A stretch of 64,000 nt of DNA, taken from assembly GCF_014138285.1 (NCBI RefSeq), contig NZ_JACGXN010000003.1, forward strand, positions 1 through 64,000, in the 5' to 3' direction. The DNA comes from Phyllobacterium myrsinacearum (GTDB lineage: Bacteria; Pseudomonadota; Alphaproteobacteria; Rhizobiales; Rhizobiaceae). The translations under genes and the position numbers were made by a program. Of the stretch, positions 1 to 64,000 are shown piece by piece (position 1 is the first letter of the stretch; every line of letters starts with the position of its first letter). The notes under the pieces were generated by a model. That model did not search any database, was not told the origin of the DNA, and was given only the letters and a program-made list of their open reading frames with translations.

Positions 1-258
1 CACTTCCTTATGTCAATGCTAAAAGTCGAGTAGCGATATGATGTTTTAAGTAGCCGCCGTTGATTTCACTTAAAAATGGCGAAATGCGGTTCATCTATCA
101 TTGTGCCAGACATTTGGCGAGAACAGAAAGACAAGTCAACCAAAACGCACTAGAAAAGCGATGCAACCAGAATACATAACCTCAAGCAACTTAATGATTT
201 TACATCATAATTCCGGTTGATAACTATACACTTAATGCCAGGCAAGACGGACCCCTGA
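1..258. other. AT-rich non-coding stretch before the first glycosyltransferase
   Basis: No convincing coding frame or RNA gene is visible here. The stretch is clearly richer in A and T than the genes that follow, as expected of a promoter region at the edge of a surface-polysaccharide locus. I could not fix a promoter with confidence. Only a weak purine stretch (GACGGA) precedes the ATG at 259. Confidence 0.4.
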
Positions 259-1176
259 ATGCAAACCGAACAGCAATCTGAAGTCAGCGCGATTATCGTG
301 ACCTACAATCCGGATGTAACCGGCCTCGGGAAGCTTTTAACTGCGATAGGTCCTCAAGTTTCCCACGTCATAATAGTCGACAACGGCTCAAAAACGAATG
401 TGGGTCAGTGGCTCGCAGAGCAAAATGTAAAAACTGAATTTGTCGCGCTGGGCTCCAACTATGGCATTGCAAAAGCGCAGAATGTGGGAATTGACCGGGC
501 AGGCGAAAACGGTTCGGATTTCATCCTGCTGCTTGACCAGGACAGTGTACCGGCGCCTAATATGGCGACTACATTGCTCGCTGCCGCAAGGGCCCAGATC
601 GCTAGGGGGATCAAACTTGCATGTGTCGGGCCCCGCTATGAAGATTCGCGCCAGAACAACCCTCCCCCATTTATAAAAATTGAAGGGTTTCGCCTCCAGC
701 GTCAAACCTGTGCTTCAGCCGACTCGGTTGTCGACGTCGACTATCTGATCGCCTCGGGTTCTCTTATTCCCATGACAACAATCGAAGACGTTGGCGGAAT
801 GAAGGAGGAACTGTTTATCGATTATGTGGATATCGAGTGGGGTTTACGGGCGCAACACAAGGGCTATCGCTCTTTTGGCGTTTGTGCTGCTGAAATGCAG
901 CACGATCTCGGCGACAAACCAGTAAAGTTTCGTGGACGGTACATTCCCGTCCATAGCCCACTACGGCACTATTACCATTTCAGAAATGCGGTATGGCTTT
1001 ATCGGCAATCCTGGCCCCGTGCCAACTGGAAGGTCGTCGATGCGATACGCCTCGTGCGGAAATTCGTGTTCTACAGCTTTTTTACCACACCTAGACTTGA
1101 GCACGCCCGGATGATGACAACGGGTATATTTCACGGCTTGCTGGGACGGATGGGAAAGAAATCCGACAATGATTGA
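259..1176 (+). CDS. Family 2 glycosyltransferase, rhamnosyltransferase-like
   Basis: A 305-residue GT-A glycosyltransferase that probably adds a sugar from a nucleotide-sugar donor to a growing surface polysaccharide (O-antigen or capsule) on the cytoplasmic side of the inner membrane. Visible are the family-2 start SAIIVTYNPD (residues 10-19), a DNGS nucleotide-binding turn at 41-44, the NYGIAKAQN helix near 67-75 and the metal-binding DXD-type motif DQD at 93-95. The acceptor-side segment FIDYVDIEWGLRAQHKGY follows. This order resembles the RfbF/WbbL rhamnosyltransferase group; the sugar itself cannot be read from the sequence. It overlaps the next glycosyltransferase by 8 bases, so the two are translationally coupled. 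Confidence 0.85.
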   Translation: MQTEQQSEVSAIIVTYNPDVTGLGKLLTAIGPQVSHVIIVDNGSKTNVGQWLAEQNVKTEFVALGSNYGIAKAQNVGIDRAGENGSDFILLLDQDSVPAPNMATTLLAAARAQIARGIKLACVGPRYEDSRQNNPPPFIKIEGFRLQRQTCASADSVVDVDYLIASGSLIPMTTIEDVGGMKEELFIDYVDIEWGLRAQHKGYRSFGVCAAEMQHDLGDKPVKFRGRYIPVHSPLRHYYHFRNAVWLYRQSWPRANWKVVDAIRLVRKFVFYSFFTTPRLEHARMMTTGIFHGLLGRMGKKSDND

Positions 1177-1993
1177 ACAGAAAGCGCCTGACGCTCATCC
1201 GGATTACGAGCTTACAATCGGCATTGTAATTTTTAAGCCTGATCGAACCATGCTCGCCAAGACGCTCCAAAGTCTTCAAAGGGCCGTTAACGAGGTAACT
1301 CCCCTTCGCGCCAAGCTCTATATTATCGACAATTCACCGGAGCCCTCAGACGACGGGTTGAAAGAGCTATTGCCGGACCTGCCGCTTCAGGTCATTGCGG
1401 GGCATGGCAATGTCGGTTTTGGAGCAGCCAACAATATGGTCTTGGGTATGGCGGGGAAATTCCACCTTGTCCTCAATCCTGACGTGGAAATGGAGCCGGA
1501 TGCCCTGAAACAGGCATTGGCATTCATGACCGACACTCCGTCCACCGGGCTGATCACACCAAGAGCGTTCAATCCGGACGGGAGTACCCAGTATCTTTGC
1601 AAGCGATATCCCGCAATCTTCGACCTGCTTCTCCGTGGCTTTGCGCCAAGGAGCATCAAGGCTCTGTTTCGCCAGCGCCTTGACCGGTACGAAATGCACG
1701 ATCAGATTGCTGATACCCCTTTCTGGGATCCCCCTATTGTCAGCGGATGTTTCATGTTCTTCCGCGGTGACGTTTACAGACAATTGGGTGGTTTTGATCC
1801 GCGCTACCTGCTCTATTTCGAAGATTTTGATATATCCCTGCGAGCCGGCAAAATAGCCCGCATTGCCTATGTACCGGCAGTCAAGATCGTACATGAAGGT
1901 GGTAATGCTGCCAGCAAGGGCCTCTGGCACATCCGCCAGTTTGCCCGCTCGGCATTCATATTCTACACAACCCACCCGCTGAAGCTCTTCTAA
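1169..1993 (+). CDS. Family 2 glycosyltransferase
   Basis: A 274-residue GT2 enzyme of the WbbL-like kind, presumed to act on the same polysaccharide as its upstream partner. It shows a DNS turn at residues 54-56, GHGNVGFGAANN around 78-89, NPDVE at 103-107 in the place of the DXD motif, and the acceptor segment YFEDFDISLRAGK. The chain ends shortly after a basic, aromatic tail (FIFYTTHPLKLF), a usual ending for cytoplasmic-face glycosyltransferases. Its ATG lies inside the end of the preceding gene (ATGATTGA overlap), which makes the start secure. A stem-loop just after its stop separates it from the convergent transporter gene. Confidence 0.85.
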   Translation: MIEQKAPDAHPDYELTIGIVIFKPDRTMLAKTLQSLQRAVNEVTPLRAKLYIIDNSPEPSDDGLKELLPDLPLQVIAGHGNVGFGAANNMVLGMAGKFHLVLNPDVEMEPDALKQALAFMTDTPSTGLITPRAFNPDGSTQYLCKRYPAIFDLLLRGFAPRSIKALFRQRLDRYEMHDQIADTPFWDPPIVSGCFMFFRGDVYRQLGGFDPRYLLYFEDFDISLRAGKIARIAYVPAVKIVHEGGNAASKGLWHIRQFARSAFIFYTTHPLKLF

Positions 1994-2016
1994 TCTGCCG
2001 GTCAAACCCGGCAGAT
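1993..2016. terminator. Stem-loop between convergent genes
   Basis: A perfect 9-bp stem (ATCTGCCGG / CCGGCAGAT) with a 6-base loop starts at the stop codon of the second glycosyltransferase and ends before the stop of the convergent transporter gene. No T-run follows on either strand, so it is a terminator-like hairpin rather than a textbook intrinsic terminator. Confidence 0.45.
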
Positions 2017-2022
2017 CGGTTG

Positions 2023-3351
2023 CTATTTGTCACGCCCGTCAATCTGGCGGTTTATGGCCAGCGCAATGAGCGTGCATGCTGCTCCGGACAGAAGATAGCC
2101 TCCGCTTGCAATAAGCCCAAAGCGACTCGAGAGGATCAAAGCGACGAGTGGGGCAAACCCGGCGCCAAACAGCCACGCAAGATCGGTTGTCAGTGCAGAC
2201 CCGGTATAACGGTATCTTCTGGAAAAATTCGACGCGACGGAGCCGGATGACTGGCCGAACGACAAGCCGAGAAGCAGGAAACCGAAAACCATGAAGAGTA
2301 TTTCGCCGACATCGCCACCATCGAGCAACTGAGGTGCAAATCCGCTGAACACCGCAATTGCTATGGCCGTGGCTATAAGCAAACGGCTTCGCCCGACGCG
2401 ATCAGCTATATTTCCGGAAGCGAAAATCGCCACGACACCCACTGCCGCGCCAATTGTCTCGATCATGAGGAAGCGGGCAGGTCCTTGGTCTGTGAAGAGA
2501 AAGACCCACGACAAGGGAAACACCGTAACCATATGGAAGAGGGCAAAGCTGGCCAAAGGGGCAAAGGCACCGATAACGACATGGCGTCCTTCTGCCCGTA
2601 ATGTGTCGCTGACAGTCGTCGGCTGCAATTCCCTGCGTTGAAAGAGTTCGGAATATTGCTCGGTTACAACCATACGCAGACGGGCAAAAAGCGCCACCAC
2701 GTTGATTGCAAAGGCAACGAAAAATGGATAGCGCCAGCCCCACTCCAGGAAATCCTGTGCGGAAAGGTGAGAAACAAAAAATGCAAACAGGCTGGCAGCA
2801 ACCATCAATCCGAGCGGAGCGCCAAGTTGCGGAATCATGGCGTACCAGCCACGGCGGCGTTCCGGTGCATTCAGCGCGAGAAGTGCCGCTAGCCCGTCCC
2901 ATTCGCCGCCCAGAGCCAATCCCTGACCAAGACGGAAGAGCGCGAGCAGCAGTGCAGATACCCATCCCACCTGCTCATACCCTGGCAAAAAGGCGATCGC
3001 TACGGTCGAACTTCCCAGCAGAAACAGGGTGATAGTGAGCTTTACACCACGACCGTAGGTGCGGTCGATAGCCATGAAAATCACGGTACCCAGCGGACGC
3101 GCGATGAATGCCAGCGCGAAAATCGCAAAGGAATAGAGCGTGCCGGTCAGCGGATCCACATAGGGAAAGACGAGCTTCGGGAAGACCAGTACGGACGCGA
3201 TGGCATAAACGAAAAAGTCGAAGAACTCTGACGTACGCCCGATGATAACACCAATGGCGATTTCGCCCACGTTGACGTCTTCATGACCATGCAGGCCTTT
3301 CACGTCACGTCCGTGCGGCGTCGATGAGGGCACCCCTATTTCTGCGCTCAT
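2023..3351 (-). CDS. MFS transporter, metabolite:H+ symporter (MHS/ProP-like) type
   Basis: A 442-residue major facilitator with about twelve hydrophobic segments, likely a proton-coupled uptake carrier for a small organic acid or osmolyte in the inner membrane. The N-terminal half carries the MHS-type features SEFFDFFVYAIASVLVFPKLVFP in the first helix region, FIARPLGTVIF, and a loop rich in R and G (DRTYGRGVK) corresponding to the MFS signature between helices 2 and 3. RLGQGLALGGEW is also characteristic of the MHS subfamily. The substrate is unknown. The gene diverges from cyoA across a 173-base region. Nothing in the sequence ties it functionally to the oxidase apart from the shared control region. 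Confidence 0.85.
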   Translation of the reverse strand: MSAEIGVPSSTPHGRDVKGLHGHEDVNVGEIAIGVIIGRTSEFFDFFVYAIASVLVFPKLVFPYVDPLTGTLYSFAIFALAFIARPLGTVIFMAIDRTYGRGVKLTITLFLLGSSTVAIAFLPGYEQVGWVSALLLALFRLGQGLALGGEWDGLAALLALNAPERRRGWYAMIPQLGAPLGLMVAASLFAFFVSHLSAQDFLEWGWRYPFFVAFAINVVALFARLRMVVTEQYSELFQRRELQPTTVSDTLRAEGRHVVIGAFAPLASFALFHMVTVFPLSWVFLFTDQGPARFLMIETIGAAVGVVAIFASGNIADRVGRSRLLIATAIAIAVFSGFAPQLLDGGDVGEILFMVFGFLLLGLSFGQSSGSVASNFSRRYRYTGSALTTDLAWLFGAGFAPLVALILSSRFGLIASGGYLLSGAACTLIALAINRQIDGRDK

Positions 3352-3454
3352 ATTCCGTTGCGCTCCTCAATCCTGAATTCGCAGCTGCTTTCGTCAAGCC
3401 GCATTCACGGCTTATGCTAGCATCTCCTTTATCATTGTGACACATTAGGGAAGG

Positions 3455-3473
3455 ATTGGGCAAATTGTCCAAT
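3455..3473. promoter_or_regulatory. 19-bp near-perfect palindrome in the MFS/cyoA divergent region
   Basis: Between the divergent MFS and cyoA genes (3352-3524) lies ATTGGGCAAATTGTCCAAT, which pairs at 8 of 9 positions around a central A. It sits about 50 bases before the cyoA start, a suitable place for an operator. A further GTGACA (3437-3442) and TGTCAC (3473-3478) flank it but are not concentric with it. The binding protein is unknown; the RegA-like regulator downstream is one candidate. Confidence 0.45.
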
Positions 3474-3524
3474 GTCACTTTGAATGGGGTGCCGCTACGG
3501 ATGGCGTAAATTAGCGCCGTTATC

Positions 3525-4688
3525 ATGACAGGAACGACCTTGAAACGTTTTCTTGCCGTCGCCATACTTCCGTTTCTTACCATGCTGACCGCATGTAATG
3601 CTGTCGTCATGAGCCCGTCTGGCGACGTGGCTGCACAGCAGCGGGACCTTATCGTCATCTCGACCATTCTGATGTTGATCATTATTGTGCCCGTCATGAT
3701 GCTGACGGTATTTTTTGCATGGCGTTACCGTCAGTCCAATACCGAAGCCCGCTACGAGCCCGACTGGGATCACTCGACGCAACTTGAGCTGATCATCTGG
3801 GCCGCCCCCTTGCTCATTATCATCTGTCTTGGTGCGCTGACATGGATGGGCACACACTTGCTCGATCCCTATCGCCCGCTGGATCGCATCGCGCCCGGCA
3901 AACTCGTCGACAAACAGATCAAGCCTCTGCAGGTCGAAGTCGTCGCGCTCGACTGGAAATGGCTGTTCATCTACCCGGAATATGGTGTCGCCACCGTCAA
4001 TGAACTGGCTGCTCCGGTCGACAGGCCAATTGATTTTCGCCTGACATCATCGGCGGTCATGAACTCGTTCTACATTCCGGCTCTTGCAGGGCAGATCTAC
4101 ACCATGCCGGGCATGCAGACGAAACTCAGCGCCGTGATCAATCATCCCGGCACCTTTGAAGGGTTTTCGGCAAACTACAGCGGTGCGGGTTTCTCGGGTA
4201 TGAAATTTGCCTTCCTTGGTCTGTCTGACGCCGACTTTGACAAGTGGATGACCGATGTGAAGTCGCAGGGCGATAAGCTGGATCGCAATGCCTATCTTGA
4301 ACTTGAGCGACCCAGTGAAAACGAGCCTGCGCGCCGTTATGGCAGCGTCGAAACGCAGCTCTTCACCGCCGTGCTCAATCGCTGCGTCGAGCTTGGCAAA
4401 ATGTGCATGGACGAGATGAGCTCGATCGATGCCAAAGGCGGGCTCGGACTTGCCGGCATCAACAATGTCCACCCGCTTGAGTATGACAAATATACACGGC
4501 GCGGTGCCATTTTTGCTCCGCCGGCAACCTACGTCGCTCGGATATGCACGACGGAAGAAGAAGAAAGAATGCGTGCAAGCGGACAGCCGCTGCTGTCGCC
4601 GCGCGATACGTCACCAATACTCGGAGCCGGACTGCCGCGCCCATCTGCCCCACTGTTCGGCGTACAACGCCGTCCATCGAATTCCTGA
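3525..4688 (+). CDS. cyoA: Cytochrome bo3-type ubiquinol oxidase subunit II (CyoA)
   Basis: Subunit II of the proton-pumping quinol oxidase of the inner membrane. The N-terminus is a lipoprotein signal: basic LKR, a hydrophobic stretch and a lipobox LTAC with Cys at residue 24. Two membrane helices follow (about 41-66 and 84-108). The periplasmic cupredoxin-like domain contains [20 protein letters not shown] and [35 protein letters not shown] but lacks CuA ligands, as expected for a quinol and not a cytochrome c oxidase. The ATG at 3525 has no ribosome site; a TTG at 3540 is preceded by AGGAACGA and gives a shorter, more typical lipoprotein signal, so the true start may be there. First gene of cyoABCD; cyoB begins 16 bases later. 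Confidence 0.95.
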
Positions 4689-4704
4689 ACGGATTGAGTC
4701 CGAT

Positions 4705-6711
4705 ATGTTTGATAATCCCGATCTTCTCAAAGCGGTCTTCGGCCGACTGACCCTGGAATCCTTCCCCTATCACGAACCGATCCTGGTCGGCACATTTGCC
4801 ATGGTTGCCCTTGGCGGTTTGGCGCTGGTGGGAATTCTGACTTATTACCGCCTCTGGGGTTATCTCTGGCGTGAATGGTTCACCAGCATCGATCACAAGC
4901 GCATCGGCATCATGTATATGATCCTCGGTATCGTGATGCTGCTGCGCGGCTTTTCTGACGCTATCATGATGCGTCTGCAGCAGGCGATCGCTTTTGGAGG
5001 ATCGGAGGGTTATCTGCCAGCCCACCATTATGACCAGGTGTTCACCGCCCATGGCGTGATCATGATCTTCTTCGTCGCCATGCCCCTGGTCACCGGTCTG
5101 ATGAACTTTGTCGTTCCGCTGCAGATCGGCGCGCGCGATGTGTCCTTCCCGTTCCTGAACAACTTCAGTTTCTGGATGACAACAGCCGGCGCAATCCTTG
5201 TCATGATGTCCCTGTTTGTCGGAGAATTTGCCAAGACCGGCTGGCTGGCTTATCCGCCACTTTCCAATATCGGATACAGTCCTGATGTCGGGGTGGACTA
5301 TTACATTTGGGCGTTGCAGATCGCGGGTATCGGTACGTTATTGTCCGGCGTCAATCTGGTGGCAACCATCGTCAAGATGCGTGCACCTGGCATGACCATG
5401 ATGAAGCTGCCGGTCTTTACCTGGACAGCCCTTTGCACCAACGTGCTGATCGTGGCCGCGTTCCCTGTATTGACCGCCGTTCTCGCCCTTCTCAGCCTTG
5501 ACCGCTACGTCGGCACCAACTTCTTCACCAATGATTTTGGTGGCAATCCGATGATGTATGTGAACCTCATCTGGATCTGGGGCCATCCGGAGGTCTACAT
5601 CCTCATTCTGCCAGCTTTCGGCATCTTTTCCGAAGTCACCTCCACATTCTCCGGCAAACGCCTGTTCGGCTACACCTCCATGGTCTATGCCACGGTCGTT
5701 ATCACCATTCTTGCCTATCTCGTCTGGCTGCACCACTTCTTCACCATGGGTTCCGGCGCAAGCGTGAACTCGTTCTTCGGCATCACGACGATGATCATAT
5801 CGATCCCGACCGGGGCCAAGATATTCAACTGGCTCTTCACCATGTATCGCGGACGCATCCGGTTTGAATTGCCGATGATGTGGACGATTGCCTTCATGCT
5901 CACCTTCGTTATCGGCGGCATGACGGGTGTGTTGCTTGCCGTTCCCCCGGCGGACTTCGTCCTGCACAACAGCCTGTTCCTCGTGGCACATTTCCACAAC
6001 GTCATCATCGGCGGCGTGTTGTTCGGCCTCTTTGCCGGTATCAGTTACTGGTTCCCCAAGGCGTTCGGTTTCAAGCTGGATCCATTCTGGGGCAAGATGT
6101 CGTTCTGGTTCTGGGTCATTGGTTTCTACTTCGCCTTCATGCCGCTCTATGTGCTCGGCCTGATGGGCGTGACCCGGCGCTTGCGTGTGTTCAATGATCC
6201 GTCGCTGCAAATCTGGTTTGTAATTGCGGCTTTCGGAGCGGTCTTGATCGCCATCGGTATTCTATCCTTCCTCATCCAGATCTATGTCAGCATACGCAAT
6301 CGCGACAAACTCGCCGATCTGACGGGCGATCCCTGGGATGGCCGTACACTGGAATGGTCGACATCATCCCCGCCGCCGGCCTATAACTTCGCGTTCACGC
6401 CTGTCGTACATGACCTCGATGCATGGCACGACATGAAGAGACGCGGTTACATACGTCCAGTCGACGGTTTCAAACCTATTCACATGCCCAGCAATACCGG
6501 CACAGGTATCATCCTTGCGGTCTTAAGCATCATCTTCGGCTTTGCCATGATCTGGTACATCTGGTGGCTGGCTGCTTTCAGTTTCGTCGCTCTGCTTGCC
6601 GTAACAATCGGGCACACTTTCAACTACAAGCGCGATTTTCACATACCGGCTGAAGAAGTTGTCCGTACGGAAGGTGAGCGGACAGCGCTCCTCGCAGGAG
6701 CAGCACAATGA
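4705..6711 (+). CDS. cyoB: Cytochrome bo3-type ubiquinol oxidase subunit I (CyoB)
   Basis: Catalytic haem-copper subunit that reduces O2 to water and pumps protons. The open frame runs further upstream into cyoA, but ATG at 4705 gives 668 residues starting MFDNPDLL, close to the usual 663. Ligand histidines are all present: H116 and H431 for haem b, H294 with Y298 (WGHPEVY), H343 and H344 (WLHHFF) for CuB, and H429 for the high-spin haem (VAHFHN). Each lies exactly ten residues after its E. coli counterpart. R81, D85, H108 and Q111 match the E. coli ubiquinol-binding residues R71, D75, H98 and Q101, so this is a ubiquinol oxidase. About fifteen membrane helices. It overlaps cyoC by 4 bases. 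Confidence 0.97.
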
Positions 6712-7343
6712 GTTCACCAGCATCTGCAGTGCACGAGAACGGCACGGTTCCAACGTTCTACGTGGTTGACGAACATGATCATGCCGAAGGCGGCAGCACC
6801 ATGTTCGGCTTCTGGATTTACCTGATGAGCGACTGCCTCATCTTCGCCGTGCTGTTTGCAACCTATGGTGTTCTTGGCGGCAATTATGCAGCCGGTCCAT
6901 CGCCCAAGGATCTTTTCGATCTGCCGCTCGTGGCGGTCAATACGTCGATGCTGCTCTTCTCGTCCATCACCTATGGTTTTGCCATGTTGACCATGGACAA
7001 GGGGCGGATCGGCGCAACGCAGGCTTGGCTTGGTTTGACCGGCCTCTTCGGTCTGGCATTTCTGGGTATCGAGCTCTATGAGTTCGCGCACATGATCCAC
7101 GAGGGTGCGACGCCGCAGCGAAGTGCCTTCCTGTCATCGTTCTTTACACTCGTCGGAACGCATGGACTGCATGTTACCGTCGGTCTCACCTGGTTGGTCA
7201 CCCTGATGGTTCAAGTCAAGCGCTATGGCCTTATCCAGGCAAACAAGCGCCGCTTGATGTGTCTGAGCATGTTCTGGCACTTCCTTGACGTCATCTGGAT
7301 CGGCGTCTTCACTTTTGTTTATCTGATGGGAATGTTGCGATGA
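6708..7343 (+). CDS. cyoC: Cytochrome bo3-type ubiquinol oxidase subunit III (CyoC)
   Basis: A 211-residue, five-helix subunit III of the quinol oxidase, which stabilises subunit I and supports proton uptake. The start of the core, [24 protein letters not shown], and the later [15 protein letters not shown] and [20 protein letters not shown] are the characteristic blocks of the family. The ATG overlaps the cyoB stop (ATGA) and has GGAG upstream. CyoC in turn overlaps cyoD by four bases, so subunits I, III and IV are translationally coupled. Confidence 0.96.
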
Positions 7344-7714
7344 CACCAGCACACACGGATGATCACGGCCACGCGGAAGATGATGGGCACGCTCATGGTT
7401 CGCTTCGTTCCTATCTGATCGGTTTTGGCCTTTCGGTCGTCCTCACCGCCATCCCGTTCTGGCTTGTCATGAGCGGTGTTCTTGACTCGAAACAGGTGAC
7501 GGCACTGGCGATCATGGCCTTGGCCGTGGTCCAGATCTTTGTGCATATGGTGTTTTTCCTGCACATGAATGTTCGTTCGGAAAATGGCTGGACGATGATG
7601 GCGCTGATTTTCACGCTTGTGCTCGTCGTCATCACACTGACCGGGTCACTGTGGGTCATGTACCACCTGAATACCAATATGATGCCCGGCCATGACATGA
7701 ACCAGATACCGTGA
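7340..7714 (+). CDS. cyoD: Cytochrome bo3-type ubiquinol oxidase subunit IV (CyoD)
   Basis: A 124-residue small subunit with three membrane helices that assists assembly of the CuB site. The N-terminus before the first helix is rich in His and Asp ([16 protein letters not shown]), a common feature of alphaproteobacterial CyoD. Helix 3 is preceded by [12 protein letters not shown], a conserved family block. Start overlaps the cyoC stop. No cyoE haem O synthase gene follows; SURF1 comes next instead, so haem O would have to be supplied by a gene outside this window. Confidence 0.94.
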
Positions 7715-7740
7715 CGGCAGATTAGCCCAAGGATGGCGCA

Positions 7741-8511
7741 ATGGATGATGCTGGCAAGACCGCAAGCATGCGGCCCACGGCTCTCTGGCGACTAGCTGTC
7801 TTCGCTCTTGCGGCTGTTTTGGGTATCGTTCTGCTGTGCGGCCTTGGCATCTGGCAGCTGGAGCGGCGCATCTGGAAACTGGACCTGATCAAGCGTGTTG
7901 AACAACGGGTCAGCGCACCGGCAAGTTCTGCACCTGGACCGGATGCATGGCCCTCCATAGGCGATCAGGATACCTATCGTCATGTCCGTGTCAGCGGACA
8001 TTTTCTGCGAAACCATGATACGCTTGTCAAAGCTGTGACTGAACGTGGCAGCGGATTCTGGGTAATGAGTCCATTTCGAACCAATGACGGCTTTGTCGTC
8101 CTGATCAATCGCGGATTTGTGCCCGATGGCACGGCGGAGAGCGCCTGGCGGGATAACAATGCTGAAGGCAAAACCATGGAGTTGACCGGCCTTTTGCGCG
8201 TGACCGAACCTCAAGGTGGCTTTCTCAGGCGCAATGATCCCGGCGCCGACCGCTGGTTTTCCCGAGATGTCGAAGTAATCGCAGCGGCAAAATCTCTGGG
8301 CGACGTCGCGCCTTATTTCATAGATGCCGACGCAAATCCCAAATCACAGCAACCGCCGATCGGAGGATTGACGGTCATCCGTTTTGCGAACAATCATCTG
8401 GTTTATGCCATAACATGGTTTGCACTCGCGCTCATGTTGGCCGCGGCTTCGATTTATGTTGGACGATATGAGTGGCAAGCCCGTAAAACCATCCGATTGA
8501 ATCGGGTCTGA
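7741..8511 (+). CDS. SURF1-family oxidase assembly protein
   Basis: A 256-residue SURF1/Shy1-type protein thought to help haem insertion into haem-copper oxidases at the inner membrane. It has the family layout: a membrane helix near the N-terminus (about residues 15-37, ending GIWQLERRIWKLDLI), a periplasmic beta-rich middle containing VSGHFL and VLINRGFVP, and a second helix near the C-terminus (HLVYAITWFALALMLAAAS). The NNHLVYAITWF block is the family hallmark. AAGGA lies upstream of the ATG at 7741. It lies 26 bases after cyoD and ends one base before the kinase gene, so it is most likely part of the cyo transcript and serves this oxidase. Confidence 0.9.
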   Translation: MDDAGKTASMRPTALWRLAVFALAAVLGIVLLCGLGIWQLERRIWKLDLIKRVEQRVSAPASSAPGPDAWPSIGDQDTYRHVRVSGHFLRNHDTLVKAVTERGSGFWVMSPFRTNDGFVVLINRGFVPDGTAESAWRDNNAEGKTMELTGLLRVTEPQGGFLRRNDPGADRWFSRDVEVIAAAKSLGDVAPYFIDADANPKSQQPPIGGLTVIRFANNHLVYAITWFALALMLAAASIYVGRYEWQARKTIRLNRV

Positions 8512-8512
8512 T

Positions 8513-9883
8513 ATGTTGAACCCAGAGGCGAACCGAGTGGATTCGAAACAGATCAGCCAAATTGAAGATGGCCTGATGGCGGGGCTCCGGCCAGCAGCGC
8601 CGCCAGCTGACTACACCGCCAACTGGAAGAACATGAACCTGTTGATCCAGCTGCGCTGGATCGCCGTCGTCGGACAGGTCGTCACAATTGCCGTTGTGCA
8701 TGAATGGCTCAATCTCGAGTTGCCGCTGCTTCCCATGTTTCTGGTTCTGGCTGGTTTGATAGGGTTGAACCTTGCCAGCATCGTTTGGCTGCGTAACGAC
8801 AAGATCACAACACAGGCTTCCCTCTTCATTGTTCTTGTACTCGACGTTGCAGCGCTGACGGCACAGCTTTATTTGAGTGGCGGAGCAACCAATCCGTTCA
8901 TTTTTCTGTATCTGCTGCAGGTGACACTCAGCGCTGTCCTGCTCGATGCGCGTTTGACCTCGGCAATTGTTGCCATTGCCGGTATCAGTTTTGCCGGCCT
9001 GACAACGTTCTATGAACCCATAATACTGCCCGGTCAGGGCCCCGACGAACTTTTTCGCCTTCACATCATCGGCATGCTTATCTGTTTCGTGCTGGATGCC
9101 GCATTGCTGGTTGTCTTTGTTGCCCGCATCAATCGCAATCTGCGCGAACGCGATGCCAATCTCGCCGCCATGAAACAACATGCAGCCGAAGAGGACCACA
9201 TTGTTCGCATGGGCTTGCTTGCATCCGGCGCGGCGCATGAGCTTGGCACGCCCCTTTCCTCTCTCTCCGTGATCCTCGGGGATTGGCGACGGGTTCCGGC
9301 CCTTGCCGCAGATCCCGATCTCGTGCAGGAAATTGACGAAATGCAGGCAGAGGTACAACGCTGCAAGGCAATCGTAACGGGCATTCTGCTTGCCGCAGGC
9401 GAAGCGCGCGGCGAAGCTCCCACCGTGACGACCGTCAATGCCTTCCTTGATGAACTTGTCGCCGAGTGGCGGGGGGCCCGATCCGCAACAACCCTTTCGT
9501 ACGGAAATGCGTTCGGGCTGAACCTCACAATTGTTTCTGATTCAGCGCTGAAGCAGGTCATCTTCAACGTTCTCGACAATGCGTTCGATGCATCCCCGGG
9601 CTGGGTCGGGTTTCTGGCGGAACGCGAGGGGGATATGCTCGTGTTGCGCGTCAACGATGCAGGCCCCGGTTTCCAGCCGGATATCCTTGCAAAATTTGGC
9701 AAACCCTATCAGTCAAGCAAAGGCCGCCTCGGCGGTGGTCTCGGGCTATTTCTTGTCGTCAATGCCGTTCGCAAACTGGGTGGCGCCGTACATGCGCGCA
9801 ACTTGCCGCAGGGCGGAGCGTCTGTGACATTGGAGCTGCCACTGGCTTCACTCGCTATCGGGGTGCACGATCATGGCAAGTGA
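8513..9883 (+). CDS. RegB/ActS/PrrB-like membrane redox-sensing histidine kinase
   Basis: A 456-residue sensor kinase with about six membrane helices (residues 45-205) followed by a DHp/ATPase core. It carries GGATNPF at 123-129, the motif known in RegB as the ubiquinone-binding site. The phosphoacceptor is H242 in AHELGTPLSS. C284 in the VQRCK block corresponds to the redox-active Cys of RegB. The ATPase domain has N-box NVLDNAFDAS, NDAGPGF and GGGLGLFL. The gene begins one base after SURF1 and overlaps the response regulator gene by 11 bases. Known RegB homologues autophosphorylate when the quinone pool is oxidised or reduced appropriately. Its place behind a quinol oxidase operon suggests that it senses the same pool. 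Whether it is the main RegB of the cell or a paralogue is not known. Confidence 0.88.
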   Translation: MLNPEANRVDSKQISQIEDGLMAGLRPAAPPADYTANWKNMNLLIQLRWIAVVGQVVTIAVVHEWLNLELPLLPMFLVLAGLIGLNLASIVWLRNDKITTQASLFIVLVLDVAALTAQLYLSGGATNPFIFLYLLQVTLSAVLLDARLTSAIVAIAGISFAGLTTFYEPIILPGQGPDELFRLHIIGMLICFVLDAALLVVFVARINRNLRERDANLAAMKQHAAEEDHIVRMGLLASGAAHELGTPLSSLSVILGDWRRVPALAADPDLVQEIDEMQAEVQRCKAIVTGILLAAGEARGEAPTVTTVNAFLDELVAEWRGARSATTLSYGNAFGLNLTIVSDSALKQVIFNVLDNAFDASPGWVGFLAEREGDMLVLRVNDAGPGFQPDILAKFGKPYQSSKGRLGGGLGLFLVVNAVRKLGGAVHARNLPQGGASVTLELPLASLAIGVHDHGK

Positions 9884-10406
9884 ACGGCTGCTGATTATTG
9901 TCGAAGATGACACGGCGTTTGCCCGAACCCTGAAACGCTCCTTTGAACGGCGCGAATACAACGTGGTTCTCGCCGGCGGTCTTGAAGAGGTCCAAGAGAT
10001 CCTGAAGACTCGGTCTCCTCACTATGCGATCGTCGATCTGAAACTTGCCGGGGCCTCTGGCCTGACTTGTGTCGAAGCACTCCACAAGCACGATCCGGAA
10101 ATGCTTATCGTCGTGTTGACCGGCTTCGCCAGTATCGCAACCGCCGTGGAAGCAATCAAGCTTGGTGCTTGTCATTACCTGGCCAAGCCGTCCAATTCCG
10201 ATGACATTGAAGCCGCTTTCAGCAAGGCCGCGGGCAACACCCAGATTGACCTGACGGCCCGCCCAACTTCCATCAAGACGCTGGAATGGGAACGCATTCA
10301 CCAGATGCTAGTCGAAACAGACTTCAATATCTCGGAAGCGGCGCGGCGGCTTGGCATGCATCGCCGAACCCTCGCCCGCAAGCTTGAAAAGCGCCGGGTC
10401 AACTGA
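9873..10406 (+). CDS. RegA/ActR/PrrA-like response regulator
   Basis: A 177-residue partner of the kinase. The receiver domain has the acidic pair E11-D12-D13, the phosphoacceptor D55 (IVDLKL), T83 and K105. The C-terminus is a Fis-type helix-turn-helix, ISEAARRLGMHRRTLARKLEKR, nearly the same as that of RegA/PrrA/ActR, which bind DNA as phosphorylated dimers. It starts inside the kinase gene. RegA-type regulators are known to control terminal oxidases, so cyoABCD is an obvious candidate target; this is inference from position. RegA proteins are usually about 180 residues, so the length is normal. Confidence 0.9.
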   Translation: MASERLLIIVEDDTAFARTLKRSFERREYNVVLAGGLEEVQEILKTRSPHYAIVDLKLAGASGLTCVEALHKHDPEMLIVVLTGFASIATAVEAIKLGACHYLAKPSNSDDIEAAFSKAAGNTQIDLTARPTSIKTLEWERIHQMLVETDFNISEAARRLGMHRRTLARKLEKRRVN

Positions 10407-10424
10407 CTCAGCGCCTTTGGTCAT

Positions 10425-11285
10425 TTAGCGACCCGGCTGGTTTCGGAGCTTTTCTGCTTCCGCATAAAAGCGCTTTTCCCATTCCTTGTGGTTATCGAGC
10501 CCTTCCCGAATAAACGGCGTGAATACCGCCAGATTCATCAGTGACCAGTTGACGAAATTGGCCGGGAATCTCGTTGGCTTCACAAAGTCGACGAAAAGCA
10601 CGACACGCGTCTTGTCCGTATGGTTCCAGGCTTCATGCTCATAGGCATCGTCGAATATGAGCGCCTTACCCTCATGCCAATGGCAAATCTGGTCCTTCAC
10701 ACGAATGGCCAGCCTGTCCGACTGTTCCGGGACAATCATACCCACATGGAGACGAAGGACACCGTTATAGGGTCCGCGGTGGGGCGGCAGATGTTTGCCG
10801 GGCTCGAAAATCGAAAACATGGCCGTCTTCAGATTTGGAATCTTTTGTACCGCTGCCCATGTGTTGGGACAGGCCAGAATATTCTGTTCCGATTTGACAC
10901 CAAAACCGATCAGAAAGAACGTCTTCCAGTTCTTGTCTGTCGAGATCGTTTTTACATCGGTGGAGATATCCTGGAACGCAGGCAGTTCGCTCTGGCGGAG
11001 GAGGACATGATCAAGCTCCTTGCGGATTTCCGGCCAAGCTTTTTCTATCTCACTCGACCATGGAAATGTAGCGTTGTCATAAACCGGAGGGTTACCAAAC
11101 TTGGCATATTTCAGATTGAGCCCCTCGGCCCAGGACACAATGCTCATGAAGAAACGGGTGACCCGGCTGGCACGCTCCATGGGAGCAATTCCAGCAGTCT
11201 CAAAAGACTGTTTCGCTTCTCCTGCCTGCAATTTTCCCGAATCCGATTCTTTCAAAGTTCCGTCAGCCACGATAATCCCAATCAT
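10425..11285 (-). CDS. lpxO: Aspartyl/asparaginyl beta-hydroxylase family, LpxO-like lipid A hydroxylase
   Basis: A 286-residue Fe(II)/2-oxoglutarate dioxygenase of the AspH/LpxO family. LpxO hydroxylates a secondary acyl chain of lipid A at carbon 2. Visible are the iron-binding H169 in HLPPHRGPYNGVLRLH, and FDDAYEHEAWN with H217 as the second histidine, followed by RVVLFVDFVKP. Other family members act on proteins or ornithine lipids, so lipid A is the best but not the only substrate. The first 35 residues look weakly conserved; an internal start at residue 36 (MERASRVTRFF) is possible. It converges with the response regulator gene. Confidence 0.72.
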   Translation of the reverse strand: MIGIIVADGTLKESDSGKLQAGEAKQSFETAGIAPMERASRVTRFFMSIVSWAEGLNLKYAKFGNPPVYDNATFPWSSEIEKAWPEIRKELDHVLLRQSELPAFQDISTDVKTISTDKNWKTFFLIGFGVKSEQNILACPNTWAAVQKIPNLKTAMFSIFEPGKHLPPHRGPYNGVLRLHVGMIVPEQSDRLAIRVKDQICHWHEGKALIFDDAYEHEAWNHTDKTRVVLFVDFVKPTRFPANFVNWSLMNLAVFTPFIREGLDNHKEWEKRFYAEAEKLRNQPGR

Positions 11286-11554
11286 TCATTGTCTTTACCA
11301 AACAGCACGTCCACGATCGAAATAACAAATGGAATGGGCGGTGCCGGCAACAGTGTTCATACAGCGCGCCAGACCCAATATCGTCAGAGATACCGGCGTG
11401 CGCTTCAACTTCAGATTATACAATCTGTAAGGACTTTCTAGGGCGGACAGCAAAAATTGAGAAGCCAACTCAACTCTTTCACACGCTTTTTGCAGCGCTA
11501 CAGGCACAGCATGCATCACTTCATCGTGTCTTTTCAGCTCTGCGAAAAGTCCGC
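11286..11554. other. Gap between ogt and the hydroxylase with one uncertain small frame
   Basis: A 269-base gap on the strand shared by both flanking genes. A minus-strand frame downstream of ogt could encode about 73 residues (ATG at 11516 down to 11295) with a helical, basic composition (ALQKACERVELASQF). It has no clear ribosome site and I do not recognise it. No RNA structure or T-tailed terminator was seen. Confidence 0.2.
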
Positions 11555-12118
11555 TTAAAATCCCAGGGATTGCTGTGCCGGTTCTGGCGGTCCAAGATGG
11601 ACTCCTTCCAGTTCGAGCATCCGGACTTTGGAAGACGATCCGCCAGGAGCCGAGAAACCACCGACTTTGCCTCCTGCCGCCAACACCCGATGGCATGGGA
11701 TGATCAGTGCGACAGGATTCTTTGCCATGGCCTGACCGACATCGCGCGCAGCCTCCGGTCCGGCACCAAGTTGCTTGGCCAATCCGCCATAGGTAACCGT
11801 ATGGCCCCAGCCAACGCGCCGAACGGCATCGTATATCCGTTTGAAAAACTCATCCTGCCCGTCAAGATCAAGCTTAATATCGGTAAAGTCGATCTGTTCA
11901 CCTCTGAAATAGCGCTTTACCGCTGCAACCGCTTCGCCAATTTCCGCTGTGGGAGCCACACGTTCGGCGACTGGCAAACGCCTCAGCAAGAGCCGTTCTG
12001 TACCTTCCGCAGTCTTTGTCGGCAGTTGGAAGCGTGTGACACCACGACTGTTCCAGGCAATTCCGCAAAAGCCGCCCTCGGTTTCAAAGACATGATAGTT
12101 GTGCACTGTCTGACCCAT
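11555..12118 (-). CDS. ogt: Methylated-DNA--protein-cysteine S-methyltransferase (Ogt type)
   Basis: A suicide DNA-repair protein that transfers the alkyl group from O6-alkylguanine to its own cysteine. The active-site signature IIPCHRV is intact (Cys at residue 142 counting from the ATG at 12118) and is preceded by the helix-turn-helix region VTYGGLAKQLGAGPEAARDVGQAM with its arginine finger. The length of 187 residues matches stand-alone Ogt proteins. A GTG at 12139 is also in frame, but the ATG at 12118 has GGAGA at a good distance. No Ada-type regulatory domain is attached. Confidence 0.93.
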   Translation of the reverse strand: MGQTVHNYHVFETEGGFCGIAWNSRGVTRFQLPTKTAEGTERLLLRRLPVAERVAPTAEIGEAVAAVKRYFRGEQIDFTDIKLDLDGQDEFFKRIYDAVRRVGWGHTVTYGGLAKQLGAGPEAARDVGQAMAKNPVALIIPCHRVLAAGGKVGGFSAPGGSSSKVRMLELEGVHLGPPEPAQQSLGF

Positions 12119-12222
12119 GACATGGTCTCCATCTTTCACTTGTCATGAACATCATACTGACAGACCTCGAATACAACCCGTTTCTTGCATCGCGTGAAAG
12201 CAACTGCCAATCCATGACACAC

Positions 12223-13800
12223 CTAATGGGCAGGGGCACCACTCGCCTGGCCTTTCTTGGTCAAAAGGACAAAGAACGCAGCAATGATCAGCATGGCCCC
12301 CAGAACAACAAACGTATCGCTGTAACCCATGATAAGCGATTGCTTCTTTACAGTCTGGCCTAGTGCAATGATTGCCTGTTCACGCGCAGCGACGGGATCC
12401 GTGACGCCGTGGGCCATGAAATAAGCCGTCATCTGATCAAGCCTGGCACGGACGGTTTCGCTGAACAGATTGACTGAGCTTCCAATGGTATTGGAATGGA
12501 ACTGCTCCCGCTTGGTGACGATCGTGGCCAGCATTGCCGTGCCAAACGCACCGCCAAGGTTTCGCAGCATATTGAAAACACCAGAGGCGGCAGCGGACTC
12601 GTTACGGGCAACGCCGACCATCGCGATGGCAGTCAGGGGCGCCATAACCACAGCCTGTCCGATGGCACGAACGATATTGGGAACCCAGAGCTGATCACCG
12701 GAATAATTGGCTGACATGTGAACATTCATGAAGCAACTGCCGCCGAACACACACAAGCCAAGAAACACAATGATCCGCGTATCAAATCGACCCATCAGCA
12801 TGGGAACAAAGGGAATGATCAAGAGCTGAGGCAAACCGGTCCAGGCCATCACAGAACCAATCTGTTCGGAATTGTAGCCTTGAACCTGGCCGAGATATTG
12901 CGGCAGCAGATACACGGATCCATAGAGGCCGAACCCGACGAGCATATTTGCGACGGTGCCAAGGCCGAAATTACGCCGCTTCAGGAGACGCAAATTAACG
13001 GCCGGGTTTTTCACGGTCAGCTCGATCCAGACAAACAGAGCCAGGAACACTACAGCGATGATTGTGAGGCGGACAATGAATGGCGAACCCAACCAATCAT
13101 TCTTGTTGCCTTCTTCAAGCACGGTCTGAAGCGCCCCAAGACCAATGGCCATGGCTAAAATACCAAACCAGTCGCCTTCCCTCAACAGGCCAAGATTCAT
13201 GGGCTGGCGCTCGAGATTGAGATAGAGCGCGGTAACCATAAAGGCGCCGGGGACAAGGTTGATAAAGAATATGTACTGCCAACCATAATTCTCGGTCAGA
13301 TAACCACCAATCGTCGGGCCGATCGCTGGTGCAAATGTTGCAGTGATTGCGAAGAGAGCCATGCCGACAGAATGCTGGGATCGCGGCAGCTTGGTCAGGA
13401 TCAATGTGAACGCCATCGGGATCAACACACCGCCCGTAAAACCCTGTATGGCGCGCAAGATGATCATCTCTTCGAGGTTGCGCGCGAAGGCACAAGCCAC
13501 CGAAAAAGCCAGAAACAGCAGGGCATTGACCAGTAGAAACCGACGGAAGGAAAAAACCCGGCTGAGGTAATCGGTCAGGGGGATAACAATGATTTCGCCG
13601 ATGAGATACGCCGTCGATATCCATGCGCCATTGTCGACGCCCGTGCCGATACCGCCCTCGATATTGAGCAGCGACGCATTGGTAATCTGGATATTCAAGA
13701 CGGCCATGAACGCGCCAATCAGGCCCGCGAAGACTGTGATCCATGTCTTCAAACTTGCGGGACGTTCCTGATCGGCAACTGGTACTGCGGCAGCGGACAT
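12223..13800 (-). CDS. emrB: EmrB/QacA-type MFS multidrug efflux permease (DHA2 family)
   Basis: A 525-residue drug:H+ antiporter with fourteen predicted membrane helices. Early motifs include FMAVLNIQITNASLLNI (the motif D1 region of DHA2 proteins) and WISTAYLIGEIIVIPLTDYLSR, with RAIQGFTGGVLIPMAF further on. It is the inner-membrane pump of a tripartite efflux system and lies 22 bases downstream of the membrane-fusion partner on the same strand. The outer-membrane channel is not encoded here. An AGGACG site precedes the ATG. A divergent TetR-family gene beyond the fusion protein probably represses the pair. Confidence 0.93.
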   Translation of the reverse strand: MSAAAVPVADQERPASLKTWITVFAGLIGAFMAVLNIQITNASLLNIEGGIGTGVDNGAWISTAYLIGEIIVIPLTDYLSRVFSFRRFLLVNALLFLAFSVACAFARNLEEMIILRAIQGFTGGVLIPMAFTLILTKLPRSQHSVGMALFAITATFAPAIGPTIGGYLTENYGWQYIFFINLVPGAFMVTALYLNLERQPMNLGLLREGDWFGILAMAIGLGALQTVLEEGNKNDWLGSPFIVRLTIIAVVFLALFVWIELTVKNPAVNLRLLKRRNFGLGTVANMLVGFGLYGSVYLLPQYLGQVQGYNSEQIGSVMAWTGLPQLLIIPFVPMLMGRFDTRIIVFLGLCVFGGSCFMNVHMSANYSGDQLWVPNIVRAIGQAVVMAPLTAIAMVGVARNESAAASGVFNMLRNLGGAFGTAMLATIVTKREQFHSNTIGSSVNLFSETVRARLDQMTAYFMAHGVTDPVAAREQAIIALGQTVKKQSLIMGYSDTFVVLGAMLIIAAFFVLLTKKGQASGAPAH

Positions 13801-13822
13801 TTTTTTCGTCCTGTATGGTTTG

Positions 13823-15013
13823 CTAGTTGCTGGCCTTGAAGCAGGCAGACTCGCCGCAATCGGCCGCGCTGCCCGAGTCCTTGATGTTGATCGTCGGTGT
13901 CACGGACATACCGGGGCGCAGCAATCCGGCGAGCTTGCTGTCATTATCGAGCACGATTTTGACCGGGATACGCTGCACAATCTTGGTGAAATTACCCGTC
14001 GCATTGTCTGGCGGCAGCAGTGCAAACTCCTGGCCGCTGGCAGGCGCGATGCTATCGACACGTCCCTTCAAGGCGACGCCCGGAAATGTATCGACGACGA
14101 TATCGACGAGCTGTCCCTTTTTCACATCCGTGAGCTGCGTTTCCTTGAAGTTGGCAGTGACATAAACATTATCGACCGGAACCACGGCCATGAGCTGTGT
14201 ACCGGACTGAACATATTGCCCGACACGCAGGGTACGGTTGCCGACAACGCCTTCAACCGGTGAAACAATCGTGGTGTAGCTCAAATTGAGCTCGGCCTGA
14301 TCCTGAACCGCTTTGTCATGCGCAAGCGCAGCGTTTGCCTTGGCAAGTTGCGCCTGAAGCACGCCGATCTGTTTCTGGGCCGAAACGACAGCCCCTTCGT
14401 CACGCTGGAGGGTCGCTTTGGCAATATCCAGCTTGGAAACCGCCTGCTGGGCATTTTGGACACTGCCAGCACCCTGGGTTGCAAGGGCGCCGTAACGGTC
14501 ATTATCCTGCTGGGCAAACCTCAAACTGGCCTGATCTACGGACACGGTGGACTGCGCCTGGGCAATCGCAGCCTGCTGCTGATCGATGCTTGCCATAGTG
14601 TTTTCAATATCGGCCTGTGCGGCAGCAACATCGGCTTTGGCCTGATCAAGTGCAACCACATAGTCACGATCGTCTATTTTTGCGAGCGGCTGATTAGCCT
14701 CAACGGTCTGATTGTCGGTTACGAGCACTTCCCGCAGATATCCTGAGACTTTCGGGGAAACGATTGTGGAATCAGCCTTTACATAGGCATCGTCTGTCGA
14801 TTCCTGAAAACGGCCAATCGTCCAATAGTGCCAACCGAATTCGGCACTCAACCCGACAACCACAACAGCAGCGCCGATCATCAATAACCGGCGGATGTTA
14901 CGCGGGCGCGGCTTTTGCTGCTCCGTCGCGCCGTCCTGCTGCACCGACATAGCCTCGTCGGCACTCATTGTTTTTTCAATCTTCAGCTCGAGTGGTTGCG
15001 TGTTTTTGGTCAT
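13823..15013 (-). CDS. emrA: EmrA/HlyD-family membrane fusion protein
   Basis: A 396-residue periplasmic adaptor of the EmrAB type. It has a cytoplasmic N-terminus, one membrane helix (RRLLMIGAAVVVVGLSAEFGWHYW), then the split lipoyl halves around TIVSPKVSGYLREVLVTDNQTVEANQPL and TTIVSPVEGVVGNRTLRVGQYV. Between them is a long Ala/Gln-rich coiled-coil hairpin (about residues 120-250), as in drug-efflux adaptors. A DDAYVKAD block after the membrane helix is typical of EmrA. It forms an operon with emrB and is divergent from the TetR gene, 217 bases away. Confidence 0.93.
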   Translation of the reverse strand: MTKNTQPLELKIEKTMSADEAMSVQQDGATEQQKPRPRNIRRLLMIGAAVVVVGLSAEFGWHYWTIGRFQESTDDAYVKADSTIVSPKVSGYLREVLVTDNQTVEANQPLAKIDDRDYVVALDQAKADVAAAQADIENTMASIDQQQAAIAQAQSTVSVDQASLRFAQQDNDRYGALATQGAGSVQNAQQAVSKLDIAKATLQRDEGAVVSAQKQIGVLQAQLAKANAALAHDKAVQDQAELNLSYTTIVSPVEGVVGNRTLRVGQYVQSGTQLMAVVPVDNVYVTANFKETQLTDVKKGQLVDIVVDTFPGVALKGRVDSIAPASGQEFALLPPDNATGNFTKIVQRIPVKIVLDNDSKLAGLLRPGMSVTPTINIKDSGSAADCGESACFKASN

Positions 15014-15080
15014 GGCGAATGCCCTAAGTTGAGGAACTAGATCGGCACGGTTCGTTGGGAGAACTCGGGTCGGTGATAAA

Positions 15081-15101
15081 TAAGGAACCCATTAGTTCCC
15101 T
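15081..15101. promoter_or_regulatory. Candidate TetR operator between emrA and its regulator
   Basis: In the 15014-15230 divergent region an inverted repeat GGAAC-N6-GTTCC (15084-15099) sits in an AT-rich context that also contains further half-site-like GGAAC/GTTC copies near 15032 and 15050. The position between the efflux operon and the TetR gene fits autoregulated local repression. Binding is inferred, not shown. Confidence 0.4.
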
Positions 15102-15230
15102 AATTATGTCTGGACAATTCCGATTGCAAGACAGAAAATGCTCAAGCAACTATTTTTGAAGACCGAAAGCAGAACACTGGTGACAAAACCGACGGACACA
15201 CGCGATATTGATGAAGATCAGGACGACAAA

Positions 15231-15905
15231 ATGGGAGAAATCAAACGTCCGAGGGGCCGGCCACAGAACCGGTCGGACGCCGATACCCGTCATCTGATCC
15301 TGCAAACTGCGACTCAGGTTCTGCTGGAGAACGGCTATACGGCAACCCGTATGGAAACTGTGGCGAGGCAAGCTGGTGTTGCCAAACGGACGATCTATCG
15401 CTTCTGGACGACAAAATCAGAGCTTCTGGCCGCCATTGTTGCAGAGCGAAGTGAAAAACTCGCCGAAAGGGTTGATGATTTCCTTCACACCATCCACCCT
15501 GAGTCGCTTGACAAATTGGGGTTGAAACATGCGCTGGAGCATATCCTGAGCGAATTCGCCCACCTCGTTCTCTCCGACCAGACGGTGGCATTCTATCGCC
15601 TTGTAACGGCAGAGGCGCTCAATTTTCCCGAGGTGGCCAGAGCCTTCTACCGTGAAGGTCCAGCACGCAGCTCCGCGATGGTTGCGCGGTTTCTGGAGCA
15701 GCAACAGAAACGCGGACTGATCAGGCTTGACGACCCGGCAATGGCCGCGTCCATGCTGCTCAGCATGGTGACAGCGGACCCTTTCCGTAGCGCGACATTG
15801 GGACTCATCAGCGTTCCCGAGGACAGGGAAATCGAGGAGCGTGTTACCCTGGCTGCCGCGCTGTTTCTCGAAGGATGCAGCACGGGATCAACAGGCAAAG
15901 AATAA
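15231..15905 (+). CDS. TetR/AcrR-family transcriptional regulator
   Basis: A 224-residue regulator with an N-terminal helix-turn-helix, ILQTATQVLLENGYTATRMETVARQAGVAKRTIYRFWTTKSELLAAIV. It is preceded by a basic RPRGRPQNR arm. The ATG at 15231 has AGGACGA eight bases upstream and is preferred over the longer frame from 15138. The C-terminal ligand domain (AefR-like) carries no recognisable specificity. It is divergent from emrAB and is the likely repressor of that efflux operon and of itself. Confidence 0.87.
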   Translation: MGEIKRPRGRPQNRSDADTRHLILQTATQVLLENGYTATRMETVARQAGVAKRTIYRFWTTKSELLAAIVAERSEKLAERVDDFLHTIHPESLDKLGLKHALEHILSEFAHLVLSDQTVAFYRLVTAEALNFPEVARAFYREGPARSSAMVARFLEQQQKRGLIRLDDPAMAASMLLSMVTADPFRSATLGLISVPEDREIEERVTLAAALFLEGCSTGSTGKE

Positions 15906-15906
15906 C

Positions 15907-17058
15907 CTATTCCTCAAGCAAGCCCAGATAGGTGGCAAGTTCCCGTGCTGCCGCCCCACCCGCACGGTTTGCGCCTATCGTGGAGGCGGAAGGGCCGTAG
16001 CCAACCAGATGAATACGGGGATCTTTAGCGACCTGCGTCGCCAATCTACCGAACATGACAATGCCGCCATTCTCCTCGCGGATCTGCAGCGGAGCAAGAT
16101 GATCAAGCGAGCTGCGAAACCCCGTACACCAGAGAATGACATCAGCCTTCTGTTCCTCACCGTCGGACCATCGTATGCCGCTCTCCGTGATCTCGGCGAA
16201 CATCGGCAAACGCTTCAGGACGCCCCGCGCCTGCGCAGCCCTGAGCGCCGGGGTCCATGGTATGCCTGTCACGGAAACAACGGAGCCAGGCACAAGCCCG
16301 CGCCTTACCCTGTCTTCAACAATTGCAACTGCCGCGCGCCCATCCTCTGATGTAAAGGGCTGATCCCGAAACTGCGGCTCCTGTCTCGTGACCCAGGTTG
16401 TAGACGTAACGCGCGATATCTCGTCCAGCAATTGCAATGCAGAAATGCCGCCACCGACGACAACGACATGCTTTCCGACAAACGCGTCAGCCGTTTGGTA
16501 ATCACGCGTGTGAAGTTGCTGGCCTTTGAATATATCAGCGCCCGGATAGGCCGGGATGTAGGGCGTTTCCCATGTGCCGGTTGCGTTAATGACACCGCGA
16601 GCTGAAAAACCGCCCTGATCGGTTTCGATCCGGAACCGTCCGGCGCGCTCGCAGACCACAGTCACAGTTTGTGGCCGGTAGACCGGTAGTTCAAATCTCC
16701 GCTCATAGGCCGCGTAATATTCCGGCACGGCTACCGACGCTTTCACTTCATCTCCCGCATCAACGGCTTCGGAAAAAGGCAGCCCCGGCAGGTCGTGCAC
16801 CCGATTGACTGTCGTCAACGTCAGGGAAGGCCAGCGATACTGCCATGCTCCGCCAGCGCCCGGCGACTTGTCCAGAACCAGGTAATTCTTCCAGGGTTTC
16901 AGGCCAAGCTGCTGCAGATGGTAGGCGGAGGAGAGCCCCGCCTGTCCGGCACCGATGACGACTATATCAGCCTTCAGAAAGGTGCGGACCTCGTTCTGCC
17001 CGGAAGCGGTATCCGTCTTTTGCTCAGGTGATGGAAAAATCGAATGATCTGAAGGCAT
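15907..17058 (-). CDS. FAD/NADPH-binding monooxygenase-like flavoprotein
   Basis: A 383-residue group B flavoprotein of the FMO/CzcO kind. The FAD fold has VVIGAGQAGLSSAYHLQQLG at residues 34-53, and the second, NADPH-binding GXGXXG-like element is VVVGGGISALQLLDEI. Between them lies GAGGAWQYRWPSLTLTTVNRVHDLPGLPF, a block typical of CzcO/YczP-type proteins. A Rossmann-closing segment (DVILWCTGFRSSLDHLAPL) supports the family. The full FMO fingerprint FxGxxxHxxx(F/Y) is not present; the corresponding place reads FKGQQLHTRDY. The substrate is unknown. It converges with the TetR gene, leaving one base between stops. Confidence 0.78.
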   Translation of the reverse strand: MPSDHSIFPSPEQKTDTASGQNEVRTFLKADIVVIGAGQAGLSSAYHLQQLGLKPWKNYLVLDKSPGAGGAWQYRWPSLTLTTVNRVHDLPGLPFSEAVDAGDEVKASVAVPEYYAAYERRFELPVYRPQTVTVVCERAGRFRIETDQGGFSARGVINATGTWETPYIPAYPGADIFKGQQLHTRDYQTADAFVGKHVVVVGGGISALQLLDEISRVTSTTWVTRQEPQFRDQPFTSEDGRAAVAIVEDRVRRGLVPGSVVSVTGIPWTPALRAAQARGVLKRLPMFAEITESGIRWSDGEEQKADVILWCTGFRSSLDHLAPLQIREENGGIVMFGRLATQVAKDPRIHLVGYGPSASTIGANRAGGAAARELATYLGLLEE

Positions 17059-17203
17059 CTCTCGATCATAAGTTTGATTGACGCGAATTCAAGGGCTGGA
17101 CAAATCGGCCAACGAACATCGGTATCCGCCTGACCATATCCGAGGACCTTCGTCTCGCTATGCCGTGAATAGCAGGTATCAAGCAGGGTCCCTGCTCGGC
17201 AAA

Positions 17204-18091
17204 TCAGCTGAAGTTTGTCAGATGTTTGGCCAACTCAAGCGCATGGGGATGCAAATCGTTAAACTTGTTTGCGCAGATCGCCAGATGCCTCGTCGCCCAG
17301 CCGTCGGTCAAATGAATGGAATGAATTGGCATCGTGCGGCGATATTTTCTGGCCGCAGTCTCTGGAACGATCCCCACGCCAACACCTTGAGCAACCATGC
17401 GGCAAATACCCTCGAAGGTCCGCAAACGGATGCGGAAAGCGAGAGTATGGCCAGCGCGCGCCGCGTGATCGCCAAGATAATCCTGCAATGGACTGCCAGC
17501 GCTCAATCCGACAAATTCCTGTTCCGCGACATCCTCAAATGCCATGCGGCGGTGATCCGCCCACGGGTTGGAGCGCGCAACAACGAGAACGAGGCGGTCA
17601 ATCGCGAATGGTCGCAGTTCCAGATTTCCATGGTCGACGGCATCTGTGATCACACCGATATCAGCAGATCCACCGGCCACTGCCTTGACGATCTCCGTGC
17701 TGAGGCGCTCCTTCAAATCAACATCGACGTTGGGGCGGCTGGCAAGAAAAAGCGCAAGTTTTTCCGGCAGGAACTCTGTCATCGCCGCGGTATTCGCCAT
17801 GAGGCGAATCTGACTTTTCAAGCCTTTCGAGAATTCATTGAGCTCACCGCGCATCTGTTCGATCTGGCGCAGGACAATACGGGCGTGATGGGCTACCGCG
17901 TCTCCTGCAGGCGTTGTCACGACACCTCGCCGGCCCCGCTCAAGCAAGGGAAGGCCAATCACCTCTTCCATGCCGCGAAGACGGGCACTGGCCGAGGGAA
18001 GTGTCATATTGGCCTGCGCTGCGCCATGCGTAATGCTTCCAGCTTCCACAACCAGAAGAAAAAGCCGCAAATCTGTGAGATCAAAACGCAT
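17204..18091 (-). CDS. LysR-family transcriptional regulator
   Basis: A 295-residue LysR protein. The N-terminal winged helix reads MRFDLTDLRLFLLVVEAGSITHGAAQANMTLPSASARLRGMEEVIGLPLLERGRRGVVTTPAG, clearly the LTTR pattern. The rest is a periplasmic-binding-like effector domain. It is divergent from a TauE/SafE-type exporter with 74 bases between, which suggests that it controls that gene; LysR/TSUP pairs of this sort are common in Rhizobiales. The effector cannot be predicted. Confidence 0.88.
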   Translation of the reverse strand: MRFDLTDLRLFLLVVEAGSITHGAAQANMTLPSASARLRGMEEVIGLPLLERGRRGVVTTPAGDAVAHHARIVLRQIEQMRGELNEFSKGLKSQIRLMANTAAMTEFLPEKLALFLASRPNVDVDLKERLSTEIVKAVAGGSADIGVITDAVDHGNLELRPFAIDRLVLVVARSNPWADHRRMAFEDVAEQEFVGLSAGSPLQDYLGDHAARAGHTLAFRIRLRTFEGICRMVAQGVGVGIVPETAARKYRRTMPIHSIHLTDGWATRHLAICANKFNDLHPHALELAKHLTNFS

Positions 18092-18165
18092 GTACCGTTA
18101 GTACCATTCAATCAGCCTTCGTCATAGCCTAAGGCAGAGTACGTTTCTTCCGCATTGCGAGTGCC

Positions 18166-18939
18166 ATGTTGCCGCGCAATGATGAGGGTATGTTTGACCT
18201 TTCCTCAACCTCCCTTCTCCTTATCGTGCTCACTTTCTTCCTTGCCGGAATCGTCAAGGGGATAACCGGTATGGGTTTGCCAACCGTGGCAATGGGCATT
18301 CTCGGCACGATCATGCCGCCCGCTGGAGCGGCAGCGCTCCTGCTTGTGCCATCATTCGTCACCAATGTGCTGCAGCTTCTGTCGGGGCCGAGTTTTGCTG
18401 CTCTTGCATTGCGTCTCTGGGCAATGATGCTCACAATCCTGCTCGGGACCATCGCTGGATCGTGGCTTATGGCCAATGATACGGCAGGATGGACGACGAT
18501 GGGTCTTGGCGCTGCCCTGATGATCTATGCGGGATTCAGCCTTTTCGCGCGCCAACTGTCTGTTCCCAGACATCTGGAACCCTTCCTGTCACCTCTCGTT
18601 GGCGTCGTCACGGGTGTTATTACAGGCGCAACGGGAGTTTTTGTCATCCCGGCCGTTCCCTATCTTCAGTCTCTGGGTTTAACCAAGGATGATTTGATAC
18701 AGGCTCTGGGCCTGTCCTTTACCGTTTCAACTGTTGCACTGGCCATCGGGTTGACCTCCGGTGGTGCATTGCAACTCGACAGCCTGAGCACATCGGCCCT
18801 TGCCTTGGCACCAGCATTGTTGGGCATGTGGTGCGGTCAGAAGATTCGCAATGCCATCAGCCCTGCCACATTCCGCCGCTGGTTCCTGATCTGCCTGCTG
18901 CTGCTTGGACTGGAACTCGTGCTGAAGCAGATTTTCTGA
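18166..18939 (+). CDS. TauE/SafE (TSUP) family sulfite/organosulfur exporter-like permease
   Basis: A 257-residue inner-membrane protein with about eight hydrophobic segments. It shows the TSUP repeats: LTFFLAGIVKGITGMGLPTVAMGIL in the first half and SPLVGVVTGVITGATGVFVIPAVPYLQSLG in the second. Known relatives export sulfite, sulfoacetate or other C-S anions; the substrate is not evident here. A second ATG at 18190 (MFDLSSTS) is an alternative start, but neither has a good ribosome site. A strong stem-loop lies just after the gene. It is probably regulated by the divergent LysR gene. Confidence 0.85.
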   Translation: MLPRNDEGMFDLSSTSLLLIVLTFFLAGIVKGITGMGLPTVAMGILGTIMPPAGAAALLLVPSFVTNVLQLLSGPSFAALALRLWAMMLTILLGTIAGSWLMANDTAGWTTMGLGAALMIYAGFSLFARQLSVPRHLEPFLSPLVGVVTGVITGATGVFVIPAVPYLQSLGLTKDDLIQALGLSFTVSTVALAIGLTSGGALQLDSLSTSALALAPALLGMWCGQKIRNAISPATFRRWFLICLLLLGLELVLKQIF

Positions 18940-18952
18940 TCTTAGCCCAAAC

Positions 18953-18987
18953 AACAAAAACCCGTGCTGTGTGATCAGCACGGGTTT
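18953..18987 (-). terminator. Rho-independent terminator, best on the minus strand
   Basis: A perfect 12-bp stem (AAACCCGTGCTG / CAGCACGGGTTT) with a 6-base loop. Read on the minus strand it is followed by TTTTTGTTGTTT, so it terminates the Bax-inhibitor gene that ends at 19021. It may also stop transcripts coming from the exporter on the plus strand. Confidence 0.85.
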
Positions 18988-19020
18988 GAATGATAGTGTT
19001 GGCGTTTTAATCCAGCCGGA

Positions 19021-19740
19021 TTACTCCTGGCGCTGCCCCGTCAGGCTGAGCAGCAGCTGGAAGATATTGACGAAATTCAGATAAAGCGAAAATGCACCGA
19101 AGACGGCAAGCTTCTGTTGCGATTCAGAATCGAAACTTTCAGCATACTGTTCCTTGATCGATTGCGTGTCCCATGCCGTCAAACCGATAAACACCAGAAC
19201 ACCGGCGACCGATACAACAAATTGCAGCATCGACGAGCCGAGGAAGAGATTGACGACGCTCGCGATGACAACGCCGATCAGGCCCATAATCAGAAATGAG
19301 CTGAACTGCGAAAGGTCACGCTTGGTTGTGTAACCATACAGACTGGTCGCGCCAAACATGGTTGCCGCGATGAAGAATGTCCGGGCGATGCTCGTTCCCG
19401 TGAAAACTAGGAACACGGATGCCAACGACAATCCCATGACGCCGCAGAACGCCCAGAACATGGCTTGCGCCGACGATGCTGACATCGACTGCATCTTGAA
19501 CGAGAAAAACATGACGAATGCCAGCGGAGCAAGCATCACGACCCATTTCAGCGGCGTTGAAAAGATCGGCACGTACAGTGCCGGTGTGGAAGCGACGACA
19601 AACGCAACAACACCCGTCAGGACGAGACCAAGGCCCATGTAATTGTAGATGCGCAGCATATGCTGGCGCAGACCTTCGTCAAATGCTGCAGATGACTGGC
19701 CGCGGGCCGTGTCCATCCCATAGCGAAGAGGTGTATTCAT
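19021..19740 (-). CDS. Bax inhibitor-1/YccA-family membrane protein
   Basis: A 239-residue multi-pass membrane protein (about seven helices) of the BI-1/TMBIM family, whose bacterial members leak Ca2+ in a pH-dependent way or interact with the FtsH protease. Typical are the GLRQHMLRIYNYMGLGLVLTG opening, FGATSLYGYTTKRDLSQFSSFLIMGLIGVVIA, and the C-terminal GLTAWDTQSIKE with the conserved Asp and Y...FVNIFQLLLSL. GAAAGGAACG precedes the ATG. It is a monocistronic gene with its own terminator, and is commonly found as a single conserved gene in Rhizobiales. Confidence 0.92.
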   Translation of the reverse strand: MNTPLRYGMDTARGQSSAAFDEGLRQHMLRIYNYMGLGLVLTGVVAFVVASTPALYVPIFSTPLKWVVMLAPLAFVMFFSFKMQSMSASSAQAMFWAFCGVMGLSLASVFLVFTGTSIARTFFIAATMFGATSLYGYTTKRDLSQFSSFLIMGLIGVVIASVVNLFLGSSMLQFVVSVAGVLVFIGLTAWDTQSIKEQYAESFDSESQQKLAVFGAFSLYLNFVNIFQLLLSLTGQRQE

Positions 19741-19767
19741 AAACTTCGTTCCTTTCGGTTCATTGGA

Positions 19768-20541
19768 TCAGTAAAGGGTTTTGGCCAGGCGTTGAGCAGC
19801 GTTCTCGAGATCCGCTGTTGCCGCATCTGAAACAAGCGCATAGGCGACATCGCCGATCTGAAAATACGCCGCCGAGGTATCATTCACCCTGACGGCTTTG
19901 GGTTTGACGACATCAAACGTACCGGGACGAACGGCAAAAAGAGAAACCGGACCAAGACTGTCGGACCGGACTTCCATTTCGACACTCGGTCCGAAATTCG
20001 ACGGAAACAGCTGCACATCACGCACGCTCCACTTGTCGGGCATAGTGGGCATGATGATCCCGGTCGATGCGCGTATCTCCGCAGGATCGTAGCTGCGCGT
20101 CTGCGGCTGCGATGTCATTCCTGCACGCAACGACGACGTCCTGTGCGCCATGATGGCATCGGAGACGTAGGCGGGCGGCGGTGTGGCGGCCACAACTTTG
20201 GAGACGGTCAAAGGACCAAACCCCGCATGTGCCATCCATCCCAGGGCCAGCAATACACCGACCGCTGCCACGCGTTGCAGCCCGCCAAACAATCGGTCTC
20301 GTGCCAAGCCGCGTTCAAGGCGGTGGGCGAGTTCCGAAGTATCGGGAGAGCCTGCCGTATGCCCTTGTACCAGAGCTAGCCGCAGTTCATCGCGTGACTG
20401 CAGGTCGGACATAACACGAGCAGCCTGTTCGGGATGCTGGGACAGGTAACGCGCAACTTCAATCCGGCGCAGGGTATCGAGCTGATCATCAATATAGGCA
20501 TCGAGATCAGCCTCGACGACGGGATCAATCGCTTCGGTCAT
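19768..20541 (-). CDS. Membrane anti-sigma factor, cysteine-free
   Basis: A 257-residue protein that follows the ECF sigma gene with a 17-base overlap and most likely sequesters it at the membrane. The N-terminal domain (VEADLDAYIDDQLDTLRRIEVARYLSQHPEQAARV) has the shape of an anti-sigma (RskA/ChrR-like) helical domain. A single membrane helix lies at about residues 88-107 (LQRVAAVGVLLALGWMAHAG), followed by about 150 periplasmic residues with a beta-rich pattern. There is not one cysteine in the protein, so the HxxxCxxC zinc site of the ZAS class is absent. Release by zinc/thiol oxidation is therefore unlikely. Confidence 0.8.
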   Translation of the reverse strand: MTEAIDPVVEADLDAYIDDQLDTLRRIEVARYLSQHPEQAARVMSDLQSRDELRLALVQGHTAGSPDTSELAHRLERGLARDRLFGGLQRVAAVGVLLALGWMAHAGFGPLTVSKVVAATPPPAYVSDAIMAHRTSSLRAGMTSQPQTRSYDPAEIRASTGIIMPTMPDKWSVRDVQLFPSNFGPSVEMEVRSDSLGPVSLFAVRPGTFDVVKPKAVRVNDTSAAYFQIGDVAYALVSDAATADLENAAQRLAKTLY

Positions 20542-21070
20542 CTCGACCTCCTACAATTTTCAGGTGACCGGCTTTATCAGGCTGTCGTTCAGATTCCTGC
20601 GCGCGAAGCATCGTGCGGGCGCGGCCGATCCGCGACATCAAGGTCCCCATCGGGATGTTCAACGTTCTTGCCGCTTCTTCGTAAGAGAGACCTTCGATCG
20701 CAACGAGATGAAGTGCCGATCTCTGCTCCTCCGGCAGAGCAAAAAATGCGTCTCGTACCTGAGCAAGGCGAACGGAATGCTCCTGCGGTGCGTCGATGGT
20801 CGGTTCGGTCAGGGAATAAGCAGCTTCTATGGTTCGAGCATCTGCCGCGCTTGCTCTTTTGATGTCGATGAAGCGGTTATGAAGGATGGACAAAAGCCAG
20901 CCTCGCAATGTATTGCCGTGGCGAAACCCGCCCCGGCGCTCATAGGCGCGCAGAAGCGTATCCTGAACAAGATCCTCCGCATCCGCGTCATTCCGGGTCA
21001 GGGAACGGGCATAGCGGCGAAGAGAACCAAGCTGTCCAACGACATCAAAGCGTGGTTTCGGCGTTTTCAT
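20525..21070 (-). CDS. ECF-type RNA polymerase sigma factor
   Basis: A 181-residue extracytoplasmic-function sigma factor. Region 2 reads LGSLRRYARSLTRNDADAEDLVQDTLLRAYER and NTLRGWLLSILHNRFID. Region 4 reads ALPEEQRSALHLVAIEGLSYEEAARTLNIPMGTLMSRIGRARTMLR. Region 3 is missing as expected. I take the internal ATG at 21070 (MKTPKPRFDVV) in preference to 21109 because the added residues are not family-like. Target promoters are probably its own operon and others elsewhere. No clear autoregulated -35/-10 was fixed. Confidence 0.92.
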   Translation of the reverse strand: MKTPKPRFDVVGQLGSLRRYARSLTRNDADAEDLVQDTLLRAYERRGGFRHGNTLRGWLLSILHNRFIDIKRASAADARTIEAAYSLTEPTIDAPQEHSVRLAQVRDAFFALPEEQRSALHLVAIEGLSYEEAARTLNIPMGTLMSRIGRARTMLRAQESERQPDKAGHLKIVGGRDDRSD

Positions 21071-21136
21071 AATAAGTATACGGAGCCCGCGCGGTTTTAT
21101 TCCCGGCATACCCTATTATTTTTTGCCTCGTGCAAA

Positions 21137-21877
21137 CTATTTATTCGAGACGGGTGCAAACGGAGCCATCATTCCAAGATAGGGCTTGGTCAACGGCGCC
21201 GCATAACCACCGCGTTTGCTCGTTCGCAATCCGAGCGTTACCAGACATTCAGCGAGTTTGACCGCTGCGCTTACCCCGTCAACAACGGGCACGCCATATT
21301 CATCCTGCAACTGACGGGCAAGATCAGCCATTCCAGCACAACCGAGGACAATGGCCTCGGCCTGATCATCCCGCAGCGCCCTTTCGATTTCCATACGCAA
21401 TTTGGTCAGAGCCTCGGATGAAGGATCATCCAGAGATAATACTGGAATATCAGCCGCACGAACCGTGGCGCGCTCTGCCATTCCGTAACGATGCACCAAG
21501 CCTTTTACCGGCATGACTGATCGCTCCAGCGTAGTCACAATTGAAAACCGCTGTGCTATGAGGGCAGCGGTGGCCACAGCTGCCTCACAAATGCCGAGCA
21601 CGGGGATCGAAGCCATGGCCCGCGCCGCATCAAGCCCCGTATCATCGAAGCAGGCGATAATTGCTGCGTCGGCGCCCGCTCGTTCTCCTTCGGCGATTTC
21701 CAGCAGCATGCCGGGAACCGCAAACGCCTCGTCATAATAACCTTCGATCGATACCGGGCCCATACGCGACGTCCGTGCGCTGACGAGCGTTGCAAGTCCG
21801 GCGACCGATTGCGCAGCGTCCTCGATCAAGGCGGTCATGCTGGCCGTCGTATTGGGATTGACGAGAAGAATATGCAT
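21137..21877 (-). CDS. Asp/Glu/hydantoin racemase family enzyme (HyuE-like)
   Basis: A 246-residue cofactor-independent racemase of the hydantoin/allantoin racemase branch. The start MHILLVNPNTTASMT is the family's signature, and the two catalytic cysteines are at C76 (IIACFDDTG) and C180 (VLGCAGM), as in Pseudomonas hydantoin racemase. The ATG at 21877 restores the normal length; the longer frame from 21940 runs into the permease gene. It is the last gene of an ABC-transporter operon, 7 bases after the second permease. This implies that the imported compound, or a product of it, is epimerised. Whether that is a 5-substituted hydantoin, allantoin or an amino-acid derivative cannot be told. 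Confidence 0.8.
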   Translation of the reverse strand: MHILLVNPNTTASMTALIEDAAQSVAGLATLVSARTSRMGPVSIEGYYDEAFAVPGMLLEIAEGERAGADAAIIACFDDTGLDAARAMASIPVLGICEAAVATAALIAQRFSIVTTLERSVMPVKGLVHRYGMAERATVRAADIPVLSLDDPSSEALTKLRMEIERALRDDQAEAIVLGCAGMADLARQLQDEYGVPVVDGVSAAVKLAECLVTLGLRTSKRGGYAAPLTKPYLGMMAPFAPVSNK

Positions 21878-21884
21878 TCGCTGT

Positions 21885-22706
21885 TTATCCGATGCGTGCA
21901 CGGCGACGACCGACGATAATGATGGCGGACAGGGCAACAAGAATGATCAGGAACGAGAAGACCGATGTAACCGTGCCCAGCGCGTAGAGCACAGGCGTCG
22001 TAACGTTGGTGGTCATTCCGTAAATCTCGAGCGGCAAGGTGTTGAAGGTACCAGCTGCCATGAGCGTACGGGCAAATTCATCATAGGAGAGTGTAAAGCC
22101 AAACAACCCTACACCTATGAGGCTCGGAGCAATCATCGGGAGCACGACATAACGAAAGGTCTGCCAGGCATTTGCACCGAGATCCCGTGCTGCTTCCTCA
22201 TAGGCCGGGGAAAAGCGATTGAACACAGCAAACATGATCAGCACACCAAACGGCAGCGTCCACGTCAGATGTGCCCCGAGGCCCGATGACCACCATGCGG
22301 GCCGTATCCCAAGCACCTGAAAGAAGAGCCCGATGCCAAGGCTGATCAGGATTGAGGGCACCACGAGGCTGGAAATCGCGAGATAGAAAAGGAACGTCGA
22401 TCCCCTGAACCGGCGCCGAAAGGCAAGACCGGCCAACAGCGAAACCACAACGGTAATCGCAGTGGTCATCAGCCCCAAGATCATGGATCGCCGGAATGAC
22501 CCGCCAAAGTCACCCACCGCTTGCTGTTCAAAGAGATTGGCGAACCAGTGCATCGACACGCCGTTCATCGGAAAGGTCAAACCGCCGGATGGCCCCTGGA
22601 ATGAAAGGATGAAGATCGTCGAAAGCGGTCCGTAAAGGAACAGCACGAACAGTGCGAAAAAGAAGGCAAGAATGTAGAATTCGCGCGAGCGTTTTTCTGT
22701 GTGCAT
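21885..22706 (-). CDS. ABC transporter permease, PotC-like
   Basis: A 273-residue inner-membrane permease with six helices and the EAA loop YEEAARDLGANAWQTFRYVVLPMIAPSLIG that contacts the ATPase. The start at 22706 is chosen because AAGGAG stands just upstream and the ATG follows the stop of the first permease by one base. Similar to PotC/YdcV of the polyamine/opine/Fe transporter class. It pairs with the permease encoded just upstream. Confidence 0.9.
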   Translation of the reverse strand: MHTEKRSREFYILAFFFALFVLFLYGPLSTIFILSFQGPSGGLTFPMNGVSMHWFANLFEQQAVGDFGGSFRRSMILGLMTTAITVVVSLLAGLAFRRRFRGSTFLFYLAISSLVVPSILISLGIGLFFQVLGIRPAWWSSGLGAHLTWTLPFGVLIMFAVFNRFSPAYEEAARDLGANAWQTFRYVVLPMIAPSLIGVGLFGFTLSYDEFARTLMAAGTFNTLPLEIYGMTTNVTTPVLYALGTVTSVFSFLIILVALSAIIIVGRRRARIG

Positions 22707-22707
22707 T

Positions 22708-23643
22708 TCAAAGCTCCTTGCGAATATCGACGACGCGCAGGATCGCGGCGACAATCAGCAGCACAACAATCAGGAGAATGACCGCGTTGGCGGCAGCTGC
22801 GGGATATTGCAGGAGTGATATCTGGTTCGCCATCATCAGACCAACAGACGCGCTTTGCCCGCCCGACATGAAGCGAACAGTGATAAAATCACTCATAACC
22901 AGGGTAACGACGAAAATCGAACCGATGGCAATACCCGGCTTGGCCAGAGGTATGATCACGTTCGTGAGAATCTGAAAACCCGATGCGCCGGCATCGCGTG
23001 CCGCTTCAATCAATGAACGGTCGATGCGCATCAGCGTATTGAAGATCGGCGTAACCATGAAGAGCGTGTAGAGATGCACCATGGCAAGGACGACTGCGAA
23101 TTCCGAGAACAGCAGAAACTCGAGCGGCTTTGGAACAATGCCAAGCTCGATCAGGGATGAATTGATCAGTCCGTTGCGTCCGAGAAATGGTACCCACGAA
23201 ATCATCCGGATGATGTTGGAGGTGAGAAACGGCACGGTACAGACAAGAAACAGTACCATCTGCATGGTGGTAGAGCGGATATGAAAGGCGAGGAAATAAG
23301 CCACCCAGAAGCCGATGAACAAGGTAAGCAGCCAGACGATCAGTGTGAACTTGAACGTGTTCAGATAAATCTTCCATGTCACCCATGAGCCGAGTGTCTC
23401 GGTGTAATTGAACGTGACAAAATCCGGATAGATGCGCACGGAGTCATAATCCCAGAAACTGACCATGACGATTGTTAGGATGGGCAAGAGCAGAAAAAGG
23501 CCAAGAACAAGTGCCAGCGGCATCGCCTGAAGGTAGGAAACAAGCATATGGTTTGTCCTGCGCCATACGCTGCGACGCGGTCTGGCGGGCTTGTCCGACT
23601 CATTCTTTGCGTCCGCAGAAATATCTGCTGCTGTTGCTGTCAT
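22708..23643 (-). CDS. ABC transporter permease, PotB-like
   Basis: A 311-residue permease. A cytoplasmic N-terminal tail of about 35 residues precedes the first helix (AMPLALVLGLFLLLPILTIVMVSFWDY). The EAA motif is IEAARDAGASGFQILTNVIIPLAKPG. The layout matches PotB/YdcU. It follows the binding-protein gene after 62 bases that contain a stem-loop, and is coupled to the second permease. Confidence 0.9.
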   Translation of the reverse strand: MTATAADISADAKNESDKPARPRRSVWRRTNHMLVSYLQAMPLALVLGLFLLLPILTIVMVSFWDYDSVRIYPDFVTFNYTETLGSWVTWKIYLNTFKFTLIVWLLTLFIGFWVAYFLAFHIRSTTMQMVLFLVCTVPFLTSNIIRMISWVPFLGRNGLINSSLIELGIVPKPLEFLLFSEFAVVLAMVHLYTLFMVTPIFNTLMRIDRSLIEAARDAGASGFQILTNVIIPLAKPGIAIGSIFVVTLVMSDFITVRFMSGGQSASVGLMMANQISLLQYPAAAANAVILLIVVLLIVAAILRVVDIRKEL

Positions 23644-23667
23644 GGAACATTCCTCTGGATGAACGGA

Positions 23668-23692
23668 CCGCCCTTTCTGGAGAAAAGGGCGG
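23668..23692 (-). other. Intercistronic stem-loop after the binding-protein gene
   Basis: A perfect 9-bp stem CCGCCCTTT / AAAGGGCGG with a 7-base loop sits in the gap between the binding-protein gene and the first permease gene. There is no T-run. Such hairpins usually protect the 3' end of the binding-protein message, giving more binding protein than permease. Confidence 0.55.
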
Positions 23693-23705
23693 CCGGACCG
23701 GCATA

Positions 23706-25001
23706 TCAGGCGGCGATGAATTCATTCCATTTTCGGACCATGTAGCGGTCTTCATCCATCACTGAATTCCAGCAGGCAACGGCGCCCATGCGGGCCTCAA
23801 AAGCGCCGCCATCACGGATTGCGCCTGCCTTTTCCATAACCTTGCCATCGGGAGCAACGATGTCACCGACCGCTGCCTTGCCTTGCATCCAGTAACCCCA
23901 TTCGTCCGCTGTCATGAAGTTCTTCGCGGTTTCGGGCGCTGCGGAGTAATAACCCTGGCGATTGAGATAAGCGCCCACCCAACCGGACAGATACCAGTTG
24001 ATGTACTCGTAAGCAGCATCGAGCTCGATACCGCTCAAGTGCTTGGCGAGACCCAGACCGCCGCCCCAGGCACGATAGCCTTCTTTGAGCGGCTGATATT
24101 TACAGGCAATGCCTTTGGAGCGAACGGCAGCAACAGCCGGTGACCACATGGACTGGATGACCACTTCACCGGACGCCATAAGATTCACGCTCTCGTCAAA
24201 TGTCTTCCAGAATGAGCGGAACTGGCCGTCTGTTTTTGCCTTGATAAGAAAGGCGACAGTCTGGTCAATCTCAGCCTTCGTCATGTTGCCCTTGTCACCG
24301 TATTTGATGGTGCCCATGGACTCGCAGATCATGGCGGCGTCCATGATTCCAATAGATGGAATGTTGATGATGGACGCCTTGCCCTTGAACGCCGGATCCA
24401 TGATATCGGCCCAGCTGATAATGTCTCGGCCGACCAAGTCAGGCCGGATTCCAAGCGTATCGGCGTTGTAGATAGTCGGGATCAGCGTCATCCACTTGGT
24501 AGGCTCAGCGGCAAACTTTGTTGACTCCGCACTCTCGACAAAGCCGACTGTATGAGGCGCGGTACCCTGAGCGATCTTACTTTCCGGCGTCAGCTTGCCT
24601 GTTATGAAGAGCGGAGCAATCTTGTCGAAATATTTCATTTTCGACACGTCCATCGGCTGCATCACACCCGCCGGGAAAACTTTCTTGGCGATCCAGTACT
24701 CGATATCGGCAATGTCGTAGCTGTCAGGCTGGGTTACGGCTCGTTGGGTTACGGCATCGGAATCCAGCGCTGTCATCTGTAGCGTAAAGCCCAGATCTTC
24801 CTTTACCTTGTTGGCTACGTCATTGAGATTGGATACACCTGTTCCGAATTGGCGCAGGGTTACATTCTTGATGTTCTGTGCCCAGATGGTGGGAAAACCA
24901 GTGATGGCACCGGATCCTGCAACCAGACCCGCTGCGGCGGCACCCGTCTTCAGAAACGTGCGGCGATTCAATCCTGTCTTGTTCTTCGTTTTATCGGTCA
25001 T
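23706..25001 (-). CDS. Tat-exported extracellular solute-binding protein (PotD-like)
   Basis: A 431-residue periplasmic binding protein. The ATG at 25001 (GGGGAA upstream) gives an N-terminus KTGLNRRTFLKTGAAAAGLVAGSGAITG with a twin-arginine signal (RRTFLK), so it is folded before export. The body is of the spermidine/putrescine-opine class: YNADTLGIRPDL and WADIMDPAFKGKASIIN are typical contact segments. The ligand is unknown; linkage to a hydantoin-type racemase points to a ureide, hydantoin or amino-acid derivative rather than a polyamine. It is the second gene of the operon after the ATPase. Confidence 0.85.
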   Translation of the reverse strand: MTDKTKNKTGLNRRTFLKTGAAAAGLVAGSGAITGFPTIWAQNIKNVTLRQFGTGVSNLNDVANKVKEDLGFTLQMTALDSDAVTQRAVTQPDSYDIADIEYWIAKKVFPAGVMQPMDVSKMKYFDKIAPLFITGKLTPESKIAQGTAPHTVGFVESAESTKFAAEPTKWMTLIPTIYNADTLGIRPDLVGRDIISWADIMDPAFKGKASIINIPSIGIMDAAMICESMGTIKYGDKGNMTKAEIDQTVAFLIKAKTDGQFRSFWKTFDESVNLMASGEVVIQSMWSPAVAAVRSKGIACKYQPLKEGYRAWGGGLGLAKHLSGIELDAAYEYINWYLSGWVGAYLNRQGYYSAAPETAKNFMTADEWGYWMQGKAAVGDIVAPDGKVMEKAGAIRDGGAFEARMGAVACWNSVMDEDRYMVRKWNEFIAA

Positions 25002-25032
25002 GTTCAGTTCCCCTTTTTGTTGATTGTTTGGT

Positions 25033-26118
25033 TCAGGAGTCCAGACGGCCAAGAATGATGGCGTCATTAATGTCCCAGGCGAGCGGGATGGCTTCGCCCA
25101 CGGAAACAGGGTTTTCAAAGAAAGCCTGATCGCTGGTGATGACGGTGAAATCATCAATGCCGGCACCGGTTACGGAGATTTTGACCGATGCACCGCGATA
25201 CTCGATGTTGGAAACAATACCGGTGAATCCAAAACCTGGAGCGGGGTTGTCACTGATACGAACACGGTCAGTGCGGATGCCGATGTCGAGTGGCGCTCCG
25301 GCTTCCGCCTTGCCCGCAGCGCTTAAGGAAATGCCGCCGGGAATATCAAAACTGACAAGACCGCCGACGCTTTTCGTTACGCGGCCAGAAATGACATTAT
25401 GGTCTCCCATGAAGCGTGCGACAAAAGCGGTCGCCGGGCGTTCGAAAACGGCGCGCGGATGCGCCGCCTGCTCTATCCTGCCATCGTTCATGACCACGAT
25501 CAGATCGGCGAGCGCCATGGCCTCTTCCTGACTGTGGGTGACATGGACAAAGGTTATACCAAGGCTCGTCTGCAACTTTTTGAGCTCTGCGCGCATGCGT
25601 ATCTTGAGAAACGGATCAAGCGCAGACAGGGGCTCATCGAGCAGGAGGGCTTCTGGATCGGTGATGAGGGCACGCGCGAGTGCAACCCGTTGCTGCTGTC
25701 CGCCGGAGAGTTGCGCTGGACGGCGGCTCGCATACGCCTCCATCTGCATCAACGTCAGCATTGCCAATGCTTTGGTGCGGCGTTCATCCCTGGCAACGCC
25801 TTTCATTTTCAGGCTGAACCCAACATTGTCGACGAGATCGAGATGTGGAAACAGGGCATAGGATTGAAACATCATCGCGGTGCCGCGTTTGGCCGGTGGA
25901 AAATCTGTCACGACAGTGTTGCCGAGGCGGATATCCCCGCTGGAAATTGTTTCGTGCCCAGCAATCATGCGTAGCGTTGACGTCTTGCCACAACCGGAAG
26001 GACCGAGAAGACAGCAATAGGTTCCCGCAGGGATTTTCAAACTGATCGTATCGACAGCCGTTGTCGTACCGTAAATTTTCGAAACAGAGACGATATCAAT
26101 TTCGGCGGCTTTGCTCAT
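25033..26118 (-). CDS. ABC transporter ATP-binding protein, PotA-like
   Basis: A 361-residue ATPase with Walker A GPSGCGKTS, the Q-loop MMFQSYALFPHLDLVDNVGF, signature LSGGQQQRVALARAL, Walker B LLLDEP and the H-loop VTHSQEEAM. A C-terminal TOBE-like regulatory domain follows (about residues 240-361). The ATG at 26118, preceded by GGGAAAG, is chosen over the longer frame. First gene of the operon, divergent from a GntR regulator across 262 bases. Confidence 0.92.
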   Translation of the reverse strand: MSKAAEIDIVSVSKIYGTTTAVDTISLKIPAGTYCCLLGPSGCGKTSTLRMIAGHETISSGDIRLGNTVVTDFPPAKRGTAMMFQSYALFPHLDLVDNVGFSLKMKGVARDERRTKALAMLTLMQMEAYASRRPAQLSGGQQQRVALARALITDPEALLLDEPLSALDPFLKIRMRAELKKLQTSLGITFVHVTHSQEEAMALADLIVVMNDGRIEQAAHPRAVFERPATAFVARFMGDHNVISGRVTKSVGGLVSFDIPGGISLSAAGKAEAGAPLDIGIRTDRVRISDNPAPGFGFTGIVSNIEYRGASVKISVTGAGIDDFTVITSDQAFFENPVSVGEAIPLAWDINDAIILGRLDS

Positions 26119-26248
26119 GCAGCTTTCCCTTATGTGCCCATAAGAGCTCTGCATGTACCGTGCCAATTGCCAGACTTTCTCCTAAGCCTTTGGAATCTTT
26201 ACCCCAATGAATACAGTGTGAATGCTGATATGTGATCGACAATGCTGC

Positions 26249-26300
26249 ATTGCACAATTTATGTTCAATGTTTTCAATCCAAGATCAAATTGTATGCAAT
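26249..26300. promoter_or_regulatory. Candidate GntR (FCD) operators in the divergent region
   Basis: Two similar imperfect palindromes, ATTGCACAAT (26249-26258) and ATTGTATGCAAT (26289-26300), lie in the very AT-rich stretch between the ATPase and GntR genes. FCD-type GntR proteins typically bind short sites such as TTGTATACAA, so these are good candidates. A third, partial copy (TGCAATATTG) follows near 26318. Confidence 0.45.
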
Positions 26301-26380
26301 CTGAATTTCCATCGGGTGCAATATTGGAGGCTGGTCTTGCCTGGAAATCACGCTAAAAGGGATTTGGAAGGCAGGAAACG

Positions 26381-27094
26381 ATGAAGCCAGAAACTGATAC
26401 ATTCCCGATGCGTGATGATACGCCAGACGACCGTTCGCAACTTATTCGTGAGGCGCTTCACAACGCTATCGTCGAACGGAGGCTTGCACCGGGTACAAAG
26501 CTTGTCGAAACCGAAGTGGGTGAATTGTTCGATGTCAGCCGTACAGTCGTGCGCGCTGCGCTGCAGATGCTTGCCTTCGAAGGACTGGTCAAGATCGAGC
26601 GCAATCGCGGCGCGTTTGTCGCCTACCCAACACCCGAGGAAGCCCGGCAGATCTTTGAATCCCGTCGTGTGATCGAGCCTGAAATCGCCCAGCGTGCCGC
26701 AGAACGGATGACAAATGCAGATGTCAAGGCATTTCAGGCTCATCTGAAAGAAGAAGAAAGATTGCTGGTCGAACGGGGCCCAAGTGCGCGTCGGGCCGCG
26801 ATCAAGGCCTCCGGCGACTATCACCTCATGCTCGCTGCCGTTGCCGGAAATCAGATCCTTGAGCGTTTCATGCGGGAACTGATTGCCCGGTCATCTCTCG
26901 TTATCGCGCTGTATGGACAATCCGGCGCGTCAAGCTGCGCCCGATCGGAACATGCGGATATTCTCGACGCACTGATCGCCCGGGATGGTAAAAAAGCTGC
27001 CAGCACCATCCTCCACCATATCGATCATATTGAAGCCGACCTTGACTACAAAGCTGCCAGCAATGCCCCCCTGCGTCAGGCCCTTCGCTTGTAG
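26381..27094 (+). CDS. GntR-family regulator with FCD ligand domain
   Basis: A 237-residue regulator. The winged helix is QLIREALHNAIVERRLAPGTKLVETEVGELFDVSRTVVRAALQMLAFEGLVKIERNRGAFVAYP, typical of the FadR/VanR subfamily. The C-terminal all-helical FCD domain contains the metal-binding pattern with His residues in GDYHLMLA and SEHADILDALIARDGKKA. FCD proteins usually sense carboxylate ligands and act as repressors. AGGAAACG precedes the ATG. Divergent from the ABC-racemase operon, which it most likely controls. Confidence 0.9.
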   Translation: MKPETDTFPMRDDTPDDRSQLIREALHNAIVERRLAPGTKLVETEVGELFDVSRTVVRAALQMLAFEGLVKIERNRGAFVAYPTPEEARQIFESRRVIEPEIAQRAAERMTNADVKAFQAHLKEEERLLVERGPSARRAAIKASGDYHLMLAAVAGNQILERFMRELIARSSLVIALYGQSGASSCARSEHADILDALIARDGKKAASTILHHIDHIEADLDYKAASNAPLRQALRL

Positions 27095-27116
27095 ATTCGG
27101 TGAATACCACTGACTG

Positions 27117-27452
27117 TCAAATGGCAAACCCGTCAAGCGACGAGCGCCAGTAGCGTACACGTTCCTTGAGCAGTGTATCGCGCACATAAACGAGATCTTC
27201 ATCACCCAGACGTTCAAGCGCTTCAAATGTAAATTCTTCCGCACCATGATCATTCCAAGCCGACTGCAATCCACGGCAAGGATGATTGCCAAGGCGGAGT
27301 GTGAACCACAACCGATTCTGGATCGTATCCAGATTGGGGCTTTGGCCAATCCATACGTTACCGGAAACAAGGCAGCGGACGGCATAAATTCCGGTCACCA
27401 GTTTTCTTTCTTTATAGGCCGCTGTCGCAGCCTTCCGCTCCTCGGTCTTCAT
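27117..27452 (-). CDS. GIY-YIG domain protein
   Basis: A 111-residue protein whose core VTGIYAVRCLVSGNVWIGQSPNL corresponds to the GIY-YIG nuclease fold (GIY, then WIG in place of YIG). It is followed by the conserved Arg region NRLWFTLRLGNHPCRGLQSAWNDHGAEEFTFEALE. This small family is frequent in Rhizobiales; its biological role is not established. The C-terminal metal-binding Glu of true nucleases cannot be assigned with confidence. The ATG at 27452 is preceded by GGAA; the longer frame would need a TTG. Confidence 0.72.
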   Translation of the reverse strand: MKTEERKAATAAYKERKLVTGIYAVRCLVSGNVWIGQSPNLDTIQNRLWFTLRLGNHPCRGLQSAWNDHGAEEFTFEALERLGDEDLVYVRDTLLKERVRYWRSSLDGFAI

Positions 27453-27524
27453 TCGCAATTCCAATCATAGCGCAGTTTCAAAGTTGCAGGTCAGTTAGCA
27501 AAAAATCCGACTACAGTCAATTTA

Positions 27525-27563
27525 TTACCCGGATGATATTGACTATTCGATTTTAACCCGGAT
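27525..27563. promoter_or_regulatory. Direct repeat of an ACCCGGAT motif upstream of the DUF2239 gene
   Basis: The 143-base gap between the GIY-YIG and DUF2239 genes has two direct copies of a short motif, TTACCCGGAT (27525-27534) and TTAACCCGGAT (27553-27563), spaced about 28 bases apart in AT-rich DNA just before the start at 27596. They could be a tandem operator or a duplicated promoter element. Confidence 0.35.
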
Positions 27564-27595
27564 ATAAAATACTCATCAATAACGAGTTCCGCACC

Positions 27596-28240
27596 ATGAC
27601 TGACTATCTTTCAAAACCCTGCACCGCCTTCGACGGCAATCGTATCCTGTCCTCTGGGCCCTTGATTGAGGTGGCATTGGCAGTGAAGAACGCATCTGAA
27701 GCAACGCGCACGACACAGCCCCTCCTTGTCTTCGATGATGCGACCGGACGGGCCATAGATTTTGATCTGCGCGGAACCAAGGCGGATATCATCGCCAGAC
27801 TGTTGCAATCATCAACGACAGCCAGCGATCAATCCAGCCCGCCTCAACCAACAAAGGAGACAGCATCCGATTTAGTGGAAACCACGCCGCGTGGACGGGG
27901 CCGGCCAAAACTGGGGGTGATCGCACGTGAAGTCACCCTGTTGCCACGGCATTGGGACTGGCTTGCAACGCAAAGTGGCGGCGCATCGGTTGTTTTGAGG
28001 CGACTCGTAGATGAAGCCAGGAAGGCCGGCGGAGGCGAGCAGAAATCCCGTGCGGCACAGGAAGCAGCTTATCACTTCATGTCGGCCATGGCCGGCAATT
28101 TACCGTACTTCGAAGAAGCAATCCGTGCATTGTTTGCCGGTGATAGGGAATCATTCGCCGCACGCATCACTGACTGGCCAGAAGACTTAAGCCGCTATGC
28201 GACAAAACTTGCCTATGGGGAGCGCACCCTCTCCCCATAA
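27596..28240 (+). CDS. DUF2239 family protein
   Basis: A 214-residue cytoplasmic protein that I recognise as DUF2239. The N-terminal part (TAFDGNRILSSGPLIEVALAVK, DFDLRGT) and the C-terminal GRPKLGVIAREVTLLPRHWDWLATQSGGASVVLRRLVDEARK are the hallmark blocks. The middle (about residues 70-95) is low in complexity and rich in S, T and P. The second block looks like a ribbon-helix-helix or DNA-binding platform, but no function is established. Followed after 8 bases by the convergent lactonase-like gene. Confidence 0.75.
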   Translation: MTDYLSKPCTAFDGNRILSSGPLIEVALAVKNASEATRTTQPLLVFDDATGRAIDFDLRGTKADIIARLLQSSTTASDQSSPPQPTKETASDLVETTPRGRGRPKLGVIAREVTLLPRHWDWLATQSGGASVVLRRLVDEARKAGGGEQKSRAAQEAAYHFMSAMAGNLPYFEEAIRALFAGDRESFAARITDWPEDLSRYATKLAYGERTLSP

Positions 28241-28248
28241 TGCAGGCC

Positions 28249-29163
28249 TCAGGGATGTTGGGCACCGCTTGTCGTCACATAGATCGCGTAGAGTGACTGT
28301 GTTGCCGTGATAAACAGCCGGTTGCGCCGAGGCCCGCCAAAGGTAAGATTCGAAACGGTCTGCGGGATTTTTATTTTGCCGAGCAGTACACCGTCCACAC
28401 CAAAGCAATGAATGCCATCAGCGGCACTTGACCAAAGATTGCCATCCGTATCGACCCGCATACCATCGGGAATTCCGTTATCGATATGGGCAAAGACGCG
28501 GCCGTTGCGCAAGGTTTTTCCGTCCACAACGTCAAAGACGCGGATATGTCTCGGCGCGCCGTCCGTATGGCTTGCGCCGGAATCCGCGATATAGAGCAGG
28601 CTTTCATCTGGCGAAAAAACCAGGCCGTTAGGCTGAAGGAAATCGGTCACCACGGCGGATATGTCACCACTCACAGGATCCAGCCGATAGACATTGCGTG
28701 ACGGCTGTTCGGGGTCGGATTTATAGCCCTCATAATCGGTGAGAATCCCATAGGTCGGATCGGTGAACCAAACCGAGCCACTCGAATGGACAACGACATC
28801 ATTGGGAGAATTCAGCCGTCTGCCAAGATAGTGATCGGCCAGAACGGTGATGGTTCCGTCCACTTCTGTTCTTGTAACCCGGCGCGTACCATGTTCGCAG
28901 GACACAAGGCGACCTTGCCGGTCTCGTGTATTGCCGTTGGTAAAATTGGACAGTGATCGGAAAACAGAGACGCCACCGTCCGGCACCCAGCGCAACATGC
29001 GCTGGTTGGGGATATCGCTCCACAAAAGGCTATTGCTGTCATTGAACCACACTGGTCCTTCAGCCCAGCGACAGGACGAGTACAATTCCTCCAGCGCTGC
29101 GCTCCCCGCGATAAGGGCTCCAAAGCGTTGGTCATGGATTTCGTAAAGCGCGGTATTGGTCAT
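28249..29163 (-). CDS. SMP-30/gluconolactonase-like six-bladed beta-propeller
   Basis: A 304-residue calcium-dependent lactonase-like propeller. Metal-binding features are CRWAEGPVWF (Glu), NSPNDVVVHSSGSVWFTDPTYG (Asn), PNGLVFSPDESLLYIADSGA and IPDGMRVDTDGNLW (Asp). Relatives hydrolyse sugar lactones such as gluconolactone, so a role in oxidative sugar catabolism is likely. The ATG at 29163 is chosen; the extra 59 residues of the longest frame run upstream without family resemblance. No sugar dehydrogenase gene is adjacent. Confidence 0.82.
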   Translation of the reverse strand: MTNTALYEIHDQRFGALIAGSAALEELYSSCRWAEGPVWFNDSNSLLWSDIPNQRMLRWVPDGGVSVFRSLSNFTNGNTRDRQGRLVSCEHGTRRVTRTEVDGTITVLADHYLGRRLNSPNDVVVHSSGSVWFTDPTYGILTDYEGYKSDPEQPSRNVYRLDPVSGDISAVVTDFLQPNGLVFSPDESLLYIADSGASHTDGAPRHIRVFDVVDGKTLRNGRVFAHIDNGIPDGMRVDTDGNLWSSAADGIHCFGVDGVLLGKIKIPQTVSNLTFGGPRRNRLFITATQSLYAIYVTTSGAQHP

Positions 29164-29296
29164 TTCAGGTACACCGATTTGCGGATGGGAAGCCAAGCTC
29201 CCTGAAGGGATGATAGCACCAGATTTGAAACGGTCTCTTACTTGCGTATCGGCATCATGTTGCACGACGAAGCCAGACGCACGTGGAATACATAAG

Positions 29297-30535
29297 TTAA
29301 TCAAGCGCCGGTTTGGCCGTACGGCGCAAGATTTCGACAACCATCTCGGAAGCCTTGTTGAGCGAGTTTACCGGTAGAAACTCATAGATTGAATGAAAGT
29401 TGTGGGCTCCGCAGAAAAGATTGGGGCACGGCAATCCTTTTTCCGAAAGCACCGCTCCATCGTAGCCACCACGCATGGGAATAGATTTAGGTTCCACACC
29501 GATTGCCTTCATGGCTTCCAGCGCCAGGTCGACGGCATAGCGATTGGAACCTTGCAGGCCCTCAGCAACGTTGCGATACATGGGCTGATAGGTGGATACG
29601 ACAGTCTGAGTGCCTTGGAGGCGGTTGAAACTCTCCACAAGAGTTTCAACGAATTGACGGCGATGCTCAAAACCACCCTGTGTAAAGTCACGGATGTCAA
29701 GAACGATCCGCGCCTCGGCCACGGTACCGTGGACGGATTTCACCCAATAGTAACCTTCGCGGTTTTCCGTATATTCAGGCCGCTCTCCCGCCGGCAGCAT
29801 CGCGATGAACTGCTGGGCGAAAAGCACCGCATTGCGCAGTTTTCCCTTGGCAGACATCGGGTGGGCGGTCTGCCCGCGAAATGTTATGTGAAATTCCCCG
29901 GCATTCCAGTTCTCAAAGACAATTTCGCCAATCTCGCAGCAATCCAGCGTATAGGCGAAATCCGCGTTGAGGGTCGTCACGTCAAGTGCCTTGGCACCCA
30001 GAAGCCCGATTTCCTCATCCGGGACGAAGACAACCTTTACGTCGCCATGCTCGATCTGCGGATTTGTCTGAAGCGTCTGTATAGCGTGCATGATTTCGGC
30101 AATGGCAGATTTGTTGTCGGCACCGAGCAGACTTGTTCCATCCGTGACGATGATCCGGTCACCAGCATAACGCGCCAGTTCGGGAAATTCGCTGGACCGC
30201 AGAACCACATTGAGTTCCTCGTTCAGCACGATGTCGCCACCATTGTAGGAAACGATCCGAGCATGCGTATCTGTGGAGTACTCATTGCTGGTGTCCAGGT
30301 GGGCGACCCAGGCAACAGTGGGAATTTTGCGGCTCTTGTCCTGTACATTCGACAGCAGTGTGCCCACCACAATCGAATGATCCCGTTCCTCGACATTCAG
30401 CCCGAGTTCGCGCAATTCACCGGCCAGCAAGCGCGCCAGTACGGATTGTCCCGGACTTGATGGCAGATGTCCGGCTCCCGGTACTGTGGTGGTATTGATG
30501 CGCGTGTAGCTCAGGAATCTCTCAACAATGTCCAT
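29297..30535 (-). CDS. pepT: Peptidase T (M20B tripeptide aminopeptidase)
   Basis: A 412-residue zinc tripeptidase that releases the N-terminal residue of tripeptides in the cytoplasm. It has the metal ligand block VAWVAHLDTSNEYS, then GADNKSAIAEIMHAI, the catalytic EE pair in VPDEEIGLLGAKALDV, and the C-terminal MRGGYDGAVLSEKGLPCPNLFCGAHNFHSIYEFLP with the last His ligand. The E. coli enzyme has 408 residues. The ATG at 30535 gives MDIVERFLSY, like E. coli PepT; an upstream TTG at 30556 is also in frame. It is divergent from a peptide-binding protein gene, so both may serve peptide use. Confidence 0.9.
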   Translation of the reverse strand: MDIVERFLSYTRINTTTVPGAGHLPSSPGQSVLARLLAGELRELGLNVEERDHSIVVGTLLSNVQDKSRKIPTVAWVAHLDTSNEYSTDTHARIVSYNGGDIVLNEELNVVLRSSEFPELARYAGDRIIVTDGTSLLGADNKSAIAEIMHAIQTLQTNPQIEHGDVKVVFVPDEEIGLLGAKALDVTTLNADFAYTLDCCEIGEIVFENWNAGEFHITFRGQTAHPMSAKGKLRNAVLFAQQFIAMLPAGERPEYTENREGYYWVKSVHGTVAEARIVLDIRDFTQGGFEHRRQFVETLVESFNRLQGTQTVVSTYQPMYRNVAEGLQGSNRYAVDLALEAMKAIGVEPKSIPMRGGYDGAVLSEKGLPCPNLFCGAHNFHSIYEFLPVNSLNKASEMVVEILRRTAKPALD

Positions 30536-30562
30536 CGTGTTCTCTATTTCTGACAAGAGGTG

Positions 30563-30606
30563 TTGAATTCAATGATTCCACTTGCCGGTACAAGCGTTCA
30601 ATGAAC
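30563..30606. promoter_or_regulatory. Two short perfect palindromes between pepT and the binding-protein gene
   Basis: In the divergent 30536-30694 region lie TTGAATTCAA (30563-30572) and GTTCAATGAAC (30596-30606), sharing the TTCAA half-site. They are candidate operator half-sites for joint control of pepT and the binding protein. The evidence is the symmetry only. Confidence 0.3.
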
Positions 30607-30694
30607 ATCTTTGTGTTGCATTGACCAAATCCCTCGTCAATAAGTTCTGATCCCCTATCTGCACCCATCCGATTCCAGAAAGAGACAGGACCAT

Positions 30695-32293
30695 ATGAAA
30701 CGTTACGAGAAAATTCTTTCAGCGACCATCCTTGCAATCGCTTTCAGCGGTCCGGCATTGACCAGCGCCTCTGCGAAGACATTGATCTATTGCTCGGAGG
30801 CTGCACCGGACGGTTTCGATGCGGCAGCAACCACATCTGGCGCAACCTACGATGCCTCGGCGCGCAATGTTTCCAACGGTCTCGTCAAAATCAAACGCGG
30901 CTCGACTGAACTGGAACCGGGACTTGCCGAGAGCTGGGATATTTCTGCGGATGGAAAAGAGTATACGTTTCACCTTCGTAAAGGCGTGAAATTTCAGACA
31001 ACCAGTTATTTTACGCCAACGCGGGATTTCAATGCCGATGACGTTATTTTTACGTTTGATCGTCAAGGAAACAAAGCCAACCCCTACAATGGCAAGGGGG
31101 TCTGGCCGCAATACAACTCCTACTCCTTTCCAAGTCTGATCGATAAGATAGAAAAAATCGACGAGCATACCGTCAAGTTTGTGCTTACCCGGCCGGAAGC
31201 GACGATGGTCGCCTCCCTGTCTCTTACATTTGCGGTTATTCAGTCCAAGGAATACGCGGACAAGCTTCTGGCAGAGGGCAAGCAGGATCAGTTTAGTCAG
31301 TTTCCCATCGGAACCGGACCCTATCAATTTGTCGATTATCAGCCGGATACCGTTATCCGCTTTCAAGCCAATCCGGATTATTGGGGTGGCAAGCAAAAGA
31401 TCGATGATCTGCTGATCGCAGTAACCCCTGACGCCGCGGTCCGGTACCAGAAACTGAAAGCTGGTGAATGCCACGTGATGGCTTATCCAAACCCGGCAGA
31501 TCTTGCGGAGATGAAGGCAGACCCTTCCATCAATGTCCTGCAAAAGGAAGGCTTGAATGTTGCATTCCTGGCCTACAATACATTGACCAAGCCCTTCGAC
31601 GATGTTCGTGTGAGAAAAGCCATCAATATGGCCGTCAACAAGCAGGCGATCATCGATGCAATCTATGGCTCCAGCGGAATTGTCGCCGTCAATGCCGTCC
31701 CCCCCGGCGTCTGGTCCTACAACAAGGCGGTCAAGGATGACCCATATGATCCTGAACAATCGCGAAAGCTGCTCACTGAAGCGGGCGTAACCGATCTTTC
31801 GATGAAGATATGGGCGATGCCCGTTCAGCGTCCCTATATGCCGAACGCGCGCCGCGCCGCTGAAATGATGCAATCCGATCTGGCGAAAGTCGGCATCAAA
31901 GTTGACATCGTTTCCTATGACTGGACCGAATATCTGAAACGATCGCTCGAGAAGGAGCGGGATGGCGCCGTTATTCTCGGCTGGACCGGTGGGATTGCTG
32001 ATCCGGATAATTTCCTTGCAGCCCTTCTCGGTTGTCAGGCCATCGGCAGCGGCAATCGTGCCAACTGGTGCAATCAGGATTTTGAGAAACTGATCCAGGC
32101 GGCCAAATTGACGACAGACCAGACCGAGCGGACAAAGCTTTACGAACAAGCGCAAGTTGTATTCAAAGAGCAGGCACCATGGCTGACGATTGCGCATCAG
32201 ATCGTGCAGCAGCCCGTGAGTGCAAAGGTCAAAGACTTCCGGGTTGACCCGTTTGGCGGCAACCTGTTCGAAGACGTCGATATTGAAGAGTAG
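30695..32293 (+). CDS. Peptide-type ABC transporter solute-binding protein (DppA-like), orphan
   Basis: A 532-residue family-5 periplasmic binding protein. The Sec signal is MKRYEKILSATILAIAFSGP with cleavage after SASA. The mature part begins KTLIYCSEAAPDGFDAA, which closely resembles dipeptide-binding DppA and its haem-binding relatives (YCSEGSPEGFNP in E. coli). Other DppA-like blocks are ADDVIFTFDRQ and FPIGTGPYQFVDYQPD. No permease or ATPase genes follow, so it must work with a transporter encoded elsewhere. A stem-loop terminator lies 10 bases after the stop. Confidence 0.88.
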   Translation: MKRYEKILSATILAIAFSGPALTSASAKTLIYCSEAAPDGFDAAATTSGATYDASARNVSNGLVKIKRGSTELEPGLAESWDISADGKEYTFHLRKGVKFQTTSYFTPTRDFNADDVIFTFDRQGNKANPYNGKGVWPQYNSYSFPSLIDKIEKIDEHTVKFVLTRPEATMVASLSLTFAVIQSKEYADKLLAEGKQDQFSQFPIGTGPYQFVDYQPDTVIRFQANPDYWGGKQKIDDLLIAVTPDAAVRYQKLKAGECHVMAYPNPADLAEMKADPSINVLQKEGLNVAFLAYNTLTKPFDDVRVRKAINMAVNKQAIIDAIYGSSGIVAVNAVPPGVWSYNKAVKDDPYDPEQSRKLLTEAGVTDLSMKIWAMPVQRPYMPNARRAAEMMQSDLAKVGIKVDIVSYDWTEYLKRSLEKERDGAVILGWTGGIADPDNFLAALLGCQAIGSGNRANWCNQDFEKLIQAAKLTTDQTERTKLYEQAQVVFKEQAPWLTIAHQIVQQPVSAKVKDFRVDPFGGNLFEDVDIEE

Positions 32294-32302
32294 AAATTTG
32301 AT

Positions 32303-32338
32303 GCGGCGAGATCAGCAAGGTTTGCCGGATCTCGCCGC
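32303..32338 (+). terminator. Stem-loop terminator after the DppA-like gene
   Basis: A perfect 11-bp stem GCGGCGAGATC / GATCTCGCCGC with a 14-base loop begins 10 bases after the stop codon. The following T-rich stretch is weak (CTACTTTCGTTT), so termination may be partial. The rest of 32339-32629 holds no gene; an inverted repeat GATATCCAT / ATGGATATC lies at 32497-32528. Confidence 0.6.
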
Positions 32339-32629
32339 GACTACTTTCGTTTATCCGCCGCTTTGCTTTCATTTCCACCACTTGGACATGCTCTTGAGGT
32401 TCCATCTCAAAGTCGTCATGTGGTGGTCCGATCAGTGCCGATTATTTTTCAGCCGACACCTCGTTACGTTTCAATGATCACCAGAGCGGAACAAGAGATA
32501 TCCATCAATGCGTAGAGCTATGGATATCGGCATTAATCGATCGTTCGAGCATCAGTTCCATTAATCAAGGTCACGGCGCATAACGCGATTTTCAAGGATC
32601 GCCAGGGAATGCACAATCCTACGAACGTT

Positions 32630-32659
32630 TTGACATTTCGTCCTCCATACTGCTCATAT
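32630..32659 (+). promoter_or_regulatory. Candidate promoter of the cyclopropane synthase gene
   Basis: TTGACA at 32630-32635 and TCATAT at 32654-32659, spaced 18 bases, resemble a sigma-70 type promoter. It would give a leader of roughly 50 bases before the ATG at 32715. Confidence 0.45.
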
Positions 32660-32714
32660 AACCTTGAAGGCCGGTGATCGAAGGCACAAGCAAACCACCG
32701 GCCCGGGAGCAAGC

Positions 32715-33905
32715 ATGGACCTTGACTTGGATGAGGAATCGAAACGCAAAGCAGCGCCCCGCCCGGCAACACCCGGCGGCAAAAAGTCTTCCGCTATCGG
32801 GACGCTGGGCAATCTCCTCGGTCGTGCCGGGATCAGAATCAACGGCGACGCTCCTTGGGATATTCACATCAACGATGACAGAGCCGCTAGCCGTATTCTG
32901 GCACAAGGCAGTCTGGGGCTCGGCGAAAGCTACATGGATGGATGGTGGGACTGTGCGGCGCTGGACATCTTCTTTGAACGGATATTCCAGGCCAATCTGA
33001 CAGAGCATGTCACGGCAAAGGATGTGTTGCAGACGTTAAAGGCACGTTTGCTCAACCTGCAAAGCAGCAGACGGTCCTGGCAAGTCGGAAAGGCGCATTA
33101 CGACGTCGGCAATGATCTCTTTTCAGAAATGCTTGATAGCCGCATGACCTATTCCTGCGGCTATTGGAACGTGGCCAATAATCTCGAGGACGCACAGGCT
33201 GCCAAGCTCGATCTTGTTTGCCGTAAGCTTGGCCTTCAACCCGGCATGCGTCTTCTGGACATTGGCTGCGGCTGGGGCAGCCTTATGCAGTTTGCCGCTG
33301 AAAACTACGGCGTTTCCTGTGTCGGATTGACTATATCCAAAGAGCAAGCGGAGTTTGCTCGTCAGAAGCTTAGCGGATTGCCGGTCGAGTTTCGCTTGGC
33401 GGACTATCGTTCGTTCAATCCGAACGGCGATGAAAAGTTTGATCGCATAGCGTCGATTGGTATGTTTGAGCATGTTGGTCACAAGAACTACGGTGCTTTT
33501 TTCGATGCGTGCAAACGTAGTCTGGTCGACGACGGATTGTTCCTGCTGCACACGATTGGAAGAAAACGCACCCGCAATGTCATAGACCCCTGGTTTGATC
33601 GTTATATCTTCCCTAATGGCGAACTGCCCTCCCTGAGTGAGATTTCCACCAGTGTGGACGGCCGCTTTGTCATCGAGGACGTCCATAATTTCGGCGCCGA
33701 CTACGATAAGACATTGCTGGCTTGGCATGCCCGATTTGAAGCAGCGTGGCCACAATTCGCATCCCAGTATGGCGAGCGCTTCTATCGGATGTGGCGATAC
33801 TATCTCCTGTGTATGGCAGGATGTTTCCGGGCTCGCCAGATACAGCTTTGGCAAACTGTCCTGTCTCCGTCGGGAGTTGCAGGAGGTTATCTGCGGCATT
33901 CCTAG
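32715..33905 (+). CDS. cfa: Cyclopropane-fatty-acyl-phospholipid synthase
   Basis: A 396-residue S-adenosylmethionine-dependent enzyme that adds a methylene bridge to unsaturated acyl chains of membrane phospholipids. The N-terminal lipid-binding part contains GSLGLGESYMDGWWDCAALD. The catalytic part has HYDVGNDLF, MTYSCGYW, the SAM motif LDIGCGWGSLMQFAAENYGVSCVGLTIS and SIGMFEHVGHKNY. The C-terminal block is YYLLCMAGCFRARQIQLWQ, where E. coli Cys354 is replaced by Met and a Cys stands one position earlier. The ATG at 32715 has GGGAG seven bases upstream; a TTG at 32664 is less likely. Confidence 0.95.
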   Translation: MDLDLDEESKRKAAPRPATPGGKKSSAIGTLGNLLGRAGIRINGDAPWDIHINDDRAASRILAQGSLGLGESYMDGWWDCAALDIFFERIFQANLTEHVTAKDVLQTLKARLLNLQSSRRSWQVGKAHYDVGNDLFSEMLDSRMTYSCGYWNVANNLEDAQAAKLDLVCRKLGLQPGMRLLDIGCGWGSLMQFAAENYGVSCVGLTISKEQAEFARQKLSGLPVEFRLADYRSFNPNGDEKFDRIASIGMFEHVGHKNYGAFFDACKRSLVDDGLFLLHTIGRKRTRNVIDPWFDRYIFPNGELPSLSEISTSVDGRFVIEDVHNFGADYDKTLLAWHARFEAAWPQFASQYGERFYRMWRYYLLCMAGCFRARQIQLWQTVLSPSGVAGGYLRHS

Positions 33906-33975
33906 AATGCGGCATCTCGATTCTCACTCAGACAACAATGCGACAATTTGCATAGCTAATATGCAACTTTGTATG

Positions 33976-34003
33976 TTGCCCTAAATTTGAGCGATGCTAT
34001 CTT
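33976..34003 (+). promoter_or_regulatory. Candidate promoter of the sRNA
   Basis: TTGCCC at 33976-33981 and TATCTT at 33998-34003, spaced 16 bases, would place the transcription start near 34010, exactly at the first hairpin of the sRNA. The fit to consensus is moderate. Confidence 0.4.
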
Positions 34004-34009
34004 GTGATT

Positions 34010-34119
34010 GTTAGGTTCTTTCCTCCCAGAAATCCTAACGCTTGATGCAACAACCTCCTCCCTGTTGCATTTACAATCAAGGCCCAACGCACCTCCTCCC
34101 GCGTTGGGCCTTTTGTTTT
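34010..34119 (+). ncRNA. Small RNA with three anti-Shine-Dalgarno CCUCC loops (alpha-r14/cuckoo type)
   Basis: Three consecutive hairpins follow one another. The first (34010-34039) has stem GTTAGG/CCTAAC plus TTCT/AGAA and loop TTCCTCCC. The second (34045-34070) has stem ATGCAACA/TGTTGCAT and loop ACCTCCTCCC. The third (34081-34110) has stem GGCCCAACGC/GCGTTGGGCC with the same loop ACCTCCTCCC, followed by TTTTGTTTT, an intrinsic terminator. Loops that expose CCUCCUCCC are the mark of the alphaproteobacterial alpha-r14 (NfeR1) and 'cuckoo' sRNAs, which pair with Shine-Dalgarno sequences of many mRNAs to repress translation. The assignment is from structure and loop sequence; expression is not shown. 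Identical loops in hairpins 2 and 3 with different stems argue for selection on the loop. Confidence 0.82.
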
Positions 34120-34268
34120 AGGGCCATGCCTAATCGCGACAACTGCATTGTTGCATTAAGAATATTCGACGCAATCATTCCTCTTTTGACGCTCTTTGTG
34201 TTTTTTTCCGCGTTTCCACAACCTATGGTATAATCCACGAGGTGATGGTTTCAAAAAGGAGAAGTCCT

Positions 34269-34442
34269 ATGCAACTAAGCGCACCAACAAAGATAGTGTT
34301 TATAATCGCGGTTATACTGGCTGTGTTATCGGCGCTTCCGGTCATTGGAATAGCAGCGGGTGTTCTTGGCGCTTACAGCTACTGGTTGTTGCTGATTGCC
34401 TTTATCGTGCTTGCAGCCGGCAGCCTGTTCAAAGGCGTCTGA
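34269..34442 (+). CDS. Small membrane protein of unknown function
   Basis: A 57-residue protein starting MQLSAPTKIVF, with AAAGGAG eight bases before the ATG at 34269, an excellent ribosome site that makes translation very likely. It consists almost wholly of two hydrophobic helices (FIIAVILAVLSALPVIGI and YWLLLIAFIVLAAGSLF) with a short turn between. I recognise no function; similar tiny two-helix proteins are widespread in Rhizobiales. It lies just downstream of the sRNA terminator and has its own transcript. Confidence 0.7.
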   Translation: MQLSAPTKIVFIIAVILAVLSALPVIGIAAGVLGAYSYWLLLIAFIVLAAGSLFKGV

Positions 34443-34522
34443 GACGACACTGGCGATGAAAATCGCCGTCCATCGATGCGACCAATTTAGAATATCAGGA
34501 AAGGCGAATCTCAAAGCAGCAA

Positions 34523-35419
34523 CTATTTCTCATCCGGATCCGGAATCCGATTGGAAATGCTTGCATACATTCCTGTTGTTCGAAACTCGGTGGGGCTGGC
34601 ACCGTATACCCGCCGAAACACTTTCGAAAAGTAATTGGCATCATCAAAACCGGTCATGATCGCCACTTCCTTGACCGGGAGAAACGCGGCGTTGGTCAGG
34701 AGCTTGGTTGCTCTTTGCATTCGTTTTTGCAGAACAAACTCTGCAGGTGGCAGCCCCTCGCATTCGGCAAATACGCGAGAGAAATGCGCGCGGCTCAACC
34801 CGGACACGCTTGCAAGTTCATCAACGGGAAGCGGTTTGTCGAGATTGGTGCTGATGTGATCAATGACGGGCTGCATGATCGTTTTTTCGTGCTGATCAAC
34901 GGGATGAGACCCAAAGACACCATCATAGAGCGCCATAGCAGCCTCATAGGCGATGGCCGAGGCTCGCCCAGCAGTTTCTGCATCCATAATCAGGCGCAGA
35001 CTACAATCAGCCAGATGCTCTATTGTCTCGCTCGGTAACCTCAAAACCGGGCCTTGGGCCACGAGAACCGAACGGTGAATGCGGAGCGCTTCCTCTCCGT
35101 TCATGGAAATCCAGAAATACTCCCAGTGGTCACCTTTCTCCAGCCAATAACGATGGTTATGTGGCACAAGTACAAGCAAGGTTTCACCTTGGCGCACCCT
35201 GTAATTCCGATTTTCATAGCGCAGGGTGCCTGTGCCGCTGATCGTGTGCTGCAGGACAGTAAAGGGGGTCTGGCCCCGCTTGCGGCCGTCCCAATCATAG
35301 ATTTCATCGCGGCGAACTTCATAACCGGTGCTGGTCGGCATGGTGTGCAGCGTATGGCGGCCCCGCGGCAGGGAAACCGTCTTCATGGTATGCCCGGTGT
35401 CGATCAGTTTCTGCAGCAC
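34523..35419 (-). CDS. agpT: AraC-family activator of alpha-galactoside genes (AgpT-like)
   Basis: A 298-residue AraC/XylS protein. The N-terminal cupin-type sugar-binding domain includes HTISGTGTLRYENRNYRVRQGETLLVLVPHNHRYW. Two helix-turn-helix motifs at the C-terminus read LPVDELASVSGLSRAHFSRVFAECEGLPPAEFVLQKRMQRA and PVKEVAIMTGFDDANYFSKVFRRVYGASPTEFR. The start is a GTG with GAGGG seven bases upstream; an ATG 33 bases later has no such site. It is divergent from the GH4/ABC operon, the same arrangement as the S. meliloti agp locus, where AgpT activates alpha-galactoside use. Identity as AgpT is inferred from domain type and context. Confidence 0.72.
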   Translation of the reverse strand: MLQKLIDTGHTMKTVSLPRGRHTLHTMPTSTGYEVRRDEIYDWDGRKRGQTPFTVLQHTISGTGTLRYENRNYRVRQGETLLVLVPHNHRYWLEKGDHWEYFWISMNGEEALRIHRSVLVAQGPVLRLPSETIEHLADCSLRLIMDAETAGRASAIAYEAAMALYDGVFGSHPVDQHEKTIMQPVIDHISTNLDKPLPVDELASVSGLSRAHFSRVFAECEGLPPAEFVLQKRMQRATKLLTNAAFLPVKEVAIMTGFDDANYFSKVFRRVYGASPTEFRTTGMYASISNRIPDPDEK

Positions 35420-35449
35420 AAAATTACCCTCAAAAGCATAATCCCTCTC

Positions 35450-35467
35450 TATTCGCTCTCGCGAATA
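35450..35467. promoter_or_regulatory. Perfect 7+7 palindrome in the agpT/agaL1 divergent region
   Basis: TATTCGC-N4-GCGAATA lies 31 bases before the regulator start and 165 bases before the first glycosidase gene. It is the most symmetrical element in 35420-35631. It may be an operator for the local regulator or for a catabolite-type repressor. AraC proteins more often bind direct repeats, so the binder is uncertain. Confidence 0.45.
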
Positions 35468-35631
35468 TACGCATAATAACGGTCAAGGACAGCAGACGAA
35501 CTGTGCGCGAGGAATATCGCAGAGGAAAAGGCAGGAAATCCTGATCTTTGCAAAGCTTGGTGTCTCGCCGCCAAAGCTCCCCCTGCCCTATTGCTTCAAT
35601 CTGTCTCGAAGACTTGCAATTTGAGGGAACC

Positions 35632-37104
35632 ATGAGCAGTTTCAAAATCGCCATCATTGGCGCGGGCAGTGTGGGTTTCACAAAAAAGCTGTTCACTGAC
35701 ATTCTTTGCGTGCCAGAGTTCAGGGATATTGAATTTGCCCTGACTGACGTCAGCGAGCATAACCTCAAAATGATCAAGGCCATTCTTGATCGCATTGTCG
35801 AAGCCAATAACCTTCCGACACAGGTCACCGCCACAACGAACCGGCGCAAGGCCATAGAAGGCGCCCGCTACATCATCAATTGTGTACGGGTTGGCGGGCT
35901 CGAAGCCTATGCGGACGATATTCGTATTCCTTTGAAATACGGCATTGATCAATGTGTGGGTGATACGATCTGTGCCGGCGGCATCCTTTATGGACAGCGC
36001 AACATTCCTGTTATTCTTGACTTCTGCAAGGACATCCGCGAGGTCGCGGAACCCGGCGCAAAATTCCTCAACTATGCGAATCCCATGGCCATGAACACCT
36101 GGGCAGCCATAGAATATGGCAAGGTCGACACCATAGGACTTTGCCATGGAGTTCAGCACGGCGCCGAGCAGATCGCTGAAATTCTTGGTGCCAAGTCCAA
36201 GGACGAACTCGACTATATCTGCTCGGGCATCAATCATCAGACATGGTTCGTTGATATACGCCTGCGTGGCCGCAGGATTGGCAAGGCTGAGCTCATCTCC
36301 GCATTCGAGGCGCATCCTGTCTTTTCACAACAGGAAAAGCTGCGCATTGATGTTCTGAAGCGTTTCGGCGTCTATTCCACGGAAAGCAACGGTCATCTCT
36401 CGGAGTATCTGCCATGGTATCGCAAGCGTCCCGACGAAATCACCAAATGGATCGATATGTCCGACTGGATTCATGGCGAGACGGGGGGCTATCTCAGGTA
36501 TTCGACCGAAACAAGGAACTGGTTTGAAACCGAGTTCCCGCAATTCCTCGAAGCGGCTGCCAAGCCTATCGATCCGGCACGCCGTTCCAATGAACATGCA
36601 AGCCACATTCTGGAAGCCCTGGAAACCGGGCGCGTCTATCGCGGTCATTTCAATACCCGCAATACCGGAATTATCACCAATCTTCCGGCCGACGCGGTTA
36701 TTGAATCACCGGGTTTCGTTGACCGGTTCGGCATCAATATGGTCTCGGGCATCACATTGCCGGAAGCATGCGCTGCAACCTGCATTTCGTCCATCAATGT
36801 GCAACGAATGGCCGTCCATGCTGCCGTCAGCGGCGATATTGATCTCCTGAAACTCGCCGTTCTGCATGATCCTCTGGTTGGCGCTGTGTGTACGCCGGAA
36901 GAAGTCTGGCAGATGGTCGATGAAATGATCGTTGCTCAGGCCCAGTGGCTGCCGCAATACGCCCATGCGGTTGACGATGCAAAAGAGCGTCTGCGTCACA
37001 AGACCGTGGCAACACGTGAATGGAAAGGCGTTGCCAGTCGTGCAGTGCGGTCAATCGAGGAACTGAGAGCTGAAAAGGCATCGACGAAACAGGCCGTGAG
37101 GTAA
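35632..37104 (+). CDS. agaL1: Glycoside hydrolase family 4 alpha-galactosidase/alpha-glucosidase
   Basis: A 490-residue NAD+- and metal-dependent GH4 glycosidase. The Rossmann motif is IIGAGSVGFTKKLFTDIL (8-25). The Mn-binding Cys171-His172 (GLCHGVQ) and His202 (GINHQTWF) are intact, as is N150 in NYANPMAMNTW. GH4 enzymes oxidise C3 of the sugar transiently and cleave by elimination, so both anomers and several sugars are possible. With ABC genes of the agp type, an alpha-galactoside such as raffinose or melibiose is the likely substrate. The ATG at 35632 has GAGGG upstream. First gene of a six-gene operon. Confidence 0.82.
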   Translation: MSSFKIAIIGAGSVGFTKKLFTDILCVPEFRDIEFALTDVSEHNLKMIKAILDRIVEANNLPTQVTATTNRRKAIEGARYIINCVRVGGLEAYADDIRIPLKYGIDQCVGDTICAGGILYGQRNIPVILDFCKDIREVAEPGAKFLNYANPMAMNTWAAIEYGKVDTIGLCHGVQHGAEQIAEILGAKSKDELDYICSGINHQTWFVDIRLRGRRIGKAELISAFEAHPVFSQQEKLRIDVLKRFGVYSTESNGHLSEYLPWYRKRPDEITKWIDMSDWIHGETGGYLRYSTETRNWFETEFPQFLEAAAKPIDPARRSNEHASHILEALETGRVYRGHFNTRNTGIITNLPADAVIESPGFVDRFGINMVSGITLPEACAATCISSINVQRMAVHAAVSGDIDLLKLAVLHDPLVGAVCTPEEVWQMVDEMIVAQAQWLPQYAHAVDDAKERLRHKTVATREWKGVASRAVRSIEELRAEKASTKQAVR

Positions 37105-37181
37105 CTTTTCCGGCCGCTGTCCCCGTCTTGGAGGAGATGGGGTGGCGACAACAAGCTGGACCAAATCGAGAGGGAGAGACG

Positions 37182-39257
37182 ATGAGCCATTTTCGCTATT
37201 GGAATACACTCGCCATTGGCGTTTCTATGTTGGCCTTTCCGGCGCTGGCATCCGAGCCGACAGTCCCACCGGAACCGGCTTCGTTTAAAGCGCAGGCCCA
37301 AATCTCCTATGTGCCAAGGGACGCAATTCTCGAATTCAAAACCCTCCCCGTCTATCATGAACCGGACTGGGTCACTGAGAAATTTGTCAAACCCGGTAAG
37401 CTTCCAGCGGTCAAGGACCGGTTACCGAAAGAGCCGCTCGTCTACAAGACCGGTAATATGCCCGACGGCATCGGTGTCTACGGCGATACTTTGCGGCACG
37501 TCATTGGTGGTCGTCCGGAAGGCTGGAACTATAGCGGCGGCCAGTCACAGGGTTATGGCGGAATTGATATCGGCCTGTCTGAATGCCTGACACGAACAGC
37601 GCCACTTTTTCAGGTGGAAGCGACGGACGTCGAACCTTTGCCCAATCTGGCCAAGGGGTGGGAATGGTCACCGGATGGCCACACGCTGACCATGCATCTG
37701 ATTGAAGGTGCCAAATGGTCCGACGGCGTACCGTTCGATGCTGACGACGTCATGTTCTATTGGGATGACAATGTCATCGACTCGAATGTTTCCCCGCTCA
37801 ACGGCGCAACCCAGGAAACGTTTGGCGTCGGCACAACGCTGAAAAAGATTGACGCCTATACGGTCGAGTGGACCTTTAAGGAAGCGTTTCCTCGTCAATA
37901 TCTCTATGCCATGGCCTATGGAACATTCTGCCCCGGCCCCGCACATATCCTGAAAACAAAGCATCCGAAATATGCCAACACGACCTACGATCAATATAAG
38001 AACGGCTTCCCGCCAGAATACATGAATATGCCGGTCATGGGCGCCTGGGTTCCGGTTGAATACCGCCCTGATGACATCATCGTCATGCGCCGCAATCCCT
38101 ACTATTGGAAGGTTGACGAAGCAGGCAACCAACTGCCCTATGTCAATGAGATGCATTACAAACTCTCGACGTGGGCGGATCGTGACCTGCAGACCGTTGC
38201 AGGTTCGGCCGATTTCTCCAATCTGGAGCAGCCCGAAAACTTCGTGGAGTCGCTGAAACGCGCCGCCCAGGATAATGCGCCTGCCCGGCTCGCCTTTGGC
38301 CCGCGCTTGATCGGCTACAATCTTGACATGAATTTTTCGGCCAATGGTTGGGGTGCACCTGATGCGCGCGCTCAAGCCGTTCGTGAACTCAACCGCGACG
38401 AGCATTTTCGCAAAGCAGTCACCATGGCCATTGATCGGAAGAAGCTTGGTGAAGCACTCGTGAAAGGCCCGTTTACCGCGATCTATCCAGGCGGGCTGTC
38501 ATCGGCTACCAGCTTCTACGACCGGCAATCCACCGTCTACTACCCCTTTGATTTGGAAGGCGCGAAAGCTGAACTTGCCAAGGCTGGCCTGAAAGACACT
38601 GATGGTAATGGCATCGTAAATTTTCCGCCTGATAAGGCGGGAGGAAAAGATGTCGAAATCACCCTTCTTGTGAACAATGCCTATAGCACCGACAAGAACC
38701 TCGCCGAGGGTGTCATAGCGCAATTGGAAAAACTGGGGTTGCGCGTCATTCTTAACGCTCTCGATGGCAATCAAAGGGATGCCGCGAATTTCGGCGGGCG
38801 CTTTGACTGGATGATTCTCCGCAACAGATCCGAACTTGCCTCAGTGGTGCAAAATACCGAACAACTGGCACCAGTCGGGCCGCGCACAAGCTGGAATCAC
38901 CGTGCACCCGAAAATGGCCAGGTCGATCTGATGCCGTTCGAAGAAGAGATGGTGAAAATCGTCAACGCGTTCATCTCGAGTCAGGACAATGCCGAGCGGG
39001 CTGAACTGATGAAGCAATATCAGAGGATTTATACCACAAACGTCAACACCGTCGGGCTTACAGAATTTGCCGGGGCACTGGTCATCAACAAGCGCTTTTC
39101 CAACATTCCCTCCGGTGCGCCGATATTCATGTTCAACTGGGCTGAAGACGCCATTATCCGCGAGAGGGTTTTCGTCAAAGCCGACAAGCAGGGAAAGTTT
39201 GAACTGTTCCCTGAACAATTGCCCGGAAAGCCTGGTGGCCCCGGTCCTATGAACTGA
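37182..39257 (+). CDS. agpA: Alpha-galactoside ABC transporter binding protein (family 5, AgpA-like)
   Basis: A 691-residue periplasmic protein, much longer than the usual 530 of family-5 binding proteins, as is typical for AgpA-like sugar binders. The signal peptide is MSHFRYWNTLAIGVSMLAFPALA. About 90 extra residues (YVPRDAILEFKTLPVYHEPDW...) precede the family core RPEGWNYSGGQSQG, and further family blocks are WEWSPDGHTLTMHL, FDADDVMFYWDD and RRNPYYWKVDEAGNQLPYV. GGGAGAGACG precedes the ATG at 37182. Although related to oligopeptide binders, its context with two GH4 enzymes points to oligosaccharides. A stem-loop follows the stop. Confidence 0.85.
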   Translation: MSHFRYWNTLAIGVSMLAFPALASEPTVPPEPASFKAQAQISYVPRDAILEFKTLPVYHEPDWVTEKFVKPGKLPAVKDRLPKEPLVYKTGNMPDGIGVYGDTLRHVIGGRPEGWNYSGGQSQGYGGIDIGLSECLTRTAPLFQVEATDVEPLPNLAKGWEWSPDGHTLTMHLIEGAKWSDGVPFDADDVMFYWDDNVIDSNVSPLNGATQETFGVGTTLKKIDAYTVEWTFKEAFPRQYLYAMAYGTFCPGPAHILKTKHPKYANTTYDQYKNGFPPEYMNMPVMGAWVPVEYRPDDIIVMRRNPYYWKVDEAGNQLPYVNEMHYKLSTWADRDLQTVAGSADFSNLEQPENFVESLKRAAQDNAPARLAFGPRLIGYNLDMNFSANGWGAPDARAQAVRELNRDEHFRKAVTMAIDRKKLGEALVKGPFTAIYPGGLSSATSFYDRQSTVYYPFDLEGAKAELAKAGLKDTDGNGIVNFPPDKAGGKDVEITLLVNNAYSTDKNLAEGVIAQLEKLGLRVILNALDGNQRDAANFGGRFDWMILRNRSELASVVQNTEQLAPVGPRTSWNHRAPENGQVDLMPFEEEMVKIVNAFISSQDNAERAELMKQYQRIYTTNVNTVGLTEFAGALVINKRFSNIPSGAPIFMFNWAEDAIIRERVFVKADKQGKFELFPEQLPGKPGGPGPMN

Positions 39258-39279
39258 GCCTCCCAAGGACTCTGACATG

Positions 39280-39305
39280 ACCGGTCGCACTTCTGTGCGA
39301 CCGGT
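39280..39305 (+). other. Intercistronic stem-loop after the binding-protein gene
   Basis: A perfect 11-bp stem ACCGGTCGCAC / GTGCGACCGGT with a TTCT tetraloop stands 22 bases after the agpA stop and 77 before agpB. There is no T-run. It probably stabilises the upstream message and lowers read-through to the permease genes. Confidence 0.65.
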
Positions 39306-39382
39306 AAGACGAACCCAAAAGTCAATGGCATGAATATGTTCATGGCAGTTTTGAAACCAACACAAGAAAAGCGAACCGGCCC

Positions 39383-40393
39383 ATGTTACGATTCCTGCTT
39401 GTGCGTATCGCATCCGCCGTTCCGGTGCTGTTTGTTCTGAGCGTGGTGACCTTTGCCATCATTCAGGCACCTCCCGGCGACTACTCCGATTACATCCGGT
39501 CGCAACTGATGAACCAGGGTGGTGCATCTTTTGAAGCAGCCGACGCACAAGCGCAGGCGTATCGTGTTGCCAATGGTCTGGATAAGCCGCTGCCCGTGCA
39601 ATACGTAAACTGGGTCGTAGGTATGGTGACCCGAGGAGATTTTGGCCACAGCCTGTTTTACAACAAACCGGTTGCCGATGTGGTTGGAGAGCGGCTACCA
39701 CGTACGCTTCTCCTCGCCCTCACATGCCATATCCTCGCGTCGATTATCGGGATCAGTTTCGGGATATTGGCTGCCACACGGCAATATTCGTGGGTCGACA
39801 GCCTGCTCTCCGGCATATCATTCCTTGGCATGACCGTTCCAAGGTTCCTGATGGCGCTCATCATCGTTTACATCATGGTGTTTCATTTCAATGTGTCGGA
39901 GATCGGCAGTTTTAATTCACCGCGTTATGGCGGAGCACCGTGGTCCTGGGGCAAGTTTGTTGATCTCGTCCAGCATGTCTGGCCTGTCGTTGCCATCGCA
40001 ACATTTGGCGGGCTCGCTTACAACATGCGTGTGATGCGCGGCAATCTGCTCGATACACTCAATGCACAGTATGTTGAAACGGCCCGCGCAAAGGGCCTGA
40101 GCGAAGGCGCGGTTATCATGCGCCATGCCGTACCCAACGCACTCCATCCGTTGATCATGTATCAGGGTGTCGTCCTGCCATATATGCTGACCGGAGAGAT
40201 CGAAACCGCGATTATCTTTACTTTGCCGACGGTCGGCCCTGCGATCGTCGGATCCATGTGGGTGGGTGATGTCTATGTAACGGCAACCTTCATGCTGGTG
40301 CTGTCAGCAACACTTATTGTCGGCAACATCATTGCAGACGTTCTGCTCGCTCTCATGGATCCTCGTGTCCGTCAGTATGGGGAGGCGCGGTGA
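39383..40393 (+). CDS. agpB: Alpha-galactoside ABC transporter permease (DppB type)
   Basis: A 336-residue inner-membrane permease with six helices. The N-terminus MLRFLLVRIASAVPVLFVLSVVTFAIIQAPPGDY is the classic DppB/OppB start. The EAA loop is ETARAKGLSEGAVIMRHAVPNALHPLI. It ends by overlapping the start of the second permease. Part of the alpha-galactoside importer. Confidence 0.92.
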   Translation: MLRFLLVRIASAVPVLFVLSVVTFAIIQAPPGDYSDYIRSQLMNQGGASFEAADAQAQAYRVANGLDKPLPVQYVNWVVGMVTRGDFGHSLFYNKPVADVVGERLPRTLLLALTCHILASIIGISFGILAATRQYSWVDSLLSGISFLGMTVPRFLMALIIVYIMVFHFNVSEIGSFNSPRYGGAPWSWGKFVDLVQHVWPVVAIATFGGLAYNMRVMRGNLLDTLNAQYVETARAKGLSEGAVIMRHAVPNALHPLIMYQGVVLPYMLTGEIETAIIFTLPTVGPAIVGSMWVGDVYVTATFMLVLSATLIVGNIIADVLLALMDPRVRQYGEAR

Positions 40394-41520
40394 TGCAAAT
40401 CCAGATAAAGCCACCAGTCCCGGCAGTGGAAATAACCCAAAGCAAACATGGCAATGAAAGCTATTCCGCGCTCGTCTGGCGACGTCTGAAGCGCTCATGG
40501 ACAGGTATGATCGGACTTGTTCTGGTCTGCATGCTGCTTGCCATGGCCATTTTTGCGGGTTTCTTTGCACCCGTTGATCCCATGCAGACAGAAATTGGAT
40601 TTGCACCACCCGAAGCTGTGCGTTTCTTTGACAAGGACGGAAATTTCAATTTACGCCCGCGCACCTATCCGATCACCGAGACCGACGAACTTGACCCCGT
40701 GACATTCCAGCCCGTGGTCGGTCCAGACTATGACAATCCACGGCGGTTGGGGTTTTTCGTCAAAGGCTTTGAATATAAGCTTCTCGGTATAATCCCGACG
40801 GACCGGCATTTCTTCGGCACGATCGACGGGCAGTCTGTGCATCTCCTGGGAACGGACAAATTTGGTCGAGACGTTCTTTCCCGGGCTATTTACGGCTCGC
40901 GTATCTCGCTGATGATCGCCTTGATAGTCGTTTCCATCGTTACGGTTGTCGGCACGACTGTGGGGCTGGTATCAGGCTATTTCGGCGGAAGATTTGACGC
41001 ATGGGCACAGCGTTTTGTCGATCTGGTTTTGGCGTTTCCGCAACTCCCGCTTTATCTGGCACTCAGCTCGCTTATACCCGTAACCGCTCCAACAAGTATT
41101 TTTCTTGGCTTTGTCATCATCGTCATGTCGGCGCTTGGCTGGGCACAGATGTCGCGCGAAGTCCGCGGCAAGACGCTGGCACTTGCCCGCATCGAATATG
41201 TGCGCGCGGCACTGGCGGTAGGCGCTTCCGACAAACGCATTATTTTTCAGCATATTTTTCCCAATGTCATGAGCCATGTGATCGTTGCTGTCACCATTGC
41301 AATCCCGCAGATCGTCCTTCTGGAATCCTTCCTCGGCTTTCTCGGATTTGCCGTGAAACCTCCGCTTATCTCCTGGGGCTTGATGCTGCAGGACACAGCG
41401 ACCTACTCCGTCATCGGGTCCTATCCATGGATTCTTACCCCTGTCGCCTTCGTGCTTCTCACAGTCTTTGCATTCAATGCTCTGGGCGATGGTTTGCGCG
41501 ACGCCGTTGACCCTTACTGA
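40393..41520 (+). CDS. agpC: Alpha-galactoside ABC transporter permease (DppC type) with enlarged periplasmic loop
   Basis: A 375-residue DppC-like permease. The first helix (RSWTGMIGLVLVCMLLAMAIFAGFF) is followed by about 95 residues of periplasmic loop before the family block HLLGTDKFGRDVLSRAIYGSR, where ordinary DppC proteins have about 30. The loop has RTYPITETDELDPVTFQ and a second amphipathic part (GFFVKGFEYKLLGIIP). The EAA loop is EYVRAALAVGASDKRIIFQHIFPNVMSHVI. A GTG at 40390 overlaps the agpB stop; the ATG at 40393 has GGGGAGG at a better distance. Confidence 0.9.
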   Translation: MQIQIKPPVPAVEITQSKHGNESYSALVWRRLKRSWTGMIGLVLVCMLLAMAIFAGFFAPVDPMQTEIGFAPPEAVRFFDKDGNFNLRPRTYPITETDELDPVTFQPVVGPDYDNPRRLGFFVKGFEYKLLGIIPTDRHFFGTIDGQSVHLLGTDKFGRDVLSRAIYGSRISLMIALIVVSIVTVVGTTVGLVSGYFGGRFDAWAQRFVDLVLAFPQLPLYLALSSLIPVTAPTSIFLGFVIIVMSALGWAQMSREVRGKTLALARIEYVRAALAVGASDKRIIFQHIFPNVMSHVIVAVTIAIPQIVLLESFLGFLGFAVKPPLISWGLMLQDTATYSVIGSYPWILTPVAFVLLTVFAFNALGDGLRDAVDPY

Positions 41521-41531
41521 GGCTAAAAACG

Positions 41532-43202
41532 ATGCTCACACAGGAACCAGACACTATGGCACCCCAACGACGGCTGGATAGTGCTGTCCATACAGACAAC
41601 CCGATTATCGATGCCCGTCATGTCGCGGTCCGCTTCAAAGTGGAAGACGGCGTCGTCGACGCCGTCAAGGATGTCTCGTTTCAACTTTACCGCGGCGAGA
41701 CGATTGCAATCGTCGGTGAATCCGGATCGGGAAAATCGGTAACAGCTCGCACGATCATGGGACTCCTGACAAAGCGTGCCGCCGTGTCGGGGGAATCGAA
41801 GGTCGACTACGATGGCAAGGATATCCTGAAGTTCTCAAGCCGGGCACGGCGCGCGCTGCGCGGCAATCGCATGTCCATGATCTTTCAGGAACCGATGAGC
41901 TCGCTGAACCCGATTTATACGGTCGGCAGCCAGATCGTTGAAGCCATTCGCGTGCACCAGCGCATCAGCAGACGCGAGGCGCAAAAGCGCGCGCTGGACC
42001 TGTTGATACAGGTGCAGATTCCCGATCCGGAATCCCGCCTCAATCAATATCCGCATCAGCTTTCCGGCGGTCAGCGCCAGCGTGTCATGATTGCCATGGC
42101 TCTTGCAAACAACCCTGACGTGCTGATTGCCGACGAGCCGACAACCGCACTCGACGTAACGGTGCAGGCCCAAATCCTCAACCTCATCCGCGACCTGCAG
42201 AAGCGGCTCGGAATGGCCGTTATTCTCATTACTCACGATCTCACCGTCGTCAGGCAATTTTCCGATTATGTCTACGTTATGCAGCACGGCGAGGTGAAAG
42301 AGCACAACACGACAGCAGCGCTCTTTGCCGCTCCCCGTCATCCCTATACATGCCATCTTCTTGGATCAGAGCCGAAAGGTCAGGCCAACCCAATGCCACC
42401 AGAATGCGAAGCCATTCTCCAAGGCAAGTCTGTGCGGGTGACGTACATGCTGAAACGCGGCGGCTTCTTCAAGCCGCAATTGCACGAACTTGTGGCTGTC
42501 GACAGTCTCAGTCTGGAACTCCACAAGCATGAGACGCTGGGTATCGTCGGCGAATCCGGGTCGGGAAAGACGACTTTCGGTCAGGCGCTGGTGCGGCTCA
42601 TCCATACGGATAGCGGCGAGATCTATTTCGACCGGCAGCCGATCCACAAGAAGTCCCGTGTTGAAATGCGGCCACTGCGTTCACGTATGCAGATCGTGTT
42701 TCAGGATCCGTTTTCCTCACTCAATCCACGCATGTCCATCGGGCAAATCATCGAGGAAGGGCTTGTTATCAACGGGATCGGCGTGAACCGGGCAGATCGT
42801 CTTGACCGCGTTCAGGAAGCTCTGGCGAGCGCCGGGATGCCTCACAATATTCTATCCCGCTTCCCACACGAGTTTTCCGGCGGTCAACGCCAGCGGATCG
42901 CCATTGCGCGTGCGATAGCACTTGAACCGGAATTCATTCTTCTCGACGAACCGACATCAGCACTTGATCTGTCGGTTCAGGCGCAAATCATCGATCTGTT
43001 GCGCAAGCTGCAAGATGATCGCGGCCTTAGTTACCTGTTCATTTCTCACGATCTGAAAGTGGTTCGTGCTCTTTGCCACCGTGTCATGGTGATGCAGCAC
43101 GGCAAGATCGTCGAGGAAGGTCCCGTCAATGACGTTTTGTTCCATCCCAAGACCGCCTACACTGAACGGCTTGTCAAAGCCGCCTTCGAGGTAGCCGCAT
43201 AA
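41532..43202 (+). CDS. agpD: Fused double ABC ATPase of the alpha-galactoside importer (DppD-DppF in one chain)
   Basis: A 556-residue protein with two complete ATP-binding cassettes. Domain 1 has Walker A GESGSGKS at 62-69, signature [15 protein letters not shown] and Walker B LIADEP. Domain 2 has Walker A GESGSGKT near residue 340, signature [15 protein letters not shown] and Walker B ILLDEP. The linker after the first domain carries the oligopeptide-type [14 protein letters not shown] block. All motifs needed for hydrolysis are intact in both halves. It energises the agpBC permeases, so no separate ATPase is needed. It starts 11 bases after agpC. Confidence 0.93.
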
Positions 43203-43219
43203 TCCTCCCGGAGATTGTC

Positions 43220-44593
43220 ATGTCAAAACAACCCAAAGTCACCTTTATCGGAGCCGGATCCACCGTCTTCATGAAAAACATCATCGGCGATATTTTGCAG
43301 CGTCCGGCACTTTCAGGTGCGAAGATCGCTCTGATGGACATCAACCCGCAACGTCTGGCCGAGAGTGCGATCGTCGCTGGCAAGCTTGCAAAAACACTCA
43401 ACGCCAAAGCCGTTATTGAAACGCATACGGACCGTCGGCGCGCGCTCGAGAAAGCCGACTTTGTCGTGGTTGCTTTTCAAATCGGCGGGTATGAACCTTG
43501 CACCGTCACGGATTTCGAAGTTCCGAAAAAATACGGCCTGCGCCAGACCATTGCCGACACCCTTGGCGTTGGTGGGATCATGCGCGGACTGCGGACTGTG
43601 CCGCATCTGTGGGCTATCTGCGAAGACATGCTTGCCGTCTGCCCGCAGGCCATTCTGCTGCAATATGTGAACCCCATGGCAATCAACACATGGGCGATTT
43701 CTGAAAAATATCCGACCATCCGTCAGGTCGGCCTCTGTCACTCTGTACAGGGTACTGCAGGTGAGCTTGCACGCGACCTCGACATTCCGATCGAGGAAAT
43801 CCGCTACCGCGCAGCGGGCATCAACCATATGGCTTTCTACTTGCAGTTCGAGCATCAGCAGCCTGATGGCAGCTATCGTGACCTCTATCCGGACCTTGTG
43901 CAAGGATATCGCGAGGGACGGTTCCCGAAACCCAGCCACTGGAACCCGCGCTGCCCGAACAAGGTGCGTTATGAGATGCTGACACGGCTCGGCTATTTCG
44001 TGACGGAGAGCTCAGAACACTTCGCGGAGTACACGCCCTATTTCATCAAGGAAGGCCGCGAGGATCTCATCGAAAAATTTGGCATTCCGCTGGATGAATA
44101 TCCAAAACGCTGCATCGAGCAGATTGAACGCTGGAAGGGACAGGCCGAAACCTATGCCAAAGCGGACACCATAGAAGTGACCGAAAGCCGCGAATATGCC
44201 TCGTCCATCATGAATTCAGTGTGGACCGGTGAACCATCTGTCATTTACGGGAATGTACGCAACAATGGCTGCATCACGTCCCTGCCCGCCAATTGTGCTG
44301 CAGAAGTACCGTGCCTCGTCGATGCGTCAGGTATCCAACCGACCTACGTCGGCGCATTGCCGCCACAACTCACCGCCCTTATCCGCACGAACATCAACGT
44401 GCAGGAACTGACTGTTCAGGCGTTGGTGACCGAGAACCGGGAGCATATCTATCATGCGGCGATGATGGATCCCCATACTGCCGCCGAACTTGATCTCGAT
44501 CAGATATGGTCACTCGTGGATGATCTCCTTGCAGCGCATGGTGATTGGCTTCCGGCATGGGCCCGCGGTCCCAGAAAGGTGCAGGCTGCATAA
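43220..44593 (+). CDS. agaL2: Glycoside hydrolase family 4 alpha-galactosidase (MelA type)
   Basis: A 457-residue GH4 enzyme very similar in layout to E. coli MelA (451 residues). It shows VTFIGAGSTVFMKNIIGDIL, VVVAFQIGGYEPCTVTDFEVPKKYGL, metal-binding C173-H174 (GLCHSVQGTAGELARDL) and H203 (AAGINHMAFYLQFE), and N151 in YVNPMAINTW. This makes alpha-galactosidase the best call. It needs NAD+ and Mn2+. The first GH4 gene of the operon is of a different subgroup, so the two probably differ in substrate. GGAG precedes the ATG; it starts 17 bases after agpD and ends the operon. Confidence 0.88.
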   Translation: MSKQPKVTFIGAGSTVFMKNIIGDILQRPALSGAKIALMDINPQRLAESAIVAGKLAKTLNAKAVIETHTDRRRALEKADFVVVAFQIGGYEPCTVTDFEVPKKYGLRQTIADTLGVGGIMRGLRTVPHLWAICEDMLAVCPQAILLQYVNPMAINTWAISEKYPTIRQVGLCHSVQGTAGELARDLDIPIEEIRYRAAGINHMAFYLQFEHQQPDGSYRDLYPDLVQGYREGRFPKPSHWNPRCPNKVRYEMLTRLGYFVTESSEHFAEYTPYFIKEGREDLIEKFGIPLDEYPKRCIEQIERWKGQAETYAKADTIEVTESREYASSIMNSVWTGEPSVIYGNVRNNGCITSLPANCAAEVPCLVDASGIQPTYVGALPPQLTALIRTNINVQELTVQALVTENREHIYHAAMMDPHTAAELDLDQIWSLVDDLLAAHGDWLPAWARGPRKVQAA

Positions 44594-44607
44594 TCTGCAC
44601 ATGATGC

Positions 44608-44641
44608 AATCAGCCCGATGCCTTCAGATATCGGGCTGATT
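44608..44641. terminator. Stem-loop between the agp operon and the convergent hydrolase gene
   Basis: A perfect 12-bp stem AATCAGCCCGAT / ATCGGGCTGATT with a 10-base loop lies between two convergent stops. No long T-run follows on either strand; it probably serves both directions as a terminator. Confidence 0.65.
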
Positions 44642-44655
44642 ATAAACGGCTATGC

Positions 44656-45708
44656 TCAAAAACCATCCACCTCTATGACCGCTTCAGCAAAAGCAGTTGG
44701 TGCTTCCTGAGGCAGATTGTGTCCGATGCCGCCCTTGATCAGCCGATGCGCATATTTGCCGGTGAACTTCTTGGCGTAGGCGGCGCTGTCCGGATGGGGC
44801 GCGCCATTGGCGTCACCCTCCAATGTGATTGTCGGGACGCTGATGAGCGGTGCCTCAGCAAGGCGCTTTTCGAGATCGTCATACTGCTTTTCTCCTTCGG
44901 CCAATCCTATGCGCCAGCGATAGTTATGGATGACCACACTGACGTGATCCGGATTATCGAAAGCTGCCGCACTGCGATCGAAAGTGGCCTCGTCAAAATT
45001 CCACTTTGGTGACGCAATCTGCCAGATGAGCTTGTTGAAATCGTGCCGGTACATTTCGTAACCGGCCTGGCCGCGCTCCGTCGCAAAATAAAACTGATAC
45101 CACCAGGCAAGCTCGGCCTTGGGTGGCAGAGGTGTTCTGTTGGCTTCACGGCTGCCGATGAGATAGCCGCTCACAGAAACCATGGCCTTGCACCGTTCGG
45201 GCCACAACGCTGCTAGAATATTCACCGTCCGTGCTCCCCAGTCAAAGCCGGCCATGACTGCCTTTTCTATCTTGAGCGCGTCCATCAATGCGATGATGTC
45301 GACGGCCACAACTGCCTGCTGACCATTGCGCGGCGTGTTGTCCGATAGAAAGCGCGTTGTGCCATAGCCACGCAGATAAGGAACGATCACACGGTAACCC
45401 GCTGACGCAAGCAAAGGGGCGACATCGACAAAACTGTAGATGTCGTAAGGCCAGCCATGAAGACAAATGACGACAGGACCATCGGCGGGTCCCGCCTCCG
45501 CATAGCCCATGTTGAGAACACCAGCGTTGATCTGTTTGAGCGGACCAAACGAGCTGTGTGTCCCTGGTTTGATCGCAGGTAACCGACCTGGCTTGGGCTT
45601 GTCAGACTGCGCCTCTGCAAGGCCGATCATTCCAAGCTGGGCAAAGGCGATTGCTGCAGCAGCAGTTCCGAACAAGCGGCGGCGACCACGATTGATTGCT
45701 TCTGTCAT
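44656..45708 (-). CDS. Exported alpha/beta hydrolase, epoxide hydrolase/dehalogenase type
   Basis: A 350-residue alpha/beta-hydrolase. The N-terminus NRGRRRLFGTAAAAIAFAQLGMIGLAEAQ is a twin-arginine-like signal (RRRLFG), so the enzyme probably works in the periplasm. The oxyanion motif is HGWP (84-87), the nucleophile is D156 in AGFDWGART, and H330 (IGHNLPQEAP) completes the triad. An Asp nucleophile in an xDWGA elbow is typical of epoxide hydrolases and haloalkane or fluoroacetate dehalogenases, not of esterases. The substrate is unknown. CCGGAGGA precedes the ATG. Confidence 0.8.
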   Translation of the reverse strand: MTEAINRGRRRLFGTAAAAIAFAQLGMIGLAEAQSDKPKPGRLPAIKPGTHSSFGPLKQINAGVLNMGYAEAGPADGPVVICLHGWPYDIYSFVDVAPLLASAGYRVIVPYLRGYGTTRFLSDNTPRNGQQAVVAVDIIALMDALKIEKAVMAGFDWGARTVNILAALWPERCKAMVSVSGYLIGSREANRTPLPPKAELAWWYQFYFATERGQAGYEMYRHDFNKLIWQIASPKWNFDEATFDRSAAAFDNPDHVSVVIHNYRWRIGLAEGEKQYDDLEKRLAEAPLISVPTITLEGDANGAPHPDSAAYAKKFTGKYAHRLIKGGIGHNLPQEAPTAFAEAVIEVDGF

Positions 45709-45894
45709 TGTCTTTTTCCTCCGGGATTTACACGCCCTGCGTCACGGCTGTCCGGCCCATGACATTCTCATTTGAGAGCGACAGACGGGGCATCTCTTTG
45801 CAATGTTGCATCATCGTCACTCTCTCACAATTAGATATCTTAATAATAGTTACTTTAATATCTTTATCGCGAGCGTAAGGCATTTACAAGCGAT

Positions 45895-45913
45895 GATAAT
45901 GATTTTCATCATA
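45895..45913. promoter_or_regulatory. Fur-box-like element between the hydrolase and GGDEF genes
   Basis: In the 380-base AT-rich divergent region (45709-46088) the 19 bases starting GATAATGATTTTCATCATA match 15 of 19 positions of the E. coli Fur consensus. The surrounding sequence extends the ATGAT/ATCAT symmetry. In Rhizobiales the Fur-family protein is often the manganese regulator Mur, so metal control by Fur or Mur is a possibility only. Confidence 0.4.
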
Positions 45914-46088
45914 ATCATCGTCACGCCAGACGAAGTGAGGAAAATTGCTCACCGCGCGCAGACAGCCATTAAGCAGCGACATAAGATGCAGACAAAATTG
46001 TGCCATGCATGATCGCCACACTTTATTGTCACCAACGTGCTAGGCTTATTCTTGCAGTGATTCAGACGACGAGATTCTCGAGGATCAT

Positions 46089-47174
46089 ATGGACGACAGC
46101 ATGTTGCTGACAGGTATCATTCGTACTCTTGGTCTTACGGCACTTGTCATTCTCAGCTATTCAATCGTCATCCGCACCTTCTCAAAAGGCTGGAAGAAGG
46201 GGGCTGCCGTTGGCACATTGTTTGCGTTGGGCGGGATCCTGTCGATGAACGATCCCGTGGTTATCGCACCGGGTGTCTTTTTTGATGGCCGAACAGCATT
46301 GCTTGCCATTGCCTATCCTTATGGTGGCCTTGTCGGAACAGTTGTGGCGGTACTATTAATGGCCGGATACCGAATTTGGCTTGGCGGAGCGGGCCTGGTT
46401 CCGGGATTGATTTCTATTATAACAGTGAGTGCAATCGGGTTTGCCATTACACTCATTCCGGTCAGAAGACTTCCCATTGGCATTACGCGGTCAACCTTGA
46501 CGGGTCTGCTCGCCTCGCTGTCTCTCGTCTGGATCATTCTTCTACCCCACGACATCGTTGCTACGATAATCGGATTTCCGCTTTTCGCGGTCACGATCGC
46601 CAATGTCATGAATGTCGTTGTCGTCACGGATTTCCTTGAGCGGGAAAAATCCCGTCTACGGATCATGAGAGCGCTTGAACATGAAGCATGGGTCGATCCC
46701 CTCACCAAACTCCACAACCGGCGTGCCTTTGATCAGGCAGCCCTTCGAGCCATGAACGACAACAAATCGAAATCAACACATTGCTCTCTGGTTATGATCG
46801 ACATAGATCATTTCAAAGCTATCAACGATCGATGGGGACATTCCATGGGTGACGTGGTGTTGGCCGATGTTGCGTCAATTATTCGAAAGAATGTTCGCAT
46901 CACAGATGTCGTTGTCCGCTACGGCGGAGAGGAGATCGTACTGCTTTTGCTCAATACCCCGCAAACCGTCGCGAACGAACTCGCAGAGCGCGTTCGCAGT
47001 GAGATAGAGCACACAGATTTTTCCACCGACGTTGAAAACGTCAATGTTACGGTCAGTGCGGGTGTTGCCAGTCTTGACGAGCGGTATACCAGCATGGAAG
47101 CATTGCTCAAAGCCGCCGACAAAGCGTTGTACCGTGCGAAAACCAGCGGGCGCAATCGGGTTGAAGTTGCCTGA
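46089..47174 (+). CDS. Membrane diguanylate cyclase with 5TM (LytS-like) sensor and GGEEI active site
   Basis: A 361-residue GGDEF protein that should make cyclic di-GMP. The N-terminal half (about residues 5-185) is a 5TMR-LYT type membrane domain (GGILSMNDPVVIAPGVFFDGRTALLAIAYPYGGLVGTVVAVLLMAGYR). The cyclase domain has DPLTKLHNRRAF and MIDIDHFKAINDRWGH. The active loop reads YGGEEI: GGEE is intact but the fifth position is Ile instead of Phe. An inhibitory I-site RITD stands five residues before it, so product feedback is likely. It starts after GAGGATCAT. It is separated from the DmpA-like gene by 154 bases and probably is not part of that operon. Confidence 0.9.
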   Translation: MDDSMLLTGIIRTLGLTALVILSYSIVIRTFSKGWKKGAAVGTLFALGGILSMNDPVVIAPGVFFDGRTALLAIAYPYGGLVGTVVAVLLMAGYRIWLGGAGLVPGLISIITVSAIGFAITLIPVRRLPIGITRSTLTGLLASLSLVWIILLPHDIVATIIGFPLFAVTIANVMNVVVVTDFLEREKSRLRIMRALEHEAWVDPLTKLHNRRAFDQAALRAMNDNKSKSTHCSLVMIDIDHFKAINDRWGHSMGDVVLADVASIIRKNVRITDVVVRYGGEEIVLLLLNTPQTVANELAERVRSEIEHTDFSTDVENVNVTVSAGVASLDERYTSMEALLKAADKALYRAKTSGRNRVEVA

Positions 47175-47328
47175 CACTCCTGATCGGGGAGGCTCCGTCT
47201 TGCTTCAGCCGGTGCCGTCATACTGGGTCCATGGCAGACGTGTTGCGCATTCAGCATAGAACTATTCCACATTTGCTATGCCATCCCACATGGAAGAGCG
47301 GTATGAGAACGCCATAAGGGAGCAAGGC

Positions 47329-48399
47329 ATGGCACAGGCCGACGCAAGCACAAAACGGATCAGATCTCGGGATATCGGTATTGCGCCCGGTCAATACAGA
47401 ACGGGTTCGCTCAATGCCATAACGGATGTGGCAGGCGTCCTCGTCGGGCACGTTACCATTATTGAAGGCGAGACAATCCGGACAGGAGCCACGGCGATCC
47501 TCCCGCACGGCGGCAATCTGTTTCAAGACAAGGTGCCCGCAGCAATTGCTGTCCTGAATGGCTATGGGAAATTTGTGGGCTCCACCCAGATTGAGGAACT
47601 GGGTGAAATTGAAACACCAATCGTTCTGACCAATACATTGGCAACTGGCCGGGCCATAGAAGCGATCAATCGCTGGACTTTATCGCAACCGGACAATGAT
47701 CGTGTGGTTTCCATTAATCCCGTTGTCGGCGAAACGAACGATAGTCGCCTCAATAATATCAGGAGCGGGCGGCCCACGATTGACGAGATAGGTCAGGCGC
47801 TTGGCAAGGCCCAAGGCGGTCCTGTCATAGAAGGCAGCATTGGCGCAGGCGCGGGAACAGTAGCCTTTGGTCTCAAAGGCGGCATCGGGACAAGCTCCAG
47901 ATCCATCCAGATTGGCGGCAAGGACTATATGGTTGGCATTCTCGTCCAATCCAATTACGGCGGACATCTGCGCATTGATGGCCAAGCCTATGTCACGGTG
48001 GCAAGCCAAGACCGTGATGGATCAATCGTGATCGTTGTGGCAACCGACGCACCTCTATCGAGTCGCAATCTGAAGCGACTCGCCGTGCGCACTTTTGGTG
48101 GGCTTGCCAGAACAGGCGCAGCGCTCAGCAACGGTTCTGGCGATTATGCCGTAGCGTTCTCCACAGCGATGGGTGTTCGCCGGACGAAAGAGCAGCGTCA
48201 GAGGGTGACGGCAATTCCAGATTTGCCGAACGAACTCATATCGCCACTGTTCGAGGCAGCAATCGAAGCGACGGAAGAAAGCATCATCAACTCATTGTGC
48301 GCGGCTGAAACCACCGAAGGTTTCAATGCTGCTACGATGAGCGCGAACAAAATTGAGGCAATCTCGCTTGATGCCCTGAAGCGCCTCGCACGTCTATGA
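47329..48399 (+). CDS. dmpA: P1-family (S58) aminopeptidase, DmpA-like L-aminopeptidase/D-amidase
   Basis: A 356-residue self-processing N-terminal-nucleophile peptidase resembling DmpA of Ochrobactrum anthropi (375 residues), which cleaves N-terminal D-Ala from amides as well as L-residues from peptides. Seen are GSLNAITDVAGVLVGHVTI, TPIVLTNTLATGRAIEAI and NPVVGETND. The predicted autocleavage site is Gly-Ser in DRDGSIVIVVATDAPL, with the nucleophile Ser codon at 48022-48024. The Ser-x-Asp pair in SNGSGDYAVAFST (Glu in DmpA) completes the site. The ATG at 47329 has AGGGAG at a good distance; 47278 is a longer alternative. It is followed by the D-amino-acid transaminase gene after 39 bases. 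Confidence 0.88.
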   Translation: MAQADASTKRIRSRDIGIAPGQYRTGSLNAITDVAGVLVGHVTIIEGETIRTGATAILPHGGNLFQDKVPAAIAVLNGYGKFVGSTQIEELGEIETPIVLTNTLATGRAIEAINRWTLSQPDNDRVVSINPVVGETNDSRLNNIRSGRPTIDEIGQALGKAQGGPVIEGSIGAGAGTVAFGLKGGIGTSSRSIQIGGKDYMVGILVQSNYGGHLRIDGQAYVTVASQDRDGSIVIVVATDAPLSSRNLKRLAVRTFGGLARTGAALSNGSGDYAVAFSTAMGVRRTKEQRQRVTAIPDLPNELISPLFEAAIEATEESIINSLCAAETTEGFNAATMSANKIEAISLDALKRLARL

Positions 48400-48438
48400 G
48401 CGTTCATTCAAAAATCAAATTCATCCCAAGGAGTTTCT

Positions 48439-49308
48439 ATGAAACACATGGCCGATAGTCGCATCGCTTACGTGAACGGCGCATTTGTCCCTGTTGCAGA
48501 GGCTCGCGTTTCCATTTTCGATCGCGGCTTCCTCTTCGGGGACGCAATCTATGAAGTGACCGCCGTTCTCGACGGAAAGTTGATTGACAGCGCCCTTCAT
48601 ACTGCCCGTCTGCAACGTTCAACGAACGAGATAGGCATCCGGATGTCAGTCTCGCCTGATCAAATCGGGGAAATTCAAAAAGCGCTCGTCGAACGGAATG
48701 CGTTGGTCGAGGGACTGATCTATTTGCAGATGACGCGCGGTGTTGAGGAACGTGATTTTCTGTTCTCCGACGACCTCGACCCTACCCTCGTCATGTTCAC
48801 CCAGTCCAAGAAGCTCATCGATTCTCCCGCCTTGAAAGCCGGTCTGGCCGTGAAATCTGTCGAAGACATGCGCTGGGCACGCAGAGATATAAAGAGCACA
48901 TGCCTGTTGCCGCAGATTCTGGCCAAACGCATCGCCAAAGATGCCGGCTGCCAGGAGGCGTGGATGATCGAAGATGGCGTGGTGACCGAAGGGGCATCGT
49001 CAACGGCCTATATCGTGATGGCGGATGGGTCAATTGTAACGCGAGCAAACAGCAACAAGACATTACCAGGTTGCACACGTCTGGCTCTGTTGCAGCTTGC
49101 ACAGGAAACCGGTGTCTGCGTTGAGGAGCGCCCCTTCAGCCTTGAGGAAGCGCTTGGTGCCACCGAAGCAGGCATGACCAGTGCATCCAATTTTGTGCTG
49201 CCGGTCACGATGATAGATGGGCAGCCTGTCGGCAATGGTACGCCTGGCCCGGTTATGCAGCGGTTGCGTGAATTGTACATCGAACATGCACGCAAGACTG
49301 CAATCTGA
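48439..49308 (+). CDS. dat: D-amino-acid (D-alanine) aminotransferase
   Basis: A 289-residue fold-type IV PLP enzyme that converts D-amino acids with 2-oxoglutarate to oxo acids and D-glutamate. The Schiff-base lysine is K152 in RRDIKSTCLLPQ and the ring-nitrogen Glu is E184 in VTEGASS, spaced exactly as K145/E177 in the Bacillus enzyme. Of its carboxylate trap Tyr31/Arg98/His100, the first two are kept (Y38, R105) but His is replaced by F107. This argues for D-AAT over branched-chain or ADC lyase activity, with a changed substrate grip. AAGGAG precedes the ATG. Follows dmpA, likely co-transcribed. Confidence 0.87.
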   Translation: MKHMADSRIAYVNGAFVPVAEARVSIFDRGFLFGDAIYEVTAVLDGKLIDSALHTARLQRSTNEIGIRMSVSPDQIGEIQKALVERNALVEGLIYLQMTRGVEERDFLFSDDLDPTLVMFTQSKKLIDSPALKAGLAVKSVEDMRWARRDIKSTCLLPQILAKRIAKDAGCQEAWMIEDGVVTEGASSTAYIVMADGSIVTRANSNKTLPGCTRLALLQLAQETGVCVEERPFSLEEALGATEAGMTSASNFVLPVTMIDGQPVGNGTPGPVMQRLRELYIEHARKTAI

Positions 49309-49338
49309 ACAGCGAACAAACAGAATGGATCGAAGACG

Positions 49339-50247
49339 TCAGTGCGACGATGACATTTCTGCGATGGATTGCCATACACGCCGAACGATGGGCCGACGGT
49401 TCTGCCTTGACCGGTAGAGCCTGATATCGACGCTGATATCCCAGCTTGGATCGGCGGCGCGCACCAGTGCGCCTTCGGCCAGATCGCCCCGCATCAGGCT
49501 TTCCGGCGCCCAGGTAACGCCCCACCCTGCAAGGGCCATGCCCTTCAGTCCAACGGCCATACTGCCCTCATGGACAAGCGTGTACTCCGGTTGTCGCCTG
49601 GCGAAGAGATCGGCCAATAGCTGGCCGAAGAATGAAGCTTTTTCGTAGCTGATATAGGCAACTGGTCTGCCCTCTTGGCCCAGGGCGTGCAGAGGCTCGC
49701 CCTGGGCATCGGGAATACACACCGGAATGATATTCTCTGTACCGATCAACTGATATTCAAATTCCAGGGGGTCAAGCAACAATGGAACCGAGACATGGGC
49801 ATAGGTCAAAAGAAAGTCGCACGCGCCATCCACAAGGGAATTGGCGTTCTGCTCCATACTGCCGGAATCCGGGCGTAATCTTGAGAGTACGGGGCCCGTT
49901 TTGGCGTTCAGGGCCTTCAACCATTCGGGGAAAAGCGTAAAGGACAGGGTGTGCAGCGCGGTGAAAGTGATCGTATGGGCATCGATACCTTCCTCCACCT
50001 TGAATTTGCGTCGGGCCTGCTGCAGCGTTTTCAGCGCGTCCTGTGCGACAGGTACAAATTTGTCTCCGGCATCGGTCAGACGCGACGGATACGTCGCCCG
50101 GTCTATGAGAGTTGTCCCGAGCCAGGCCTCCAACTGCTTGATGCGCCGGCTGAAGGCGGACTGCGTGACATGCCTCTCATCGGCAGCTTTCGAAAAATTC
50201 AGCGTGTTCGCCAGCGCGAGAAAATCTTCGAGCCACTTGATTTCCAA
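49339..50247 (-). CDS. LysR-family regulator of the D-peptide operon
   Basis: A 302-residue LysR protein with the winged helix IKWLEDFLALANTLNFSKAADERHVTQSAFSRRIKQLEAWLGTTLIDRATYPSRLTDAG. The start is TTG at 50247, with AGGAA about eight bases upstream; no suitable ATG exists nearby. It is the last gene on the strand of the peptide ABC/D-aminopeptidase operon, 91 bases after it, and converges with dat. It is the natural candidate to regulate the cluster, perhaps sensing a D-amino acid or peptide. Confidence 0.87.
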   Translation of the reverse strand: MEIKWLEDFLALANTLNFSKAADERHVTQSAFSRRIKQLEAWLGTTLIDRATYPSRLTDAGDKFVPVAQDALKTLQQARRKFKVEEGIDAHTITFTALHTLSFTLFPEWLKALNAKTGPVLSRLRPDSGSMEQNANSLVDGACDFLLTYAHVSVPLLLDPLEFEYQLIGTENIIPVCIPDAQGEPLHALGQEGRPVAYISYEKASFFGQLLADLFARRQPEYTLVHEGSMAVGLKGMALAGWGVTWAPESLMRGDLAEGALVRAADPSWDISVDIRLYRSRQNRRPIVRRVWQSIAEMSSSH

Positions 50248-50338
50248 TGGGACGGTTCCTGCTTAATAACAAAAAGGCGCCCGCGGTCATCAGGCACCTT
50301 CCCGTAATACGGAAAGCGAAGCGGATTTCAAATCAAAA

Positions 50339-51853
50339 TCAACGCGCCAGCGTATATTCCATCATTCGGCTGCGACTGAGAACCAGCTCGACTTTTCCAT
50401 CAGCAAGACGATGAAGGCAGATACGTTTTCGCCAGGGTCCATCGTTGAGCGTAAACAGGAAGCGGTCGTTGCCAAGTGCGGTCAATGGCAATGATCGGCG
50501 GGCGGGTCCAATACCCCACATCACCACTCCATCGCTGATGTCGAACCGGGCCCCGTATTGAGCGGCGACCCAATGACCATTGAGAGCAGCTGAAACAGCT
50601 TCCGGTTTCACTGGCAAGAAGCGGTGCTTTACATAACCTGCCTCGCCTTCGAGCTCTGTGCCAGTCCAACGAAGCCGCATTGGCGAGGAAGCGGATCGCG
50701 ACGAAAACCACCCGTCGCCATCGTCATAAAGCGTATCTTCTGCGTCGAGATAGGTGGCAACACCGCCCGCCACTTCAATCCAGTATGGGCCGGTTTCTGT
50801 CACATAGAGGCCATCGGGAATCCCGCAGTTTGTCTGCGGCAATGGCAGGCCCATGAGTGCGCCCATCGCTGCGAGGGCAATCTTGTATCCGTTGGTGTCA
50901 TCGCGATTGGAGACGGCGACAAATCCAGTCCCTGCTTCCGGATCAAGAAGAAAATAGGATTTGTAACCTGGGTGCGACCCACCGTGGCCAACGAAACGGT
51001 GCCCCGCCAATTCTGACCATCGCAATCCAAGGCCATAACCGGAAGGGCGGCCATCACTCATGAAACGGGTGCCCGAGAGGGCCGCGAGCAACCCCGTATG
51101 GCAATCTTTGCCGGCAAGCAAATGCTGCAGCCATACTGTCAGGCTGCGGGCAGAGCCTGCGAGACTACCCGCGGCGGAAATATGCAAACCGGCGGCACTC
51201 AACTGCCAGTTTTCTCCATCCTTGAAGTAGCCCGGTGCCAGTCCTTGGACCGGATCAATCCAAACCTCTGGAGCTTTCAGGAAAATGCCAAGCGGATCTG
51301 CGATCTCATTCTGAACAAAGGTGTCGAATGTCAGCCCCTTGCGCTCGAGCGCCGCCTCAACGAGCCGGTAGCCGGTGTTGGAATATGAAACATCTGTGCC
51401 CGCATCGAAATTCAATCGCGTCAACGTATACAGAAAATCCAGAAGCGGCTGCTTCTGCGTTTCTGTGTAAACGGACAACCCCAGAAGGGTCAGACATTCG
51501 CGTACATCCGGCAGACCGCCGCTCATATCCAGAGCTCGGCCAACTGTCACATCCGCGAGAGGCGGCTGCAGCTCCCCAAGATGATCACCGAGACGATCAT
51601 CCAGTCCGATCAGCCCGGAGTTTTGGAATACCATCGCTGCGAAAACATGCTTCGTCACCGAGGCGAAGCGCACCACACTGTCAGCCGAAAATGCCGTGCG
51701 TGTCGCAAGGCTCTCCAACCCTCCAGCGTGCGCAAAGCGAATACCCTGAGTATCAAAACCCATGATTGCCCCGCCCGGCTCGTTGGCAGGCCATTGGCTT
51801 GCAAAGTTCCCGGCGCAGGTGGAAGCAGCCATCCAGTTCAGATTAATGGACAT
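50339..51853 (-). CDS. dap: D-stereospecific aminopeptidase (S12, DAP type)
   Basis: A 504-residue penicillin-recognising serine hydrolase of family S12. The order and spacing of active-site motifs (S65-V-T-K68, Y157-S-N159, H290-G-G) correspond closely to those of D-aminopeptidase DAP of Ochrobactrum anthropi (S62, K65, Y153, N155, H287; 520 residues). The C-terminal 170 residues form the two beta-barrel-like domains of that enzyme (from about GIPDGLYVTETGPYWIEV). DAP releases N-terminal D-residues from peptides and amides. No signal peptide is seen, so it should act in the cytoplasm on imported peptides. The ATG at 51853 has GGAGG upstream and starts 12 bases after the ABC ATPase gene. Confidence 0.87.
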   Translation of the reverse strand: MSINLNWMAASTCAGNFASQWPANEPGGAIMGFDTQGIRFAHAGGLESLATRTAFSADSVVRFASVTKHVFAAMVFQNSGLIGLDDRLGDHLGELQPPLADVTVGRALDMSGGLPDVRECLTLLGLSVYTETQKQPLLDFLYTLTRLNFDAGTDVSYSNTGYRLVEAALERKGLTFDTFVQNEIADPLGIFLKAPEVWIDPVQGLAPGYFKDGENWQLSAAGLHISAAGSLAGSARSLTVWLQHLLAGKDCHTGLLAALSGTRFMSDGRPSGYGLGLRWSELAGHRFVGHGGSHPGYKSYFLLDPEAGTGFVAVSNRDDTNGYKIALAAMGALMGLPLPQTNCGIPDGLYVTETGPYWIEVAGGVATYLDAEDTLYDDGDGWFSSRSASSPMRLRWTGTELEGEAGYVKHRFLPVKPEAVSAALNGHWVAAQYGARFDISDGVVMWGIGPARRSLPLTALGNDRFLFTLNDGPWRKRICLHRLADGKVELVLSRSRMMEYTLAR

Positions 51854-51865
51854 TCTGCCCTCCAC

Positions 51866-52606
51866 TTAGGCCGGTTCTTCAAGATTGATGCTCAACGTGC
51901 GAAGATCAGCGGTATGCGCATGTTTCGTGCGCCCGGCGCGAAGATCATCCGTGCTCAACTGCTCGACCATTTCTCCGTTCAGCATAACACCAAGTTGCGG
52001 GCACAGATGGGCTATGACCGCCAGATTATGGCTGACCAGAACATAGGTCAAATTCCTCGCCTGCCTCAGGTCAGCCAGCAGATTGAGAATTTCTGCCTGT
52101 ACCGAAACGTCAAGTGCACTGGTTGGTTCATCCAGCAGCAATATCTGCGGTTCGGCGATCAATGCACGGGCAATTGCAACGCGCTGGCGCTGTCCACCAG
52201 ACAGCTGATGCGGATAACGAAAACGAACTGTCTGTGGCAAAGCCACATCTGACAGCGCCTGCTTTATGCGCTTTTCGATATCCGGGAGTGTGTGCACCAG
52301 CAGGAGTTCACTGAGAATCCGATCAACAGTCTGACGTGGGTGCAGCGAGCCGAAAGGATCCTGAAACACCATCTGTACCTGGCGAAAAAATACCGGAGGA
52401 CGTTTCAGCGGCGCACTGTTTCCATCAAATGCAATGCGCCCGCTCCAGTCTTCATTGAGGCCGGCCATTGCGCGCAGGACAGTGGATTTTCCCGATCCGC
52501 TCTCGCCGACAATGCCGAAGCTGCCACCCCTGGGAACATCAAAGGAAACGCCCCGGACGACTTCATGCGTACCGAATGAGATTCTGAGTTGATCGACCTT
52601 GATCAT
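51866..52606 (-). CDS. Peptide ABC transporter ATPase (DppF type)
   Basis: A 246-residue ATPase with Walker [26 protein letters not shown] (oligopeptide-family Q-loop), signature [15 protein letters not shown] and Walker [12 protein letters not shown]. It starts at the ATG 52606 that overlaps the stop of the partner ATPase (ATGA). The usual C-terminal HPYTR-type tail is short. Second ATPase of the heterodimer that drives this importer. Confidence 0.92.
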   Translation of the reverse strand: MIKVDQLRISFGTHEVVRGVSFDVPRGGSFGIVGESGSGKSTVLRAMAGLNEDWSGRIAFDGNSAPLKRPPVFFRQVQMVFQDPFGSLHPRQTVDRILSELLLVHTLPDIEKRIKQALSDVALPQTVRFRYPHQLSGGQRQRVAIARALIAEPQILLLDEPTSALDVSVQAEILNLLADLRQARNLTYVLVSHNLAVIAHLCPQLGVMLNGEMVEQLSTDDLRAGRTKHAHTADLRTLSINLEEPA

Positions 52607-53433
52607 GGATTGAGCCACGCTGCATCGCGATTGAGAACGGGAAGTCTTTCCTTGGGGTGCATCAGGGAAGGCATGCAATTCAACAAGCCCTTTGTATAGG
52701 GATGCTGTGCCTTCACAAGCTCGGAAGCCTTCAGTTCTTCCACGACCCTGCCTGAATACATGACAGCCACCCTGTCACAAAAATGCGAGACGAGGGGAAG
52801 ATCATGGCTGATCAGGATGAGACCCATTCCCCGGCGCGACACCAGATCATCAATGAGACGAAGAATCTCCGCCTGCACGGTCGCATCAAGTGCACTGGTT
52901 GGTTCATCGGCAATCAACAACTCCGGATCAGGCGCCAGCATCATGGCAATCATGACGCGTTGGCCCATCCCGCCGGAAATCTCGTTCGGGTACGCAGCCG
53001 CCACCTTACGCGGGTTGCGGATCATGACCTGATCCAGCAACTCAATGGCAGCTTCTGCTGCCTCTTTCCTGCTGCCCTTCTTGTGCGTGCGCCACGATTC
53101 TGCAATCTGGCTGCCAACCGTTTTCACAGGATTGAGCGAATACTTGGGATCCTGAAGAATAAAGCCGGCGCGTTTTCCACGGATCTGCCGCATGCCCCGT
53201 TCTGAAGCCCCGAGAATATCAATACCGTCGAATGAAAGCGTATCTGCTTCAATTTTTGCATTGTTCGGCAACAGCTTCATCAAGGCGCGGGCCGTCAAGG
53301 ATTTGCCTGATCCGCTTTCACCCACGATACCGAGTTTTTCAGTACCAAGCTGCATGGAAACACCACGCACTGCTTCGAACCGACTTGTTCGCGTTTCAAA
53401 GGCAATACGAAGGTTCTTGATATCGACCAGCAT
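52603..53433 (-). CDS. Peptide ABC transporter ATPase (DppD type)
   Basis: A 276-residue ATPase with Walker [21 protein letters not shown]-loop FILQDPKYSLNPVKTVGSQ, Walker [21 protein letters not shown] and the tail QHPYTKGLLNCMPSL with the family's HPYT motif. The signature reads ISGGMGQRVMIAMML (Met-Gly in place of the more usual Gln-Arg-Gln). Coupled to the DppF-type gene by a 4-base overlap; it starts 8 bases after the permease stop. Confidence 0.93.
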   Translation of the reverse strand: MLVDIKNLRIAFETRTSRFEAVRGVSMQLGTEKLGIVGESGSGKSLTARALMKLLPNNAKIEADTLSFDGIDILGASERGMRQIRGKRAGFILQDPKYSLNPVKTVGSQIAESWRTHKKGSRKEAAEAAIELLDQVMIRNPRKVAAAYPNEISGGMGQRVMIAMMLAPDPELLIADEPTSALDATVQAEILRLIDDLVSRRGMGLILISHDLPLVSHFCDRVAVMYSGRVVEELKASELVKAQHPYTKGLLNCMPSLMHPKERLPVLNRDAAWLNP

Positions 53434-53441
53434 CGTATTTC

Positions 53442-54344
53442 CTAATTCTGCTTCGGATCGAGGACGTCGCGCAGGCCGTCACCCAGAAAGTTGAAGGCGA
53501 GCGATACCATAAAGATCGCTATTCCCGGGATTGTGGCAACCCACCACTGTTCGAAGATGAAGCGTTTGGCCGTGGCAATCATGGCTCCCCACTCCGGGGA
53601 TGGCGCCTGCGCGCCCATGCCGAGAAAGCCGAGACTGGCTGCAGTAATGATGATCGAACTCATATCGAGTGTTGTGCGCACAATCAGGCTCGGTACACAT
53701 AGCGGCGCAATATGGCGCAACATGATCCGCCAGCGTGATGCACCGGTCAGACGATACGCCGCGACATAATCGGTGTTGCGGATTGTCATGGTTTCCGCCC
53801 GCGCAAGCCGGGCATAGGGCGGCCAAGCTGTCAGGGCGATCGCAAGGATCGCGCTTTCCACACCCGGCTTCAGTGCAGCTACGAAGGCCAGAGCGAGAAT
53901 GAGACGCGGAAATGCGAGAAAGACATCGGTGATCCGCATGAGAGCAGAATCAACCACGCCGCCCATATATCCGGCAACACAACCCACGGCCAGACCTATG
54001 GGCGCAACCACGGCAACCACCGATACCACCATTCCAAGCGTGACCCGGCCGCCAAACAGGATGCGGGACAGAATATCCCGCCCCAGTTCGTCCGTTCCGA
54101 ACCAATGTCCTGCGGAGGGACGAGCCAACCTGTTGCCCAGGTTCTGCAGGCTTGGATCATAGGGCGCTATCAAGGGTGCGAACAGGGACAGCAAGGCAAA
54201 CAGAAGGATGATGCCGAGGCCGATCATTGCCAAAGGGTTGGACTTCAGGCTCAGCCAAATGCGGTATCTGCGCCCCCAGTTGGCTTGCGAGCGGGAGGCC
54301 GGAGTTTCATCCAGCGCCCAGTTACGAAAAGATGTCTGTATCAT
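53442..54344 (-). CDS. Peptide ABC transporter permease (DppC type)
   Basis: A 300-residue permease with a cytoplasmic N-terminal region, a first helix NPLAMIGLGIILLFALLSLFAPLIAPYDP, the hallmark HWFGTDELGRDILSRILFGGR and the EAA loop DYVAAYRLTGASRWRIMLRHIAPLCVPSLIV. The length is ordinary for DppC, unlike the enlarged sugar-type permease at 40393. Overlaps the DppB-type gene by 4 bases. Confidence 0.93.
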   Translation of the reverse strand: MIQTSFRNWALDETPASRSQANWGRRYRIWLSLKSNPLAMIGLGIILLFALLSLFAPLIAPYDPSLQNLGNRLARPSAGHWFGTDELGRDILSRILFGGRVTLGMVVSVVAVVAPIGLAVGCVAGYMGGVVDSALMRITDVFLAFPRLILALAFVAALKPGVESAILAIALTAWPPYARLARAETMTIRNTDYVAAYRLTGASRWRIMLRHIAPLCVPSLIVRTTLDMSSIIITAASLGFLGMGAQAPSPEWGAMIATAKRFIFEQWWVATIPGIAIFMVSLAFNFLGDGLRDVLDPKQN

Positions 54345-55354
54345 CGGACGCGTGGATCCAGCAGTTTATATAAGGTATCGGCGAGCAGGTTGAGAACGAC
54401 ATAAATCAGGCCGATCAGGAGTGTTGCACCCACAACCGGGTTCATGTCCGCATTCATCAGCGAGATGGTCAGATACTGCCCAAGGCCCGGCCAGCTGAAC
54501 ACAGTTTCAGTGACAACGGCGCCTTCCAGCAATCCTGCATAGGTAAGCGCGAGAACCGTCACGAGCTGGACTGCGACAGTCGGAAAGGCATGTTTCCAGA
54601 CAACGGCTACGGCAGAAAGCCCCTTGGCCCGTGCGGTAATTATGAACTCGCCCTTGAGCGCGTCCAGCATAAACGCGCGTGTCATTCGGGTGATGTAGGC
54701 CATACTGAAGTAAGCAAGAATACAGACGGGCTGTATCATATGGACGAGGGCGTCGTGGAATGCGTCCCAATCCCCCGCTATCAGGGAGTCGATTGTCAGA
54801 ATGCCGGTGATATGCGGCACCATATCCTGGAAAATGATATCCTGACGTCCCGGCCCCGGCGCAATGCCAAGAACGGCGTAGAACACCAGCAGCGAGATCA
54901 TTGCCAGCACAAAAACCGGAACCGAATGACCGGCGAGGCAGATCACGCGGATGGTCTGGTCGACATAGCTTCCCTGCCGAACCGCTGCCCAGACGCCAAG
55001 CGGAATACCGATCACGGCGGCAAGAATAAGCGCCGCGGTTGCCAGCTCCAGCGTAGCTGGAAAATAACGGGCGATGTCTGTTGCGACGGGATTTCGGGTC
55101 AGGATGGATTTGCCGAGATCACCCTGGACGATTTGCGCGAGATAATGCAGGAACTGGATCACCACCGGCTGATCCAGTCCCATTTCGATCCGCGCCCGGG
55201 CAATGACAGCCTCGGGCGCATTGTCGCCAACGGCGGCGATCACAGGATCGACCGGCATGACGCGGCCGATCATGAATGTGATCACCGTCAACCCGAGCAG
55301 TGTCAGGAAAACACTGCCGAGAAGGCTGGACAGATTTTTTATCCGCGCGTTCAA
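54341..55354 (-). CDS. Peptide ABC transporter permease (DppB type)
   Basis: A 337-residue permease. The first helix is LLGSVFLTLLGLTVITFMIGRVMPVDPV, with AVGDNAPEAVIARARIEMGLDQPVVIQFLHYL after it, the usual DppB pattern. The EAA loop is GEFIITARAKGLSAVAVVWKHAFPTVAVQLV. Start overlaps the stop of the binding-protein gene; it ends by overlapping the DppC-type gene. Forms the translocation pore together with that protein. Confidence 0.93.
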   Translation of the reverse strand: MNARIKNLSSLLGSVFLTLLGLTVITFMIGRVMPVDPVIAAVGDNAPEAVIARARIEMGLDQPVVIQFLHYLAQIVQGDLGKSILTRNPVATDIARYFPATLELATAALILAAVIGIPLGVWAAVRQGSYVDQTIRVICLAGHSVPVFVLAMISLLVFYAVLGIAPGPGRQDIIFQDMVPHITGILTIDSLIAGDWDAFHDALVHMIQPVCILAYFSMAYITRMTRAFMLDALKGEFIITARAKGLSAVAVVWKHAFPTVAVQLVTVLALTYAGLLEGAVVTETVFSWPGLGQYLTISLMNADMNPVVGATLLIGLIYVVLNLLADTLYKLLDPRVR

Positions 55355-56949
55355 ACCTTTGCTATCCCTGCATAGGAGTGGGAGTCAGACAATGTTCCCA
55401 GGCGCATGCCCGAAACACTCTTGCGGCAGGCTGCCGTCGTTGTTGCTTGCAGCATTAAAGCAAACGGACTGTGCTCCATATGCGCCTTCTGCAGCGCCTC
55501 ATAGAGCTGGATACGCTTCTGCGGATCCTTCTCATCACGGGCTTCCTCGGCCTTCTTGGTCATTTCCGCATCCTGCCAGGACGAGCGCCAGAGGAACGGC
55601 TTGGTTTTTGCGTTGTCCGAGTTATCGAGATTGATATTGAAGACATCGGCATTCGCATGCGGGTCGAAATAATCCGAACCCCAGGCTGATAGAGCCATCT
55701 GATGTTCACGGGCGCGCATCTTGGTCAAAACCTGGCGGTTCTCGGCCGCCTGTAGCTGAACACGGATGCCGATTTCGGCAAGGTTCGCCTGAAGAGCCTG
55801 CGCAATATCCGGATAGGGCTGGGCCGAATAATGGTCCATGACAATATCAAAACCGCCGGCAAGGCCTGCCTCGGCCATGAGTGCCTTGGCCTTTTCGACG
55901 TCCTTCTGGAACGGCGTATCGTTCACGGCACCAGGAAAGCCCTCGGGCAGGAAGCTCTGATGGATCTTATGCGTCAGAGGAACAATATTCTCCTGGATAC
56001 CCTTATAGTCGATCGCCCATTTGACCGCTTGCCACACCTGAGGCTTGGCCAGATCAGGGTTCTTCTGATTAAGCGAAATGAGAACCAGCGACGCGACGCC
56101 CTTCTGTACCAGCGTATAGCTGTCATCGCCTTGAAGCTTGCGGAGCTGCTCGGTTGTCAGGTTACGAGCGATATCGGCGTCACCTTTCTGCAGCATCAGC
56201 AGTTGTGATGACGGATCAACCACATGCCGCAGAATGATCCGCTTGATATTGCCTTTATAGCCACCTTCCGGATTCACTTTGAGCGTGACACTTTCGCTGG
56301 GCTTCCAGGCAACAAGCGTCCATTCACCCGACCCTGCGCTGTTCTTCTGCAACCATCCATTACCGAAGTCATCGGCCACCGCGTTTTCCAGAACGATCTT
56401 TTTTTCCACGATGCTGCCAACATTGGCAGAGAGGCAATAGAGCAGGAAGGACAGAGAAACAGGGTTCTCTACGGTGATCTTCAACGTCTTCTCATCGACC
56501 GCCGCAATACGTTGCTCTACGTTCTCGGGGGTAAAGCCAAACTGCGTGATAATGAATGCGGGTCCCTTGTTCATTTTCACGGCGCGCTGCAACGAAAATG
56601 CCGCGTCTTCAGCTGTTACCGGTGCACCACTGGCAAACTTTGTTCCAGCACGCATCTTGAACGTGAACATAGTACCGCCGGCGTCAGCCTCCCAGGATTC
56701 CGCCAGACCGCCATCAACCTGATCGGCATTTTCAAGATTGGGATGTACGAGTTTCTGATAGATGTTCCCGGCAATCTCGCTGCCAACGGCCTCAAAGCTC
56801 TCATGGGGATCAAGGCTGGTCATGTTGTCGATCTGCTGAGCGACCACAAGAATATCCTTGGGTGTATCGGCAAACACGTGCGTCAGATTAAGATAGGATA
56901 GAAACGGTACTGCTGCTCCGCCAATCAATAGATTGCGTCTTGAGATCAT
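55351..56949 (-). CDS. Peptide-binding protein of the D-peptide ABC transporter (family 5)
   Basis: A 532-residue periplasmic binding protein. The N-terminus MISRRNLLIGGAAVPFLSYLNLTHVFA is a short Tat-like signal with a twin arginine. Family-5 blocks include DILVVAQQIDNMTSLDPHESFE, LAESWEADAGGTMFTFKMR and PVTAEDAAFSLQRAV. The ATG at 56949 is taken for its AAGGGG ribosome site and signal; a TTG seven codons earlier is less likely. First gene of a seven-gene operon (binding protein, DppB, DppC, DppD, DppF, dap, lysR). The surrounding D-amino-acid enzymes suggest that the ligand is a peptide with D-residues. The same fold also binds opines, nickel or sugars, so this is inference. Confidence 0.87.
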   Translation of the reverse strand: MISRRNLLIGGAAVPFLSYLNLTHVFADTPKDILVVAQQIDNMTSLDPHESFEAVGSEIAGNIYQKLVHPNLENADQVDGGLAESWEADAGGTMFTFKMRAGTKFASGAPVTAEDAAFSLQRAVKMNKGPAFIITQFGFTPENVEQRIAAVDEKTLKITVENPVSLSFLLYCLSANVGSIVEKKIVLENAVADDFGNGWLQKNSAGSGEWTLVAWKPSESVTLKVNPEGGYKGNIKRIILRHVVDPSSQLLMLQKGDADIARNLTTEQLRKLQGDDSYTLVQKGVASLVLISLNQKNPDLAKPQVWQAVKWAIDYKGIQENIVPLTHKIHQSFLPEGFPGAVNDTPFQKDVEKAKALMAEAGLAGGFDIVMDHYSAQPYPDIAQALQANLAEIGIRVQLQAAENRQVLTKMRAREHQMALSAWGSDYFDPHANADVFNINLDNSDNAKTKPFLWRSSWQDAEMTKKAEEARDEKDPQKRIQLYEALQKAHMEHSPFALMLQATTTAACRKSVSGMRLGTLSDSHSYAGIAKV

Positions 56950-57265
56950 ATTGCGGGCCCCTTTTGCCAATTGTTCTTATGTTCCCGGACGAGTCTGACT
57001 GACCTGCCGCCCAAATTTGTTGCGTGTCATTTTTTTAAGCAGGCTCTACCACGCCAACAGAACAGGCAGCCAATGCCTATTTTGGCAGTACCTATGCACA
57101 CTATGCATGCAGTTCGCGCGCAGGCCCGATTGATACGTGGTGATGCATGGTCAGCATGGAAATTGACCGAAAACGCATTTGCCATTTGCAGGCATTCGGT
57201 TCAAAACTGGTCCATCATCGGGACTCACTCCCGCTCCCCTTAAATGCACCAAGGCTTCCTGACCA
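56950..57265. promoter_or_regulatory. Divergent promoter region of the peptide ABC operon and the dipeptidase
   Basis: A 316-base non-coding region shared by two divergent transcripts. It holds an inverted repeat GCCAA-N8-TTGGC (57069-57086) followed by a TGCACA/TATGCATGCA-rich stretch (57094-57111). These are candidate sites for the local LysR regulator, which would bind T-N11-A type dyads. No terminator or RNA was found. Confidence 0.4.
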
Positions 57266-58306
57266 ATGACAACCGATTCAATCGTCCCTGTTTTCGACGG
57301 GCACAATGATGTCCTGCTCCGCCTCTGGCTGTCGAGCGAGCCTTTGCCGGAAAAGCGGTTCATCGAGGGTGAGAAAGCCGGACATATCGATCTGCCGAAA
57401 GCACGCAAAGGCGGATTGGCAGGTGGACTGTGCGCGATGTACGTTCCGACACCGTCCCAGAAGAAAGATGCAAACGGTGATTACTGCACTCCCGAAATGG
57501 CAAGCGCGCTGCGCACTACTCTGGGCATGGCGGCTCTTCTGGCCCGTATAGAACAACAAGCGGGAGGTCGTCTGCATATCTGCCGCACTGCCGATGATAT
57601 TCGCGGGGCGATGGAACGCGGCGCATTCGCCTCCGTGCTTCACATCGAGGGGGCCGAAGCAATAGGCCCTGATCTTGATGCTTTATACGTCCTGCATCAG
57701 GCGGGTTTACGCACACTCGGCCCTGTTTGGAGCCGCCCGAACATTTTCGCCTATGGCGTGCCCTTTCGCTTCCCCAGCTCGCCGGATATCGGACCGGGTC
57801 TGACCGATCATGGAAGAAAACTGGTCCGGACGTGCAATGAGCTCCGTATAATGGTCGACCTTTCCCACATGAACGAGCAGGGCTTCTGGGATATTGCAGC
57901 GATATCCGACGCACCGCTTGTGGCCTCTCACTCAAATGCTCATGCGCTCTGCCCGCACAGCCGCAACTTAACGGATCGTCAGCTGGACGCGATCCGTGAT
58001 ACCGGCGGGCTGGCCGGTCTGAATTTTGGCGTGCTGTTCCTGCGCCAGGACGGCGTTAAAAATCCTGATACCGATTTGAGCGAATTGGTGAGGCACATCG
58101 ATTACATCGTCAATCGTATCGGGATTGATCATATCGCTCTTGGATCAGACTTTGATGGCACAACCATTCCGGCCTCCATGCGTGATGCCGGCGATTTGCA
58201 GTTGCTCATTACAGCTCTGCGTCAATCCGGATATGATGACGAAGCTCTCGGGAAAATCTGCCACGAGAACTGGATTCGTGTCCTCGAACGTACGTGGAAT
58301 AACTGA
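57266..58306 (+). CDS. Membrane (renal-type) dipeptidase, M19 family
   Basis: A 346-residue binuclear zinc dipeptidase. Metal ligands are H13 and D15 (DGHNDVLLR), E128 (HIEGAEA), H201 (DLSHMNE) and H222 (ASHSNAHALCPHSRNLTD), with D295 in GSDFDG. The pattern equals the human enzyme (H20, D22, E125, H198, H219, D288). M19 enzymes accept dipeptides with a D-residue at the C-terminal position, which fits the adjacent D-aminopeptidase operon. No signal peptide is present, so it should be cytoplasmic. It is divergent from the peptide transporter operon. Confidence 0.92.
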   Translation: MTTDSIVPVFDGHNDVLLRLWLSSEPLPEKRFIEGEKAGHIDLPKARKGGLAGGLCAMYVPTPSQKKDANGDYCTPEMASALRTTLGMAALLARIEQQAGGRLHICRTADDIRGAMERGAFASVLHIEGAEAIGPDLDALYVLHQAGLRTLGPVWSRPNIFAYGVPFRFPSSPDIGPGLTDHGRKLVRTCNELRIMVDLSHMNEQGFWDIAAISDAPLVASHSNAHALCPHSRNLTDRQLDAIRDTGGLAGLNFGVLFLRQDGVKNPDTDLSELVRHIDYIVNRIGIDHIALGSDFDGTTIPASMRDAGDLQLLITALRQSGYDDEALGKICHENWIRVLERTWNN

Positions 58307-58380
58307 CGCGCCTGTAGACAAGCGTGAACGCGAAAATCATTGCCGGCCCTCAACGTGTTTGATGTTCCGGCAGTGACGGT

Positions 58381-59013
58381 CTAACCGGGCCGACGAACTG
58401 CACGCACCGTGCCACTGCTTCCTCCCCCGCAAAAGAACCGATCCCCGCCATCAGACTCCAGTCCTGAGACCCCCATCCCTGCCGGCATATCGAGCGTCAC
58501 GAGGACCTCTCCGGTATCCGGATCAATCCGCCTGAGATCACTGTCATCACCTTCCCAGGTGCCGTGCCAGAGTTGACCATCGACCCAGCTGACGCCCGTA
58601 ACGACGCGCTTGGATTCGATGGTACGGAGAATGGTCCCTGTCTGGGGATCGATCTGATGGATCTTGCGGCCTCGATGCTCACCCACCCAGAGCGTGCCTT
58701 CCGCCCAGGCCATGCCGGAATCGCCGCCGTTGCCCGGCGCCGGAATCGTGGCCAGCACACCGCCTGTCTTCGGATCAATTTTCTGGATCCGGTCTTCGGC
58801 AATCTGGTAGATGTACTGTCCATCGAAGGCCGTCCCGGCATGGGCGGCAACATCAATCGACCGAACCGTTTCGCCGCTTGCCGGATCAAGAGCATTCAAC
58901 TTGTCACCAGACGCAAACCAGACGTTCTGACCATCGAATGTGACACCGTTTACACGGTCAACGCCCGGAAAAGGTCCATACTCACAGAGTATTTCGGCAG
59001 TGGAATGTTTCAT
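58381..59013 (-). CDS. Beta-propeller protein, Vgb/YncE/SMP-30-like, unknown function
   Basis: A 210-residue protein made of repeated propeller blades: GVTFDGQNVWFASGDKLNALDPASGETVRSI, GTAFDGQYIYQIAEDRIQKIDPKTGGVLATI, GMAWAEGTLWVGEHRGRKIHQIDPQTGTILRTI and GVSWVDGQLWHGTWEGDDSDLRRIDPDTGEVLVTL. Each has a W or Y in the second strand and a (I/L)DP(x)TG turn. With about five blades it is short for a closed propeller. It lacks a signal peptide and recognisable metal ligands. GAGGATATC precedes the ATG. It follows the regulator gene on the same strand after 33 bases and may be in its operon. Confidence 0.7.
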   Translation of the reverse strand: MKHSTAEILCEYGPFPGVDRVNGVTFDGQNVWFASGDKLNALDPASGETVRSIDVAAHAGTAFDGQYIYQIAEDRIQKIDPKTGGVLATIPAPGNGGDSGMAWAEGTLWVGEHRGRKIHQIDPQTGTILRTIESKRVVTGVSWVDGQLWHGTWEGDDSDLRRIDPDTGEVLVTLDMPAGMGVSGLESDGGDRFFCGGGSSGTVRAVRRPG

Positions 59014-59046
59014 GATATCCTCCTCATCATTTCCAATACGTCCATA

Positions 59047-60267
59047 CTACTCACTTGGGAGCGGCCCGGGGAGTAACAAGATCGTCGGGAAACCCGGAAC
59101 TGGCGGCGTCATCCAGCGGAGCGACCTCCCGCGACCGAACGACTGCGCCTTCCCTGCCGTTGCAAGCTGATCAAGTGCCCGCTGTACGGTGCGAGGACTT
59201 GCGTCAAGCGCTATTGCCAGCGCCGAACTTGACCAAGCCTCACCGTCAGCAAGAAGAGCGAGCACACCGGCATGCTGTTCTTCAAAAGGCGGGGCAAGGA
59301 CGACGACCCGGCTTTGCTGTCGAAGCTCCAACGCAAAGCCGCGCTTTGTCGCCCCGATGTCAGCAAGCATCCCCACCTCGGCGCGCAGCCGCCCTATTTC
59401 GACACGCAACCGAGCACGATGCGATTCATCGGCGTATTTTCCTCTGAAGGCCCTTGCGATCAGGGTGCTCCGGGGTACATCTGCGGGCCACGCTTCAGCC
59501 AATGTGCGGACCAGCGCAAACAGGACCGGGCGCCTCGCCAATGAAACGGTCGAGCCGGGCGCGCGTACGACATGGCGGCATGCGTCGACGACCAGCGTAT
59601 CAGATGCCAGCAACGCTTCGACGTCCGCAAGCAGCAAGGAGCGTTCTTCACCCCCAGCGATCAGCCGCGCTGCGGTCGTGCTCAGGACAAGAGACGCACT
59701 TTCGACCTCCGCCATCAGCACCGGAATGTCAGCCTGGAGCGCGGCTTGCCCAGCCCGCACAAGAGCAGCGCGAGCTGCCTTCGTATCCAGACGCCTGATG
59801 GCGATACCTGCGACGACCAGTGCGTGGGCAGCTCTTGATGCGGGCGGCAGGGGCGTGGGGTCAAGCGCAGCGAGCATACTCTCTGCCTCGTCCAGACGAC
59901 CGATCAGCAGCAGGCGGCGCACCTCGAGATTGCGCGCATGCGCGGCATTGACGGCGTCACCGTGCGCTTCCAGGGTTGCCCGTGCGGCATCCAGTGATCT
60001 GGCCGGCCAGGAGAGGTCCCGCGAGACAAGCGCAATCTCCGCTTCGGCAACAATACATCGTGCCCGTGCCATTGCCTCTCGCGGACCAAATGCACGCGCA
60101 GCACTTTTCAGCAACGCTTTTGCACGGACGAAATCGCCGAGCTGTGCCATCACGATGCCTCTGAGTGCGAGTGCCGGCGCGTCGTCACGCAAGGCAACCC
60201 GCTTCAATGCGCCAAGGAGATCCCCCGCTGCAAGCGCACGGGCTGCTGCGTTGATCAGCGAGTCCAT
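59047..60267 (-). CDS. Helix-turn-helix regulator with helical repeat N-terminal domain
   Basis: A 406-residue protein, probably a transcriptional regulator. Residues 1-220 are Ala/Leu/Arg-rich TPR-like helices (ALAAGDLLGALKRVALRDDAPALALRGIVMAQLGDFVRAKALLKSAARA). A winged-helix segment like that of SARP/OmpR proteins follows (RSTLIARAFRGKYADESHRARLRVEIGRLRAEVGML). A second helix-turn-helix lies near the C-terminus (SSALAIALDASPRTVQRALDQLATAGKAQSFGRGRSLRW). It is divergent from the DUF899 gene, its probable target. The internal ATG at 60267 is preferred to 60381, which would overlap the divergent gene's start. Higher GC at third positions than the neighbours (long Ala runs) hints at a different history. 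Confidence 0.65.
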   Translation of the reverse strand: MDSLINAAARALAAGDLLGALKRVALRDDAPALALRGIVMAQLGDFVRAKALLKSAARAFGPREAMARARCIVAEAEIALVSRDLSWPARSLDAARATLEAHGDAVNAAHARNLEVRRLLLIGRLDEAESMLAALDPTPLPPASRAAHALVVAGIAIRRLDTKAARAALVRAGQAALQADIPVLMAEVESASLVLSTTAARLIAGGEERSLLLADVEALLASDTLVVDACRHVVRAPGSTVSLARRPVLFALVRTLAEAWPADVPRSTLIARAFRGKYADESHRARLRVEIGRLRAEVGMLADIGATKRGFALELRQQSRVVVLAPPFEEQHAGVLALLADGEAWSSSALAIALDASPRTVQRALDQLATAGKAQSFGRGRSLRWMTPPVPGFPTILLLPGPLPSE

Positions 60268-60379
60268 GGCAATCCCGTCACACTTGTAACTCCCATGTTC
60301 TGGTTCTCCGGCCTTAAGCTTCAGGATCAATACGTCGCATCCGCAATGGTAGACGACGGACAACTGAAGGAGAAGAACC

Positions 60380-61177
60380 ATGACAGCACATCTGACGGGA
60401 ACCCGTGACGAGTGGCTGAGCGCCCGACTAGATCTGCTTAAAGACGAAAAAGAGCTGACGCGGCGCAGTGATGCATTGGCTCTGAAACGTCAGGAATTAC
60501 CCTGGGTACGGGTGGAGAAGGAGTACCGGTTTGATATAGATGAAGGGAGTGTCTTGCTGACAGACCTTTTCAAAGGCCGTTCACAACTTCTCGTCTACCA
60601 TTTCATGTTCGGCCCCGACTATGCCGCCGGATGCCCGTCCTGCTCCGCCATTGCGGATGGATTCAACGGAATCACAGTTCATCTGGAAAATCATGATGTG
60701 GCCTTTTCAGCAGTATCACGAGCCCCGCTTGCAAAACTGCAGGCGTTCAAACAACGAATGGGCTGGGACTTTCCCTGGGCGTCCTCGTTCAGCAGTGAGT
60801 TCAATCGCGATTTCAGTGTCTGGTTTACTGCTGAAGAGCAACGCGACGGCCGGATAGAATACAATTTCCGTCACGAAGCACCGGCACCCGAGCCGCTGGC
60901 AGGCAGGACTGTACAGGAATGGCAAACGCCCGATAACGAGGGCCCCGTCGCCCAGATCGCCGCAATGACAGGCACTGATGTAGCCACATACACCCGGGAC
61001 AGGCCCGGCCTCAGCGCATTCGCGCTCAGGGATGGTGCCGTCTACCACACCTATTCCAGCTACGCGCGTGGACTGGATGGCCTCTGGGGCATGTATCAAT
61101 GGCTTGATCGTGCGCCAATGGGGCGCAACGAAAACGGTGTCTGGTGGCGTCATCACGACAAGTACGATCAAGGTTGA
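60380..61177 (+). CDS. DUF899 thioredoxin-like protein
   Basis: A 265-residue DUF899 protein. Typical blocks are LTRRSDALALKRQELPWVRVEKEYRFD, LVYHFMFGPDYAAGCPSCSAIADGF with a CPSC pair (C85/C88) in a thioredoxin-like setting, and VYHTYSSYARGLDGLWGMYQWLDRAPMGR. The family's biochemical role is not established; the fold suggests a disulfide or peroxide-related function. GGAGAAGAACC precedes the ATG. It is followed after 6 bases by a small membrane protein gene and is divergent from the HTH regulator. Confidence 0.85.
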   Translation: MTAHLTGTRDEWLSARLDLLKDEKELTRRSDALALKRQELPWVRVEKEYRFDIDEGSVLLTDLFKGRSQLLVYHFMFGPDYAAGCPSCSAIADGFNGITVHLENHDVAFSAVSRAPLAKLQAFKQRMGWDFPWASSFSSEFNRDFSVWFTAEEQRDGRIEYNFRHEAPAPEPLAGRTVQEWQTPDNEGPVAQIAAMTGTDVATYTRDRPGLSAFALRDGAVYHTYSSYARGLDGLWGMYQWLDRAPMGRNENGVWWRHHDKYDQG

Positions 61178-61183
61178 ACCAAG

Positions 61184-61492
61184 ATGTCTCCTCGTTCCAA
61201 CCATGCGCAAAGAGCATCTCCCGCAGAAGGCGGATCCGCGGGGAGCCCGAGCAATCGGGAGAATGTCTTCAGCGGATTCGAATGGCTGTGTCTCCCGGCC
61301 TCGCCGACCTTCGCTCTCATGGCCCTGCTGGCCACTTCTACCGACAATGCGAACATGATCTGTTCGGCCACGCAAACGGCCTCACCATTCAGCGGAATGG
61401 TGGTCATGTATGTGTTGATGAGCGTCTTTCACTCAGCGCCCTGGTTCAGACTGTTTGCCCGTCGGCGAAACAGTTCTGCCCGCCCTCTCTGA
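61184..61492 (+). CDS. Small membrane protein linked to DUF899
   Basis: A 102-residue protein of unknown function beginning 6 bases after the DUF899 stop, so probably in the same operon. It has a hydrophilic N-terminus, a first hydrophobic part (FEWLCLPASPTFALMALLAT) and a second (FSGMVVMYVLMSVFHSAPWFRLF) ending in a basic RRR tail, with three cysteines or fewer and no known motif. AAGG lies ahead of the ATG. Two helices in a hairpin with an inside-basic end are predicted. Confidence 0.6.
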   Translation: MSPRSNHAQRASPAEGGSAGSPSNRENVFSGFEWLCLPASPTFALMALLATSTDNANMICSATQTASPFSGMVVMYVLMSVFHSAPWFRLFARRRNSSARPL

Positions 61493-61513
61493 CAGGAAGC
61501 GTGCTATAATGGT

Positions 61514-61543
61514 GATCCGACGCGCGTGATCGCGCGTCGGATC
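61514..61543. terminator. Perfect 13-bp hairpin between convergent genes
   Basis: GATCCGACGCGCG / CGCGCGTCGGATC with a TGAT loop lies between the stops of the small membrane protein gene and the kinase gene. The very stable stem suggests a bidirectional terminator, though no T-run follows on either strand. Confidence 0.6.
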
Positions 61544-61554
61544 TGCCGGAGAAC

Positions 61555-63207
61555 CTACAAATCCGGATCAGGTGTCGTTGCATCCATCATGAGCGAACGG
61601 ACGTGCCGATCAGCTGATTGCAAGGCTTCAAATGCACTGTATCGACACGCATGAAGGGTCTCGATTGAACCGCCAGCAGGCCTGAATACCTTCGACAGGC
61701 TTGACATGGCCTTCATGCTATCTCGCAGAGAGTTGTATTGCCCTGCGGCAGTTGCTCCGAGCATTGCTGCTCCAAGCAGCACCGGCTCGTCTGTCTCCGG
61801 AATTGCCACTGGCAGATTGGTTGTGTCGGCCATTAGCTGCCGCACCAGATTGCTTTGTGCCGCACCGCCACTCGCAATGATCAGGTCCGGCTGGATGCTG
61901 TCCTCGGCCAGCTTTTCCAGGAGCTGTTTGAGACCGTAACCGATTCCGCAGAGGCCAGCGACATAAAGCGAGATCAAATCGGCTATGCCGGTTTCAAGTC
62001 CGACGCCCGCAATGACTGCCCGCGCATCAGGATCGGCATAGGGCGAACGGTTCCCCAGAAATTCCGGAACGACGTGGATCGATTTTGCCAGTTCGACCGA
62101 ACGGGTGAGATCAGGAGACAATTCCGTCGCCATGCCGTCAAGCCATGCGACGAGAGTGAGACCGGCCGCTTCTGCTTTCGCCTTGGCTTCCGAAGAAGCT
62201 GGATGCATCGTCACAAGATGATCTATAGCCGCACCGGCAGCGGACTGGCCACCCTCAGTCAGCCAGAGACCGGGAACCATGGCAGAATAATAGGGGCCCC
62301 ATACTCCGTCGACAAAAACGGGACTGTCGTTTGATGCCATTGAACAGGCAGATGTTCCAAACACATAGGCCAGCCTGCTCCGCACATCGGACAGGTCGTT
62401 GGCATCAGCGGCGCCAAGCGTGCCCACGCCGCCCGCATGGGCATCGATCAGCCCCGCTGCGACAGCGATACCGGGGTTCAACCCAAGTTCGTGCGCCGCC
62501 GCAACAGTCAGCCCGCTCGCCAGCGCGCTACCGGGCTCGACGATATCGGTGCCAATTCTGGAAAACCCTTCCGCGGCCAGTTCCTCAAGCCCGATATCCC
62601 TGAAATACCGCGCGTCCCAGCGCTTCTCATGCGCAAGATATGTCCATTTGCAGGTAACCGTACAGATCGACCGGCTCAGTGAGCCAGTTGCACGCCAAGT
62701 CAGATAATCGGCAAGATCAAAGAATTGGTCGACGGCCGCAAAAGAGGCCGGGAGGTGACGCTTCAGCCAAAGCAGCTTTGGCGTTTCCATTTCCGGCGAG
62801 ATACGCCCGCCGACATAACGCAGAACGTCATGATCGCCTGCATTGATTTCCGCTGCTTCATCGGCAGCACGATGGTCCATCCAGACGATAATATTGCGAT
62901 CAGGATCGCCGGACGGGCCGACAGCAACAGGCGAGCCATCGGATTTGACCGCAACGAGAGAGCAAGTTGCATCGAAGCCGATACCGGCAATGTCTGCTGC
63001 CGGAATACCTGCTGAAGCGACGGCTTCCCTCACGCTGTCACAGACAGCTCGCCATATCTGCTCACTGGATTGTTCAACGAAACTGCCAGCTTCATGCCAG
63101 ATCGTAACCGGACGTTTCGCCGACGCCAGCAAATGACCATTCTTGTCAAACACACCCGCACGGGCGCTGCCCGTACCCACGTCAACACCGAGAAAGAAAC
63201 GGGACAT
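61555..63207 (-). CDS. rbtK: FGGY-family pentulose kinase, probable D-ribulokinase
   Basis: A 550-residue sugar kinase. The N-terminal phosphate motif is FLGVDVGTGSARAGVFD, and NIIVWMDHRAADEAAEIN is typical of the ribulokinase-like (FGGY pentulose) branch. The C-terminal ATP motif is IIASGGAAQSNLVRQLMADTTNLPVAIPE. It should phosphorylate D-ribulose to D-ribulose 5-phosphate, the step after ribitol dehydrogenase, whose gene lies 2 bases upstream. The ATG at 63207 is chosen because the longer frame would run 50 codons into the dehydrogenase gene. L-ribulose or xylulose are less likely alternatives. Confidence 0.82.
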   Translation of the reverse strand: MSRFFLGVDVGTGSARAGVFDKNGHLLASAKRPVTIWHEAGSFVEQSSEQIWRAVCDSVREAVASAGIPAADIAGIGFDATCSLVAVKSDGSPVAVGPSGDPDRNIIVWMDHRAADEAAEINAGDHDVLRYVGGRISPEMETPKLLWLKRHLPASFAAVDQFFDLADYLTWRATGSLSRSICTVTCKWTYLAHEKRWDARYFRDIGLEELAAEGFSRIGTDIVEPGSALASGLTVAAAHELGLNPGIAVAAGLIDAHAGGVGTLGAADANDLSDVRSRLAYVFGTSACSMASNDSPVFVDGVWGPYYSAMVPGLWLTEGGQSAAGAAIDHLVTMHPASSEAKAKAEAAGLTLVAWLDGMATELSPDLTRSVELAKSIHVVPEFLGNRSPYADPDARAVIAGVGLETGIADLISLYVAGLCGIGYGLKQLLEKLAEDSIQPDLIIASGGAAQSNLVRQLMADTTNLPVAIPETDEPVLLGAAMLGATAAGQYNSLRDSMKAMSSLSKVFRPAGGSIETLHACRYSAFEALQSADRHVRSLMMDATTPDPDL

Positions 63208-63209
63208 GC

Positions 63210-63938
63210 CTAGAGATCCGTGCTGTTGGGTAGGATAACCAGATCGCGGATCGTGACGTTTTTGGACCTTGAGAGCATAAAGATAACTGCGTCTGCCACT
63301 TCCGTTGCCTCCATCAAAGCGCCCGATGCCATCGCCTCGTCCAGTTTCGCCTTCGGCCAATCACTGATCAATGCGGTAATCACCGGGCCGGGAGCGACCG
63401 CACCCACCCGAATGCCATGTTTTGCAACCTGACGCCGTACCGTGTGGACAAAAGCCTGAACTGCGTGTTTCGACGCCGTGTAGATCGGTTCCCACACGAC
63501 CGGCACAAGACCGGCAATAGAGCTTGTCATGATAATGTCGCCGGACTTCCTTTCCACCATGTGCGGCAAGACCGCCTGAACGGATCGAAAGGCCGCATTG
63601 ATATTCAGGTTGAGCATCCGGTCCCACGCATCGGGATCTCCGTTCACCACGTCGCCGCCAATATAGGAACCGGCATTGGCATGGAAGATATCAAGCTTGC
63701 CAAACCGCTCGAGAATCTGCGGCATCATCGTTGCAACGCTGGCAGAATTGGTCAGATCGACCACCAACGGAAATGCCTGAGGTCCAAGGTCCGCGCATGC
63801 GCTTTTCAGTCCATCCTCGGATCTGTCGACAAGCACGACGCTGACCCCTTCCTGCAACAGTGATTTGGCGCATTCAAGTCCAATGCCAGAGGCGGCCCCG
63901 GTAATGGCTGCGACCTTTCCAGAAAGTTCCTGTCTCAT
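63210..63938 (-). CDS. rbtD: Ribitol 2-dehydrogenase (short-chain dehydrogenase)
   Basis: A 242-residue NAD-dependent SDR that oxidises ribitol to D-ribulose. Cofactor motif GAASGIG at 14-20, HANAG at 86-90, catalytic Ser139/140 in TSSIAG, Tyr153 and Lys157 (YTASK). The segments [40 protein letters not shown] and [20 protein letters not shown] closely match Klebsiella ribitol dehydrogenase as I recall it, which sets it apart from other SDRs. AGGAATTGAT precedes the ATG. The frame stays open to the window edge upstream, but the family starts here. Upstream genes of the operon lie outside the window. Confidence 0.87.
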
Positions 63939-64000
63939 ATCAATTCCTACCTTGGTTATTATATCAGGCTCGTCCGTGCGAAACCCGTGATTGGCGAGCC

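Follow-up and report, generated by a model that had tools for sequence, protein, structure and literature searches.

NfeR1 of S. meliloti is reportedly a transcript of about 115 nt that stress and symbiosis induce, and the SmelA075 and SmelA099 RNAs are said to have been named 'cuckoo' RNA by Reinkensmeier and Giegerich in 2015. The ar14 family, of which NfeR1 is a member, is described as carrying an identical CCUCCUCCC motif in all three hairpin loops, and NfeR1 is activated by LsrB (PMC10746234). In Brucella, VtlR activates DUF1127 genes and AbcR2 (PMC12595884). Here we describe a further ar14 gene from Phyllobacterium, a plant-associated soil bacterium; our search of the literature on ar14 together with Brucella or Phyllobacterium showed, among the papers listed, nothing on this RNA.

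Results and Discussion

The original prediction, made from a 64-kb window (the whole stretch of DNA analysed, 64,000 nucleotides), had proposed a small RNA of the alpha-r14/NfeR1 type. A covariance search of the window bears this identity out and delimits the following parts.

34004-34116, plus strand: ar14 small RNA gene, full-length match to Rfam RF02344 (model positions 1-123 of 123, 74.5 bits)
34009-34040, plus strand: hairpin 1, loop region TTCCTCCC at 34020-34027
34044-34071, plus strand: hairpin 2, loop ACCTCCTCCC at 34053-34062
34079-34119, plus strand: hairpin 3, stem-loop 34079-34112 with loop ACCTCCTCCC at 34091-34100, then TTTTGTTTT

The match has an E value of 1.4e-11 and exceeds the gathering cut-off of 58.8 bits; no other Rfam family reaches its cut-off in the window. 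The RNA at 34004-34116 is a true member of a known and experimentally studied family. The three adjacent hairpins that had been claimed are indeed present: 34008-34117 has a predicted folding energy of -41.1 kcal/mol, compared with a mean of -17.6 (sd 3.1) for 200 dinucleotide shuffles, none of which folds equally well (z -7.5). Hairpin 3 runs, as predicted, into the T-run TTTTGTTTT, and the two together form a probable intrinsic terminator. A terminator rule applied to the plus strand at 33800-34500 called none and is uninformative here, because its upper limit for the loop is 8 and the hairpin 3 loop has 10. The claim that all three hairpins present anti-Shine-Dalgarno loops stands for loops 2 and 3, which are fully open, and less so for loop 1, which is shortened and weaker: it is part paired in the minimum-energy fold, with 5 of the 7 bases of its motif unpaired, and open in the centroid. 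The identical CCUCCUCCC is accordingly found in two of the three loops, the first reading TTCCTCCC, and the curated RF02344 model accepts the sequence despite this deviation. CCTCCTCCC occurs twice in the window, both times inside the ar14 gene (0.33 expected; 2 of 100 shuffles reach 2); TTCCTCCC alone is unremarkable, with 3 occurrences and 1.89 expected.

Around the RNA gene we placed the following features.

32718-33905, plus strand: cfa, cyclopropane fatty acyl phospholipid synthase (NF008686, 600.6 bits), upstream neighbour
33948-33966, plus strand: conserved palindrome TTGCATAGCTAATATGCAA, candidate regulator site, centred about 52 bp before the presumed transcription start
33975-33980, plus strand: putative -35-like element GTTGCC, read from the sequence, with a 16-nt spacer to the -10 box
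33997-34002, plus strand: -10-like element CTATCT, read from the sequence with the alphaproteobacterial consensus of PMC8844928
34269-34442, plus strand: open reading frame for a hydrophobic membrane protein of 57 aa, downstream neighbour (all 3 orthologous loci)

The GTTGCC/CTATCT pair roughly fits the alphaproteobacterial promoter signature CTTGAC-N17-CTATAT (PMC8844928) and would set the start of transcription at about 34009. A promoter-like pair had been foreseen; it stops 6 nt short of 34009, where pairing begins, and not exactly at the hairpin as stated. A scan for E. coli-type promoters on the plus strand at 33800-34500 found none and is uninformative. The placement between cfa and a small membrane gene was correct, and the 57-aa protein has no Pfam or NCBIfam match.

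The own genome (G000; 5.97 Mb, 40 contigs) contains five ar14 genes above the cut-off, and each of the 20 genomes of the genus, own included, has 4-7 matches. In a wider set, 43 of 59 genomes have a match (35 of 59 above the cut-off), and none of 14 controls has one. We sorted 101 genus matches into groups by their flanking DNA. The genus search with stricter filters had also given 101 matches; those sorted comprise 100 fetched ones and one weak match of the own genome, and they include one AbcR copy (L043) and one weak match (L081, 32.9 bits). Several copies per genome with divergent stems are found: groups 0, 1 and 2 occur in 20 of 20 genomes and groups 3 and 4 in 15 each, the count of 15/20 for group 3 being perhaps one too few because the fifth match of G005 is absent among the matches listed. 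A sixth ar14 match of the own genome (C8:43632, 30.2 bits) was rejected; it scores 58.7 bits as ar15/AbcR, above the cut-off of 40 for that family, and adjoins a LysR-type gene.

The locus under study is group 5, present in 3 of the 20 genomes: the own one, Phyllobacterium sp. T1293 (G012) and Phyllobacterium sp. OV277 (G016). All three share the downstream DNA (membrane ORF, AraC-type gene, family-4 glycosidase). Of the two flanking genes for which conservation in relatives was in question, the membrane gene thus adjoins the RNA in every orthologous locus, but cfa in only two of the three, the own genome and G012; in G016 the genes upstream of the RNA are different ones. The G012 locus is carried by plasmid pT1293c (397,619 bp). 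The gene table of this plasmid as distributed contains no RNA genes at all, so it is uninformative on whether the RNA was annotated. The own contig, C3, has no RepC match.

By our reading, the nearest group to group 5 in sequence is group 4, and copies of this kind at other places make up groups 6, 9 and 11. We refer to these five groups as subtype D, which comprises 22 copies in 18 of the 20 genomes. The three group 5 genomes have no group 4 copy, and G004 and G013 have neither and no subtype-D match. The group 4 copies of G007 and G014 are on chromosome-sized contigs beside a DUF1003 gene, and the contig of the group 11 copy of G014 is equal in length to a named plasmid of P. zundukense. Subtype D looks accessory, because three other classes occur in 20 of 20 genomes, this locus in 3, and on a plasmid in at least one of them. 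We rejected the idea that the five genomes lacking group 4 have an empty chromosomal subtype-D site. All five have the DUF1003 gene and no TCCTCCC in flanks of about 1.5 kb, but homology stops at the DUF1003 gene, so that the site itself is not seen.

The predicted conservation of the loops is borne out within subtype D, in which 21 of 22 copies have ACCTCCTCCC as loop 2 and again as loop 3, and TCCTCCC is found in hairpin 1 of all 22. The stems show compensating changes: changes on both sides that keep the pair affect 2 of 6 positions in stem 1, 8 of 8 in stem 2 and 5 of 10 in stem 3. For these counts hairpin 1 was parsed in 22 copies and hairpins 2 and 3 in 21 of 22 (L116 excepted), and identical rows were counted once, giving 6, 7 and 5 distinct rows for hairpins 1, 2 and 3. 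One stem 1 pair is broken in 2 of 22 copies, and pair 10 in one stem 3 row. A single one of the 7 hairpin 2 rows breaks 7 of 8 pairs, which we take as a probable register slip in the copy with a longer loop. The MAFFT alignment, which shifts hairpin 2 between subtypes, was left out of the pair counts.

Copies of other kinds came up as well. L081 (G007:C1:2979893-2980008), which has altered loops, and L074 and L076 (group 7) are divergent ar14-like copies and possibly relics of duplication. In other genera of the family and the order, two ar14 copies lie a few hundred bases apart (L144, L151, L161, L162, L168, L172). L148 (G025:C2:250697-250814) is the single ar14 match in a genome of the same family, whose size of 1.1 Mb suggests a reduced, host-bound relative; upstream of it lies a subtype-D-like palindrome (10 of 12 bases).

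The palindrome at the locus under study has the form TTGCAT-N7-ATGCAA and starts 49 bp before the -10 box. This distance is fixed: 15 of the 18 group 4 and 5 copies have the same 49-bp offset and one has 50 bp, with no box found by the pattern in two. A dyad with at most one mismatch occurs within 300 bp upstream in all 18 copies compared with 4 of 1515 background segments, a figure that is descriptive because the pattern was derived from those copies. In the own genome the extended pattern has one exact match and one with a single mismatch. We then built a weight matrix from the 18 boxes and scored it against background regions. Among groups not used for the matrix, the top 1% of the background is reached by 18/20 copies of group 0, 15/20 of group 1, 5/20 of group 2 and 0/15 of group 3 and, among the remaining subtype-D copies, by 0/2 of group 6, 0/1 of group 9 and 1/1 of group 11. 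Boxes related to the palindrome precede three other ar14 classes (groups 0, 1 and 2). In group 2 the box keeps the identical 49-bp offset from the -10 element in 20 of 20 copies, and the group 2 rows shown in the flank alignment carry TGCA-N6-GCA(A/T); the LsrB box of NfeR1 is TGCA-N6-GCAT. The subtype-D palindrome is a different though related one at this offset.

Two published motifs allow a comparison with known regulators. The VtlR/LsrB consensus GCAT-N3-TG-N3-T (PMC8844928, PMC7486931) is found exactly within 300 bp in 19/20, 19/20, 11/20 and 0/15 copies of groups 0-3, in 0/15 of group 4, 1/3 of group 5 and 114/1515 background segments; our palindrome misses it by one base, with TA for TG. 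The Brucella VtlR motif (PMC12595884) agrees in at least 12 of its 15 bases with 2/20, 19/20, 19/20 and 0/15 copies of groups 0-3 and with the AbcR copy, compared with 0/18 for groups 4 and 5 and 31/1515 for the background. Groups 4 and 5 reach 9-11 of 15, a common background value, and groups 1, 2 and AbcR mostly 12-14. Because of these matches groups 1 and 2 fit the known VtlR/LsrB regulon, as does group 0 if judged by the first motif. For subtype D, a link to LsrB/VtlR is suggested just by the resemblance, position and spacing of the palindrome.

Which protein would read this palindrome can be argued in two ways. It misfits both published VtlR/LsrB motifs, and it also fits a looser one: TGCATAGCTAATATGCA agrees with TGC-N11-GCA, the NtrC motif quoted for the NfeR1 promoter (PMC10746234). 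It could hence be an NtrC site, or the site of a regulator other than LsrB/VtlR. However, the NtrC site of that promoter is placed at -101 to -116 (PMC10746234), and our palindrome is centred at about -52, close to where the LsrB site of abcR1 is reported, -61 to -49 (PMC8844928); the group 2 box at equal offset speaks against this reading as well. We consider a regulator of this different kind somewhat unlikely. What we tentatively propose, at somewhat less than even confidence, is an activator of the LysR type that most likely resembles LsrB/VtlR.

A related box, TTTGCATAGCTCTTATTCA (L220, G000:C7:223033-223051), with a -10-like CTATTC at the 49-bp offset, precedes pdhA of the own genome (TIGR03182, 517.9 bits). 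Each of the 19 genus genomes searched has a single close variant of the box, and in 7 of 7 genomes fetched a PdhA-like ORF starts 85 nt after the box start. Our search of the literature on LsrB and pyruvate dehydrogenase in Sinorhizobium met the phrase in reference lists only. One may speculate that in Phyllobacterium a single regulon under one LysR-type (LsrB/VtlR-like) regulator comprises AbcR, pdhA and four of the five main ar14 classes, with subtype D as its mobile, plasmid-going member. We regard this as unlikely; if true, a whole family of ribosome-site-masking RNAs would be fired together with a central carbon switch.

For possible targets, we counted GGGAGGAG-N3-9-ATG in the own genome and obtained 28 sites (27 distinct), compared with 3 for the reversed pattern. 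This excess partly reflects ordinary Shine-Dalgarno sequences. After removal of one duplicate, five ORFs below 60 aa and two without a Pfam match, 20 Pfam-supported ORFs remain that start at such sites. Nine of these 20 are transport genes, the class reported for NfeR1 targets (PMC7143759, PMC8844928). In S. meliloti, ntrB is the proven target of NfeR1. Here, pairing with the ntrB start region is poorer than the median for base-shuffled copies of it (-8.3 vs -11.5; simple duplex energies over 80 nt, start codon assumed), so that ntrB does not look like a target of this RNA.

We think it likely that the main picture holds: an ar14 trans-acting RNA with its own promoter and terminator, and masking of ribosome-binding sites. 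The LysR-type activation is the least certain step, at somewhat less than even odds. Most likely the RNA works as its relatives do. A transcript of about 109 nt would run from its own sigma70-type promoter to its own terminator, and its CU-rich loops would pair with the G-rich ribosome-binding sites of many mRNAs and so block their translation, presumably mainly where these encode transporters and periplasmic binding proteins. A LysR-type protein, most likely of the LsrB/VtlR kind, may bind the palindrome at 33948-33966 and switch the RNA on.

The gene could instead be intact and silent or nearly so, a duplicate that adds little beside the four other ar14 copies. Since northern blots gave reliable detection of only one of the six S. 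meliloti copies (PMC7143759), the copy at 34004-34116 may be silent as well; its presence in so few genomes, the shortened loop 1, and the fact that G004 and G013 do without subtype D altogether point the same way. This is nevertheless rather unlikely in our view, given that the palindrome, the -10 box, loops 2 and 3 and the stem pairing are all kept, with compensating changes relative to group 4. That the element is merely the terminator or 3' untranslated region of cfa, with no independent RNA, is very improbable. The RNA does lie downstream of cfa on the same strand, and other own ar14 copies also sit 3' of coding genes, a DUF1127 gene for groups 0 and 1 and a phasin gene for group 3 (the group 0 copy of G014 shows no DUF1127 gene in the flank alignment). 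But the gap of about 100 bp holds the promoter-like pair and the conserved palindrome, and the OV277 locus has no cfa. We judge it equally far-fetched that the RNA acts as leader or attenuator for the membrane-protein gene downstream: the gene does follow it in every orthologous locus, yet group 4 copies lie elsewhere, beside the DUF1003 gene in G007 and G014, hairpin 3 resembles a terminator, and at least two Chelativorans loci have the membrane ORF with no ar14 match within about 4 kb among the matches listed.

Conclusion

In summary, reading the raw sequence can recover an RNA of a curated family that protein-based annotation would not show. What is new with this locus, namely subtype D, its occurrence on a plasmid and the shared upstream box, are modest additions. 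They extend ar14 by a subtype that changes its genomic location and moves onto plasmids, and the box, if it is read by one regulator, would connect most ar14 copies, and pdhA as well, with a LysR-type protein.

Compared with ar14/NfeR1 itself (RF02344; SmelC397/Smr14C2 in S. meliloti), the locus shares the full-length covariance match, three CU-rich anti-Shine-Dalgarno hairpins, several copies per genome and a conserved motif upstream of the promoter. It differs from S. meliloti NfeR1 in belonging to an extra subtype that is plasmid-borne in a relative, in a loop 1 cut to TTCCTCCC, in a more symmetrical palindrome with TA for TG, and in having no evident target in ntrB. The SmelA075 and SmelA099 families (PMC3927594) likewise present CCUCCUCCC in hairpin loops, in their case in every loop, on variable stems and in multiple copies per genome. 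CcsR1 of Rhodobacter (RF02791) has the CCUCCUCCC motif in common, but our RNA stays below the cut-off of that model (38.1 vs 65.3 bits). The Rhodobacter RNAs follow ccaF1 (PMC12501420), as other own ar14 copies follow DUF1127 genes, whereas the copy under study has no DUF1127 gene alongside. AbcR/ar15 (RF02345) has CU-rich loops too, and a VtlR/LsrB-type box lies upstream of one of its two own copies; it is a separate family, and both of these copies are located elsewhere.
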